Source of the DNA: Gryganskiella cystojenkinii
Taxonomy: Eukaryota; Mortierellomycota; Mortierellomycetes; Mortierellales; Mortierellaceae
Direction of reading: 5' to 3'
NCBI GenBank assembly: GCA_015852425.1
Contig: JAAAIG010000074.1
Location: 1-64,000 of the forward strand
Length of the DNA stretch: 64,000 bases
Shown: positions 1 through 64,000 of the stretch, piece by piece
Layout of the letters: each line of letters opens with the position of its first letter
Numbering within the stretch: the first letter of the stretch is position 1
Program-made: the position numbers and the translations under genes
Notes under the pieces: model-generated
Told to the model about the DNA's origin: nothing
What the model saw: the letters and a program-made list of their open reading frames with translations, nothing else
Database searches by the model: none

Positions 1-382
1 GCTTTGGTCCATTGACAGCAAGAATAAATATGCAAGAGCAAAAAAAATTTGTCCCTGTGGACAAATGAGATACGCAGCTGAACGGTAAAAAAAGGAGCGA
101 TTGGGTATTTTTGGGATATTTATTGAACAGGGGCAGCTGGGTGAATGGAGAGTGAAGGAAAAGTGCTTGGATGACAGACGAATGGGCGAGTGGCAGTGGA
201 CCAGGGGGAAAGAAAACGGGCAGATGGACAACTTTTCCCTCTTTGGCTTTTTTTTTCTCTCCCTCTTTTTCACTTCCTTCTTTGTCCTTCCCTTTCTTTC
301 ATTTTTTGTTGACACACTCCTCTTGATTTATCCTTCGTCAGATACCCCTCGTCTTATCATCAGTATACACAACCACCCAGCC
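1..382. other. Upstream region of first gene
   Basis: No supported gene. A T-rich stretch (about 240-310) precedes the ATG at 383. The open frame runs upstream of that ATG, but the residues there have no protein-like character beyond pyrimidine-tract translations, so the start was placed at 383, where the context is CAGCCATGG. Confidence 0.5.
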
Positions 383-1744
383 ATGGTCGTGTCTTTTTCT
401 TCGTCAACAGACGCGCTGGATATGAAGCACGGTCGACGTACATCCAACGATGCTCAACAATCAATATACCCACTCGCCAGTGCCAACATTCGACCCATCT
501 CTACTGTCCTCGCTTCCCCTCCCTCGAGTTACTCTCTCTCATCCTCCACCTCTTCGACTTCATCACATTCCAATTCGCTCGCACACTCACATACTCGGTT
601 ACAGTCCAGTCGTTCCTCCTCCGCAGGGTCTACAACCCCGTCCCTCTCGCCGTCCTCGATTATTTCGCTTCAACGGACTGCACGACAAGAAAAACGACAC
701 TATCATCAACAGCAACTATCAATAAAACAACAACAGCAACAACGGCAACAAGTTCACTTCGCCCCTGGATTGAATCGGTCGGCGTTGCTATATACCAGTG
801 TCCAGATGGAACAGCAACAAGAACTTCAGCGTCAACAACAAAAATTTCAAAAACAATTGGACCGGGAGCAACAGCAGCGAAACCGTCAAGCGAGCCACAG
901 TAATCGTGAAAAAGTGGAAAATAGTCCTCTTTCAACAAGCTCTAGCACAAAGAGTCGTCTGTCAAACTGGACAGCGTCCATCCGAAAAACGCTGTCGTCA
1001 TCAAAGTCGTCCAACAACAGCAGCAGCGGCAGAAAAAAGAATGCGTCATCCTCTCTTCCTCTGCCTGTGACGGCATTCTGCTCCGGTGGTCCCACGCCTA
1101 TGTCTGCATCTCCAATGACAAGCATAAGGGCATCCTCGACAGCAGTCAAGGTCGAATTATCCAGCAGGGCCGAGCTCGATAGCTTTGTTGTTTCTCAGGA
1201 ACAACAATTAAACGATCTCGACCATCAACCGTCCACTGAATCTTCCTTGTCGTCTATGTCTGTGCCACAACCATCTTCCGCCCCTGAGTCTGCGAACCAA
1301 CAACAACAAACACACCAAAAAGAGCAAGAAAACGACCAACAAGTGACCACGGCTCACAACAAGGAAATTGAACAAGAAAAAAAGGCCTCAAATTCGACCG
1401 CACCAATCGTTCCCACCAACGAAAACGTAAAAAAAACCAAAAAATTCAAATCCTCTTCCTTCCCAAGATGGTCGAGATCCGTCTTCTCGTCACCCCCTAA
1501 AACCAAGAATAACAACAACAGCAATCATGCTGCTGCTGCGGCTGCTGGTACAGCCCATCATCATCATTTTCACACTGCTGCTTTCGATCCGAGCACGATG
1601 ACCTCCTCGCCGATCTCGAGTCCGTATGATCCAGACGACCAACCCCGGATCCGTCTTCAGAACCAAAGACGGCGAAGAAAAGTTGGCGCGGGTCTGATCA
1701 CGATCTTTTGCATAGCCGCGATAGTGATTCTTGTCCTGTGCTAA
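383..1744 (+). CDS. Q/S-rich hypothetical protein with C-terminal membrane anchor
   Basis: A single-exon frame of 453 residues. No recognised domain. The body is low complexity: Ser-rich blocks near the N-terminus, poly-Gln stretches around residues 110-180, more Ser-rich blocks, and a His/Ala run (AAAAAA then HHHH) about 60 residues from the end. The last 25 residues are a basic patch (RRRRK) followed by a hydrophobic segment, GLITIFCIAAIVILVLC, ending at the stop. This is the layout of a tail-anchored protein whose bulk faces the cytosol. Coding reality is supported by the long frame and the sharply defined C-terminal anchor; homology is unknown to me. The gene ends about 300 bp before the MAM33 start and is transcribed in the same direction. 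Confidence 0.6.
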   Translation: MVVSFSSSTDALDMKHGRRTSNDAQQSIYPLASANIRPISTVLASPPSSYSLSSSTSSTSSHSNSLAHSHTRLQSSRSSSAGSTTPSLSPSSIISLQRTARQEKRHYHQQQLSIKQQQQQRQQVHFAPGLNRSALLYTSVQMEQQQELQRQQQKFQKQLDREQQQRNRQASHSNREKVENSPLSTSSSTKSRLSNWTASIRKTLSSSKSSNNSSSGRKKNASSSLPLPVTAFCSGGPTPMSASPMTSIRASSTAVKVELSSRAELDSFVVSQEQQLNDLDHQPSTESSLSSMSVPQPSSAPESANQQQQTHQKEQENDQQVTTAHNKEIEQEKKASNSTAPIVPTNENVKKTKKFKSSSFPRWSRSVFSSPPKTKNNNNSNHAAAAAAGTAHHHHFHTAAFDPSTMTSSPISSPYDPDDQPRIRLQNQRRRRKVGAGLITIFCIAAIVILVLC

Positions 1745-2053
1745 GATTCTTGTCTGTCTTCCTGTTGCATTTGTATATCCACATCTCCCTCCCCTTGTAT
1801 ATTACCACCCACGCCTTGTAGATAATAAAAACCTGCCACCAAACCTGAGTGCAAAAGAAGAGTATGTGACTGTCTTTCATATTCCATTCCATTTCTTTCC
1901 TTTCGCAGACAGAGAACGACGCACGTTTTTTTTTTGCGTTTCGGTGTTTGTGCGAGTGATCAACACAAAAGATTCCCCGTCCCATTGTTACGATTCTCTT
2001 TTCCCCCTCTTCACCCCCTTTCGCACTTTCAACACCAACACATAATCACGACA

Positions 2054-3141
2054 ATGTTTGCTCTCCGTACCGCCGCTGCCCGCGCCATGCCCGCCTTGGC
2101 CATGCGTGCCATTGCTGCCCCCAGGGCCATTCTCTCCCCCGCGATGCTCACCCGCGTCGGATCTGTCCCTGTCACCCGCGCATTCTCCAACACTCCCTTG
2201 ACCTGGAACAAGAGTAAGTCATTAAAGCCTTTCATTAGAGAGAAAACACTTTTTTTTTCACTTGCTTCAATTATAGACGGAGAGTAGACACCACCATCTA
2301 AACAACACTATCACTGCCTTATCTATTATAGCTGACAAGGCGTTGATCACCGCCCTTGAGGGTGAGATCAAACATGAGGAGGAGGAAGGCGAGGAGGTCC
2401 CCGAGTACGTCACCAGCTACTTGAAGTCGACCCCCTTCGACATTACTGACAAGGTTGGATCCGACGAGGTCATCCTCACTCGCAAGTTCGGCAATGAGGA
2501 GTACGTCTTAGTTATACCTTTTCTACCTGGGACGCTTTGTTTTATTGAAACGATCCGTGAGGAATGTTATCTAACCCTTTCTTGTTATTCATAATCGAAA
2601 AAACAACAACAACAACTACAATAGCATCAAGATCGTCTTCTCGGTCTCGGATATCAACTCTGCTGATGATGAAGATGTCGAGTTGAACGAGGAATTCGAG
2701 GATGATGACAACAACCAGAACCAGGATATCTCTGCTTCTGGCGATGATGAGGCCAACGAGGAGGACAGCGATCTCGAAACGCTCACTTTCCCCGTCCGTT
2801 GCTTGATTACGATCTCCAAGCCCGGTAATTCTGGATCCATCTCGATCGATGCGATTGCTCAGGATGGCAACTTTATCATCGAGTCGATCTCAAACATCAA
2901 GGACAGTGCCCTGGCTAAGTCCACGACCGCTGAGGCCGACTGGGAGAAGCGTGGATTGTACTCGGGTCCTCCTTTTGCCGAATTGGACGAGAATTTGCAG
3001 ATCTCAATCGAGAAGTTCTTGGAAGAGCGTGCGATTGATACGAACTTGGCCAACTTTGTGCCCCTCTATGTCTTCCAGAAGGATACCACCGAGTATATGC
3101 ACTGGCTTCAGGACTTCAAGGCCTTTGTTGTTGCCAAGTAA
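2054..3141 (+). CDS. MAM33: Mitochondrial acidic matrix protein, MAM33/p32 (C1QBP) family
   Basis: Three exons, 2054-2213, 2332-2500 and 2625-3141, give 281 residues. Donors are GTAAGT and GTACGT; acceptors are TATAG and AATAG. The N-terminus is Arg/Ala-rich and without acidic residues (MFALRTAAARAM onward), typical of a matrix-targeting peptide. The mature part starts with the family's DKALITALEGEIKHEE segment and contains a central acidic Asp/Glu/Asn insert (about residues 130-165). It ends with the conserved Trp-containing segment near EYMHWLQDFKAFV. p32 proteins form doughnut-shaped acidic trimers in the mitochondrial matrix and support mitochondrial translation and ribosome assembly. The length matches the family. 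The family call is secure; the detailed role is from the family, not this sequence. Confidence 0.93.
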
Positions 3142-4119
3142 AACAAATCCCACCAGGTCGAGTAAAAGGGGAAGTGATGAACGATGATACGTACCGCAAC
3201 CATTACGATAATAAACCATAGCATTGTACATATACGAACAGGAACGCCTGTTGCTCTGTGGGAGAGAACGTACCCGGAGGATGAAAGGAGAGTTATCATG
3301 AAAAAGGAGCCAAAGAATCATGACTCTCTTTGTTTGCATTCCCATTTCCTTTTTATCCCCCTCCTCTTCTGCTCTCCATCCGCGACCAGTATCGCTCACC
3401 CAAGTCAAAATTACCAAGGATGCGACCTTGTGCTAGTCGAACCGCGACCATGTGTCTCCTCTCGGACACTGACTGCAACGGCATTACAATGTAATATGAG
3501 ACATAGTCCTCAGAAAAGACCTTGAATGGTCTGCAAGTGTTTACAAAGACAAGCCTTTGCTGTCTACTTGCTAGTCTGCAGTGAATCACGACCGGCCTTC
3601 TTACTTGTCTGAAACAAGATAATGATACATCTCCAGCACGAAAACAAGAAGGCTCTTCTTTCCCAACCACAGAAGCACGCATGTCTAGTCATAGGCCCTG
3701 TCCTGGCAATCGAGGATCATATCCGTTAAATGCTCACCGCAGAGCCTTCCGAATCGCACAATGACGACCCTGAAGATCCGGTTCTGGACCTGCTCAACCT
3801 CGCAAAAAAACAAAGAAACAAACGATGGTAGCAATAATAATGCAAGTCTCACATAATTAGGTATGTTTTTTGGTGTATTTTTTACATATTTTTATTTGAG
3901 AATGATGGCGAAAAGACTCCACTCACAGTGCCCATCACCTGCCCTTTTAGTCTCCTCTCACATTTCGAGTGACATCGAGAGGTATCTGTCTAGGTTACCG
4001 GTACATCCGCTTTCTGTTGGTCCCACACCTCTCTCTTAGCACACTCGCGGACTACATGCCACTGTCTCAGTCTTGATTCTACTTGTCTGTCTATCTCATG
4101 GCCTTCCGCGATGCCTCAA
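3142..4119. other. Intergenic, no supported gene
   Basis: The 3' flank of MAM33. Only short overlapping frames on both strands, none with a start, splice pattern or motif I can support. The region around 3840-3900 is AT-rich. Decayed coding sequence of the following locus may extend into the last few hundred bases, but I cannot align it by eye. Confidence 0.4.
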
Positions 4120-5010
4120 TACGGACGCTTCTCTCTTCGACCACGAGATTCGACGTGGTCTTTAGTACCTGAGTCTTGGCTCTGATGTTCAGGACCAAGG
4201 GCCATTGCTTTTGCCTCCAGAGCCCCTCTCCCACTTTGAGTATGCCTGGAGCATCGTCTGCAAGAACACCGAGCTACTATCTTTGATCCTGAGGGGCACA
4301 TTTGGCAAGCTTACGTGGTAAGGGCCCTAAACTTCAAGAGATGTCCACTTGAGTAATGACTGCTCGTGGCTGAGCCCAAAAGCGTCACTCTTGCCTGACT
4401 TCGACGCCTGGTGGCAGATCTCATTTACAAACGCAAGCGCCTCCGAGGATACGATGCTTTTGTTATCTAGTCGGTGCAGGAACTTGGAGATATTCGAACT
4501 GCACAGGACTTCAGAATGGAAAACCCGCACCACCCTACAAGCTCATCAAAAAGCGTGTAGCACTTTCAATAGGGCAGCCTGACTTGCTTCAAATCGCGAG
4601 GGCAATAACGAGAACGATCCTGTTGTGGAACAATACGGCCCGAGTGAAAAGAGAAAAAAAAGGACAGGACCTGTTGTCGCACCACAACCAGCATTGGAAA
4701 TCATCACCAGCTTGTCCCCAATGAGCAAGCTTTCGTGGAACGCCCTCGTTTCCAAGAGACAGCGACTGATGATGAGGGCGAAATCTGTAATTCTCACACA
4801 TCCGACATCTTTCAAGATGACCCAGCAACAACAAGAGCAACACCAAGTCAGGCATGGATTCACGAACGACCCGCATTCACATTCAAACTGGTGGAAGAGA
4901 TCTTCTGCGGCAAGTCACAGGGGGAATGGACACAGTCGGTCCGCGAAGAACTAGATACTGCCGGAATCGACCTAGCTATTGCAAAAGAGTATCTTTCACG
5001 CCGACGATAA
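4120..5010 (+). pseudogene. Decayed gene remnant, related to the remnant near 14.9 kb
   Basis: No intact frame, but about 4120-4390 aligns by eye with about 14820-15075 on the same strand. Both encode QDQGP, LPPEP and FEYAWS within one continuous alignment, and both continue through GGCACATTT and CTCAAGAGAT-like nucleotide matches beyond their stops. Each copy has different stop codons and indels. A downstream frame (4735-5010) could be another surviving piece. The original protein is unknown. The look (charged, Leu-rich patches, several fragments) would suit the large F-box/LRR families of early-diverging fungi, but I see no F-box or clear LRR, so that is only a guess. Confidence 0.45.
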
Positions 5011-5123
5011 GAAGAGAGATCTGCCGAGGTGAGTGTCTTGCGCCATCCGAATCAATAAGGAAACACAGTATTATTGCCCAACTCAGGCCGCGTACTCAGT
5101 CGCAATCCCACAATGTAGAGCAT

Positions 5124-5161
5124 ATGCAGTATCACTCGAAGGATGCAGTATCACTCGAAGG
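5124..5161. repeat. Tandem 19-bp direct duplication
   Basis: Two perfect adjacent copies of a 19-bp unit beginning ATGCAGTATCAC (5124-5142 and 5143-5161). Probably a recent slippage event within decayed sequence. Confidence 0.9.
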
Positions 5162-6229
5162 AAACTCTTTGATTTATTTTAGTTTCGTTAGAGCCTCGCC
5201 GTGAATGGTGCGCGCCGACCTCAAGCTACACTGACAGACTGGAATTGCAGCCAGGATGGCCACATCTCCGAGAAACTGTTGATTTCCTGTTGGGATCATG
5301 TAGACGAAACTCGACCGCGGATGCCAATTACACCTCCTGTGCTTCAACAGGACCCCCCCCCCCCCAAAGGATGCAAAGAGCCTAGTCGGACTGAAAAAGT
5401 CTTTCGAGCTTTTTTTTTCAGTCGGATTCATGTGATATGCCTACAGGCATTCGTCTCGATTGTCAGCCCCAATGGTCATATGACAGTGTAAGTGGTGCTG
5501 ACTGCTATATCGCATGAAGGATGAAGAACCATACCACAACAAGGATCTGGATGGTATTCCCGCCAAGTATTATGAAAGGCGGAGCTTCAAGGTAAAAATG
5601 TGTGTGTATGTGTGTGTGTCTATTTTTTTGTGCCTCTCGCATGGTGTCTGTGGTCTGCTCCTCATGTCAAACTATTCCTCTCCTTAGCTGCCTCCACCAA
5701 GTATGACTCTGCTACTTGTACGACCTACGGACAAGACTTTGTCCCTGTTTCTCGCTCGATTACCTGCTGTCATGGCCGTGTAGATCCACTGAGCCACCAT
5801 TGCAGATACCAGCCGCGTTAAGCGATAGCAGTCCTCATTGTTGATTGAGTTCCTCTTGAGTCTTGAGGACGTGTCTGTTGAGACTGTCACCGTGAGACTT
5901 CGAATGCATTTCGACAGTCTTCAGTCTGTCTGAGGATGAAAATCGTCTACCAACCGTGGTTGGTTAGTTTTTGCAATTGCCACCGGGATCAAGAAAAAAA
6001 AGGGCAATACATGTTATAATACAAAGAATAAACGAGGGAATACTTTTATGGATTATGAAGGTTGCTGTTTTTATTATTATTACGGATGCGATTAGAAATT
6101 AAGGTGTGTTGATGGAGGTGGAGGGGATATGATGGTTATGAGTTGTGCTATTAAGTTAAATATTATGAGGGTAGAGGATGGAAGGGAAGGTGGGGGTGGG
6201 GGAAAGGGTATATAGAGGCTATTTTTCTT
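5162..6229. other. Intergenic, no supported gene
   Basis: Contains a C10 homopolymer (about 5350), a TG-rich microsatellite near 5600-5620, and AT-rich sequence from 5980 that probably holds the 3' end of the minus-strand gene starting at 8032. No tRNA or rRNA signature was recognised. Confidence 0.4.
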
Positions 6230-8032
6230 TTATTGTTTGGCCATGACTACAAGCGGTTCCAAGTCGGATCCATGACCAATCACTTTTCTTGCGTTGACAA
6301 GGTGATGATGTGAAAGTTGGTTCTTGCTCGAGTAGTTTGGACCGCCGTTCCCGTTTGAGCTGTCCTGTCGGTGCCCAGACTGATGGTTACTATGCGTAAC
6401 TTTTTGAGCAACCGATCTCCAAAGACGACTGATTCGACTGCCGCGTCCGGAAGATGGAGGAGAAGGGACGCCGCCGTTGGTGGAGGAGGATGCGGTCGCA
6501 GATCTGATTAGGGGCAGAGGTGCGGTCATGATCGAGGTTGTGGTCGTCTTCTTCAATGCGGATGCAGAGGGTGAAGGTGCGCTCAGGTTGCGGGTATGAC
6601 CACGGTGCTCTAGCGTTGCTGAGGACCGAATGGCTGGTGTTGAGGAAGGAGGACCGAGGCGAGTTGCAGGATTGGTGGCGGTAGTCCTGGGTAAAGCCGA
6701 ATCAATTTTCTCGTTCTCTTCATCGTCTTCGTCCTCTTGTCGTTCCGATTCAAACGTGGGTCTCGTTAAAGTAATCTCAGGTTGAGCAAGAAGCGAGGTT
6801 GATTTTGGTGGTGTGGTTGGTGGCGTGATCATGATCGTCCCCCTTTCTGATTTCTTTTCAGGGACCAGGATCACAGGTGCAGACACAATGTCCCATGGTT
6901 CCGGTTCCTGAAAGGAGACCGTCTTGGGTGTCTTCAAACTGGTTGTGGTCTTCAAGGGGTATTGCGGTACGGCTTGCCATTGTCTGGGCTGTTGCTGTGG
7001 TCTGAAACTGGCATATCCTCCGTCTCCACCAGCCCGATAGAGATTTCCGGAACGAGTATGGCCAGAACCATTAGCACTACTGGGGCAACTCCCCTTGACT
7101 TTTGAAACCTCGTCGCGCATATGGAAGACCATGCGGCATTTTGGTGGGATGGCGTGTTCTTGGATGAGAGGGGCAGCAGACGATGTGACGAGACCGTCCT
7201 CAGACGAGTGACGACGCTGCTCTTTGACGGAGAGAAGATGGTGGTGGGATGATGTTGTTGTTGACTTGTTATTCGAATCGGCCCTTGAAAGGGGGTTCGT
7301 GGTCGTGCTTGAAAAAGTTGGAGGAAGAGGTGTTCCAAAGGCTGTGTCTCCAAAGTTTGTGGATGGGGAGCTCGTTGTTGTTGTCGTTGGTATAGAGGAT
7401 AATGATGGCTGTGCTGCTCTTGCTGTTGTGTCTATTGGAATGAAAGGAGCCGCGGGGGAAGGGGGGGTTTACGGAAAATCGTTGTTTGCAAGCTTGTGGT
7501 GAGCATAAAGGGTTTGGTCTCTTTTTCGCGAGGCTCTCAAAACATGGTTAATAGTTTTTGTGGCACCACTTTTTTCTGTTGGCTTACCTTCTTTGACTGT
7601 TGTCACATCGTCATCGGGGATGGAGGACAACGGTAGCAATCGTGTTCTCGATTCTCCTCTTCCTGGTGTCGTCGTCGTTGTTGTTGATCTCAAGTGGTCA
7701 TAGCCTCCTCCTGCTCCAACGATCGGTCGTTTTCGAGATTGAATCTGTTGACGAGTATCCAAGTCTGTTGTGGGTGAGGTCTGTACTTTATCGGAACTAA
7801 AAGGTTCATAGAGAAACAAGGCCGAGGGAGCAGAGGAAGAAAGAGATTCTGCTGTTGTTGTCTTCGAGAGAGGTGAACGAGCGTTGGTGATGGAGATTGC
7901 CTGTGTCCGCTGCTGCTGTTGTTGTTGTTGGTGGTGGTGCTTGATAGGACGATCGATCTGGTCGCATTCAAAAGAGACACGACCGTTTCCCGAGCTCGGG
8001 ATAACTCGAGGAGGCTGACCGGCTCTTCTCAT
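6230..8032 (-). CDS. Ser/Thr/Pro-rich hypothetical protein, two exons
   Basis: The minus-strand frame is broken by one TAA (about 7469). A GTAAGC donor at 7587, a CTATTAAC branch-like element and an AATAG acceptor ending at 7432 define a 156-nt intron. It removes the TAA and keeps phase (phase 1 to phase 1). Exons 8032-7588 and 7431-6230 then give 548 residues. The ATG at 8032 is the first in the frame; the codons before it read GTGAGT and the leader upstream is CT-rich. The product is low complexity: His/Gln runs, poly-Thr, Pro/Ser blocks. There is one better-ordered stretch (AIPPKCRMVFHMRDEVSKVK) and an acidic patch (EDEDDEENEK). No domain recognised. The coding call rests on the long frame and good splice signals. 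Confidence 0.55.
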
Positions 8033-8493
8033 CGCACTCACAAGAGGTCTTTTGGATTGGACTGGATTGTGGATGTGAAGGCAAAAGGAAAGACAAAATC
8101 GAGGAATGTAAGGAAGGAAGGAAGTTGCGAGGAGTGAACGTTGGTGTTGAGTTGTTTTGGAGTGTCGGTGTGTTGTTTATTTTCGGATGAACAACAGGAA
8201 GATAGGGGGAGGGGGGGAGGCAATTGTCGGTGCAAGGATGGGCGCAGAGATCGGAAATATTAAAGAGTAGGATGTGAGACAGTGTTGTTGAGGCAGATTA
8301 TGATATGAGGAGATAACGAGCAAGGAAGAAGGTGAGAGTGAAGAAGGAAGAAAGAGAGAGTGTCAATCAGCGGAGGAAAGAGTAGAGTCAGAAAAAGAAC
8401 AAGAGCATTGAAGGAGGATAAAGGGGACAAAAACAAAAAAAAATATTCTAAACCAAAATAAGCTCAGAGCGATCATCCCACACATGTCACCAA

Positions 8494-9762
8494 TCACCCC
8501 ACGATGGAGGAGACAGGGGAAAAGGACTGGAGGAGGGAAGTAGAAAGGCTTCTGTTTGCCTTTCTTGTGCTCTTTCTCTCTCTTCCGTTCTTGTCTTCTG
8601 TTTTTTGCTCTCTCTTTTCAAGATTTCTCTCAATGTTGACTATCGTATTCGCATTTGCATGCCTCGAACCAAAGAGAAAAAAAAATGTACCCTCTCTAAA
8701 GCCCGCTCTCAGATTCCGACTCGTCCGTCGTTTTTTTTTTTTTTTTTCGGTTATCCGTCTTGTCAGCGTGTGCAACGGACTGGATGTGATCTGTAGAAAA
8801 AAAGGGAGGCTCTCTTTTTTTTTTTTACCTGTGCCATTTATGCTTGCAGCTGTACCTGTCGTCAAACTCGTGCTCGGATCTTTCTTGTTCACCGGATCAT
8901 CTCCTACTCCTCCCTTGTTGCTGTTGCAATTGTGGCTACAGCAACAGCAGTAAAAGCAGCAGCGGCCCACGACAACATCATCGCCATTCAGATGACCGTA
9001 TTGTTGGGCGCTCTGCGCCTTTTTCGAAACTTGTACCAAGTCCAGAAGTGTTTGAAAGACCCGAAGGGTGCCGTGCTGTATCGTGTTGTTGTTGCTGTGT
9101 GTGAGAGAAGGTGGGAGAGGAGAAGGATGGATGGTCATACTCTTAGGTCGGACAGCCCAGACTATTTGCAAGAATAGACGAAGGGCGAGGCTGTGGTTGT
9201 TGCGCATAAGAGTATTGCCATTACCAACACTTGCTAATGTTATAGAAGAGCTGCAGCGACTGCAATCATGGCTGCGGCTGTACAGACTATTCTTATCCAC
9301 GACTTTGCCTGATCTCTGTCCCTGAATACCCTGAAACGGATGACCGCCGATTGCAACAGCAGGATGGTCTTGACATTGAAGGTCTCCTCCAGAACAAACG
9401 GGGCGATGCTGTGTTATTGAGTGACCGTGAAAGCTTTGGTCTTGATTGGACAAGATCTCGTGCGCGATATTTTGTGGAAGATGTTGTTGAGAAGGATGTG
9501 GTCGCGTCTTTGTCTTTTTTTTCTTGGGTTTGGAAGGAGGGAGTGGCGGTTTGGACGGTGGGTGAAGATAACGAGGGATCACAAAGCCCTGGTCTCTTGC
9601 TGCTGTCGTTGATATTGTTTTCGTTCGTCCGTTGTTGATCTGGACCTTGTTTCCCTTTGCCATCCCCTTTCTTGAGGAATGATCACCGTTGAATGTCGAT
9701 GTGGCTAATGTGGTTGGTATTGTGGAGTAGCCAACCATCATCATCGCGATAGCCGATGGCAT
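8494..9762 (-). CDS. Doubtful low-complexity ORF, 422 residues
   Basis: A long minus-strand frame with an ATG at 9762. It encodes a Pro/Lys-rich N-terminal part (FVIPRYLHPPSKPPLPPSKP), Cys runs that are translated CAA/TGT repeats, and a basic tail with homopolymer-derived Lys runs. No domain. Opposite-strand frames here are also open, as often happens in biased sequence. It could be a real disordered protein, a 5' leader region of the gene at 8032, or chance. The N-terminal third looks the most protein-like. Confidence 0.3.
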   Translation of the reverse strand: MPSAIAMMMVGYSTIPTTLATSTFNGDHSSRKGMAKGNKVQINNGRTKTISTTAARDQGFVIPRYLHPPSKPPLPPSKPKKKKTKTRPHPSQQHLPQNIAHEILSNQDQSFHGHSITQHRPVCSGGDLQCQDHPAVAIGGHPFQGIQGQRSGKVVDKNSLYSRSHDCSRCSSSITLASVGNGNTLMRNNHSLALRLFLQIVWAVRPKSMTIHPSPLPPSLTHSNNNTIQHGTLRVFQTLLDLVQVSKKAQSAQQYGHLNGDDVVVGRCCFYCCCCSHNCNSNKGGVGDDPVNKKDPSTSLTTGTAASINGTGKKKKESLPFFLQITSSPLHTLTRRITEKKKKKRRTSRNLRAGFREGTFFFLFGSRHANANTIVNIERNLEKREQKTEDKNGRERKSTRKANRSLSTSLLQSFSPVSSIVG

Positions 9763-10849
9763 ACTTTCTTTTTTTTGTCCTTGTGTGTATCTCCTCTTAC
9801 TTTTCTGCGTATGCAAACGAGTGAGTGGTCAGAGGTTTGAGAGCGAGTTTTTTTAAAAAATGGGCGGGAAACCGAGAAATGGAACAAGAAGACTGAAATG
9901 ATGGCTCAGATACTGGATGCAAGTCACTCAAAAAGCTTTCCCTGTTCACTCAATCCATTTTGTCCCTTTCGTTGAGCTTGCTCTACGACCCTTTTTTCTT
10001 CTTCTTTGTCTTCTTTTCAATTGTCGCTGTGCTCCTATTCCGTTCCCAAGGCTCAAAAGAGACAACAGCTTTTCGCAAGGCAGAATAAAAAATAAACGCA
10101 CCAAAGTTCACACGACGCATCTATTGGAATGTCAGGTCAGGTTCGATGTCCTTCCTTTTTTTTTCTCTCTCATACGGTCAAAAAACAGAAAAGGAGACAA
10201 CAAGCAACACACTAAAAAGGGACCATCGTTCTATCTCATCCAATCCGTCTAATTCAAATATCCTTCATCCCCCGTCATTGCCGGTTGAACTGAACCCGTT
10301 TTTATCCTTTCCTCTTTCTGGTCAAGTCTACAGCATAGTGCACCAGGCCGAAGCGGCTGAAAAAATTGTTCGCTTTTTATCATAATTCTATTCTTGCAGG
10401 TCCCAAATCTTCCTTCCAATCCTCATTGAACAAAGCTGAATATGAATATGAATATGTTGTTTAATGAGAAATGCTATGAGAAATGCTATGCAGATGCCGC
10501 TATGAGATTTTTTTTTTGTTGGATATGAGTATGAAGGAGAAAAAACAAAATGCAAATGGTAGACCATAGCACGACAACTAGTCGTACCAATGGGTTGGAT
10601 ATATGAAAGAATGATCAGTGAGGAGAGAAGAAAAAAAAAGAACCTCTCTCAACAAAGATGCTCCTTGTCTTGATCTTCAGTTGCTGAGGCAACTCAAACG
10701 TCAAGTGATAATGCAAAAGAAAAAGAGAAAGAGAAATGGGTGGAGAGAGAGAGTGAAGGGAAGGGGATAAAACCAATAGAGAAAAAGAGAAACTGCACAA
10801 TGTAAGAGGAGAGAGCAACGAGTGGCCAAGGCAGGTTCACCAGGTCAAC
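9763..10849. other. Intergenic region with short repeats
   Basis: No supported gene. Likely holds the upstream region of the doubtful ORF and the 3' UTR of the Whi3-like gene. Short tandem duplications occur at about 10438-10455 (GAATAT units) and 10465-10492 (two copies of ATGAGAAATGCT). Confidence 0.4.
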
Positions 10850-13467
10850 TTAGTAGTGCTGGTCGAACATGGCGCTCATGCTGTCCCTGCGATCCAAAAA
10901 GGAACCGTGCATTGAGTGTCCAAGACCACTGGGCTGGCTAGGTGTCGAGTTGCGAACACCCAAAGGGTTTTTGGAGAAGCTGAGGCGGATACCTCCCTTG
11001 ACAGAGTTACTCAACGGGTTACCATAGAGATCGTTCAGGGCCTGGGTCGCACACTCGACGTTCTCAAACTCTACAAAACACATGGGACCGTTCGACTTTG
11101 TACGGAAGCACAATCGACGGTAACCGAGACAGCGGGAAAAAAGGGTCCTGAGCTCATCCTCGGAAGTGTTCATGGGCAAATTTCCGACATAGAGCGTGTT
11201 GCAGGGAGGGTTTTGGTCACCAGGGTTGATAGCTGTACGGAATCCAGGGGAAGCAATTCCAGGCGAAGGCAGACTGGGAGAAGCCAAAGCTACGCTAGCG
11301 ACAGTGTTGATGGGCAATCCCTGGAATCGACTATTGGCCAGATCCTCACCGCCATTGAACGACATGCTGTTGAATCCACGCTCGGTCAGGGCTGGGATCG
11401 ACTTTGAGAAGAAAGCGGCGGTGGTGGCAGGGGCTTCGTTATCGTGGTCCACGAACCCTCTCTGGAATCGTTGCGACGATCCGAAACCGATGGGGCGGTT
11501 ATTGTTGAATGAAGTCGACAAGGAGTTGGAGAAGGAACCAGCAAACGAGCCAGCCAAGCCACCAGCGTTGCTGTTGTTGAAGCTTCCCATCGAGAGAGGA
11601 TCGACTCGCATCTCCAATCCGTTCTGGCGACCCAAAAACGACGATGACAGCTCTGTTTGTGGTTGCTGCTGCTGTTGTTGCAACAAGGACGAAGACTGAT
11701 GGCGACCTCCAAAGGACTCTGCAAAGCTCATGCTGCTAGGCGCATAGACGTCCGCGTAAAAGTCGTAGCTGCTGGGGTAGTCCTTGGGCGAGAGTAAGTC
11801 GCTGGGGAGGGCTGGACTGCAAGGGACGGAGTGGAAGGCATCATAGGCAGCAGCGTTGGCGAGACTGTTTCTATGCTGAAGCATAGGAGGCAACTTTGCA
11901 CTACTGTTGTTACTTCCATTGCTGTTCCTGTTACCGACTGGAGTAGGAGGCATGGCAGCTGGATCAACAGTAGCAGTAGTTGCCACCAATTCGTTCGAGC
12001 TGGAGAGACCCCTGCGGGTATGCAGGTTCTTCTTTGCCATCTCTGCCTTGAGCAACGAACCCTTCTCGGCGTCGACTCTACGTCCGTTGAGCACATCCCT
12101 GGCTTGCAAGGCTTCTTGCTGAGATCGAAACTTTGCAAACCCAATCTAAAATGAATGGAAGAAGACGAGGGAAGTGGAGGTGCGTGCGCGGCGAGAGAAA
12201 GGGAAAAGCGGTTAGATCGGATATCAATGATGAGGCCTTTTTCTTTTTTTTTTTTNNNNNNNNNNNNNNNNNNNNNNNNNNNNNNNNNNNNNNNNNNNNN
12301 NNNNNNNNNNNNNNNNNNNNNNNNNNNNNNNNNNNNNNNNNNNNNNNNNNNNNNNNNNNNNNNNNNNNNNNNNNNNNNNNNNNNNNNNNNNNNNNNNNNN
12401 NNNNNNNNNNNNNNNNNNNTTTTGCACAGAACGGCAGTAAAGAAGAGAGCAAAATGCAAACAGAAGAAGAAAAAAAAATGGAGGGCCGTGGTTGGTGTGC
12501 TCATTCCTCTTTCTGTCGCTTGGGCAGGAATCAATCATGGGTTGTTTACATTCCATGCTGAAAATAGGAACAAACAGCAATCAAAACAAACATTGTAATC
12601 AACACATGGTGGGTCGAGTGTAAGGAGGGGGGCAAGGGAAGTGATTCGAGCAGATGTAATCAACCAGAAAGCTAACTCGATAGAAAGGTGGCCAATTGAA
12701 AAGAAATGAAGAGCTGCTGGACTTACAATCTGCTTGCGGGGATTGATTCCATTGACTCCGAGGGTCAATGCATCGTCCTCTTGCTGGTCCTTGTTTGGGA
12801 TCTTGAGCGTCGCAGCCTCAAAACCAGGCGTAAAGACAAACATGTTTTGAAACTCTCGTTCCTGCATATCCTCGGGGAAACCGACCACAAAGATGGTCGA
12901 GATCTCTTCCGGGGTGACACTTCCACTGCCACTGCTGTTGTTGTTCAGGTTGATATGCGATCCACTATTCAAACCATTGGAGTAAGTATAGTTGTAGAGT
13001 CCGGTGCTCAGGGAAGACAAAGTGGTTGGCAGGGAATCTGCCAAGCCCAAGTTGCTAAGAGTGTTGGTCAGACTTCCAATGTGGATGCTGTCTGAATAGT
13101 TGTTGTTGTCGATGTGGTTGTTGAGGCTACTGCTGCTAATAGACTTTGGGACGCTGGAGCTAAAATAGTCCGAGAAACCAAAAGGTCCCGAGACTGACGT
13201 GGAAAAGTTGTTGCCATTGTTGTTGTTGTTATTATTATGTTTGTTGTTGCTGCCAACTGCTTGGTGATGGGATTCGAGGATGCTGATGCCCTTGGAGGCG
13301 GCCATGGGGAAAGCGGATGATGCGGCAGGGACAGGGGAACAATGGGATGCAGAGGGCGAGGTTGCTGAAGTGGAAGGAGAGGAGAGAGTAGGGGATGACG
13401 AGGGAGAAGAGGAGGATGAAGAAGAGGAAGAGGAGGAATGGGAGTGAGAATGGGAGAAGGAAGCCAT
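10850..13467 (-). CDS. Whi3/Scw1-like RNA-binding protein with two RRMs
   Basis: Exons 13467-12727 and 12145-10850 give 678 residues. The intron (GTAAGT to TTTTAG, phase 0) contains an assembly gap. The N-terminal 185 residues are Ser/Asn-rich. An atypical RRM starts at residue 189 ([20 protein letters not shown]) and continues across the intron with [22 protein letters not shown] canonical RRM lies at about 562-640: [20 protein letters not shown] as RNP2 side, then [16 protein letters not shown]. Two distant RRMs joined by a disordered, poly-Gln-bearing linker are the layout of fission yeast Scw1 and, in part, budding yeast Whi3. These proteins bind mRNAs and regulate cell-cycle, cell-wall and morphogenesis transcripts in condensates. 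Which of the two it matches best cannot be decided by eye. Confidence 0.88.
12256..12419. other. Assembly gap (164 N)
   Basis: Run of N inside the intron of the Whi3-like gene, entered from a poly-T tract. No effect on the coding exons. Confidence 0.99.
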
Positions 13468-14754
13468 GTTTGTTGGTCCTTTTTTTTAGTATGTTTGTTT
13501 TGTTTGTTGTCGTCGCTGCTGTCGAGGGGAGGGAGGGGGATTGAATGGAGAGCAGAGAAAGAGGTGGGGGAGGAAGAAGTAGAATCCAAAAAGGAGGGTT
13601 TTTATGTGATCGGATCTGTCGTCCGGTCTGAGGCAAAAGGGACTGAATGAGTAAGATCAATCGCCGGATGACGCAGAGTCGAAGTCAACAAAGACACTGT
13701 GATGGGCAAGTCGGATGTCTGTCGTTTGATGGAGGCGCAAACAATAAAAAAAAAAAAAAATAGAGAGCAAAATGACGACGACGGAAACAGACCAAATAAA
13801 AAAAAAGAACTTTTCGATGACAAACCCCAAAGAGGCAAGAAACTGACTCAAAACAAGGTTGTCGAACGTCCTCTTTTTCATTTCTCTGTCTTGGCCAGTG
13901 CTTTTTCGGAAAGGGAAAAGTTTTTAGGGACCCCCCCCATATCTATTTCTGCATCTTCTCTCCAATATCTCTCTTGGCAATCGGACAATCGAGCAAGGAT
14001 GCCAAGCTGGACGCTAGGACCATCCCCTCTTACAGGTCTCGTTCGAGTGGCTCGGTCTGATCCATATACACTCCCACAGAACGATCCAAATCCTTCTTCG
14101 GATCTCTTCCTTTTTTGTTTTATTTCCTAGTTTATTCTTCGTACTCAACAAACGAATAATGCGATAGTATGATGCCCGCAGAGATGGCCTCGTTGAACTA
14201 GCTACATCATGGGATACCTTCATCAGGGTACCTGGTTTTCTGCGCACAGACCTGCAAAATCGATAAAAAAATATCAAATATCACGTGCTCTTTTTGTGTT
14301 GTGACTGCCGACTCACTGTGCGTCCAGGCCATCAATCGTGAAAAAGCTCTCTCTCTCTCTCTGTCTCTCTCCTTTCTCAGCGGTCTCCGCCTTCATTCTC
14401 ACAGATCCCAGTATTTGTTTTTATAAACGGCCTCTCTCATTTCGAGCAACAATGAAAAATGCTTTACTAGGCACTGGCGAATCCGCTTACTGACGGTCAG
14501 AATCCCCTCTATTTCCTCTGTCATTCCCACAGTCTTTCCCCAGCGCCGCGGCAGACTATGCGCCAATGTCTCTGCCCTATTCAGTTTGTCCATGGCCCCA
14601 CACAAGAACAACTCCACCCTACAATAAGACCCGCCTTGCTTCTTACCCAGCCTATCTCGGTCGAGATTCTGATCATCGTTGTCGGATATCTCACACACTT
14701 TGACAGTGTTCGGTTTAGTGAGTCTGTCGCGATTGGTATTTAGCCGAAAAGGAT
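13468..14754. other. Upstream region of Whi3-like gene and unannotated sequence
   Basis: The first part is the promoter and leader of the Whi3-like gene on the minus strand (pyrimidine-rich on that strand). Beyond 13900 there is a C-run, a CT microsatellite at about 14346-14370 and a CACGTG at 14283. No coding feature supported. Confidence 0.4.
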
Positions 14755-17327
14755 ATGGTCTGGTACGATATCGATCTTCTTACAAGGGATCAATGTACAA
14801 GTTTCACTCAACCAACTGCCCGAAACGGAGGTCTGCGTGGTCTTGCGCACTTGAGCCTTGCCTTTGAAGTACAGGACCAAGGACCATCGCCCCTGCCTCC
14901 AGAGCCCCGCTCTGACTTTGAGTATGCCTGGAGTGTCATCAGCAAGAAAACCGAGCTAAAGACTTTTTTATCCTTTGAAAGGCACATTTAACAAATTCAG
15001 TGGAGGAACTGCAAAACCTCAAGAGATATCTGCTCCAGTAACCTATGTTCGTGGATCCGTCTTGTTGTAGTCCAAGCGAGGTCGTGAGTGACACCGTGAT
15101 CGAAACCACTGAACAGCAACATGACGACGATGAGGGTGTTACCGCCGACAGTGCTCAACATGAAATCAAGATTGAAGACGAATCGTTGGATAAGGCTGAC
15201 GCACTGGAGAATGAGTACACGGATCTGGTCCCGTAGGCATGCGCTTCAAGTGTGCGACGCTTGGCGTTGAGCCTGAGTGGTATCACCCGTAGTGATGTCC
15301 TTGACAAAGGCAATTCAGGTATGTTTCCTATGACACGCAAGATGTCATGACATACCAACACGGTTGTGGCACACAGGCCGACTCAGTACCTTCAACCACA
15401 TTCGCGAGCTCGGCCACTCAACATCCTTTCAAGTACCACAGGTAAAATAATGATGTTGGCACTTCTCGAAAAACGTTGGCATTTCAATTTGGCACTATCC
15501 TTGTGCCAACATTATGATTTTACAAGTAAGTCTGCGAGTGTTGATTTTTGGAGAGTCAAATGAAGTGTTCATCATGTGCTCGTCTCGTTCCAATTCATCT
15601 TTTTACCTATTTTCTTTCATCAAGCGCTGCAGCAACCGTACAGGTCACCTTTCGTCCATGCTCAAGACCTCCAGAGACCAACATGGAACACACTGGTCAC
15701 CAGAACCTGTCTCCCTCTTGAAGCGTCTTCCAACCAATCTCCCAAAGCTGAATGAAATTACCTGGGATCACCACAAACTTACAGATCATTCAATGAGTTT
15801 GTTGATGGCCGCGAGCAGCTCGTGGCGCAAAATCGCCATTTCTCCTTCTGGAAAAGTTGGACCTCTGACAAAGGAGATATTACTGAAGCACGGTGCCACG
15901 ATCGAATCGTTGGTTGTTGAGGGGCTGGATGGACTTGACGGACCATTTATCACCCGATTTCTTGGGGTAACCCCAAATCTGCAGGAACTCCAAGGTTTCA
16001 CTCTGTCTCGTCCTTCAGAGCATGCATTCGAGAGTTGCCAGTCTGATCCAGTTAATGATGGTTCATGGGCACTTGGTCTCGTAATGGGTTGGCTCAAGTC
16101 CCTCGAACGTGCCGTTCAGCTCCAGACATTGGAGGTTGTTGTTATTCTTGATCAGACGCACAGGGAGGTCCATGGTCGAAACCGACAAGATCTCCTATGT
16201 GGATTCAGACACTGCATTTCGTACAGCCAATTTCCAGCGATTGCTTTACACTGAGACTGACACTTCGTTTGAATACACCGGACATGAAGGTTTGTTACAA
16301 TGGCAGTTTGATCAGTTTTATCCTTGTGGCCTTATAGGAATAGAAATTGCTCCTGCAGAGCGAAAAGGTGCTTGCTTGTAGAGAGGATCGACATCCTAAC
16401 GAGCTAGTTGATACCGAGCCGGTGGTAGAGGTAATATCGTCATCATCGTATGACGATTGCAACGCAAGAAGATCACTTCAATGTTTTTCATTGCACTGCA
16501 TGTGTTTTGGCATTTCAACAATTGGGCAGCCCTTGTCTCCGAGTCAGATTGTTTAATGGCAGTTGTAGGACCTATCTTGAACGAGATTATGGCTTTGCAT
16601 CAGAGAATCAAATTTACATGGTAAGATTATCTTAAGTTGTATACCATTTGAATCATTTGAATCTACTGTCTGCCTGACCTCCCCTTGCAACTTCCTTAGT
16701 ACCAAGACTTGCACAGCTGTGAGAAAAGCAGGAAGGCTCGACTACAACTGGACCGACAGGTTCACCAACCTGATGTCATTGGACAGACATCAAGAAAATG
16801 AGAAGTTTTCTATGGTGAACTTAAGGGACTGCATGCAAAACTTGGGAGTCAATACGGATATCCTCCGCCTCGCGATATTTTCAAAGGATTCTCTCGATCA
16901 CTTACACATCACTCTGATCCAAAGGCCACCGCTACTAATGTTTATATCTGTGGGACCCGATGCCACATTCTTTTTGGGTACCAGGGTTGACAACACTATC
17001 GTCCATTGTCGCCTGTCAGTGGTGACGCTCCCGACACGTTTGACCGAGCTGGATCTGGATTTTGATTTTTTTTTTTTCAATCTCTTCCAAGTCCAGACCT
17101 TGATCACTATCGCCAACGCTCGCCTTGAGAACCAGACAAAGGAGCCTTTGCAAGAAACTTTCTTTCCGACCCTTGGGACTCCAGAGCGAAAGGCGGCTTT
17201 GAAGAGTCCAAGAAGCGAGACATCCACTCCTCCACTCCTGCAACAATTCCCACGGACCAGTTTTCCCTATCCTTATTCATCCACACTCGCGCCGTGGCGG
17301 CAAGGTAAATATATGCTCCTGGCATAA
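14755..17327 (+). pseudogene. Decayed multi-fragment gene, related to remnant near 4.1 kb
   Basis: Plus-strand fragments: 14755-14991 (segment shared with 4120-4390), 15045-15236 (acidic), 15657-16254 and 16719-17327. The 15657 fragment is the most protein-like: LPTNLPKLNEITWDHHKL, then a segment ending FLGVTPNLQELQGF, reminiscent of leucine-rich-repeat regions of fungal F-box-type proteins. The fragments lie in different frames and I could not join them with good splice sites into one protein, so I treat them as the relic of one or two genes. An intact but highly divergent intron-rich gene cannot be excluded. Confidence 0.4.
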
Positions 17328-17622
17328 CCCTCTGCCTGCGCGACACATGCACATTCGGCCACTAATTGTGAACGCCGGTGAACAGAGGGCATCGCCAAAC
17401 CAGGGAAACCGGCCGAGCTGTTCTCTTGCTTGACGGAAGACTCGCTCCGGATCGATCCCGTTTTGTCACTCACCAATTTGGAGAGAGAGTGAGAAATCGC
17501 TATTGAGTTTGAAATGACGATGCAAAGCGACAGGGCCGCAGCTATAGCGTTCGCTCGAGCTGTGTTGGTCTCTCGCGTTTGTCGCAGCATTACACCAATA
17601 ATAGTTCTAATAACCTAGGTTT

Positions 17623-18033
17623 GTTCCGTAGTTCTCAGCTTAGCCTAAGCCCGATCCCGCTCTCGTCTCCTTTAGCTTGTTTGGCGCCTTCCTGGATTTT
17701 CTCCTGTCATCATGTTCGGGATTCTACCCTCTTGTTCCGGTTTCCGTAATCCTATACCAGCTTCCATCGTCCAGTCAAGAACGTCTATTCTGACAAATTC
17801 GTCATGACCTTGTATCCTGGCGCCTTGTATACCCTGCTACACGCCATCGGCTTCGTCTTCTAGTGAAGATTAGAACCTGCCCCTTTTTCATATAAATAGT
17901 CCCCTATCTTCTCTCTTCAGTCTGTAATAACTTACTGACCAAGTCTAGTCCTCTTGCCTACTCATTCCCTGTTCATCTTAATCAATATATCTTCGTTTTT
18001 ACACATCTCACACTTGCCTGTCAGTCTTTGACA
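17623..18033 (+). mobile_element. Possible solo LTR-like remnant
   Basis: The segment begins TGTTCC and ends TTTGACA, with a TATAAATAG box at about 17900 and a T-rich region before the end. It is followed after one base by TGGCGTCGTAGG, which could be a primer-binding-site-like TGG sequence. No matching target-site duplication is visible (AGGTT versus ATGGC) and no gag/pol frame follows. The limits are a guess. Confidence 0.18.
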
Positions 18034-18701
18034 ATGGCGTCGTAGGATATAAAGTCCGTACTCAGACCTTGTCCGTCGGCTACAATAGAATAGTCACGTT
18101 CAATATTACTCCGCGAGCTTCAAGGTCCGTTAATATCGTCGCATTCAACCGAACTGATTTCCTTCCTGTGTTGCCTTCATAGCATATGTTTGATGGCTTG
18201 CGACGACTTGGACTCAAAGAGAACAATCTCCTGCTTCCAGTCATTCTGGAGGCTTCGAGATCACGGTGAGATGCTTGATCAGACATCGGGAAAGATTGGC
18301 CCAGAGCTTTCTGTCAGTGCTTCGGACCGTGATTTGGGTTCAGATCCGGTAGAGAAACGGTTTGTGCAATGGTTTGCAGAGACACGAAGGCGGGTTATCA
18401 TGGTTCGTCGGTTGAGTACCATCAATACAATATCAGGAATTGAAGGTTGGTCGACCAAAGTCATGTCCTCGTTCTTGATGTTGTGTTTACGTCTCCTGAA
18501 GTGTATGTTTCGGCATGGCTGTAATGCTGTGAAGAAGGCGGTGGATGTAAGAACGACGGACGCGAACACGCGAACACAAAATAAACGAGTTTATTGATTT
18601 TGGCTCTTCCTGTGTGTTCTCTATGTGCAGCACAAATGAGTTGTTGTTCTGTCGATTGCGTATTAAATCCAACAGTCAACTCCCAAAGGCCACTTTGGCC
18701 C
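18034..18701. other. Intergenic, no supported gene
   Basis: Short frames only. Contains the 3' side of the secreted-protein gene that ends at 18702. Nothing recognised. Confidence 0.4.
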
Positions 18702-19244
18702 TCAAAAATGAATGTTGCCATAGTTCAGGGGTCCCATTTGCTCGTTAACCACGCTCGAAGCCATCGTTGGAACCAAGACCCCTCCGATGGTCAACTGATG
18801 GACCTTGAGATGCACAGGGATCTCACCCAGGACTTTGGTATTCTTGCTTGTGCCCTTGTCTTCGTCGGACAATACCTCAAGTTTAAACTTGACGTCCAGC
18901 GCGTATCCAAGAACCTCCTCCAGTTGCTTCTTAGTCGCTGAGTAAGCAACTGTCGACGACTCCGATCCTAAGCTCGATTCAGAGGCGGAAGGAGTAATTG
19001 TCTTGGTTGAGAGGAGAGCATCGAGCTCGGACACAATAGCACCAGTCTTTCCTTTAGCCAAAGTGGTTAAGAGAGGGGTGCCGACTGCTGCGGCAAATTT
19101 CGCAGTTGGGTTCACAGTTAAAGCAGGCGCGCTCGAGTAAACCTCAAAGTCGTCCTTGCTGATCTCAGTCGCCTGTCCTCGAACCAGCTTCTCCGAGGAA
19201 AAGGCCACGATGAAAAACAAGATCGAAAGCCAGGACGGAGTCAT
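18702..19244 (-). CDS. Small secreted protein, unknown function
   Basis: Single exon, 180 residues. The N-terminus is a signal peptide (MTPSWLSILFFIVAFSS, probable cleavage after about residue 23). The mature part has no Cys, is rich in Ser/Thr/Ala/Leu and contains segments of alternating polarity such as DVKFKLEVLS and HLKVHQLTIGGVLVP. It ends with GPLNYGNIHF. The divergent neighbour at 19900 has APINYGN inside a similarly sized secreted protein, so the two may be distant paralogues. Both would be exported to the wall or medium. No enzyme motif is visible and I do not recognise the family. Confidence 0.7.
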   Translation of the reverse strand: MTPSWLSILFFIVAFSSEKLVRGQATEISKDDFEVYSSAPALTVNPTAKFAAAVGTPLLTTLAKGKTGAIVSELDALLSTKTITPSASESSLGSESSTVAYSATKKQLEEVLGYALDVKFKLEVLSDEDKGTSKNTKVLGEIPVHLKVHQLTIGGVLVPTMASSVVNEQMGPLNYGNIHF

Positions 19245-19899
19245 TGTGGCGATATGTGAGTGGTAAGGAAGTGATCGGTATGTTTAGTTGAACAGTGAGT
19301 TGAGATTTGTGGTGGAATATAGAAACGAAAGAACGGAGAGACAAATAACTAAAAATCCACATCCTGACTCTATGAAATGATCGATCCTTATTTCATGAGA
19401 TCCTTAAGGTACCCAGGCCAAGTGACGGTCAAACAAACGCACAGAAGCAAGATAACAGAACACCAGAAAGGATTCAGGTCCAGGACGAGTTACCAAGGGA
19501 AGTCTGATTCGGAGAGAAGTGGAGATCATTCACCAATGGCATCTGGATCGGGGACGGCTCTATGAGCAAAACAAGAGCGGCGATTTTGATTATTAGGTTT
19601 AGGGCAATTTCTCATGCTTGTATCCATAGCTCAAGCTTGTTCGATGCACACAGTCCAGGGTCACCTTGTTTCATTCTGATGGTTCTATTAAATCATTTGG
19701 AGAAAACAACTTCGTGAGCTTACAAACTTCTGAGGAGAAGAGCGACAGAATACTCTCTTGTACCTTTAAATACAGACACTTCCTGCACTTGCCAAAGATC
19801 GTACTCGCAAGCCCTCACACCCCTCAGAATCCCTTCACTTTCACAAAAAAACCTTTACATCGTAACAAACACATAAAAACCACACTCTACAAACAACCA
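19245..19899. promoter_or_regulatory. Divergent promoter region of two secreted-protein genes
   Basis: 655 bp between the divergent ATGs at 19244 (minus) and 19900 (plus). On the plus side a CCTTTAAATACAG element (about 19762) lies about 135 bp upstream of the plus-strand ATG and could act as a TATA element. The A/C-rich leader immediately before 19900 is typical of a highly expressed gene. Confidence 0.4.
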
Positions 19900-20349
19900 A
19901 TGCATCCCACCACCATCGTCGCTCTCGGCGCTGCTCTCGCTGCCACCTCGGTTTCGGCTTCACCTTTGGTCGTGTATGGTACCCAACCCTCGGCCTTGAC
20001 CACGGAAGGTTCCACACTCGATGCCAAGATCGACAAGCTCAACCTCGGCGGGTTCTCGGCTCCTTCGGCCTTCTCTAAGACCTTGAACACGGCCGCGGCC
20101 CCAATCAACTACGGCAATCTGAATGAGGGTACTGGTATGATGCCATCTCAGATTGTCCATTACGGAACCGAGAACCAGCCCGATCATGGTTACGTCTCCC
20201 CAATACTGATGTCGACCACGGCCAAGGAGGCCGATTTCCAGCTCGCCAAGGCTGAGAAAGCCCAAGACCTCGTCAACGCGGACGTCGATGTCGGCAAGAT
20301 TGGAGCCAAGGATCTCGGGGAAGATGCCTCGAAGTGGGGTTGGGGATGA
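19900..20349 (+). CDS. Small secreted protein, apparently truncated by in-frame TGA
   Basis: 149 residues to the TGA at 20347. The ATG at 19900 opens a signal peptide (MHPTTIVALGAALAATSVSA). The mature part is Ala/Leu/Ser-rich, Cys-free and carries the APINYGN motif shared with the divergent gene. The last residues before the stop are KWGWG. Directly after the TGA the same frame continues for 28 codons of almost pure Gly/Trp/Arg composition and then meets TAA at 20434, so the annotated stop probably interrupts a once longer protein (TGG to TGA). Function unknown. The leader and codon use look like those of an expressed gene. Confidence 0.75.
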   Translation: MHPTTIVALGAALAATSVSASPLVVYGTQPSALTTEGSTLDAKIDKLNLGGFSAPSAFSKTLNTAAAPINYGNLNEGTGMMPSQIVHYGTENQPDHGYVSPILMSTTAKEADFQLAKAEKAQDLVNADVDVGKIGAKDLGEDASKWGWG

Positions 20350-20436
20350 CCCGGTCGCTGGGGTGGTCGTTGGGGCGGTGGATGGGGTTGGGGACGCGGT
20401 TGGGGTTGGGGCTGGCGCCGTCATCACCGTTGGTAA
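20350..20436 (+). other. In-frame Gly/Trp-rich tail beyond the TGA
   Basis: Continuation of the frame of the gene at 19900 after its TGA. Twenty-eight codons hold eight Trp, about a dozen Gly, several Arg and a closing RRHHRW, then TAA. The TGA stands where the pattern expects TGG. It would make a 178-residue protein if read as Trp. Whether this is a nonsense mutation, a base error or functional readthrough is unknown. Confidence 0.7.
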
Positions 20437-20584
20437 AAAAAACCATTTTTCCAAGCAAATGAGTGTGTAACTCTGGTGACTTGCATCTACCTTCTACAAG
20501 TTCTGCGAAACGTGAAATAAAAACGCATTCAACCAACACTATCATGATGTATTAATATTATGTTTTTATTATATTATGTTTTGG

Positions 20585-22212
20585 TTATTTTTCGGGAGTT
20601 TCAATGGGCAACAAGCCGAGTTGCTGCTTCCTTGCTTTGACCACGAGATCTAGGAGGTTCTTGCCCCTGAAATCTCCCAAAATGCCCTCGGCCGCTCCAA
20701 ACGCATTGGTCACGTATGAGAATCCAATGTTCAATTCCTCGATCCAAAGAACCAAAGATCCACCAGCTCCTCCCCATCCCTGAATCTCTACTCCTTCCAA
20801 ATATTTCCCGTCTGGGTAAAAGTCCTTGGATTTGACCCATCCTCCTCGAGAGAGTGGCAGGGTATCAAAAGTGATGATACAGGGAAGACTAGAGTGATGA
20901 GCAGTTGCCTCCTCGTAGGTTTTGACGGTCATCAGATCGGGTTCCTCTCCTAGGTTCAAAGACCTGCCCTTGTTGGCCATCATCGACATGAGCTTTGCCA
21001 GCTATTGTTTTTTTTTTGGATGATCCAACATGTTAGCCCAAGAAAAAGAAGAGGTAATAAAACTAAATAAACGAAGTTCTGGTAAAATCCACTTACAGAA
21101 TGAGCATTGGTCTTCAAGGAAAAGCTTGTACTCTCGGTGGCATGGGCTTGCTTGGTTCTGAAATCGCGGGCAAAGGGTGCCATCCTAGGAGACAATGACT
21201 CAGACGATAGACTCCATCTTTTGACCAAAGCCCACACCAAAGGGTGCAATGGTGCCATGTCTGGGTACCCAAATCGATGGTGGGTCTGCAGAAACCGCGG
21301 TATCAACAATCGTCCGATGATTCTCAGGATTGGGTAATCGACCATGGGCGACAAACGCTCATCCCAATCCGTCTCCTTGGGTAACTGGGAATAGTATAGC
21401 TCGACGTCCTTGTAGTCCATCATCAACTCTTGCCTAGCGATTTGACCGATCGTTCGTCCCTCGGGGTCGACCCTTCGTACGATTTCGTTCAGGTACCAGC
21501 CTCGGCTCACAGCTTGGTAAGCTCTTTTGGTCTCGCCACCAAAGAAATGCTTTTGGCTCGCCAACCTGGCCGAGAAAGCTTCCTGGTTTTTGAGAGAATC
21601 CCAGGTGAGATTCTTGGATTGGTCATCGAGATAAAAGACACCAGACTCATGGGCCATGACATCCAGGACTCGAACATTCGCCTTCCCGTTCACTGCAAAC
21701 TCGGGCCAGTACTTGCTCACGGGAGCGTCATAGTCGAGCAATCCCTGTTCTACTAGACGAGCCATGATGATCCCCTCGACAGCCTTTCCGGATGAATAGA
21801 CTTGTTGCAAGGTTTGATTATCGTAAACGACTCGACCCTCGAGATCCTTGGTTCCGGCAAAGATATCCAAGACGGGTTTGCCCTCGACAAAGACGGCAAG
21901 GGATCCACCGATATCCTCATGGGTCGCAAACAGAGATTGGTAGTACTGGGTCACGGGGCTGTAAAAGTTCTTGAGATCTGTATCGACAAACCCTTCCATG
22001 TGGATATTGTGGTTGGATCGACAGTTGCGACCTAAGACAAGGCAGGACCGAGACTGGAATGGACCCTGGCTAACGTAGGCATACCCAGCGAAGAGAATGG
22101 CGGGTAAGAGTCGAAAGAACCAAGTGAACGGGCTTGTTCGCCTCGATCTGAAGGGAGGAGAGACTGATCCTGCTTTAACAGCGGCAACCGGCTGTTTTTG
22201 ATCGACAGACAT
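20585..22212 (-). CDS. Membrane-anchored beta-lactamase-fold serine hydrolase
   Basis: Exons 22212-21097 and 21001-20585 (GTAAGT to AATAG, phase 0) give 510 residues. A hydrophobic segment near residues 30-48 (FTWFFRLLPAILFAGYAYV) would anchor the protein with the catalytic domain on the lumenal or outer side. The catalytic SxxK motif is S140-S-G-K143. The second conserved tyrosine motif is Y232 in YQAVSRGWY. A Gly-rich segment near the C-terminus (GWGGAGGSLVLW) occupies the place of the third motif. This is the class C beta-lactamase/esterase family (serine beta-lactamase-like, LACTB/EstB type), which in fungi covers esterases and peptidases rather than antibiotic resistance. The substrate cannot be inferred. 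The upstream in-frame ATG at 22248 was not chosen because the added residues look like leader. Confidence 0.85.
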
Positions 22213-23523
22213 CGTTCTATGGTTGTTACTAGTTTTGCAGGTGTGCAATCTTGTTTCTTGCTGTGCTGTGTTTCAGTGTCTGTGCGGTGCGAGGACTGAA
22301 GAGCTTTTTATTATGTGATCGAGATCGAGACCGATGGGGTAGATTAGAAAATAGAAAAGGATGTGGATAGGAAGTGAGAATTGTGTTCGATAAAGAAGAA
22401 AGAAAGAAGAGACAAATTTTTCCAAGCGTCCCTTTTTCTGCCCATTTATTTGTCTGCGCTCTCAGCCCCCCTATTCAACGCATGTGGAGAAAAGCGAATG
22501 GGGAACTGTGAGCACTCAACGAACGTGCTGTCACTTTGGGGCAATTTCTTCTACAGTAGCATCTCTGTCCAAATCCAGGTCTGTGGGCAAAATCTCATGA
22601 CCAACTGGGGTTAAGAGGAAGCAGGCACCGGCACAATTGATACCCGTCCTCGGTCACGAATCTTCGATCTCCGTGTGAAATTCCACTGAACGAGTAAAAA
22701 AAAAACAAGTGTCTGATTGTCACAGCAGCCTAGTAGGCAAAACACATATGCTCGCATGCACGTCAGCACAAAACCTCTGTTTAAAGGGTTCCTTGACCAT
22801 GACGCGATGTTCCTTCCATTAAATTGTGGTATCCCATGTTATACCTTTTTTTGCAATTGCTTGGCGGACGATCAATTTCTCTTTTAATTTTTTCATGGCG
22901 GTGATTTGCGCTGAGTAATGGGACTTGGTCCGTTCACCCCAAATTATGATGGTCCTGGAAGCCAAGAGACATATGAAACATGACGACTATCAACGATTAG
23001 AGACTTGTCATCATATGTTTGGGCTTATTCTTTTTTTCTGTTTTGTAGTCCATGAACAATCGTTATCTTTGGGTGGACAAAAATCCTCCATTTTTCTTTC
23101 CTTGCTCGGTTAATTAGCGGCTGGTGACACAAAAATGTAACGGTAACGCTGCCCATGCAACATTCACCATATTTCAGCCCGCGTCATCATGCCGGATTGG
23201 GCTTTCCAATCGGTACACTGCAAAACCGATCGGTCACAAGAAGGAGGAGATTTTTAACATCTGACGGCTGGAGATCAGAACCAACCTCCACTTCCTATCC
23301 GTGTATGTTTTGTTATTATAACCCTTAGTCGTCATAGAGATTGAATTTTTTTTTTTCAACTTTTATTGCTTTCCAAAAGTCGCTTGAGGAGGCGGGTGAC
23401 AACCATAGGACCGGCAGTTTTGTTTCATGCGGCAATAGGTGTGGCTCTGGCCAATGAGAGGTAAACCCTAGCACATAGAACGCCATCTGGAAGCCGGATT
23501 GGATAGGCTGATCTGCTCCTTAA
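22213..23523. other. Intergenic, no supported gene
   Basis: About 1.3 kb. The first 200 bp are the promoter of the hydrolase gene. The rest holds only short frames without motifs. AT-rich near 22840-23060. Confidence 0.4.
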
Positions 23524-23957
23524 TCAAATGGCGAGGATGGCGCGTTCGCAGAGATAAATGAAGATCGATCCGAGCTAGAGGAACAGAAAGTAAAAAGGTA
23601 TAACAGAGAGTCAGCAGACACAAATGGAAACAAAAAAAAAGCCTTTTACCATGAGAAAAAAACATATTCTCGGCTCGTGAAAAAACTTGCAAGGTTCCAT
23701 AGTTGCACCTACCTTGTCGTACTCTTGTAGGGCCTTGTAAATACCTCTGGCATCGAATGCAGAGCGTTCGTTAAACGCAGCATACCTTGTTTTGATAGCA
23801 AAAACCAATTGGCCCAATAGTAAAGCCGTCTTGTGCCAGATGGCTGCCGGGAGGGTCATCTGACTATGATGAGTGCTCGGGATCGTGTTCTACTCTGAGG
23901 CCATACTAGCGATCCAACAAGCGAGTCTTTGATGACCCTGGGGACAGTTTGATCCAT
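23524..23957 (-). CDS. Possible small three-exon gene, hydrophobic 82-residue protein
   Basis: Three exons (23957-23907, 23859-23713, 23574-23524) joined by phase-0 introns of 47 and 138 nt (GTATGG to TCAG; GTAGGT to CTCTAG) give 82 residues. The ATG is in AACCAATGG context and follows an in-frame stop. The protein has two hydrophobic stretches, one around SLMTLPAAIWHKTALLLGQL and one at the C-terminus (LGSIFIYLCERAILAI), with a charged middle. The middle exon is the strongest evidence. I do not recognise the family. The outer exons are short, so their limits are uncertain. Confidence 0.45.
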
Positions 23958-24626
23958 TGGTTTACATCTTCTAGATCGCCACTTCGACTTTCAAGTCAAT
24001 TGGTTTTTTGCGAGGAGCTGCTGATTGCCGTTGAACATCCCTACTGCCGTGTAGGTAAGAAGGATGGAGGAGGACGGTATGTCATGTCGACAGTTGGTGG
24101 TCGTGGGGGACCAATTGGTGTGCAAGGAGAGAGAAAAGATGTTGACTATGTAGTGAAGAAAGAAGGGAAAAAGAGAAAATTGGCCGCAGCAAAAAAGTCT
24201 GGTCTTTATATCCTGGAGCCAAGGCTTTATTCTTATCCATTGGCGGTGATTTCGCCCAGCTGCGGCTTTCAGCAACGAACCATGTCAAGATCGGCCCTTG
24301 AAAGAGTTCTGCGCCGCATTTTCGAGTCTTTGGTACTTCCCACGCGAAAAGTCACGGGAGCAAATGTCTAAAGGACAGTCACAGCACTGAGCTTTGCTGG
24401 GTCATCATCGCGCCACGACGGCATTAATGATGATGGAGGCACGCTGATCATAATCTTTTCTTCTCTGTTTAACATCCTCAACACTGCCTTCATCTTTATC
24501 ATCATCCAATCTCGCCACCAAAGAGACACTACAGCTCCATTTACAGGACACTCCCACCATTCAACAAGAAAAAAGTCCATCTTTACCCAAGCAACAAACA
24601 GGAACAACTAAAGGACAACAGCAACC
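23958..24626. other. Intergenic between small gene and AP-1 mu
   Basis: Divergent arrangement: promoter of the minus-strand small gene and of the AP-1 mu gene. Short frames on both strands were judged to be chance. The A/C-rich leader from 24550 to 24626 belongs to AP-1 mu. Confidence 0.4.
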
Positions 24627-26523
24627 ATGGCCTCAGCAGTGTCCGCCATCTTCATCCTTGACCTCAAGGGCAAGGTCCTCATCTCTCGAAACTACCGTGG
24701 TGACATTCCCATGTCTGCTGTCGAAAAGTTTCTTCCTTTGGTCCTTGACGCTGAGGAGGACGGCCAGACGCCAGCACCCTGTTTCACTGATGACGGGATC
24801 AACTACATGTACATTCGCCACAACAACCTCTTCTGTAAGACAAATGTCATCGTTTTCTTTGGCTTCCTTTTCAATACTGGAGCCAAGAGCGCCGGGATAT
24901 AACCCGATTGCTATTGCGCTCTGACGATTTTGCATACTCTGCGATTTTTATATCGAGGCTAATCATACTTCGTTAATTACTCCCTGGACCAAAAAATAGT
25001 ACTGGCCATCTCCCGCAAAAACTCGAACGCCACCACGGTCATGTTGTTCCTCCACACGATTGCCGAGGTCCTCACAGAATACTTCAAGGAACTCGAGGAG
25101 GAATCGATCCGGGACAACTTTGTGATCATTTACGAGCTTCTGGATGAGATGATGGATTTCGGATATCCTCAAACGACAGAGTCCAAGATCTTGCAGGAGT
25201 ACATTACTCAGGACGCTTACAAGTTGGAGGTCCAGGTCCGTCCACCCATGGCGGTCACGAACGCTGTCTCGTGGAGATCTGAGGGTATCCGATACAGAAA
25301 GAACGAGGTCTTTTTGGATGTGGTCGAGTCTGTCAACTTGCTCGTCAACGCCAATGGAAACGTGCTGAGATCCGAAATCTTGGGTGCGATCAAGATGAAG
25401 GTCTTCTTGTCCGGTATGCCCGAGTTGCGTCTTGGATTGAACGACAAGGTCATGTTCGAGAGCACTGGACGCTGTAAGTGCAATAATTCTGTTTTGGGAG
25501 AGAGAAAAAATGAGAAAGTTGACGGAGGGGGAAAATCTCTATCTGAATGTTGACCGTGCCCTGAATTTATTGCCACTCAACCTACATAGCACCCACCAAG
25601 GGCAAGTCGATCGAGATGGAGGATGTCAAGTTTCATCAGTGTGTGCGTCTCTCAAAGTTCGAAAACGACAGGACCATTTCCTTCATCCCCCCAGATGGCG
25701 AGTTTGATTTGATGACCTACCGCCTCAATACCCAGGTCAAGCCTCTCATCTGGGTTGAGGCTTTGGTCGAAAACTACACTGGAAGCAGAGTCGAGTACCT
25801 CATTCGCGTAAGAATTCACGTTTTTACTGCTGCTCGCGTTCGGTATGTGATCATGAACTAATATTCTCACTCGGATTTTGCCACTAATCCCACTCATCTG
25901 CTTTTCCCCTAAACAAATTAGGTGAGGGCCCAGTTCAAGCGTCGCTCATCAGCCAACAACGTCGAAATTCATATCCCTGTCGCTGACGATGCTGACACAC
26001 CAAAATTCAGAGTACGAGGACGCTTATACAATTATATATTTCGAGAGGAGCTGACGACGATTGTTGCTGACCTGACCTTAAATTGATTCCTTGAAATAGA
26101 ACGGAATCGGCTCCGTACAATACGTCCCCGAGAAAGGTTGTGTAATCTGGAAGATTAAGCAGTTGCAAGGTGGCAAAGAGTTCTCAATGAGGGCACACTT
26201 TGGTCTTCCCTCCGTCAAGAACGGTAAGAAAATGATCCTTCGGACTCGAGAGGACGGTTATAGTGGTGAAGGAATCTTTTTGACTCACCAAATGTTTGTT
26301 GCTATTTCTTTTCCTAGTCGAGGATTCGGATAAGCGCCCACCTATTTCGATCAAGTTTGAGATCCCATACTTCACAACCTCGGGTATTCAGGTCCGTTAC
26401 CTCAAGATCCAGGAGCGGTCTGGATACGCTGCCCTGCCTTGGGTTCGTTACATTACCCAAAACGGAGATTACCAAATGAGAATGCCAGAAAGCATCAAGT
26501 CATCCAAGATGGCACCTATCTAA
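24627..26523 (+). CDS. APM1: AP-1 complex subunit mu
   Basis: Six exons (24627-24834, 25000-25473, 25590-25807, 25922-26011, 26100-26223, 26318-26523) give 439 residues, the usual length. The N-terminal longin-like half starts ASAVSAIFILDLKGKVLISR and includes the family-typical segment around YELLDEMMDFGYPQ. The mu-homology domain starts near SWRSEGIRYRKNEVFLDVVE and contains FHQCVRLSKFENDRTISFIP, characteristic of AP-1 mu rather than AP-2 or AP-3. It ends QVRYLKIQERSGYAALPWVRYIT. The subunit recognises Tyr-based sorting signals (YxxPhi) in clathrin-coated carriers between trans-Golgi and endosomes. All introns have GT-AG ends and phases close perfectly. Confidence 0.97.
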
Positions 26524-26869
26524 ACCAAACAGAAGCTCTTCTCTGGACGTCTCGGGAGCTGGAACTAAAAGTGGGCGATGATTGGGGGCATATTGTTTTG
26601 ACGTTTTGTTGTTTCTCTTGCTATGTACACAATCTCCTTCGCCCTCTCATTCTCTTTCCCCACAAAATACCTTCAAGCAACAACCGGAGCAACAACCAAA
26701 AAATACCGAATAAATTTCATACAAGTAGAGACAATATTGACGGGGTCATGGTTGGATTGTCATCTGTGTGCAGCAACGGGTTTACAAAACAAAGCGGTTG
26801 ATCGCTTGTCAGACCGACAAGCTGAGAACATTTGCGTGATAATCCAGGGTGTTTAAGGCGTTTGTAATC

Positions 26870-26914
26870 TTTGTTTGTTTGTTTGTTTGTTTGTTTGTTT
26901 GTTTGTTTGTTTGT
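26870..26914. repeat. TTTG microsatellite
   Basis: About eleven uninterrupted TTTG units in the 3' flank of the AP-1 mu gene. Likely length-polymorphic. Confidence 0.95.
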
Positions 26915-27400
26915 CAACTCTTTACGCAAGGCAAACCAGATACATGTGCGGCAAAAGAGTAGAAGGGTGAGGTGATGTTTCGCAGAAGAAAGCCCGTCCA
27001 TTCGTTTCAACTGAAAGCATTGCTCATCTTTGGGAAAATGGGACTGTCTGCGCGACGCTGAGCGGTGGTACTGCATGGAGCTAGAAAAAGAATGGTCTTT
27101 GGGCGATCGAGAGCCAATATCTCTTAGAATCATGGAAGGGGGAGTTCAATACCAGGGATCCAGCCATGGGAAGGAAAGAGTGAAAGGATGAGCAGATTGA
27201 AGTTCGTTTAAACGGTAAACCCCTTCCACGCCCCGGATCAAATTCCTGTTCGCCACTTCTTGTCTCGTTCACCTGTTCTTCTTTTTTCTCACTTTTCCCT
27301 CCGCATCTACTACTCTACCATAGCATCGAACCTTGTTCTCCATCCCTTTCATCATTCGCGCCTACAACATGGTCAACCAACAAGCACAACATATCCTCAG

Positions 27401-27588
27401 GTCTCATACTACCTTTAATTACTATTGCAGCAGCACTTCATCAGTGGGGTAAAGCTAACCTCTCTCGCGACGGTCTAAATCCAGCTCACGTTCCCTATTA
27501 GTGGGTGAACAATGATAGGGAGAGCCGACATTGAGGGATCAAAAAGCAATGTCGCTATGAACGCTTGGCTGCCACAAGCCAGTTATCC
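27401..27588 (-). pseudogene. Diverged fragment of 28S/25S rRNA gene
   Basis: The plus strand is the reverse complement of the peptidyl-transferase region of LSU rRNA. Recognisable stretches include TTCCCTATTAGTGGGTGAAC, AGAGCCGACATTGAGG, GATCAAAAAGCAATGTCGCT and ATGAACGCTTGGCTGCCACA. Substitutions are scattered, and one hairpin-forming segment of roughly 29 nt that normally follows GTGAACAA is missing between 27512 and 27513. No other rDNA flanks it, so it is an isolated insertion that has been diverging. The limits are approximate; weak similarity may extend some tens of bases on either side. Confidence 0.88.
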
Positions 27589-27589
27589 A

Positions 27590-28298
27590 TAGGAGTTTTC
27601 TCTTGATGTTGTCTTTTGCATTTCCCCATCCTTAGTTTTCCGTGCACTTAGTTTCCCTGCTCTCACCTTTGCTCTTGCTTTGCCTTTGCTCTTCCCTGCC
27701 CTCCCCTTTCCCTGCCCTTACTTCTCCTTGCCCTTACTCCGAGCCCTTGAACTCCATATCCCTTTTCTGCTTTCAACTGGTGTCACCCGCTGGTGTTATC
27801 AACTGCCGTTGTCTCTGGCGTCATTCTTCTTTCCATGTCCCGTGAGTTATCGGTGCCGTTCCTTTTCTCGGCATCCCCTTGATATTTTTGGTACTGTATG
27901 GTCGATTCGTCATCAACTTTCTCAAAGTCCAGCCATCTTGTCACCTCATCCATAAATGTCCTATCGATTATCTTCTCTTTCTTTTTTCGTCCTCAACACT
28001 TTCTAGACACAAACGAGGTAATCAATTGTCTCTCCTCCTTCTCCTAGTTTCCTGCGTACTTGACTAGCTCTTGTCTAAACAATCCACAACTTTTCTAGAC
28101 TACTCTTTGACATCTGAGCTTCCAATCTCTATATCAAGCTGTGTGCCTATCCCGTATATAAAGAGCTGTTCCCATCCCCATCCCTCTCAGCACTATCCAC
28201 TCACAAGGCAAGTTACTTGCTCTGCGATCACACTGGTTTGTTCTTGTGGTTTTTTGTTCGGTCTTAACATCTCTGTCGTATGTTTTCATACTAGTAAA
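27590..28298. other. Intergenic with a TATA-like element
   Basis: CT-rich sequence without a supported gene. A TATATAAAG element at about 28156 precedes the Cys-rich frame at 28299 and suggests that a promoter once served it. Runs of CCCTGCCCT-like units occur at 27690-27730. Confidence 0.35.
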
Positions 28299-28547
28299 AT
28301 ACACATAACTCCTTTGGCTATCATTGGCTTCGCGTGTATTCTTGTACAGTCTCGCGCTGCAGTGACGGAGTCTTGCGGACCAGGTAGACAATGTGAATGC
28401 TGTATTGACTCTGACGGACTTTGTCAATGTCAACCATTAGCACAATTGGGTAATCGTTGTAGTACTGGTCCTGTTAAGGGAGTCTATATAGATTTATGTC
28501 CTTGTGGTGGTGGTAATGATTGCCAATCTGACATTTGCGTGAAATAG
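28299..28547 (+). pseudogene. Cys-rich secreted-peptide-like ORF lacking an ATG
   Basis: The frame reads a signal-peptide-like segment (ITPLAIIGFACILVQSRA) followed by about 60 residues with eleven Cys (including CECC, CQC and CPC) and a stop at 28547. No ATG lies in frame. At 28299 the codon is ATA where a start would fit, and I found no convincing upstream exon. Codon use is more AT-rich than in neighbouring genes. It could be a gene that lost its start, or an exon whose first exon I missed. The Cys spacing does not match a family I know. Confidence 0.4.
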
Positions 28548-28664
28548 CGTAAGACACTAGATTATACCTAAGTCTTTACTGACCAGCACACCGATAAAGA
28601 AGTACGATGTGATGTATTATTCTTTTGTTCTATATTCGGCTTGGGGATTTTTACGGTGACACTA

Positions 28665-30158
28665 CTACACCTGGAGGATGCGAAGAGTATTATATATAAG
28701 ATTTGCGTAGGCGTCCAAAGGTCCCGGTGCACAGAATCTTGCACAGTCGCCCTCGCCCATACGTCCGTCTGGTCGCATCGCAAACATGGATTCCGTATCG
28801 AGATAGATTCCGCCCGCTGCCTCGACGATCTCTTTGGCAATCCTGTTCTGTCGTTGAATATCCGCCACCGTGGGTCTGAACTCGGTCTTCCCTGATGATG
28901 ATGATGATGATGATGACGACGATGATCTCATGGGGGGCTCCATCAAGGGTTTTTGAAGAACGGTTCCTTCGACGACAGTCCTGCCTGTGGCTTTGTCCAA
29001 GATGGCCTCATCTTCGCCATGAGACTTGAGGTTTGTGCAATCGGAGGTTACAGGGTGTGAAGCACGGTAGATGATCAGGAGATCCGGGTAGTACTTCCAT
29101 AGGTGTTTCATCGTAAAGATCATCTCGCTCATAAAGATCTCATCCGGCCGCCAGAACAATCCACGGTTGAGGATCAGAACCTTGTACTTGAGCAACATCT
29201 CGGGCGTGGCCCAGGCTTGTTCTACAGTCGATGCGGACGGGAACTCTTCTTCCTCAGGATCGACAGCCCAGGGAACCGACAATAAATCGTTCCTGGCATA
29301 CTTGAGCGCAACACCTCCACAGAGTCCATGCGCACTATGGTGCAAGCATCCAAGTTCACCATAACAGACAAAGCTACTCTCAAAGGCCGACAAAAGGACA
29401 TCATGGATCTGGTATTGGGTCAAGTCGCCGACGACAAGGATATCCCTACGTTCCATGACCGCACAAAATTCGGGTTTCGTGAAATCCTTAAAGACGGCCC
29501 GATTGTTTGCAAGACCCATCTGACCTTGGGGTCCACAGATGGTCTCATCTGGGACCCATTTCCATTTCGCGGCCTCACGGACCAAAAGTCGTTCGTGCAC
29601 ATGATCGTATTCACCCAAAAAGTGACCATTGCCCTCACGATCCAAAGCCTTCATGAAATTCTTGTCACATTTCGCGAATCGACTGTCGCCTAGGTGTTTC
29701 AACGTCTTGTGGGTCTCTGTATCCTGTCGTTGCCAGGAACCATGATGAGTCCAACATTGGATTTGATCCCGGACTTTTTGGACAAGGATCCGATCGTTGT
29801 TGATCTTGGTGCCATGGATTCGACCGATTTCCTTGTTCTCAAATACACGGTCGGCTTCGACCTTGGCAATCTTGTCTGCGAGCTCGTCGAGTTGTTGCAG
29901 GTCCTTGAGCGACAAGGGAACGGTTGGGTGTCGATTCCGTCCCGGATCGCCTCCGTAATACTTGTTATTGCTTTGTTGAAGATCGTTGTTTTCAGTCGAG
30001 AAGGAGGAAGAAGTTTCGTCTTCTTGTACGTTTTGAGAGTCGTACACGTTCAAGTCGGAAGGACTGTGGCTGTTGAAGAAGAGGACGAGCTGGAGAAAGA
30101 TTGCACAGCAGATGAAGAGGACGAGGAATCGTCCCAATGATGGAAAGGACATCATCAT
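28665..30158 (-). CDS. Type II membrane protein, PC-esterase (TBL/Cas1-like) fold
   Basis: Single exon, 497 residues. A short cytosolic start is followed by a membrane segment (FLVLFICCAIFLQLVLFF) and a lumenal domain, the topology of Golgi glycan-modifying proteins. The domain has WKWVPDETICGPQ, then RDILVVGDLTQYQIHD at about 239-254, and near the C-terminus GIYLDTESMFAMRPDGRMGEGDCARFCAPGPLDAY. That order matches the PC-esterase family (plant TBL, Cas1), where GDS and DxxH carry the catalytic residues. Here the first reads GDL (244-246) and the second DCAR (from about 471), so the usual Ser and His are absent. A Ser11 run near residue 410 is a linker. Family placement is moderate and loss of activity is inference. 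Confidence 0.6.
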   Translation of the reverse strand: MMMSFPSLGRFLVLFICCAIFLQLVLFFNSHSPSDLNVYDSQNVQEDETSSSFSTENNDLQQSNNKYYGGDPGRNRHPTVPLSLKDLQQLDELADKIAKVEADRVFENKEIGRIHGTKINNDRILVQKVRDQIQCWTHHGSWQRQDTETHKTLKHLGDSRFAKCDKNFMKALDREGNGHFLGEYDHVHERLLVREAAKWKWVPDETICGPQGQMGLANNRAVFKDFTKPEFCAVMERRDILVVGDLTQYQIHDVLLSAFESSFVCYGELGCLHHSAHGLCGGVALKYARNDLLSVPWAVDPEEEEFPSASTVEQAWATPEMLLKYKVLILNRGLFWRPDEIFMSEMIFTMKHLWKYYPDLLIIYRASHPVTSDCTNLKSHGEDEAILDKATGRTVVEGTVLQKPLMEPPMRSSSSSSSSSSSGKTEFRPTVADIQRQNRIAKEIVEAAGGIYLDTESMFAMRPDGRMGEGDCARFCAPGPLDAYANLIYNTLRILQV

Positions 30159-31213
30159 TGTTTGTAGAAAAAGTGAATGGGTGTTTGAGGCAGAAGAAAC
30201 GAAGAGAAGGTGAGAACCGCGAGAGGGGGATACGAAACCAGGGTCCTTAAAATGCTAAGGTTGTTCTAGCGTCTTTGAGTGCGTGAGCCCTGGAAGCGCG
30301 GAAAGAGAGACTAGAAAGCTGAAGGGGTGATCCTGCAGGATTACGATTCAAATGTATTGTACAAGAGAAGGGAATGCTGAGTTGTGGTCAAGAAAAGAAA
30401 GAGGAAGAAGAGGGAAGGAGGAGAAGAGAAGTAAAAAAAGGAGGCAGGGCTGGTCACCACCTATCCCCCGAACCAACTCAACGCCGTACTGTCCTCATAC
30501 CCTCTGCACTGCTTTTTTGTTTGCTTCGCGTGCCACACCTCTCTTCGCTAAAAATACAACCTGTTTCTCTTTCTTTGCTGGCTTTGATCGTCCGTTCCCT
30601 CTTGTTCACCGAGAAACAAAAGGAAAAAAAATAATAACGAGAGCACTTTCCTCAGTCAACGCCTCCCACCCACCATCCCGACATCCCATCGAATCATCTT
30701 GCTTTCGCGCTCTTGTTCGCCAACCGCTGTCCTTTTTCTCTTCGCCTTTTCCTGGTCACAAACAGCGGCTTGACTCGCATATTAGTCTTTCGCCCTCCCT
30801 TCTGTCCAAAAAACGTGAAGGATACCAGGAAATAGGGCATAAAAAAACAAAGAATGCAATAGGCTTTTGCCCAGAGCAGAGAGCAGAGCAAGAGCATAAG
30901 GTTGGANNNNNNNNNNNNNNNNNNNNNNNNNNNNNNNNNNNNNNNNNNNNNNNNNNNNNNNNNTTTTTTCTACGGAGAATGAATGCGGATTGGACCAATT
31001 CAGGTGGGTACTGTTCTCTTCAAGGTTAAGACTTAAGAGTCGCTGGACAAGGAATAACAATATCCTGAATAATTAAAACATTCAGGATATAGTTAACACT
31101 TGTTTTTTTATTCAACATGTCTGCGCAGAACCTGCCTTTCGGATGTGATAAAAGAAGATCCCGCGTCATTTTGATCAATTCAATTCTTTCCTCCTCTCTC
31201 AACTCTTCCCATT
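30159..31213. other. Divergent upstream region of PC-esterase-like and SOD2 genes
   Basis: About 1 kb between divergent genes. A long frame through 30352-31029 runs across the N gap and has no protein character, so it was not called. Purine-rich at 30390-30450. A T-rich and CT-rich leader precedes the SOD2 start. Confidence 0.4.
30907..30963. other. Assembly gap (57 N)
   Basis: Run of N in the region upstream of SOD2, bordered on the right by a T run. Confidence 0.99.
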
Positions 31214-32468
31214 ATGCTTCGCTCTATCCCTCGCGCTGCCGCTGCCCTCAACAAGCCTTCTGCCTTTGCCGGCCTTCGCTTCAAGCACACTCTCCCTGGT
31301 AACGACTCGTTTTTTTTCCATTATGACTGATCCTCGCGCGTTTTCCGCTCGCATTTCCTACATTTCACACGCGTAAATCAGCGCAGTTGCTGATCTCAAG
31401 TGTCTTTTCAACGGAGCCTAACCTCTGCCTCAACTTTTCATTCTCTTTCTTCTCCTCACGTTCCTTGTTCTCACTGTAGCCCTCCCCTATGCCTATGAGG
31501 TAAAAGCAACCGTGTTTTGTTTTTTCTATTGTCCTTCTTGCTGAGGGATTGACAGCTATCGTTATGCCCGCCTTTTACTTTTCCACTTGCTAACTTTTTC
31601 TTTTCTCCCTTTTGGTCTTTTTGTTATTCTTCATTAGGCATTGGAGCCCTATATCAGCGGCGAGATCATGAAGGTCCACCACACTAAGCACCACCAGAGT
31701 ACGTGTTTCTGAAAAGTCTTTTGGTTTAACGTTGATGTTCGTAGAAAAAAAAAAGAAGACAGAGTTCCCACGTCGATCAACTTGTGATATCATACTAACA
31801 AATGACGTATATTTCCGGATTTCTCACTCCTTTTCGACGGTCTTTTTTTTTCAATAGCCTATGTCAACGGTCTCAACGCCGCTGAGGAGAAGCTCGGAAC
31901 TTCTCTCAAGGGTGCCGATGTCAGCGAAGAGATCGCTATCCAATCCGCCCTCAAGTTCAACGGCGGAGGTATGTTACCGAGTCCCTACCTGTCAACTCTA
32001 TCGATCCAGGGCCACATATATGTAACCAGAATGCTCATCCACCTATTTCTTTTTCTCTTGTATTCAAAAATAGGACACATCAACCACACCCTTTTCTGGG
32101 AGAACTTGGCGCCCAAGTCCAGCGGAGGCGGACAGAAGCCCACCGGCGATCTCTTGAAGGAGATTGAAAAGACCTGGGGCTCGCTCGACAAGTTTATCGA
32201 AAAGTTCAATGCCCAGACCGCGGCCGTTCAGGGTTCCGGTTGGGGTTGGCTCGGTTACAACAAGGATTTCAAGCGTCTTGAGATTGCCACGACCCCTAAC
32301 CAGGACCCCCTCAAGCCCACCACTGGATTGATCCCACTCTTGGGTATTGATGTCTGGGAGCATGCTTACTACTTGCAGTACAAGAACGTTCGTCCCGATT
32401 ACCTCAAGGCTGTCTGGGAGGTCGTCAACTGGAAGACTGTCACTGACCGCTTCAACAAGCACCGTTAA
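31214..32468 (+). CDS. SOD2: Mitochondrial manganese superoxide dismutase
   Basis: Five exons (31214-31298, 31480-31499, 31638-31698, 31858-31968, 32074-32468) give 223 residues; exon 2 is only 20 nt. A basic targeting peptide ([15 protein letters not shown]) precedes the mature [17 protein letters not shown]. Metal ligands are visible: His in [12 protein letters not shown], His in [11 protein letters not shown], and Asp/His in [24 protein letters not shown] and the Gln in the [11 protein letters not shown] region fit the Mn-type family. The enzyme disproportionates superoxide in the mitochondrial matrix. Phases close exactly with standard GT-AG introns. Confidence 0.97.
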
Positions 32469-32987
32469 GAACAATTGTGTAGCAAAAAAATGGTTGCTTA
32501 ACGGTACTTCACTCCACTCCTTCTCTGCAAATACCGCTTCTCAAATCTATTCGAATAAAACGGATGATGTATCCGTTGCATTGTAAACAAGCGAAACCGT
32601 GTTGTGCATGTCGAGGGAGAAATGAGAAGAGAACCACCAGTCGAGCGCAGCATGAACGAGACCTCTCAATTTTTCAGTCGATAGTCTTGCTGGGATATTC
32701 CAATCTGTTGTTATTGGTCCTGATTTCAGCATTATCGTCTTTTTTTTTTTGTTCGTTCGTCCCTTTCAGTAGCAACCATGCAAGAGAGGAGATAATGTGA
32801 TTCCTATTTTGAATTTTTTTTTTTGGGTTTCTTTAGTTTTGTCGTTTTTGACAGCTGGAGGCTTATGCTTGTTGAATTATATTGAGGAAGAGTGCGCGTC
32901 CAGTTAATCCAGATCCTGCTTATTGTCCCTTTGCTGTTGAGATGTAGAGAACTATTTTGTACCAACATTGGCAAACGGAAAGGGAAG
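32469..32987. other. Convergent intergenic region SOD2/LSM6
   Basis: The two 3' ends face each other. T-rich runs near 32740 and 32812-32825. No gene supported. Confidence 0.5.
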
Positions 32988-33375
32988 TTAATCGATAGAA
33001 TCCCCCAGATAAGGTTGCTGTTCTGCGTAGGTAAAAAACATTGAGTTACAAGGCAAGAGGCCTTTGCTTACCATTGTTTCCACGAATGAACGTGTCTCCA
33101 TACTTGTTCTTGAGTTGTCCGTTCACGTATTCTTCCGTCTGTTCCAGAGCAATATTCATATAACCGTCCAGACAAGCCAAGATACCTAAACAAAGAGTTG
33201 ATGTTAAAGGGAGACATGCTGCGATTAGCTCGTTTGGCTCGATGATCGTCCTTTTAGTTGTAGATCTCCCAAACAAATCGTCTTTTGGCATACCACGGTA
33301 ATCGACTCCCGAGTTCAGCTTGACGATGACAGGTCTGCCGAGGAGAAAGCTTGTAAAGTCCTGAGATGGTTCCAT
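32988..33375 (-). CDS. LSM6: U6 snRNA-associated Sm-like protein LSm6
   Basis: Exons 33375-33294, 33185-33072 and 33022-32988 give 76 residues. Introns are GTATGC to TTTAG and GTAAGC to CGCAG, both phase 1. The Sm fold is complete: Sm1 in FLLGRPVIVKLNSGVDYRGIL with CLDGYMNIALEQTEEYVNG, then Sm2 with GDTFIRGNN. The GVDYRG and CLDGYMN pattern is diagnostic for LSm6. The C-terminus (EQQPYLGDSID) departs from the usual VLYIS end, so the last acceptor is less certain. LSm6 works in the LSm2-8 ring on U6 snRNA and in the cytoplasmic LSm1-7 decapping activator. Confidence 0.93.
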
Positions 33376-33494
33376 AGTTAATATGTCTTGTTATGAGTGG
33401 TCTTGCGGAGAGTCTACGAGTGCGAAATGAAATGCCAAAAGGGCTTTGATGCCATCAGAGCAGACAGGAATCACAGGATTGACATCGCTGGTAT

Positions 33495-33523
33495 CATCAC
33501 GTGATTTATAAATCACGTGTGAT
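33495..33523. promoter_or_regulatory. Paired CACGTG E-boxes in a divergent promoter
   Basis: CACGTG at 33498-33503 and 33514-33519, each flanked by AT as ATCACGTG, with TATAA between them. The two together make an inverted-repeat-like block between the LSm6 ATG (33375, minus) and the small gene ATG (33617, plus). CACGTG is the target of bHLH factors such as Cbf1 and Pho4. Confidence 0.5.
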
Positions 33524-33616
33524 TTCTCTCGCTTTCGTGTCCGTGTCAAGACTCAAGGGAATCGCCCATTCGACCGTTTTGTTCATCCTCACGTTTTGCC
33601 TCTTTATTCCTAAACC

Positions 33617-33790
33617 ATGGCTCTCCCCAACCTCCGCCGCATCTTCTCCTCCTTCAGAACACCCGAGGAAGAAGCCCAAATCTCTCGGTCAGCATTCTTC
33701 AAGTTCTCGGGTTATGTCCTGACCTGTGCATTCATCACCTGGATCGCAGCCAAGAATGGCGCTCAACTCCGACTCGGTGCACCTGCTTAA
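33617..33790 (+). CDS. Tiny single-pass membrane protein, perhaps mitochondrial
   Basis: 57 residues, ATG in AAACCATGG context. The sequence starts with a basic amphipathic segment (ALPNLRRIFSSFRTP), then an acidic turn (EEEA), then one hydrophobic segment (FSGYVLTCAFITWIAA) and a short tail. This layout resembles the small subunits of mitochondrial membrane complexes (TOM, respiratory or ATP synthase accessory subunits), but no family motif is clear. It sits divergently to LSm6, 241 bp away, with the E-box pair between. The compact, non-repetitive sequence and good start context argue for a real gene. Confidence 0.6.
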   Translation: MALPNLRRIFSSFRTPEEEAQISRSAFFKFSGYVLTCAFITWIAAKNGAQLRLGAPA

Positions 33791-34432
33791 AAACGCCAGA
33801 TATTTTGTGGTCCTCATCCCCCCCCCCCCCTACCTTGTCGTTACTTCCACCAACTGTCTCAAGGGAAGGAGAAAGCCGCTGATGCTTGTATACGCTCTCG
33901 ACTGTCAGATTCCGCCACACGAGAAGTCTTGCGTCAGTGGTCGTTCTCAAATATACCCACCAAATCGAAAGATCCTTTCCTCCTTTATGAAAGCAGCCTA
34001 ACCAGGCACTTGTTCACTATTAAAAGCTGTTGTTGACGTCAAGTTTCTTTTCCTTCTTATTCGAATCTTGACTCTCCTATATGCCTCGCGGCTTGCCATG
34101 CTCAGAGAACTGTTCCAATTCAACTGTACAGGTGCCAATTTTTTGAACATATATATATATATCCATGGATCTGGGTATCCTGGGCTGGTCGTGTAGGTGT
34201 ATTATAATTATGCGCTGTGGAGGGTTTTTATTCCAGTCTTGTTCATGCTTTGAGAGTGATGTTGTACAGTAGTTGGTTGCGGATCTAATGGAAGAGCCAC
34301 AAGTTGGATTGATGGGGATATTCTGCAAGTGAGCGGGACAAGGACGAACGGACAGCGAATCCCGACTTGGATAAGTCATGAAGCTTCCGATACTGTCGGT
34401 TCAATCCCTGCCTCTACAATTTGATGCTTCGT
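33791..34432. other. Intergenic, no supported gene
   Basis: C10 run at about 33819-33830 and an AT dinucleotide stretch at 34150-34162. Short frames on both strands without motifs. Confidence 0.45.
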
Positions 34433-34630
34433 TTAATGGCGTTTGGATTCGATACGCAACTTCTCGTAGACCTGTGTGACCTGGTGAGCGATGCTAGTGG
34501 GAGCAGAGTGAATGGCGGTCCCGTTGGAGAGAAAATCGTGCAGGGTCGAGACGGTCTCGGAGGTCGAGAGAGGACGGGACTCCAAGACGGTGAGTTTGAG
34601 TGGTGGTGGGGCTGCTCTTGCGTTCGACAT
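34433..34630 (-). CDS. Small hypothetical protein, 65 residues
   Basis: Single exon with ATG at 34630 and TAA at 34433. It starts SNARAAPPPLKLTVLESRPL and continues with a helical-looking Ser/Thr/His/Gln-rich segment ending YEKLRIESKRH. No signal peptide or membrane segment. Divergent from the tRNA methylthiotransferase gene (ATG at 34957). The residue pattern looks like a small conserved nuclear or mitochondrial protein, but I do not recognise it. Confidence 0.45.
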   Translation of the reverse strand: MSNARAAPPPLKLTVLESRPLSTSETVSTLHDFLSNGTAIHSAPTSIAHQVTQVYEKLRIESKRH

Positions 34631-34956
34631 GGTTATATATTCCTGTTGGTTTGAATGGTCAAAAGGAGATGCGAGTAGAAAAAAACATTGCCCATTTCTA
34701 CTCCTTGTTGTTGTGTGACTGCATATTTTGGTGGCTTTTGTCTCCAAAATTCGGACATCTGGGAAGGCTCCGCCCAGTTGCTGTCCAGGGCAGACAAAAC
34801 TAAAGCGAGGACCGAAAGTCCGAGGCGATCACTTTACACTCATTCTTGGGCCACATTGTTCATTCTTTGCATCCATTGACTCCCCTTCTTCATCCCGTCT
34901 TCATTCACATTCACATTCTCATTCATCCCCTCTCATCCATATAATAAATAATAGCC

Positions 34957-37029
34957 ATGCCTCTCCTCACGGCACTGCTCAGACCAGCGCGGGCCACCGT
35001 ACTCAGGTCCGCTCGTCTCTACCCCCGAGCAGCTTTTGCAAGTCTCGTACAAGACTCGCCTGCTATCACTACTCCATCAAAAGATACGCTTCCTCCTACC
35101 GCCTCAACCACAGATTCCTCAACTTCAACAACGAAATCCAAGAAGAATAAGAAACAGCACATTGTCTTTGGTAACCGAGGCCCCTCTCTTCAAGATTTTC
35201 TAAACAGCACAAATGGCACGCCGCAAACCACTGTCCCCCTGGACCCTTCAACAACCACTCCAGACAATATCCCCTATCTCTCGGTTCAAGGCCGTAAACT
35301 CGGCGCAGGAGCGAAATATTTCGTCGAGGTCTATGGATGTCAGATGAACGTGAATGATACCGAGATTTTGATGGCAATCATGAACGGCGCCGGTTACACA
35401 AAGGCCGAGGATCAAGAGGAAGCCGACATTGTTTTCTTGGTGACCTGTGCGATCCGAGAGAATGCCGAGACCAGGATCTGGAACCGATTGGCAGACCTCA
35501 AGCGCAAGAAACTTGGTCCCCTGAAGGACCGTGCACCGCTCGTTGGTGTCCTTGGCGTATGTGTCTAATCGATCGATCATGATTGAGGCTATTTTTTTTT
35601 TGTTGTGTTCAGTGGATACTGTTATGCTAACTGGGCTTTCTCCTCATTCACCCCTAGTGCATGGCTGAGCGACTCAAGGACAAGCTTTTGGACTCGGACA
35701 AGATGGTCGATCTGGTGTGTGGACCGGATGCCTATCGCTCCATTCCTCATCTCCTTTCTATCTCTGAAACGACTCGACAGGGTGTTGCGAACGTGATGCT
35801 CTCTGCGGACGAAACCTATGCGGACATTGTGCCGATGAGGATCGCACCTGAGAGTTTCTCGGCTCATTTGTCAATCATGCGTGGGTGCAACAACATGTGT
35901 TCGTTCTGCGTCGTGCCTTTCACGCGAGGCAATGAACGCAGTCGAGCCATCGATTCTATCCTCCAGGAAGTTAAGCAGTTGAGCGATCAAGGCATCAAGG
36001 ATTTGACACTCTTGGGTCAGAACGTAAACTCGTACAGGGACACGAGTGGCGATGGCGTGCAGTTGGCGGCCGGTATTGGAGCTGAGCTCAGTAACCCTGG
36101 ATTCAACACGATCTACAAGAGGAAAGACGGCGGTATGCGCTTCACTGAGCTTCTCGACCATGTCTCTCAGATTGACCCGGAGGTAGGGATTGGACTTGGA
36201 AAAAAAAAGAAACGTTCATGACCGTACGCCATGAATAAGAGCTGATGTTGTTTTTTCTTTTTCTAAATGGTAGATGCGTATTCGATTCACCTCACCCCAT
36301 CCCAAGGATTTCCCAACAGCGTTATTGCATTTGATGGCGGAGAGGCCCAATATTTGCTCTCAGATTCATATGCCCGCACAATCAGGATCGACTGCAGTCT
36401 TGTCCAAAATGCGTCGTGGCTACTCTCGGGAGGCTTACTTTGAACTCGTTGACAATATCCGATCCATTGTCCCCGGAGTGGCCCTCTCTTCAGACTTTAT
36501 CACAGGATTCTGTGGCGAGACCGAGGCCGATCATTTGGATACCATGGATCTGATGCGCAGAGTCGAGTACGAGATGGCTTACATGTTTATGTATTCTCGT
36601 CGTGAGGGTACACATGCAGGTCGCCGTCTCCAAGATGATGTTCCTGAAGATGTCAAGCTCCGTCGTTTACAGGACATCATTGGCGTCTTCCACAAGGGCG
36701 CCGAGAACCGGTTCCAAGCCCGTATTGGATCACCGAGTGGAGAGTGTGTTCTTGTCGAAGGACGGAGTAAACGTGACAAGAACCGTTGGGTCGGTCGTGC
36801 GGATGGTGGATTCAAGATTATCTTTGATGATGATCTTATCCAACCCTCGATTGCTTCTGCGTTGACGTCCTCTTCAACGAGTGAGACGGCGGGTCGGGTT
36901 CCGATCAAGCTGGGCGATTATGTCCAGGTGATGACAACGGCCTCTACGAGCACATCCTTCCAGGGCAAGGCTATTGCCAGGACGACGTTAACCGAGTTTA
37001 GTAGATATCAAAACAAGTTGCGGACATAA
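34957..37029 (+). CDS. MiaB/CDK5RAP1-type tRNA methylthiotransferase
   Basis: Exons 34957-35556, 35658-36182 and 36274-37029 (phase-0 introns) give 626 residues. The N-terminal ~100 residues look like a mitochondrial targeting region (Arg-rich start, low complexity). The UPF0004 domain carries three cluster-binding Cys: YGCQMNVND (about 127), [10 protein letters not shown] (about 163) and GCMAER (about 201). The radical-SAM motif CxxxCxxC is in [17 protein letters not shown] (about 276-283). A TRAM-like C-terminus follows, with [20 protein letters not shown]. The enzyme adds methylthio to N6-isopentenyladenosine-37, giving ms2i6A in mitochondrial tRNAs. The [10 protein letters not shown] context and GLGxNVNSY-type [11 protein letters not shown] favour the MiaB/CDK5RAP1 group over CDKAL1. 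Confidence 0.95.
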
Positions 37030-37235
37030 TCAAAGTAAAATCGATGTTCCTCTGTATTATTCTAGGCGTGCACTTGATCTTCAAGTGCATGGATCTTTAT
37101 CAACGAAGAGTGTTGAAACACGTGACCTTTTTACCAGAAGTGCGCGCCTCGCAAACTTTCACCAAAGCATTAAAATAAGAAAGAGGATTTCTTCAGTCAT
37201 TCCCTCCCCATTCACATTATCGACCATATTCCGCC

Positions 37236-39847
37236 ATGGACGAAACATTATACTCCTCCCTCTCCCCGTCCTCGTCTTTCTCACCCATGTCAACACCTTC
37301 ACCCGACCCGGAATCAGAAGAAGACGATGCACATTCACCACAGTACACATATTCCCATTCTTTGCCACCAACTACTCAAGCTAGTGGCAGTAGCAACAAC
37401 AACGACTACAGCAACTCTCAGCAGGCAGCAGCGCCCGTCCCCGAGAAGGCCTCGATCCTAACTATTCAACCACAAAGCGAGCTCATCTCCATCAAGGATT
37501 TCAGTCGCCAAGCACACAATCTCGTTCTTCAAGAACAAGGGATCCAACACGAGGTCTACCTGGCCTACTTTCAGGAACGAGCAAGGATACAACAAGAGCG
37601 ATCTAACAACGCACAACAACTACAGCAGCAACTACAGCAAGAACAAGGATATAGCGACGAGGAGGCTAAAACTGCCGCTCGATGTGATGTGTCAGAACAC
37701 CTTGCGGTTGCCAACGAACTATTTGATGATCCTACGCTGGCCGGCCTTCTTGAAGAGTGGTACTACGAAAAACTGGAGGATAACCAAGAACAAGTGACCA
37801 AGAACAGTGATCGATCCCTTCGACCGACTTGGACCTCTGTTTACGGTCAAATTGATGAAGTCAACGAGGTCGGTGATCCTGCCCAGGTCCGGTTAAACAT
37901 CGCTCGACCGGCCACTCAACAATACGCTGGAGGTCATACCGACAATAAACTTCGGCGATTGTTATCTGCGCCTGCTCGAGGCCGTCGTCGTGTCCCCTAT
38001 GACAGTAATCGGTCAGCACAACGTATCCTAGAAGAAAAGCAACGAGATCATACACTCAAGAATCTACAAAAACACCCAACACGAGAAGGACTGATCCGCT
38101 TAAGTAAAGAGCGACTCAAATTGAAAGATGGAATCCACGATGAAGAGCGAGAAGAAGACATCGATGACGGTGGTGATGGCAAAGAACCGGATCGACCTCT
38201 AGGACGCCGGAAATATGCTTGGAAATCCAATCCGAAACCGCTAGCAGGGCCATCCACGACATTGGATCCAAATACGACGCCTGATGCCATGGAGCTTGAT
38301 GAGGACGAGGAAGAAGGCGTTCTCTCCGACCCTGAGGCTGAAGCGCTTGCCCGTCAATTACGAAATCAGCACGAGCAAAATATGGCCGTCCGGATCACAG
38401 AACTCGAGACGGTCCGAATCGAGAAGGAATACAATACCTTACGACCTACATCTGTCGAGAACAGGTTCCAGGAGTATTCGCTCAAGCTCGAGGATTCGAC
38501 CCTACGTTCATTGAACGAACATTCTCATTTTGTGCTGCCACCGCATCAACGGGAACCGCTCAACTATCTCAAACCGCGACCTGACCTAGACGCAGGCGCA
38601 TCTATCCCCGTCACGGACCCCGAGGAGACGATCATCTCAGTCGAGTTTTACAGTGCTTTGAAACCGACACGCAAGTTGCAGGAGACCCTGTTCCTGGGGA
38701 GTCAACATCTCACGGCGCTCAGGGATACGTTCCACTGCCTGTCAGATTTCACGTCCAAAAGCGAATATGATGAGCGGATCTCGGAAATCCATCAGATCAA
38801 GAACACAGAGACTCGCAAAGCTAGCAATTCGTTTTTCTTTATCGAGAGAGTCTTTTACATTGATTCGCCTTTGATCCGAGCTAGGTCGGATGTCAAGAAT
38901 CGACTGTTGGAAGAAGGAAGACGGAAACGGAAAGAGATCCAGGATGAAATCGACAAACTGCATGCAGAGGCGGTCGTAGTTCGAGATCGGTGGTTGGCGA
39001 GTCTGGCAAAGGAGGGGCAGGCTTCGATCCCTCAGGATCACGTCTTGATCTATGATGATGCTGATTTGAGAGCAAAGCTGAACGAGCCGAGTATTGAGCA
39101 TACACCGCTGGAAGAGATCGAGATTGAGGATGAAGCGATCTATGCAGAGGCTTCAAATGACTACAGCCAGTAAGTTTCTTGTGTGTTTTACGGTTGCCTC
39201 TCAAAGTCTGCCTTTTTTTATTCTGCATAGTGCAGAATACCTTACTGACCACCCCCCCCCCTTCAAAAAAATCTCCTGTGCGGATCAAATTATTTCAATA
39301 GGGCCATCTTGGACTGGGTGAATCAGGATCCTAATAGACGACAATCCCCCGAATTCAAGAACCTGAGCAAGCAAGTCATGGACGAGACGTTGATCAAGGA
39401 CTTGTCAATCCGATTGGATCATCCCTACCTGATGGTCCATCAAGGTCATTGTCAACACATTATCAAGTTCAAGGATCTAAGGTATAGCAGATATCAAAGG
39501 ATTGTTTCTAGATATGTCATTTCATGAATGTTTATTACACCGGATCCTGAGCAAAAAAAAACCTCGTTTTCAATTCTTTTAGACTCTTCAGCCAGCAACA
39601 CGATGAAATCGACCGACGCGCCTACCCGAAACCAGTCTTTCAACGAAAGACCTTCACACACAAATGCAAGATGTGTCAGTTTAACAAGGCCTTCTTTATC
39701 ACTGTGGACGATCGACTCGCAGGCGAGACCCCTTGTTACTTTTGTGAACAGTGCTATTACGACTTCCATTACGATGAGGACGGGAACCTGCTCTATGACG
39801 ATTTCAGGGTCTTTCTTTATTCTTCTGTCACTGATCAAAAAGAATAA
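37236..39847 (+). CDS. snRNA-activating protein complex subunit 3 (SNAPC3/SNAP50)
   Basis: Exons 37236-39169, 39302-39481 and 39583-39847 (both introns phase 2) give 792 residues. The N-terminal half is Ser/Gln/Asp/Glu-rich. The conserved C-terminal zf-SNAP50 domain begins near PEETIISVEFYSALKPTRKLQE. It runs through LGSQHLTALRDTFHCLSD and FFFIERVFYID, then the zinc-binding part with HPYLMVHQGHCQHII, KCKMCQ and CYFCEQCYYDFHYDEDGN. SNAPC3 is the DNA-contacting subunit of the factor that recognises the proximal sequence element of snRNA promoters (RNA polymerase II and III). The protein is longer than the human one because of the disordered front. Confidence 0.93.
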
Positions 39848-39947
39848 ACAAGAAAACCTGTTTTGGGCAATGCGAATATGATAATACGAATTTTTTATTA
39901 CTTCAAAGGGGAATAGCCTGTACAAAAAAAGGTGATCTACTACTCCT

Positions 39948-42900
39948 TTATCCACTGCAACTCATGCAGGCGTCCTTGTTATCGATCGAGCACATCATCG
40001 CAGCCTGGTTGGCTTCTTCTTGTGTCTCACGGTTGATCGACAATTGATCAACAGTGAACTTGATAGCATCGACAGCAGGACGGGTACGGAGGTAGTACAT
40101 ACCGGTCTTAAGACCACGCTTCCAGCCGTAGAAAGCCATGGACGTGAGCTTGCCATAGTTGACATCGGCCAAGTGAATGTTCATCGATTGAGACTGATCA
40201 ATGAACGCACCACGATCTGCTGCTAAATCAATAACGACCTGTACGGGAAAGAATAAGAAAAAGTAGAAAAGAAATCGTTAGAGACCATCCAGTTCGACAA
40301 TGTCCCGATTATTGACGATAAAAGAAAAAAAAGACGTCAAAATAATTTACCTTTTGAGAAATCTCCCAGGTGGTCTTGTAAAGGGCCTTCAAATCATCGG
40401 GGATACCAGGAATACGCTGAATGGATCCATTTTCTGAGATAATACGGTTTTTGAGTTGATCGTTCCAGAGACCCATCTCGACCAGGTCCTTCAACATCCA
40501 GGGGTTCACAATCTGGAATTCACCGGCCAAGACACGACGGGTATAAATGTTCGAGGTATAAGGCTCAAAGCACTCGTTAAAGCCGAGGATTTGTGAAGTC
40601 GAGGCAGTGGGCATGGGGGCGACCAAGAGCGAGTTACGAACACCGTGTTGAGCAATGCTCGCACGGAGGGTATCCCAGTCCCAGAGATCCGTAGGAGTCA
40701 CACCCCACATATCGGGCTGAAGAACTCCCTTGGAGACGGGTGAGCCCGCATACGACTCGTAAGTACCCTCCTCCTGGGCCAGCTCACAAGAGGCCTCAAG
40801 TGCAGCGTGGTAGATGGTCTCAAAAATCTGAAGGTTCAACTTGCGAGCCTCGGGCGAATCAAAGGGCATACGCATCTTGATAAAAGCATCAGCGAGACCC
40901 TGGACACCAACGCCGACGGGACGATGACGCTTGTTCGACTTCTCCGCTTCGGGAACAGGGTAGTAGTTCTCATCGATAATCGTGTTCAAGTTACGGGTGA
41001 CGACCTTGGTGATCTTGTGAAGAAGCTTGAAGTCATAGGTCTGGTTGTTAACGAACGTGGGAAGAGCGATACTGGCCAAGTTGCAGACAGCAACCTCATC
41101 GGGACTGCTATACTCGACAATCTCCGTGCACAAGTTACTGCACTTGATCGTTCCGAGGTTCTGCTGGTTCGACTTGCGGTTACAGGCATCCTTGTACAAC
41201 ATATAAGGTGTACCAGTCTCGGTCTGGGCCTCCAAAATCGCATACCAAAGCTTCTGGGCCTTAATGGTCTTGCGGGCACGACCCTCGCTCTCGTACTTGG
41301 CATAGAGGGCCTCGAACTCCTCACCCCAGACATCCTGGAGACCGGGGGCCTCAGCAGGACAGAACAGACTCCAGTCGCCGTTATCTTCGATACGCTTCAT
41401 GAACAGATCGGGGATCCAGAGGGCATAGAAGAGATCACGGGCACGGGACTCCTCCTTACCAGTGTTCTTGCGAAGATCCAAGAACTCAAAGACATCGGCG
41501 TGCCAGGGCTCGAGGTACATGGCAAAGGCGCCGGGACGCTTGTTGCCGCCCTGATCGACATAACGGGCAGTGTTGTTGTAGACGCGGAGCATGGGGATAA
41601 GACCGTTCGAGTAACCGTTCGTACCAGCAATATAAGAACCCGAGGCACGGATGTTGTGAATGTTGAGACCGATACCACCGGCAGTCTTGGAGATCATGGC
41701 GCAGGTCTTGAGAGTGTCATAGATACCCTCGATCGAATCATCCTTCATGGTCAACAAGAAGCAAGAGGACATCTGGGGGCGGGGGGTACCGGCGTTGAAG
41801 AGAGTAGGGGAGGCATGAGTGAAGAACTTTTCGGACATGAGGTTGTAAGTCTCGATCGCCTTCTCGACATTGTCGCCGTGGATACCGACAGAGACACGCA
41901 TCAACAAGTGCTGGGGTCTCTCTGCGACACGACCGTCAATACGGAGTAGGTACGAACGCTCGAGAGTCTTGAATCCGAAATAGTTGTAGTTGAAGTCACG
42001 ATCGTAGATAATGGCCGAGTTGAGACGGTCAGCGTTCTTGACCACAGACTGGTACGTCTTCTCTGAGATCATGGAGGCGTTTTTGCCGGTCTTGGGGTTG
42101 ATGTAGGTATAGAGATCCTCGATGACCTGAGAAAAGACCTTCTTGGTCTCCTTGTGAACGTTCGAAACAGCGATACGAGCAGCGAGGATGGCGTAGTCGG
42201 GGTGCTTGGTAGTCATGTAGGCAGCCTATGTAAGAAGCAAAAAAAAAAAACAGAGTCAGTTTCTGTGGATGAGATACATATTTTAACAGCTTTGAAGCAG
42301 ATCGATCTGCACACTTACAGTCTCGGCAGCGAGGTTATCGAGCTCGACAGTGCTGACACCTTGGTAGACACCCGAGATGACCTACAAGAAATGGGACAGG
42401 TGAAAATAATGAAAAAAGTCAGTTTGCGTGAATAGAGAAAAGCCACTGAATGATTATAAACGCCGACCAAAAGGGAACAGTCCAGTTTGTAGCCTATGCA
42501 ATACAAATAAAAGTGAGAAGGGGCAACTCGAGGAATCCAACGCCATACCTTCTGGGTAACCTGGACGGGGTCAACAAAGTTCATGTCAAGACCATAGCAC
42601 AACTTGACGATTCTAGCTGTAATCTTGTCGAAGGCAACACGCTCCTTGCGACCTAGAAATGAAGACAATTCAAATTATAATTAGGGTCAAGGAATTCACA
42701 TTTCAGCACGTAGAGTGGTACGATGGGGTTTGTGCTCGGTTCTTACCATCTATTTCGATGCAAAAAGTTCCATGGTGGCAAAAGAAAGTCAAATATAAAA
42801 GGTACATAGGGATACGAGTTAGTGTCGGTTGCACAATGGTCTACGAAGTACTGGGCATTTCGAATGGTGGCGACAGGTGGCGAACGAGTCTGTTCAATGA

Positions 42901-42959
42901 GACTAGGGCTGCTGTGCAGTGGTAACTGTAAGGACCATACCTCGCTTGTAGACAAACAT
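39948..42959 (-). CDS. RNR1: Ribonucleoside-diphosphate reductase large subunit
   Basis: Six exons: 42959-42941, 42749-42747 (three bases), 42652-42549, 42381-42319, 42225-40351 and 40238-39948; 784 residues. The ATP cone starts [20 protein letters not shown]. Catalytic features are visible: SSCFLL (active-site Cys), NLCTEI and the [12 protein letters not shown] segment, and the C-terminal redox pair in CMSCSG. Without the 3-nt exon the conserved KRDGR would read KRGR, so conservation supports it. The protein is about 100 residues shorter than yeast Rnr1, mainly in the linker before the tail. It reduces NDPs to dNDPs with an R2 subunit. Control by MBF is suggested by MCB-like elements upstream. 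Confidence 0.97.
42747..42749 (-). other. RNR1: 3-nt micro-exon of RNR1
   Basis: The minus strand reads AAATAG, then ATG, then GTAAGA. The flanking exons end in G (phase 1) and begin with GT, so the ATG supplies AT to make GAT (Asp) and G to make GGT (Gly). This yields the family-invariant KRDGRKE. Confidence 0.8.
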
Positions 42960-43610
42960 TATATGAATACGTTAGGGTGGTCGAGGAGATAGAGTGGATG
43001 GGATGGGATGGGATGGGATGGAAGAAGAAAGAAGTGAAGAGAATGGGATGAGGAGAGAGGGACGAAAGAAAACAAATAAAAAAAAATCAGAGCGGGAACG
43101 CGACCTCCTTTTGTATGTTTTTTTTTTCCTTCTTGGAAATAAATTAAACGCGACTCGAGTTTGTTGATTTCTCAGCTAGTGACTGCTTTTAATTTCTGTG
43201 AAAAACGAAAATGAACGCGTCAACAAAGAAGTTCTTCATACCTCCTTGGACTGCTTCTGAGCGAGCTCGCCTTCAGGAGACGTGTCAATGGTGATGTTGA
43301 GGAGACTCTCGGCCATGTTTTTCTTCTAGGGGTTTATGAGCTTGATGGTTGAAACTGTTGTTGTGGATTGGATCGTTATGGTGGTAAGGAAGGAACAGCA
43401 AAAAGGTGGAAAGCCATGCGCAGCCATATTTAAAGGAAAGCGGACATGGAGTTAAGGAAGGAGAGCCTTTTCCCAAAGCTCCATTCTTTTACGCGTCGTC
43501 CTCAACTACCCCTTATTTTTGACAAATTGTCAAATTTCCCTTGTCCCTCTCTCGTTTGACTCTGTCCTTTCATTTGTCGCGTCGATTAAAGCTAACAACA
43601 TTTATATTCT
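42960..43610 (-). promoter_or_regulatory. RNR1 upstream region with MCB-like elements
   Basis: ACGCGT (MluI cell-cycle box) occurs at 43215-43220 and 43491-43496; related AACGCG cores are at 43097-43102 and 43147-43152. In yeasts RNR genes are driven at G1/S by MBF through ACGCGT. A CCATC pentamer array (about 42994-43022) and a long CT-rich leader lie just before the ATG. Confidence 0.6.
43236..43316 (-). CDS. Short upstream ORF of RNR1 (26 codons) with donor-like end
   Basis: An ATG at 43316 opens MAESLLNITIDTSPEGELA and runs to TGA at 43236. Its last coding bases are followed by GTATGA, a fair splice donor. No AG in frame lies before the RNR1 start, so it cannot be an N-terminal extension of RNR1 by normal splicing. 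It may be a regulatory upstream ORF or an exon of another transcript. The amino-acid sequence looks more protein-like than chance. Confidence 0.35.
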   Translation of the reverse strand: MAESLLNITIDTSPEGELAQKQSKEV

Positions 43611-46600
43611 TCATTCTTTTCTGTCTCCTTCCCCATCTTCTACACCCTCGCGCGTCTCGTCTGGCGTCCTTAATTTTGACGATTCCTCAAAATGTTTTCC
43701 TGTCCTTGTTTCATTTGACCCTTCCGTCGCGTCCACCTCCGGCTTTACGGAATCTTTGTCCTTAACCCCTCTCTCGCCAATAGGCTCTGCTGCATTCTCG
43801 ATTGCGTGCTCGGATTTCGAAGCTTCCGGAAGGTTTTCCTCCTCCGTGCCTCCTTCCTCCTGTTCTTGGTCCAGGCCCTGATGACCAGACTTGCCTTCAG
43901 CTTCCTCTTCCGCACGGCCCGGACCTTCCGTATGAGCAATCGATTCGGACTCTATCCGATCGGGTTCTTGCTGCTTACTCTCGGCCTTCTCCTTCTCATC
44001 TTGTTTTCTATCCTGTAGTTCTTTATCCTGTAGTTCTTTATCCTGTAGTTCTTTATCTTGTTGTTCTTTATCCAATCGAGCTTGCTCCTTCTGAGCTTCC
44101 AGCTTAACTTCCTTCTCCCTAATTTCTTCTTCTTGCTTGGCCTGGGCCAGTGCCAGTCGACGTACTTCGTTCTTTCGTTCTTCCTCCTCCTTCGCAGCCT
44201 TGGCCAGAGCAACTTCGCGAGCCAACTTGGCCTCTAAAGCTGCTTGAGCCTCTTGTGCTTCCCTGACTTCTTTTTCCTCTTTTTCCTTCGACAACTCTTC
44301 GTTCTCTTGCCGTAACCGTATCAAGGTAGCTTTCATCTCCTCAATTTCTCTCATACGATCCACAGCTTGACCCAACCTCCTCTTAGCGGTCATGGGGTCT
44401 GGTAAGAAGATCGAACATCCATTCAGAGTCGTGATCACAAGTTCCTCCAGACCGTCATCGTTCAGATCCGCGCTCAAGATACCATATATGGGCGAGGCAA
44501 ATCGTCGGTTCCAGGTCATGCCCCATTGCAACGCAATAGAAGGAGGACGTTGTGGTGCTTGAGGAGGTGCTGAGGAGGTCGAGGTTGGTTCCGACATATG
44601 TGGGGAAGATAACGGATGCGTTTGAGGAGGAAACGATGCTGGCGAGATCGAGATCATCATGGCTCCAGCTGTCATGGATGGCGGTGGAATATTGCTCGAT
44701 GTAGGGGTTATGTAGTTGTGCAAGGGCCTGTGGTTTGGTTGGACTTGACTAGGAGAGAGTTCCTTGAAGACCATAACCTGACGTCCATAGGTCCCGATCA
44801 TGACCTCGTTCCTGCCATCCCAATCCGCATCCATGACATGGGCCGCCATGATACTGTCATGGTATGAACATTCCTGCAAATCCGATCGGTTGACCAGTCC
44901 ATACTTGTTGATGTCACTGTTACGGAAAAGAAAAAAGTTAGATGCAAGGCTAGATACTCTGCCAAAAGCAAACATGGCTCCAACATTGACCAATCATTAT
45001 TTGCTGGTAGGCTATACCTGTAAACCCAAGCCTGTTCGATGGCACATGTGACTAACAGATGAATTCCAGGCTCTTCCTTAGGCTCTACAACCCCTGGTCT
45101 GGCTTCCGGTGAACTCTCCTGGGTATAATTTCGGTGATCGGCCGGCACTCTGGAAGTAAATACCGCAAGAGTCGTGATTGGCGCAAACAAAACAACGGTA
45201 TGACTCCTTGCTTTGGAACGATCCAGTTTAAATGTTGAAGGGTCTCTTGGAATGATGCCCACGTTCAGAGTTCCGTTTTGCGTTCCAGCGGCGACAATAC
45301 GACAGGTTGGGTAGTCTTTGATCACTAAACTCAGGACGCTACAGTAATATCGCGTTACTCATGGAACATAGTAACCTACTTTCATAAATAAACAAGCAAT
45401 TGCTTTCATGTCTTCACTCTTACCAGTATTCGCAATACGAGAACGAGGCGAGAACTGAGAAATGGGTCTCGATCGGCTGTTCCTCATACATTCCTCTGTC
45501 GTCCTGAACGAAAAAGTGTACACAGCTGTCACTGCCGCCGATCAGGATCGCCATCTCGAACGGATCGTCCTCTAACGGGGCATGGATAATTTTTGTGGGC
45601 GCCCAAGTGAGAGGGATGGATTGGATGTCCTTGGTATCTACCAAAAAAAAAAAAAAAAAAATGCGCGAAATAACATGTGAGTATAAAGGTGAAAGTTCCC
45701 CGCAGATCAAACCCTTGCGAACATGCTGACTGTTGCCACCTTACTTGGCAATTTGAGCAACAGCTCCTTGATACTCTTTCCAAAAGTGTTGGCACCGTAA
45801 CATCTCAGTTCGAACTGTGCTGGATCCAGAGCCTAAGTTTGTATTAAACGAAAGAGAACTCCCTGATTAGCCATGATGAAGCAGTTTCACACAAAGATCG
45901 GTGCGAGTCGATTACGTGTTGCATGGACCTACTTTGGCAATGGAAACCAAGACAACCAATTGGCAGCCGCGTCGACCTTTCCGCTCGAACGCATCCATGG
46001 ACACGATCTCGAGATTGTCTCCGGTCTGATCCAGGCCTGAAACGGGAAATTCGAATGATTCCTGCAATCCCAGAATGCATTTGATCGACCCTCCTGCTGC
46101 TACCATAGCATATCGCCCAGGAAGATGAGCCCACATGCAAGCACCTGTCGGTGTAAAGATACTTGGTTTGGTCAGCAATGATGACTCTGCATCCTCCTCG
46201 GCTCTGCTTCCTAGACTTGACCCAGGTCTGGATCGTTCAGGCGTAGCGGGTACACTATCCACAGGAGGTTGTTGAAGGGATATTTGACTCTGTGAGGAGC
46301 CGCTCCTGTCCATCTCTGAGGAAGAAGCGTCGACCAGCGAGTTTGCTTCCATGATGAGGGACTCCTTTGCGAACAAGTTCTCGGTCGGTGCGGGTTTGGG
46401 TGATGGGTATGTGGAAGGTGACCCGAGTTCCTTGACGACTACGAGTCCATACAGGTTTCTAAATAAAAAGATTTTGTCAAAAAGATCAGATGCCATGTCG
46501 GATAAAGACGGAAAAGAGGAAGAAGACGATCGATATGATAGCGGTTGACCCATACGTGCGTGCTCCTCTGCTGAAACGAGAATAACTCATCTCGGTGTAG

Positions 46601-46911
46601 ATGTCCTGAACTGGGCAAGAGTCCTGACATGACTGGGAATGAACATGCACTGGTCGCTCGTCCTCGCCATTGTACACGATGTCATGTCTCTTCCTGTCCT
46701 GGGATATAGAATGGTGGCGCGTGGACGGGTGAGAAGTATTAGGGGTAGAATTCGCGTTGTTTCCATGGTGACTACTGCTCCGGCTGAGGTGATGGCTCAG
46801 GTCCTGGTCAAGGTCGTCGGACTGGAAGAGGACGGGTGGACGGTGGTGATGGTGGTCCTGGTCGGGATAGTCTTGAGGCGAATGGCGATAGGGGTTTTGA
46901 TGGTGGTCCAT
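43611..46911 (-). CDS. Kaptin-like (KPTN, KICSTOR) beta-propeller protein with coiled-coil tail
   Basis: Exons 46911-46556, 46458-45933, 45832-45745, 45637-45424, 45338-45018 and 44916-43611 give 936 residues with all phases matching. Kaptin-like parts are LTWAPTKIIHAPLEDDPFEMAILIGGSDSCVHFF and then FG-GAP-like repeats such as IMAAHVMDADWDGRNEVMIGTYGRQVMVF and PIYGILSADLNDDGLEELVITTLNG. After the propeller a charged coiled coil of about 150 residues follows, including tandem LQDKE units, then a Glu-rich disordered end. Kaptin is part of KICSTOR, which anchors GATOR1 to the lysosome for amino-acid sensing by TORC1 in animals. The coiled-coil tail is not part of animal kaptin as I know it. Family call is by pattern, moderately sure. 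Confidence 0.72.
44010..44069 (-). repeat. 15-bp tandem repeat coding LQDKE units
   Basis: Four adjacent 15-bp units within the coiled coil of the kaptin-like gene, three identical and one diverged (44055-44069). In-frame, so copy-number change would only lengthen or shorten the coil. Confidence 0.9.
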
Positions 46912-47296
46912 TGTCCATTCGTGTTGGGTTTATTGAGTGGGAAGAAGAAGGTGGAGCTCAAAAGTGAGCAGAAGAGTCGGGACTGCCCTCCTGGGAATAC
47001 AAGCCACGAAAGAGAGAGAGTGGGGTTCACTCTTTTTTTCTCTCTCTTTTTGTTTTGTGGTCCCATGCTCGTTTTTACAATCTTCCCTCAACGGCTCCAT
47101 CCACACCCAGATTCACATCACGATTACAATACCCCTCTTAACACATTCTGCTCTCTTCTCTCATTGCCTCCTTGACTTTGCTCCCTCTCCCCGTTCCTCT
47201 AGAAACCATCCTCCTTGCACGCGAGTGGGACACTTCTCCTTTTCAAACAACCCTCGAAGACAGACACACAGACAAACATATATACACACAGGCTCC
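46912..47296. promoter_or_regulatory. Divergent promoter of kaptin-like and SAP30-like genes
   Basis: 385 bp separate the divergent ATGs. The plus side has an ACACA-rich leader (47261-47291). No specific factor site stands out. Confidence 0.4.
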
Positions 47297-48110
47297 ATGG
47301 CACCGAAACAAAAGACATCCGAAGCCGGCCAAGGAGGCGCCGGTGGTGGCAGTAGCAGTAAGGGAACCTCTGGTGGAGGAAACAACAATAACAACGCCGG
47401 AGACCGTCAACGGGATAATGACAGGAGTCACGGCAACGCCAACGGTCATTCTGAACGCGCAGGTTCATCCACTGGAGGCTCAGGGAATACAGTAAATGGT
47501 GACAAGGCCGGGGGCAATCAGGATCGCAAGGACACCGAGAAAGGATCAAGTGCTGCTGGGTCCAAGCGCAAGGCCGAATCACCGCCAATTACTGTAAGGC
47601 ACATTTCATTTCATTCATTTCTGACCACGCCTGGAATACATTCAGTTGCCGTCAACGGGGAGAGTGCTTCCAAAAAGGCGGTGTCAGCTAACAAGATGCA
47701 TATCCCTTACGTACAATATATCTGTGCCCGTAGGTTGACTTTAACAATATGGATGTAGCCACTCTCCGTCGGTATTGCCGGCTGAACAAGCTGAACCCAA
47801 AATCCAAATCACAGGAGGATCTCGCCACTGCAGCTTCAAAACACTTCGAGAAACAGATCGCGACTAAAGAGGTTGACAGTGTCGCTTACTTTTTGTTCGC
47901 CGTCAAACATCGTCGTAAGTTTTCAGAACATCATTTTTCATTCCGGGTGTGGCGGAGATCTTTTTGACAATAAGGAAGGGATTTGTTCGTCCGTTTGAGC
48001 CCTGCATCCCTCCTCTCCACAACAGCACACAGACTTATAATTTTTTTCTTGCCTTTTTATTCTTGCTCGATTTAGATAACGTGCTCAAATTGACGATGCC
48101 TTTGGCATGA
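47297..48110 (+). CDS. SAP30-like Sin3-binding protein
   Basis: Exons 47297-47593, 47734-47914 and 48076-48110 give 170 residues. The first intron (GTAAGG to CCGTAG) has a CTAAC branch site. The first 99 residues are disordered, Gly/Asn/Ser-rich with a basic KRKAE patch. The second exon starts VDFNNMDVATLRRYCRLNKL and continues to DSVAYFLFAVKHR, matching the Sin3-binding domain of SAP30 (pattern V-D-x-L-R-R-Y near the start and Y-F-x-x-x-V-K near the end). The short C-terminus is NVLKLTMPLA. SAP30 bridges Sin3 and the Rpd3-type histone deacetylase for repression. Small size is normal for fungal members. Confidence 0.82.
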
Positions 48111-48640
48111 GAGGACAACCCCTTGGACGCGCAACCACTCTTCGTGGATGTTAATCGTGGCAGGACACGGGTTCATGAAACGAAATGACAGACCAACCTC
48201 CACTCTCTTCTTCGACCTTTGCAATAATACAGAACGATGCGGACAAAATTGCCTGCTGGGTCGATCAGTGTCAACCCGCGCCTCGCCTCCTAATAAAAAG
48301 CATAATTTCTCTCTTGGAACCTGAGCGCAAGGACGTAACGTAAGAACAATGGACGCTTTCCTTGACAATGATCTTTTCGTCAATTATTGCCTTCGCAAGA
48401 ACAATCGTTTTCTTTTCACTTTGATATTCGCATTTTATTGATTTTTTTCATCCTTTCAGCTACGTCTCATGTACCAAGCAAACAAAAACAGAATCATACC
48501 TAACACACGAGAAAAAAGACACCAAAAAAAGATTAGTGGACAAATTCAATCTCGCGCTACAAGCAGTTGGTAGGAGATAGTGAAAGAGAGATGACACGAC
48601 AAGTGTTTCGTTTTCTTCAGCCATTGGGTTCTCTTGCATC
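48111..48640. other. Convergent region between SAP30-like gene and snoRNA host
   Basis: Contains the 3' end of the SAP30-like transcript and probably the last exon(s) of the snoRNA host gene on the minus strand. Open frames here lack protein character. I searched it for an snR72-type guide (for 25S A876) and saw none. Confidence 0.4.
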
Positions 48641-48654
48641 GAGTGAATCGATAC

Positions 48655-48744
48655 AAGAGTCAGAAAAGATTGGCCTGTCACAGCCGTTATAATCAATGCA
48701 CTTGGTGCTAAGTTGACCGTCGTGATAAGAAAATCATCATTGAG
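48655..48744 (-). ncRNA. snR73: Box C/D snoRNA, snR73 orthologue (25S Cm2959)
   Basis: C box ATGATGA (34-39 part of 48734-48740 on the plus strand as TCATCA), D box CTGA at 48660-48663. The guide is the complement of 48715-48725, which reads GACCGTCGTGA, identical to 25S rRNA 2957-2967. A degenerate D' box CTTA (48709-48712) follows, and the fifth base upstream of it pairs with C2959. This is the assigned target of yeast snR73. Confidence 0.85.
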
Positions 48745-49016
48745 CTGAAGAAACATAAACACACTGTCGACTTCTCGCGAAGAGAGAATATCGAGCAGTA
48801 GAAAGGATGCGGGAGGTGGATGCAACAGGGAGGTTGATGGTTACCTTATTGAAAATCTGGGAAACAGGCTTGACTTGAAGACGGCGATTGCCAATGAGTT
48901 CTTACCTACTGTGGACCAAAAAAAGAGAACTTGATTAGGATACAATGATCAAAAATTCTTTTTTTTCGATTTCCTTCTTTTGCTTTTGTTCAAAGGCAAT
49001 ACGAGCGTATAGTGGA

Positions 49017-49092
49017 GTGCATCAGTCGGTCAAAGGTGTCATCGTAAATCAGACATATGCTTGTCTTTAATTGAAAAATCATCTCATGCAGA
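49017..49092 (-). ncRNA. snR74: Box C/D snoRNA, snR74/U27 orthologue (18S Am28)
   Basis: C box AGATGA (49079-49084), D' CTGA (49049-49052), C' CGATGA, D CTGA (49022-49025), and a short GCA/TGC terminal stem. The plus strand at 49054-49066 is CATATGCTTGTCT, identical to 18S rRNA 25-37. The fifth base upstream of D' pairs with A28, the target of yeast snR74 and vertebrate U27. Confidence 0.9.
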
Positions 49093-49351
49093 GCCCCATC
49101 GGTCTATATTCACGCCCGTCGTAAGAAACATTAAAAGTAGGGGAGGAGAAAAGCTAGCATTGGAGTTGGATAGGGGAATTGAGCATTACCTTTCAAATAT
49201 CCTTGGCAAGACCAACTTTGTCGACAAAGCGAGAACATGGAACCAAGAGATGAAATCTAAAAAAGAATAGAATGGGAGAAGCCATTGTTAATATACCATG
49301 TTTAACAATGGACAAAGGTCGAAAGAAACTCAAAAAGAGGATTTTCGAAAT

Positions 49352-49475
49352 TTAAAAATCAGAAATGCATGAATGGTATATAAAAAAGAGTTTCAACATG
49401 TAACGAACGAGTGCGAAAACCGCCCACGTTCAAACGTTCAGACTCGTCATCTAAAAGGAGGATCATCACTTAAAA
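49352..49475 (-). ncRNA. snR75: Box C/D snoRNA, snR75 orthologue (25S Gm2288)
   Basis: C box GTGATGA (49463-49469), D' CTGA (49438-49441), D CTGA (49359-49362) with AT-rich terminal pairing. The plus strand at 49443-49454 reads CTCGTCATCTAA, identical to 25S rRNA from about 2285. The fifth base upstream of D' pairs with G2288. The RNA is long for the family because of the D'-to-D part. Confidence 0.85.
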
Positions 49476-49615
49476 ATTACGAAAATGGGAAGGGTAGAAG
49501 AAATGGGAAAGGGATGCTTACCATCTCAAAGGTTGTCATAGTCGGCGAGGAAGGCGACGTGTACTAAGAGGCGATCGATGATCTGAAAAAAGTAACAGAA
49601 ATAATCTCGTTAGAA

Positions 49616-49670
49616 AAAATCAGAGTCACTTCAGGTTCGTTTCATCAACAGCGATAATCGTCATCGACCT
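49616..49670 (-). ncRNA. Candidate box C/D snoRNA, target unassigned
   Basis: Lies in the same intron as the snR76 orthologue. The minus strand shows CGATGA (49660-49665) as C box, TGATGA (49642-49647) as C' and CTGA (49620-49623) as D, with a second CTGA at 49631-49634. The candidate guide before D gave no rRNA match I could recall. It could be an orphan snoRNA or chance boxes. Confidence 0.35.
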
Positions 49671-49706
49671 CAAAAGATGAGAAAGAAAGAGGATAGTCGG
49701 CTAATG

Positions 49707-49797
49707 AATCAGTCCACGGTTTTCTAGGCCGTATATATGCTTATCCACATGAATATTTCAGTGCCCAGTGCATACCCAATAAGGGTTCATCAGAATA
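49707..49797 (-). ncRNA. snR76: Box C/D snoRNA, snR76 orthologue (25S Cm2197 segment)
   Basis: C box TGATGA (49788-49793), D' CTGA (49758-49761), D CTGA (49711-49714). The plus strand at 49762-49771 reads TGCCCAGTGC, identical to the 25S segment UGCCCAGUGC that I associate with Cm2197. The fifth base upstream of D' pairs with the third C of CCC. Its position between the snR77 and snR75 orthologues agrees with the yeast order. Confidence 0.75.
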
Positions 49798-50030
49798 GCC
49801 CTTCGACTCTTTCTTTCTCTTCTAATGAGGGCCACGATCAAGAAATGACAAAAGAAATCCTTACCATCTACTTTTCCAGCAAGCCGCATCGGAGACTGAA
49901 TCCGATCGAGCGTGGATATGCTTTAGATGCTAATCAATACCTAGAAAAAAATCGGGGCCATGATTAGTTTCGATGTTTAAAAACGAAGACGACAAGGGAG
50001 GAAAGAAAATTTTCTTTTTTGCGAATGTCA

Positions 50031-50111
50031 AGTTTCAGTTGGGTGCAATAACTATCAACACTGTGATTCAGGCGGTAATTCCAGCTTTAATTGCGTTTGT
50101 ATCATCCTAGT
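50031..50111 (-). ncRNA. snR77: Box C/D snoRNA, snR77 orthologue (18S Um578)
   Basis: C box GGATGAT (about 50101-50107), D' CTGA (50068-50071), D CTGA (50035-50038). The plus strand at 50072-50084 reads GCGGTAATTCCAG, identical to 18S rRNA around the 530 loop. The fifth base upstream of D' pairs with U578, the target of yeast snR77. Confidence 0.9.
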
Positions 50112-50382
50112 TGACACACACAAAAAATAGAGAGGGGCGAATGGGGGAGGGAAAATGAGTGCTTACCATTCAACAAGATCGGATCCTTGTAAGAGGGGTA
50201 CAGAAAAGATGATCACGTCATCGATCCGAATTCAAAACGCGCTTTAACACACATCTACAAGTTGCATCAGAGGGAAAGAGACCGTTAGCAACTGTCATTT
50301 CGCGACATAATTGATGGGAATGCTTTTCAGACTAAAAGCGGCAGTGCGATAGACAAAGAGGAAGGTCGAGGTTTGGGGTAGT

Positions 50383-50465
50383 TTGCTCAGATTTTGCATT
50401 ATAAACACGTATGCTTTCAGAAACTCTAGTTTGAAATTTTGAAATAGGTGATCATCCAGGCTAAG
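50383..50465 (-). ncRNA. snR78: Box C/D snoRNA, snR78 orthologue (25S Um2421)
   Basis: C box GGATGAT (about 50450-50457), D' CTGA (50417-50420), D CTGA (50387-50390). The plus strand at 50424-50434 reads CTCTAGTTTGA, identical to 25S rRNA 2420-2430. The fifth base upstream of D' pairs with U2421, the target of yeast snR78 and human U34-type RNAs. Confidence 0.87.
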
Positions 50466-50909
50466 ACTTCGATCTCCTAATTGTCTGTCGTTCGCGCATT
50501 AGTGTCGAATGGGAGGGGGGAGATCATGACAAAGTCCTACCTTAGGCAATCGGAGAAGAGCGGGAGAGGGGGATGAAGAGGGGTGAGGTGAGAGAAGAAA
50601 AGAAAGAAAAGGAAAGAACCCACGAAAATTTTTCTTATGAAGAGGACGTAAACAAAAAAAAATTCTTAGTGACCGTCATTTTCACATCGTACACCCTTAA
50701 GTTCAAAATAGAACATGGATTTTCAATCACCACTCCACGCGTCACAAGGTATCAATTATCAAGGTCCCATCCTGGATATTTCTTTTTCTTTGGGGATGTT
50801 TGCTCTAATGATTTGTATTAGGTTGCAATTGATCTATGTACAATGGTAAAAAAACAAGCGAATAAGCAAGAAAAGATGAAAGTAAGGATGGGAAAAAAAA
50901 GGAAAGTAT

Positions 50910-53706
50910 TTAGAGCTCTTGAGTGACGATGGAACTGGACCCATCCATGGAACGATCCATCTCGACAGACGAACCCTCGGATCTCTCTGATCCTTGGATT
51001 TCACTGTCATCCTTCTTTCGTTGTCTCTCTGCAGGTGGCGAGAGCAGTTGTGGTCGAGCTGAGGGACCTCGACCAGACGCGACAACAACCGTGTCATTGG
51101 ACGAATCCGTGGTTGGTGCGTTAGCAGTGGCGGCGACCGTATGGCCCATACCTATACTCGTCACAGATGCGCTAGTACCAACATTAGCATGTTCTTGACT
51201 AGTGCCCGCGGTAGGCGCAGAGTTAGTGCCAGGTCCACTCCGATCTGACATGGGTCCGTTCTTGGGACTTGTTGGCGAAGGGATTGAGAATCGACCTGTC
51301 TTTGGTTTCTGCTGTTGAGGCGGCTGTGGTTGGTGGTGGTGGTGGTGTTGTTGTTGTTGTTGTTGTTGCCGTTGTTGTTCCTGAGGCTGTGCTTCGACCA
51401 AATGGGTGTCGACAGGCTCAGTATGTTGACCGGTGGCAGTATTGATGGCTGGACGATGACTCTCTGCTATTGTTGCTGTTGCTGACGATACCGACACCGG
51501 CACGGACGTTGGCATCGCCCTCGCCTCGGTCATCGTTCTCGCCTGGCCTTTTTGAGGGGCAGGGGTCATCTCCTTGTCCCTGAATCTCAAAAGTGCATTC
51601 CCGACCCGTTGAAGTTCCTCTTCCTTGACATTCAACTCAAATCGGATCGTGAACAAAAACTCGAGCTCCAGCTGATTCAACTCTAATAAACTGAGGCCGC
51701 CCACCTGTGGATAATAGAAAAAAAAGCAAAAGCAAAACGCAAAACGACGCAAAACAAACGATGGGTTAGTTTTTTTTTTTTTGCGCGACCAAGGAGACTT
51801 GACCGTTTAACATGGACAAAGGCAGGTGCTTCATCTTCCAAGAGGTTGTGTTTTTCTTTTGTTTTACCTTGGCATAGCGCCCGTTTGAATAAAAGTGATC
51901 AGATGTGAATTTGGCCGCGACCATGAGACAAACGATCAACAGTCGATGGATATTAAAACTGTTTATCCTGAACCCATTCGAAGTCATGGCCATGACCGGG
52001 GTCGGTGCTGGGGTCCAGGACCCGTTTGGGCAGTCGGAACTGGTTGAAGACGAGGATGAAGAGGATGACGATGAACAGTCTGTGTTTTGTTGTTGTTGTT
52101 GCACGGCTGTGACAGAAACATTGCTATCCTGGGAAAGTTTCGCTGTTGTTGTAGTCGGTGTTGATGTTGATGCTACTGTTGTCACATCACCTCCAAGTTT
52201 GGCCTTTTTGGGCACGTGCTGGACCCGATCTAAATCTTTGTATTCGTTGTCCATGTTGCGTTTGTGTCCAGGGGGACAATTTTCATCCTCCTCCGAGGGG
52301 GAACCAGACCTCCTCCCTTCTCGACTTGGTGGCGGAGATCCACGAGCAATCTGAGGTCTAGGCTCTGTCATGTGTGAGGAAGAGGAAGAGGATGGCGTTG
52401 ACGATGACGAAGATGACGAGCAAGCTGTTGTCGTTGGTCTTGGGTAACTTATTTGGGTAGTTGGTTGGTTTGTTGTTGATTCTTCCTGCTCCTCCGCTCT
52501 ACCACGTTTCTGGATCATTGGACAGTCGGAGTTTGGTTGATGGGGAGGTTGGTCCAGAGACGAAGTAAAAGAAGTGGGAGCGGCGGGAAGAGCAGCAGCA
52601 GGGTCCTTTTGAATATTTCCGTCGACTGAGATAGTTCCTTCGGTTGTTGTTGTTGCTCTCGTCGACGACGCAGGAGGGACAACAGGGGAACCGGAACGTG
52701 GTGGTTGACTGGCATGCGTGGAAGAAAAATTGGAAATTGAACAAGAATTTGTTGGTTGAGACGAGATAGGGGTAGTGATGGTGGTGGTGACTGAGGTTGG
52801 CGAGGAACGTGCTGTGGATGTGGAGAATTCATTGGATCGGACTCCCCACGAAGAAGAAGAAGAAGAGCAAGAATTGGTCAAGGGGTTGATGTGGCTGTCG
52901 TTGTTGGAGCGCAATGGTATAGATGGTGCTGTTGATTCTTGTGGCGAATCTTGTTCCTCTTCTTGTTGTTGTTCCTCTAAGCCAACATGACCACCTCCGT
53001 TGCTGCCGTCTTGGTTGTTGATTTGGTTGCTGCTGCAGATCTGCTCCATCCCGCTCAACCCCCCGATCCGGTCGAGGTACACGAGCACGTTGAGCAAAAC
53101 CTCGTTTGAAAACGGAATATACTGCAAGATTCTGGACAGGTAAGCCTCGATCGAAATCCTGGCCACAGCCCGGGCATGAAAGAGAGTGATGGGGTCGACG
53201 AGAGGATTGTATTGCTGGTCGTTTGTGCGAACCATGGAAGAGAGTAAAACCGATACGATCAACGTCGTATGTTTGATAGGGTAATGGACAATATCGAATT
53301 CTTCTTTGGAGAGGGCGAGTACCGACGCTGTGGGGGATGAAGGGAAGTGAGATGGGGAAGATGGACTACTAGTACGAGGTGGTAGTTGTGCTTGCAATTG
53401 TTGTTGTTGTTGTTGAAGTTGACGCCGCCTTGTTTGTGAGGAGGAATATGAGTGTTGGTGTTGATGTTCTTGAGGCGAGGATGAAAATGTGGCAGCCTTG
53501 GCTGCAGCAGCAAGAGTAAGGGCAAGAAATTGGCGATCGACAATGTAGTCCTGTTGTTGCGTTGGTGTTTGGGGAGACGGGGAAGTGGTGGTTGTGCCTG
53601 ATGTTGAGGCGACGGAGCAGTTTTCCTCGGAGAAGGGAACTGAGGTTGTTGTGGCCATGTCAACGTCCGGCTGGGTCGCCACGGACTGAGAGTCCGGGAC
53701 GGACAT
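50910..53706 (-). CDS. Pho80/PCL-type cyclin with a split cyclin box
   Basis: Exons 53706-51868 and 51704-50910 (GTAAAA to CCACAG, phase 0) give 877 residues. The first half of the cyclin fold is at about 140-221: HTTLIVSVLLSSMV, then ITLFHARAVARISIEAYLSRIL and NEVLLNVLVYLDRIGGLS. The second half resumes at 577 with FRINSFNIHRLLIVCLMVAAKF, then GGLSLLELNQLELEFLF. Between them lie about 355 residues of Ser/Thr/Gln-rich low complexity, where family members normally have a short loop. The C-terminus (about 185 residues) is Gln/His-rich and disordered. Pho80-type cyclins partner Pho85-like kinases in phosphate, glycogen and cell-cycle control. The ATG at 53706 was chosen because the residues upstream in frame are a translated CT-rich leader. 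Confidence 0.88.
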
Positions 53707-53917
53707 GGGATTTTTGTTGTTGTTGTAGTGAGAAAGAGTAAAGATGGGGAAAACAAAGAGAAAGACTGGGAGGCGCGAAATAGGGCACGGATGGAGGAAA
53801 ACTGGGTGTGGTGTTGAACCCGAAAAAAACCTCTCTCGAGGAAACAGATCTTTGCGTAACACCTTCCACTGACAATCTGATAACAAGCCAGATCGCCACT
53901 GACGAGATAGCTTTTAA

Positions 53918-54046
53918 GAAAGAGAAAAAGAGAAGAGAAGAGAAGAGAGACAAGAATAAGAAGAGGAGGAGAGAAGAAGAAGGAAGAGGAAAAAAGAGAA
54001 AAAAAGAAAAGAGGAGGAGGAGGAGTAAAAAAAAGGAAGAGGTTTA
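53918..54046 (+). repeat. Polypurine tract upstream of the cyclin gene
   Basis: About 125 bp almost entirely A and G on the plus strand, with AGAAG/GAGGA-type units, lying some 210-340 bp upstream of the cyclin ATG. On the transcribed strand it is a CT-rich stretch, probably in the promoter or 5' leader. Confidence 0.85.
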
Positions 54047-55501
54047 AAACATCAAAAGCGAGGTCGATTTTTTGTTCTTGGTGGCCCTGTCCAACGCAAT
54101 CCTCCCATTGACTGTCCACGTTCCTTCGTCCTTGAAGGGGCAGATAGACAAGCAATGTGTTATAAATTTTTTTTGGGTGTGAGAGCAAGAGTTTTTGCTG
54201 CAGTTGCAGTTTGTCTACTTTTTCATTTCTAACCATCGAGGATCAAATAGAGATAACTGCTGCTAAAGAGACTGCAGGTGAACCAAAACAACAACGCAGC
54301 ATAAAAAAACTTCATCATCAGAGCAGCGACAGTGTCAACAACAATAACAGTTGCCAGCAGGATGGGGGAAGGAGAGGTGGGTGAAGAATTCACTGGGCAG
54401 TTGTGGTCCAAGGAACAGAGGCCATTTGCCCATGCTCACAATTTGGTTCGTTCAACCAAAAAAAAGTGAACAAGACAGTCGTTCTTCACTCCCTTTTTCC
54501 CTCGAGAAAAGAGGAAACATTCACCGTCGATCGCGTTGGACCATCGAAGGATCGTGTCTGCCTCGCGTTTGATGATTGGCTACTGATGTCCAGCGAATTA
54601 ATTTTTTTTTCCTCGATGGGCAAAAGAGCAAATTGAGGAAGAGGGGTTAGATCAACGTGCAGCGGCTGCTTCTGCTTGTCGTTGCTGCCAAATCACTTTT
54701 GAGTGCACAGCATGTGGTTCCCTCGTTCCGTCTCAACACGTTTTCGGACCCCATGCTCCTCCTCCAAGACTAATGCGCATGCTTCAACATTTTCTTCTCT
54801 CCCACTCTTGCAGCCACCTTCGTCAGCCAAGCACACTGTCGTCCAACGTTGCTCAAGAACCTGCCCAAACCAAGACAAAGACATGACCCATCGTGGTCAT
54901 CCTCTAAGCCAATGGGATCCTACAACAATCAGAGGCTCCCACCTCCTCCCTTTCCAGCCAATATCCTTGACATGGTTCGTTCGTTATTTTTACCCCTAGT
55001 AACTTTGTGTCCAACTGCACTATTTTCCCTTCTGAATCTTTATTTTTTTCCCCGCTTTCAACACTTTGACCAGTAGCCAGACCTCCCAATTCTTGAAAAC
55101 TAAAACTTTAAAAAAAAAATAAAAAAAAAAAAGACTCCACCCTGGGTTCAAATAGGCAGCTCATTTCTCTGCCTGTTATTTCATCGTGTGGGCACGTTTC
55201 CGGTGTCTCCTCCGTTGAAGTAGCCTTTTTCTGTTCTCTGTCCCTCTTCTGGCCGCGCCCTGCTCTTGTCTGGACCAGGGCAAGAAACGGGACACCTTTT
55301 TTATCGAAGGTTCATTGGTTATCTAGCATATGCGGCGTAACTAAAAAAAAATCAACAACAAGGACTAACTGTACGATAGAGCCTACTCTCAGCCTCAAAT
55401 ATGCCGGTAACCGGTTGTGTGGGACAGTACAGTAGTTGGCTCTTTGTCGTCGGTACTACCACGAGCGTTTTAAAAAAAGGCAAAGAGTGAACTTTTCCTT
55501 A
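54047..55501. other. Intergenic, no supported gene
   Basis: Short frames only. The hydrophobic frame at 54229-54411 (minus) starts at TTG, not ATG. A-rich at 55105-55135. The last part is the 3' flank of the MscL-like gene. Confidence 0.45.
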
Positions 55502-57017
55502 CTACTCGAAATGAGTTCTCTGGTTCTGATCAAACGAAGAGAGCACGACATGGTCCTCTCCACTCTTTTTCTCCTTCCACAAACTGGCAGCTCCACCATC
55601 GTTGAGCCGTCTGGCCTTTTGATCTTCAAGAGTCGCGTACATCTCCAGGTCCAGCCAGGAGGTACATTTGGAGCACCGGTAGGCGGTCAATTCGATAGAG
55701 CCTGCGCAGTAGGGGCATTTCTTCTCGGACACGGCCGTTTTGGTGTTGCGTCCCATTTGATAAACTGTTGGAAAAGGACGGTAATGAAACCAAGCAGAAG
55801 AAACGTGGCCAAAATTGTTGGAGATTAGGAATGAGAAATTTGGGTAGTAAAAATCTAAATGGACCCTCTCGGTTCCTGATCCCATGCTATGCTAGTGCCG
55901 TCTTTTTTTATTTATTTATTTGTGGCTTACCTTTGACAATGACGAAGACACACGCTGAGATGATGAAAAAGTTGATTACTGTCTGGATAAAGTTGCCATA
56001 GTTCCATGACAGTGCGTTGCTTGCCTTGACAGCAGCACGGGTTGAATACTATGTTATTGACCCAACAATCCGAGAAAGAGAAATGAAAAACGTGGGGGTC
56101 AAACATAGGTCGAAAGAATAACGCATATCACGACGAAAAAAAGCACTAGATCTATCAAAGCATAACGTTGTCTTGTGAACTTACATCAGGATTCGGAAAA
56201 GCGTTATCCTTCCTCAATATCACAAAGTTCTCTTCAAGGGCCTTACCCGAGGCCAAAGACATGATGGGTGTGACAATGTCCTTGACGAGACTGTCCACAA
56301 TCTGCGTTTGTCCAACATAGAAAGAAAAAAAAGGTAAATAAATGGGACAGCTGCAACAAACTCGGCAACAAAAACATGTTTTGATAAGATTAGATCGATC
56401 TCCCATTTGCGTTGTCAAAAGCCACCTACACCCGTAAATGCAGCACCTAGAAAATTGAAGGTCGAATAAAGACACTCGCGTTAGATTCGGGATTTATAAC
56501 ACTACCGACGATGAAAACACATACACACACACACAAACACTCGCTTACCAATAACGACGGCCACAGCGAGATCAACCACGTTGCCACGATCCAGGAATTT
56601 GCGATAATCCGCAAAGATGGAGACGCCATGACTAAGACCCGGGACCTTGGTCAACTTGCCACCGACGTTGTTCAGTCCGTTTTCCACTATAAAATAAGGA
56701 ACAGTTTTGGGACGGGGAAAGACGCGTCAGTCATGTATGCGTTGTTGAGCAGATGCGCAATCTAGGGCAAAAAAAACACGACAGAGTCCTTTACTGTGCG
56801 AGAGGCCGCCCTTGACCACATTGGTACTTTGGGAGATGCCGCCGATAACAGCATTGGTACTTTGTGTGATTCCACCCAAGACGGCCTTGGCTGGATTATT
56901 GAGCGTTAACCGTTTCTTGACATGTCCACTCTTTTCAGCGTCGGTTTGCTCATGTGGTTGTTGAGGGTGGATCTCGGAATCCAAATCGATAATCGAGTGA
57001 TGTGGATCATGTGCCAT
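55502..57017 (-). CDS. MscL-type mechanosensitive channel with C-terminal zinc ribbon
   Basis: Six exons: 57017-56795, 56686-56549, 56446-56430 (17 nt), 56301-56185, 56048-55931 and 55764-55502; 291 residues, all phases matching. The first ~90 residues carry two GGI-QSTN repeats. The MscL core follows: FADYRKFLDRGNVVDLAVAVVIG, then GAAFTGIVDSLVKDIVTPIMS, which is the TM1 pore helix signature. After the loop, SWNYGNFIQTVINFFIISACVFVIV is TM2. The tail has CPYCAGSIELTAYRCSKC, a zinc ribbon, as in many bacterial and fungal MscL relatives. MscL forms pentameric large-conductance channels that open under membrane tension to release solutes. Cellular location here is unknown. Confidence 0.92.
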
Positions 57018-59335
57018 TCTTCTGCTTTTTTAATGGTTGCTTCTGTCGTTCGTTTCTTTTCGTTTCTTTCGTTTCTTTTGGAGAGATTCGTAGACCGTTG
57101 AAAGGAGTATCCCAGTTGAGGATGATATTTTTTAATCGAGCGCAACGTAATTGTGGTGTTAGTGAAAAAGGAATACACAAAAAGAGAGAAAGTAGGCAAA
57201 AGAAGAACAGGAAGAAAGGAAAAAGACAGAGGGGAAGCAACGTATCGTAAGGGAACGAAATCAACAAAGTAAGAAATAAAATGTGTGGATCTCCTTTTTT
57301 TTGCTCAATAAAATACGAGTCTGGCGCCTGGCGCCCGGGTCTGTGTTGCCAACGCACTTCTCCGGTTCTTCCGTTTTTTCAGCTCATATTGTTGTCTTGC
57401 TGCTCTGACACCCTTCGAAGTCTGGGCTCAAAAGGGTCAAAACTCCAAAGCTTTTGGAGCACTCCAATGGGTCTCGGTATATCCTTTTCGATAATGGCAC
57501 GAAAAGACCACAAGGAACTCCTCAGGTTCCTCAGGAGAATATGAAACTGAGGACCTTAGATCGACTTGTTTCTGTCGATTGTTCGAAGGAAACCCCCGGG
57601 CGAGAAAAGAAAATACAAACTCAACAAGAACTGTTGCCGTTTATGCTCCTATCCAGGCTACTATCATCATACGTTGGTCCTCAATCGCTGAGGGTCGATA
57701 AGAGAAGGAATGCTACATAGCAACATTATAAACATAAGACAATAGTCTTTTCTTGCATTTCATCTTTGTTGCCAGAAAGAAAAGTGAAAAAAGGAACTTG
57801 CTTCTCCACGTCCTTACGCGGTGGGCTCACAAGCCTTTGACGTTGTTTTGGATGTGGGTGAACAAGGTGTTTTCCCAGGGATTTTTGGCAGAGTCACCCT
57901 TCGCCTCCCTTTGCGTTTCCTCTTGTCCGAGAACAACAAATATGCCTGTCTATCACACTTTGTGTTATATTTCCTCGATTTTCGGTAAGAAAGAGGCAAA
58001 GCCGAGATCCAGTCATCTGCCACTTGCGAGCTGAAAGAAAAGACACAAACAGTAACGAATGCTCAAGTCGACGGTTGTGTTGCAGATATAGTAACATTAA
58101 ACGATGGTTTATGCTTCATTGGGCGAATGGAACAAACAGTGACGGAATAAGTGGTGAGGGAATCAAACATGAAGGATATTGTCCTGGTGATATGAAGCAC
58201 ATATTTGAACCGGGTTCTCTTGTCATGTTCAGTCGGTATCGACAGGGACCGACCAAAAGGCACAAGTGCTCCGAGGCGAGAAAACTATCACATCGTTAGT
58301 CCTTCTTGTCAGCCAAAAAACAACAGCGCAGCATCAGCAAACACAACGGACGAACTGGCGTAAGTTTTTGCAACGGCCCTGAGACACCACGCGCGCTTTG
58401 AGTTGTTGTTGAACCTTTTTGGTCGTTCGACCACTCGATCGCCTTTCTTTTTGTTTGTTCTCCCTTTTCACTTTCTTCGTTTCTTACTCTCCCCTGTCAC
58501 TCGTGCAATCACCTCTCATTCGTCTACACTTTGTCCTTTCCATTCATCCCTTCCTCGAACCGACATTCCCATTCTTATTATCATTATCCTCTTCACATCT
58601 TACGAAACAGGACATCATCACTTCACATTGTCATTTGCACATCTCTTTTCTTTACCCATGCAGCCAAAACGAACCGCTTGAACACTTGGCCCTTGCTCTA
58701 TTTTTGTCTCTTTTCTTTCTGGACTCGAGCCCCCCAAAGCCTACCCTGGAAAGCAACTTGGTAGGCGCAACTTAGTCAAGGCTTGTGAACATCTAAAATC
58801 TTGCCAAGCCCTCCCACCCCCTCGCCATTATGAAGGAAGACAGACAACAATGTTTTTACGTCTTGAAGATCGACTTTTAATCCCCAATATACCGTCAATA
58901 TTCGATCATGTACTCTTTCACACCGAATCTGTCGTATCTGCCTCCTTCTCGTCTCGCCCTCTATTGTCGAATTTCCTTTCCTTCCACTCGCCCCCCCCTC
59001 CACTTCCACTCTTGCTCACTTGCTTAATTGATTGTGGTTACACCATCGGACTCTCTCCCTTCGACCCACTTTTGTGATCAAAGAAGGCCCCGTCACTAAT
59101 TGTGTATTTTTGCTTTTTTAGTTGTTCCTGACCCCTTCTCATTTGTTGATAATTTCACACAAACAGAAACAACAAACAACGACAAAAAAGAACCCGAGGC
59201 GCACGGCTGCTTAAAAAAAAGCACCGACAGAAAAAGTATTCTTGGGTTCACAGGTGTTAAGAGAAACCACACCAGCCCCCACACCCACCCTCTCCTTCAC
59301 TCGCGCTATCCCTGACTCTTATCCGAGCTCGCATA
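57018..59335. other. Long divergent upstream region, no supported gene
   Basis: 2.3 kb between the MscL-like start and the Sel1-repeat gene. Contains short frames without motifs, a CT-rich block (58430-58760) and an A/C-rich leader from about 59160. Nothing indicates a transposon or RNA gene. Probably a large promoter for the Sel1-repeat gene. Confidence 0.45.
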
Positions 59336-62300
59336 ATGGCGACCAAGACCGATGCGTCAAGGCACCAGAGCCCGAGCCAATCCTATCGTCCATATCCTCC
59401 GAGTCAACAACAGCAGCAGCAGAATCAACTCTCTCAAAGGACACCACAAAAGACTCAGGAGCAACCGAAGCAATATGCTACTTATACCCTTTACCCTGAT
59501 CTGCCTCGGAGGAAAACCTCTAACGGTACAATAACAGCAGCAGGATCGACCGCCGCTGCTCAATCATCCTCAACACATCCCTCCTCGTCGGTGCAGCAAC
59601 AACGGCCGCAACAGCAACAGCTGCAACTGCAATCAACTTCTCAAACACGATCTGCCATGTTGCCTCCTCAGACGCAAGGATCGAACAGGAGCAATTACCA
59701 TCCAACTCTGAATCAAGGAGGTTCTTCCACGGTCGGTACTTTGCCTTCTTCCTCGTCCTCCCCATCGAAAGCCAACACCAGCTCGGCTGCTCAAGGCCTC
59801 ACAAGAGGAGCCAGTGGCGGCGGGCCTGTTGAAAGTGGTAAAAACAACAGCAATCAGGCAACTTCTCCTCTTTCTCCTCCCATCTCTCAAGGATATGTAC
59901 TTTTGACAAAGACCACCGCCCGCACTGGAGAAGTTACTCGAGATACAAAAACCTATCAATCGACTCAACAGCAACAACCGCAACAACAGCGAAAATACCC
60001 AACACTTCAGGAGCAACCTATTTACGGCGGGAGTGTACCCAGAGCTTCCTTGCAAGGTCCCACTTCTCCAAGTTCCAGTCAACCAACTCCATCTCTACTG
60101 CCCTATCGTCAACAGCAACAGCAACCTAGCAGTGGATCATCCATGTCTCCCAGGAACAACAACAACAACGGCAACAACAGCCAACACAGCTATGCAACCC
60201 TCCAACCAACCTCGCCCACGACGTCGAGTCAGTCAGGACAAACTCATACTTTGAGTCGTAGTCGTAGTACCAGCAACAACAATGATCGACCTTCCCTTAT
60301 TACAGCTATCCCTTCCTCATCCTTGTTCTTGTCATTCGACGAGTATTACCGCGATGCACCTATCACCCCCAACGGCAGCAACAACAGTGGTTCTTCAACT
60401 TCACCTCAAGACCAAGAGAACCTTCGTCAACAAGCCTTGTTGTATCAACAAAAGTTGAAGCAGAGGCCCCCGACCAAGAACGGAAAGGGCGAGGACACTG
60501 ACGAGGACGACAGTGATACGGGCTCGGTGATCTCATACCGTCGATCGATCCATCGTTTGTCCATGACGTATAAGGGACGTGCTGGCGTCCCTAACATCTC
60601 GCTGTTTGCACCAAACCAGAAACCCAAGATCGTGGAGGGGTCGCTATTGTCCAGTATTCAAAAGTCCGGAAGCAACAGCAAGGATCAGTACCAACAGTCT
60701 TCTGGTGGGTTGTCCATGGCCACGATCGACCATCGGTCCGACCGGTCGATTCATACCCAGCAACAGCAGCCGCCGAACCAGTACTATCAGCATCAGCAGC
60801 TGCAACAGCCACAGCAGCAGCAACATAGTGTTCGGACGAGAATGACAAGAGCCAACACTGGCGATGGGTCCTCTTCATCTGCCGCGGCTTATGCTGCTGC
60901 TCAGAGAGGTCACCGAGACATACGTATACCCGAACGGAGCATCTCGGCCGATGACATCTATTCGCCTTCCTCCTCCTCATCGCGACCAACAGGACACCAT
61001 CAACAGGAACAACAACACTATGGTACCAACCTTTCATCAACCTCGGCAGGAGGACCCATTCTCCGCCAAGGTTCCGCTCCAGCTATGGTGACGAGTTCCA
61101 CAACCTATCATCAAAACCAGGGACATCACAACAGGAACCAAGGCGCCCACAGCAACATTGCTGTAAACCAACCGAGACCTAGCCAGGAAAGCGCCCAGAG
61201 TCGGAACTATAACAGCGGTAACAACAGCGCCGTGAACCTGCCGCGGCCCAGTCAAGAGAGTTCGCAGAGTCAATTCCGGTCCAGGTCCGAAGGAGTAGAC
61301 CGAAAGGGAGGACGATCCCTGGCCGTTACCACCATTGCTACAGTCTCTGGCTCCAGTAGCGCTGCATACGGTCGGTCGAAATCCTCGGATCGTGCTCGGG
61401 ATATGAGCGGCGGTTCGTACTCTCAAGTGCCTTCCAGAAACATGACCGCACCTGCTGTACCCGGCGCCCGTGGCGGTATTTTTGGCAACAACCTCAATAG
61501 CAGTAATACCCATCTCAATATGCATCCAGCCCATCATTTGCCCAGTGGAGGGTACGTTCGACCTGAAGAAGCCGTCGGTCCCTCGAACCCAATGCCCGAG
61601 AAGGCTGAGGATTACGTCCGTCAGGGAATCGATTACCATGAGTTGGGCGAGATAGCAAAGGCGACTCAATATTTCCGGACCGCAGCGGAATTAGGCGACC
61701 CGGTAGGCATGTTGATGTATGGACTTTCGGTTCGACATGGATGGGGTTGTGCTCCCAACCGAGTCTTGGCCTTCCAGTACTTGCAGAAATCGGCTGAACA
61801 TGCTGTCGGCGACCTGAAGAGTCGAGATTCTTTTGTCAACAAAGCTGCGAAAGGAGAGTTGATCTTGGCGATTTACGAGCTGGGGATTTGTTTCCGCCAT
61901 GGATGGGGTGTTCAAAAGGACAAAAAGACGGCAGCGTACTATTTTGAGATCGCAGCCAACTTGGTAAGCCTTTCCCTTTCTTGTTTTTCCTGTTTTGTGG
62001 TTGTTTTTTCATGATTGAACAGTTGGTGAAAAAGGTCGCTATGTCGACAAGCAATCATATATTAACAATTCACATTCTATGTTTTGCTCCGCAATTTAAT
62101 TAATAGGGAGATCCCGATGCCCAGAATGATCTCGCTTGGTGCTACTACCATGGTATCGGAGTGAAGAAGGACATGTACAAGTCTGCCAAGTATTATCGAC
62201 TCGCGGCTGCTCAGGGACAGGAGCTTATGGGAAACTCTTGGATCTGGAAGGATAAATACGGGGGTCCCACGAGTCCCGGTGCGCAGGACAGTAGCAGCAC

Positions 62301-62454
62301 CAGATCGACCAATTCCGCTGCCGCGTTGAAATCCATGTCTAGTCTCAAGTTTAGCTCACCCACATCACCAACTACAGTCTCCGCTCCATCAACGCCTGGA
62401 CATTCGACCATGTCACCCTCAAGACCTAACCATCAAACCTTGCATGCCTATTAA
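59336..62454 (+). CDS. Sel1-repeat protein, Dsf2/Chs4-like, with long disordered front
   Basis: Exons 59336-61963 and 62107-62454 (GTAAGC to AATAG, phase 0) give 991 residues. The first ~750 residues are disordered: Gln runs, Ser/Asn repeats, and a few ordered motifs such as SSSLFLSFDEYYRDAPITP and VISYRRSIHRLSMTYKGRAGVPNISLF. Three or four Sel1 repeats follow from about residue 755: EKAEDYVRQGIDYHELGEIAKA, then MLMYGLSVRHGWGCAPN, YELGICFRHGWGVQKDKKTAAYYF, and DPDAQNDLAWCYYHGIGVKKD. In fungi this layout is found in Dsf2 and in Chs4/Skt5-type chitin-synthase activators. The single GWG-type repeats and terminal location fit Dsf2 better. The exact role is unknown. Confidence 0.85.
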
Positions 62455-63156
62455 TTTTCCCGCTTCTTACGACAATAACAACCAAAACTGGCAGGCCTGG
62501 CTTGGATGTTGTTGACGACTTTTCAATATTTATCTTTATTTCTTCTGCTCTCTCGTTTTGTTGTCTCTTGTCCTTGTTTTCTTTTGCTTCAGTCTCACTG
62601 TTCTCATTCTTGTCTTGTCTTTTTTTTTCAAGTTTTTATTTGTAATATCTCTCCCCTTTCCCACGTTATGACCATGATGCCACGACCAAAAACCCTGATG
62701 ATAATGAAACTTGATGCATTGTTCTTCACCATTACTCCTACGCAGCCTTTTATTCGTTGTTTTTAACGTAGACTACCAATCCCCTTTACCTCTACAATAC
62801 AATCCCTTTTGTAGCAAAACAATTCTTCATCATAAGGACATTCAAATTGACAAGGAAAAGAGTATGAAAATATGTTCTACAAGATTATTATGTATTCTTT
62901 TTTAAGTATGTGAGTGCGATTGTGTGTATGTGCGTAGGCGAGGATGAGGACGGAAGAGTTCGAGGGTCTCAGTCGTAGTGATTGATATATTTTTCTGTGA
63001 AGGTCTTTTTTTTTCTCTTCATTTTACATTTTTTCTCCAGAGTGATTCTTGTTCCTGATCCCGGCAATCCGTTGTTTATCCGATGCTGACAAAGCGGTAA
63101 CACGTCGGAAAAGAGAATGAAGTCAGCAAGGGACGGGCAACCCTATTCACACGTCT
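62455..63156. other. Convergent intergenic region
   Basis: T-rich 3' flanks of the Sel1-repeat and RER1 genes. No supported gene. Confidence 0.5.
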
Positions 63157-63364
63157 TTACTTGTAGCTACTCTTGCCATAGCTCTTCTTGCCAATGTTGA
63201 AAGGAATATATCGGTACTTGATCATATGCCGAATCTGACGTTTCATCGTGATCGTAAACAGGATACAGAAGTAGATCAAGAGGATAGGCCAGAACACGGG
63301 AATATCAAACACCCGGAAGAGGGTGCAAAAGAACGCCGTCACTATTGCTTTCGTGGCCGAGTGC
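63157..63364 (-). CDS. RER1: RER1, last exon only
   Basis: The final exon, opened by an AATAG acceptor (63365-63366), encodes [16 protein letters not shown], then [30 protein letters not shown] and [18 protein letters not shown]. This is the diagnostic C-terminal third of Rer1, the Golgi receptor that returns ER membrane proteins by COPI transport. The [10 protein letters not shown] and FxITMKRQIxHMIKY motifs are near-invariant. Upstream exons were not found in the remaining 640 bp and must lie beyond the window edge, so the gene is partial here. Confidence 0.93.
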
Positions 63365-64000
63365 CTATTCCAAAATATTTAGAAGTCGCTACAGTTAGTA
63401 TAGCTCCTTTTCTAAAGATTATATTCTCCAAGTGAATTTCGATGAGTCCTGCTTTTTCTGCTTTTTTTTTGACTTTAGAGTGTCCAGGCACTTTGAAATG
63501 ATCTCGAAGTTGTTATCTTTCATCTCCTTTGATCGTGCTCTGTGTTCACTTTTATCAAAATAGAAAACGCATCTGCATGTCGATATTTTCGTTTGGGAGC
63601 CCATATCGAATTATACGCAACACACGCAATTGCAAGTCGACCGAAAGCTAGTGAGGAGAGTCCCTGCCGAAACTCATCCTCGCTCCTGTTTTTGCCATAT
63701 TTCTTGAACCAAATGATGGAAGACCGCGAAGATGGTATGGATGTCGTCTTTCGTACACAATGCTCCGATCCATGACCTCCGTCCTGATAAGGGCTTTTGG
63801 TAGCATCCTGCTTATCCAACCTGTTGAAAGACGGCACAACTGCCCTGGCAATAGTCTCCCCCTGTTGTTCCTTTGAAATTGTCCCGAAAGTGTGTCGCCT
63901 TGTTCTCCCCCTGCATCGTTTTTCCACTTGTTTTGGGTCGAGCAAGCCAATCCATTGGTTTGCAGCACGTAGTCTCGTACAAGGCGTGAAAGGTGAAGAG
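63365..64000 (-). other. RER1 intron or upstream sequence
   Basis: If the acceptor at 63365 is right, this is one intron longer than 635 bp, several times the usual intron here (50-160 nt). Frames on the minus strand (63520-63945) show no Rer1 motif. An insertion in the intron is possible. Confidence 0.4.

Follow-up and report, generated by a model that had tools for sequence, protein, structure and literature searches.

The closest described counterpart of the locus analyzed here is snoRNA gene cluster I, given in the cited part of PMC3596301 as snR78-77-76-75-74-73-72, in a survey that found clusters in nearly all of the fungi analyzed. According to the same part of that source, in Euascomycetes, Basidiomycota and Rhizopus oryzae the cluster sits in introns of hosts that have no long ORFs; of the 460 snoRNAs of three clusters, 323 were predicted to be intronic, and 83 of these introns were verified by EST or RT-PCR. 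Citing Mitrovich 2010, it also states that S. cerevisiae and its close relatives lost the introns through decay of the splice signals. Variation is described there as well: most fungi no longer have snR72 in the cluster, the snR76 intron was lost in R. oryzae and in fission yeasts, and several cluster introns are scattered or gone in some Basidiomycota. Splicing of the Neurospora clusters was shown by RT-PCR, as stated in the cited part of PMC2780460.

Here, we analyzed a window of 64 kb (the whole stretch of DNA under study), together with the genome to which it belongs (35 Mb in 1050 contigs). Our reading, to which we assign a probability of roughly 0.94, is that the window carries the fungal snR78-snR73 box C/D cluster, that is, snoRNA gene cluster I, of a Mortierellaceae-like fungus, with the snoRNAs placed in the introns of a noncoding host gene.

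Identity and order of the snoRNAs

An Rfam scan of positions 48000–51400 identified six box C/D snoRNAs within 1.8 kb of the minus strand (48658–50462). First in the direction of transcription is snR78 (50385–50462; RF01176, 39.8 bits against a gathering score of 48, E = 5.9e-4), followed by snR77 (50033–50112; RF01181, 47.5 bits against 50, E = 7.9e-5). The third, snR76 (49706–49797), was matched by RF01209 at 49705–49778 (29.2 bits, gathering 55) and by an overlapping Afu_513 match that reaches 49797 and includes a C box (24.0 bits, gathering 48). Downstream lie snR75 (49357–49471; RF01185, 60.7 bits, gathering 40), snR74 (49018–49090; RF00086, 37.6 bits, gathering 52, E = 3.4e-4), which is assigned to the SNORD27 family in yeast by a table in the cited part of PMC3511168, and finally snR73 (48658–48744; RF01207, 33.7 bits, gathering 37, E = 5.6e-3).

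The gathering score was passed by snR75 alone, and the other five matches have E values of 7.9e-5 to 5.6e-3 in the 3.4 kb search and of 0.0015 to 0.11 when the whole window is searched. At E ≤ 1, the 64 kb gave 10 Rfam matches, seven of which fall in the cluster (the six snoRNAs and Afu_513 over snR76); the remaining three are a fragment of LSU rRNA and two weak matches of miRNA type, so that no snoRNA match was obtained outside the cluster in the window. Because the six matches are confined to 1.8 kb of a single strand and stand in yeast order, they are not due to chance. The initial annotation had named these six snoRNAs and equated their order with that of the yeast polycistron; the covariance models bear this out, as all six members were matched in the conserved order on one strand, five of them below gathering, which places the locus in cluster I.

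A mature box C/D snoRNA is bound by fibrillarin, Nop56, Nop58 and Snu13. By sequence, C, D′ and D boxes were found, and the guide adjoins D′ or D. Relative to TGATGA, one base is changed in the C box of each of snR78, snR77 and snR74, and snR73 has a degenerate D′ box (CTTA).

Two further observations concern individual snoRNAs. On the minus strand of window positions 48600–48760, inspection by eye found snR73 flanked by the complementary stretches TTTCTTCAGC and GCTGAAGAAA, as well as a possible hairpin, CTCTTGTATCGA / TCGATGCAAGAG, after this snoRNA; an outer stem of this kind may aid snoRNP assembly. In addition to the known guides, stretches of the Rfam consensus are conserved in snR73 (CTGTGACAGG), snR76 (GGCCTAGAAAACC) and snR75 (ACCATTCATGCATTTCTGA). 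We know of no target for these three stretches, which may be second antisense elements.

Predicted introns and the host gene

Splice signals suggest that each snoRNA lies within a spliceosomal intron. The six predicted introns span 48500–50540 of the minus strand, measure 226–345 bases and carry GTA at the start and TAG or CAG at the end, with predicted branch points (CTAAC, CTAAT or TTAAC) 23–33 bases ahead of the intron end. In order of transcription, they are intron 1 around snR78 (50255–50540; GTAGGA, CTAAC branch, TAG), intron 2 around snR77 (49941–50166; GTAAGC, CTAAT, TAG), intron 3 around snR76 (49583–49864; GTAAGG, CTAAC, CAG), intron 4 around snR75 (49257–49521; GTAAGC, TTAAC, TAG), intron 5 around snR74 (48909–49189; GTAATG, CTAAT, CAG) and intron 6 around snR73 (48500–48844; GTAACC, CTAAT, TAG).

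These signals were compared with those at random places of the window. Under a strict rule, in which the first AG after the branch point is required, four of the six snoRNAs pass (introns 3 and 5, with snR76 and snR74, fail) versus 2.3% of 20,000 random places. Under a relaxed rule, chosen after the strict result and skipping AGs less than 10 bases from the branch, a 5′ splice site, a branch point and a 3′ splice site were found at all six snoRNAs versus 3.9% of 20,000 random places. As control introns we used three from the neighboring ribonucleotide reductase gene, placed by tblastn, which show the same terminal motifs (GTA at the start, TAG or CAG at the end), and whose likely branch point, by eye, is CTGAC in two and CTAAC in one. 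The ORF of this gene (40309–42216) is 94% identical to proteins assigned to Mortierella sp., Haplosporangium sp. and Dissophora ornata (the best three of 120 matches listed). A member of the Mortierellaceae is therefore the most likely source of the window, and an initial assignment to a basidiomycete was abandoned on account of this match.

Taken together, the exon model gives a host gene at about 48420–50610 (minus strand), the outer exon ends being guessed, with inner exons at 50167–50254, 49865–49940, 49522–49582, 49190–49256 and 48845–48908 (88, 76, 61, 67 and 64 bases, respectively). The joined exons amount to 506 bases as drawn, and their longest ATG-initiated ORF has 62 codons; 18.6% of 2000 simulated sequences contain one at least as long. 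The joined exons thus hold no ORF beyond chance, and the host seems to be noncoding. Both intronic snoRNAs and tiny exons free of a long ORF had been proposed for this locus beforehand; the predicted splice signals agree with the former at six snoRNAs (relaxed rule) or four (strict rule), and the latter stands at the chance level just given, with the outer ends guessed.

Rather than to a host of their own, the introns could belong to the upstream gene, which encodes a cyclin-domain protein, as part of a 3′ extension. This gene (ORFs at 50910–51752 and 51766–53886, with Pfam matches) is on the same strand, and about 300 bases separate its ORF from exon 1 as drawn; however, the cyclin ORF stops ahead of the cluster, and the hosts described in the cited parts of PMC3596301 and PMC2780460 are noncoding genes in their own right. 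We consider such an extension improbable.

A second alternative is an unspliced polycistronic precursor, cut by RNase III between the snoRNAs as in S. cerevisiae. The snoRNAs and their order are indeed shared with the yeast polycistron, but splice signals surround all six snoRNAs (four under the strict rule), and in Euascomycetes, Basidiomycota and Rhizopus oryzae the cluster members lie in introns, as given in the cited part of PMC3596301. Moreover, we found no AGNN-loop hairpin with a stem of at least 7 bp in 48450–50600, which is weak evidence given that shuffled sequences yield a mean of 0.10. This type of precursor is, in our view, very unlikely here.

We therefore keep to a spliced noncoding host, for which established snoRNA biology would predict the following steps. 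RNA polymerase II would transcribe a multi-intron gene from the minus strand; the spliceosome would excise six introns, each with one snoRNA; and, after debranching, exonucleases would shorten each intron until only the box C/D RNA, shielded by its proteins, is left. These RNAs would then guide 2′-O-methylation of rRNA at U2421, U578, C2197, G2288, A28 and C2959 (yeast numbering), and the spliced exons would be a by-product without evident coding capacity.

Guides, rRNA targets and rRNA-derived fragments

A guide next to the D′ box is recognizable in all six snoRNAs. Four of them were compared with rDNA fragments of the same genome, giving duplexes of 11–15 bp. The snR78 guide forms a 12-bp duplex with an LSU fragment (L023) whose fifth base is U (U2421), and the snR77 guide a 15-bp duplex with an 18S fragment (L018) whose fifth base is also U (SSU U578). 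For snR75, a 12-bp duplex with an LSU fragment (L021) places G at the fifth base (G2288), and for snR73 an 11-bp duplex with three LSU fragments (L011, L012 and L016) places C there (C2959). We take these bases of the fragments to correspond to the yeast positions U2421, U578, G2288 and C2959. The prior claim that the fifth-base rule leads to known methylation sites consequently holds for these four in the fungus's own rDNA fragments. For the remaining two, the D′ guides of snR76 (GCACTGGGC) and snR74 (GACAAGCATATG) have LSU C2197 and SSU A28, respectively, as expected targets. Since the same pairing script also yields chance duplexes of 10–12 bp with other sequence, duplex length alone is weak evidence, and it is the agreement of position that counts. 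The yeast guide of each of the six methylation sites is tabulated in the cited part of PMC5199042.

In view of these guides, it is barely credible that the six are functionless, degenerate remnants: five fall below the Rfam gathering score and some boxes are off consensus, but every D′ guide is recognizable, four pair with the fungus's own rDNA fragments, and snR75 has a single match in the genome with no second copy found (56 of 4547 first-look candidates scored).

Intact rDNA was not found in the assembly, as 18S and LSU queries returned dispersed fragments only. One of them (L018/L019, at about 17600–18200 of G000:C551) is, by eye, a lone piece of 18S rDNA of several hundred bases in unrelated DNA, and three further places (L021, L022 and L023) carry LSU pieces of a different region.

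Separately, the window holds an LSU rRNA fragment at 27443–27661 on the minus strand (142 bits, Rfam), which has at least 39 other dispersed matches in the genome (40 of 68 candidates scored), further copies being L011–L017, L024–L043 and L045–L047. Of the 28 loci compared, among them that of the window, 26 have a match whose start lies within 14 bases of a common rRNA point (near GGATAACTGGCTTGTGG); L014 among the 28 is the reference itself, L041 starts later, and the query begins at this very point and may favor copies that start there. By eye, the compared loci share no sequence upstream of the start point, and 11 of the 28 share a diverged tail. A query made from one tailed copy gave 41 matches, 22 of which (itself included) reach the tail, with a unit of about 130 bases. 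This repeat has the look of a SINE-like family whose head would derive from LSU rRNA, and no clear target-site duplications were seen in the eight rows (seven places) checked. In L024 and L033 the tail is continued by sequence (for example, TGTACTAACATTTTTTTCTCTTAAGGGG in L033) that is similar to a branch point, a pyrimidine tract and a 3′ splice site. The cited parts of the literature describe rRNA-derived SINEs in animals and 5S-related SINEs in Aspergillus, and no LSU-derived SINE of a fungus was among the literature matches listed. The family may deserve more attention.

The search for snR72 and comparison with other fungi

The initial annotation had also noted that snR72 is missing from its expected place. 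Our searches used a guide-plus-D-box pattern built on the sequence around A876, which we take to be the snR72 target. In the window, no place with up to two mismatches to the expected guide directly abuts a D box, and at three mismatches there are 13 places versus 20 expected by chance, in keeping with the absence noted. Across the genome, a 10-base guide followed by TGA within two bases occurs at five places (one for the backwards-pattern control). Four of these were rejected by eye, as a suitably spaced C box is lacking. At the fifth (L002), the guide is followed one base later by ATGA and preceded by TGATGG at about 60 bases; this place was rejected as snR72 because it lies opposite a gene of the other strand, where it falls between two of that gene's ORFs, and because its guide letters are the reverse of the branch-point-like ACTAATC. 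A 7-base guide combined with a C box and CTGA gave two places (one in two rows), neither of which is a snoRNA by eye. Rfam scans of L002–L008 returned only weak matches at other places; as the table in the cited part of PMC3511168 lists no Rfam family for snR72, a match under that name was beyond the reach of Rfam. The genome pattern searches, all built on the presumed target, thus gave no convincing snR72 candidate.

Searching the plasmid collection for nearly identical sequence yielded no match, and among the literature matches listed there was no publication on Mortierella snoRNA clusters. In every respect tested, the present cluster agrees with the published picture of cluster I, to which it adds a lineage and a retained snR76. 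The snoRNAs, their order, the arrangement of one snoRNA per intron, the host without a long ORF and the absence of snR72 from the cluster are all as described for cluster I in the cited part of PMC3596301. Rhizopus oryzae, the only zygomycete named in that part, has lost the snR76 intron, whereas snR76 is present here; the cluster is scattered or partly lost in some Basidiomycota according to the same source, and here it is neither. We lean towards the view that the full intronic order of six snoRNAs stood near the base of Mucoromycota and Dikarya, that the loss of snR76 in Rhizopus was a separate and later event, and that snR72 left the cluster in this lineage too.

The snR78 of this locus shows, by eye, no snR72-like guide on its D-box side, judged against the target sequence that we presume for snR72; this differs from CD5 of Neurospora, a single snoRNA that combines the guides of snR72 and snR78 (PMC2780460, in the part cited). 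Cluster I of Neurospora crassa is likewise intronic, in a host with short ORFs only, as the same part of that source states. As gathering scores recover only one of the six snoRNAs, the cluster described here is also useful for annotation.

The snR78-snR72 polycistron of S. cerevisiae contains the six snoRNAs in identical order, with the same targets for the four compared here. Its precursor is unspliced and ends with snR72, as given in the cited part of PMC3596301, whereas the present locus has intronic signals and snR72 is absent from the cluster. The view that this order predates the change in processing mode, which had been suggested for this locus from the outset, is already published in that source. 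One early-branching fungal lineage is hereby added, and the published picture itself is unchanged: an old intronic host, from which splicing was lost in Saccharomyces while the order of the snoRNAs stayed.
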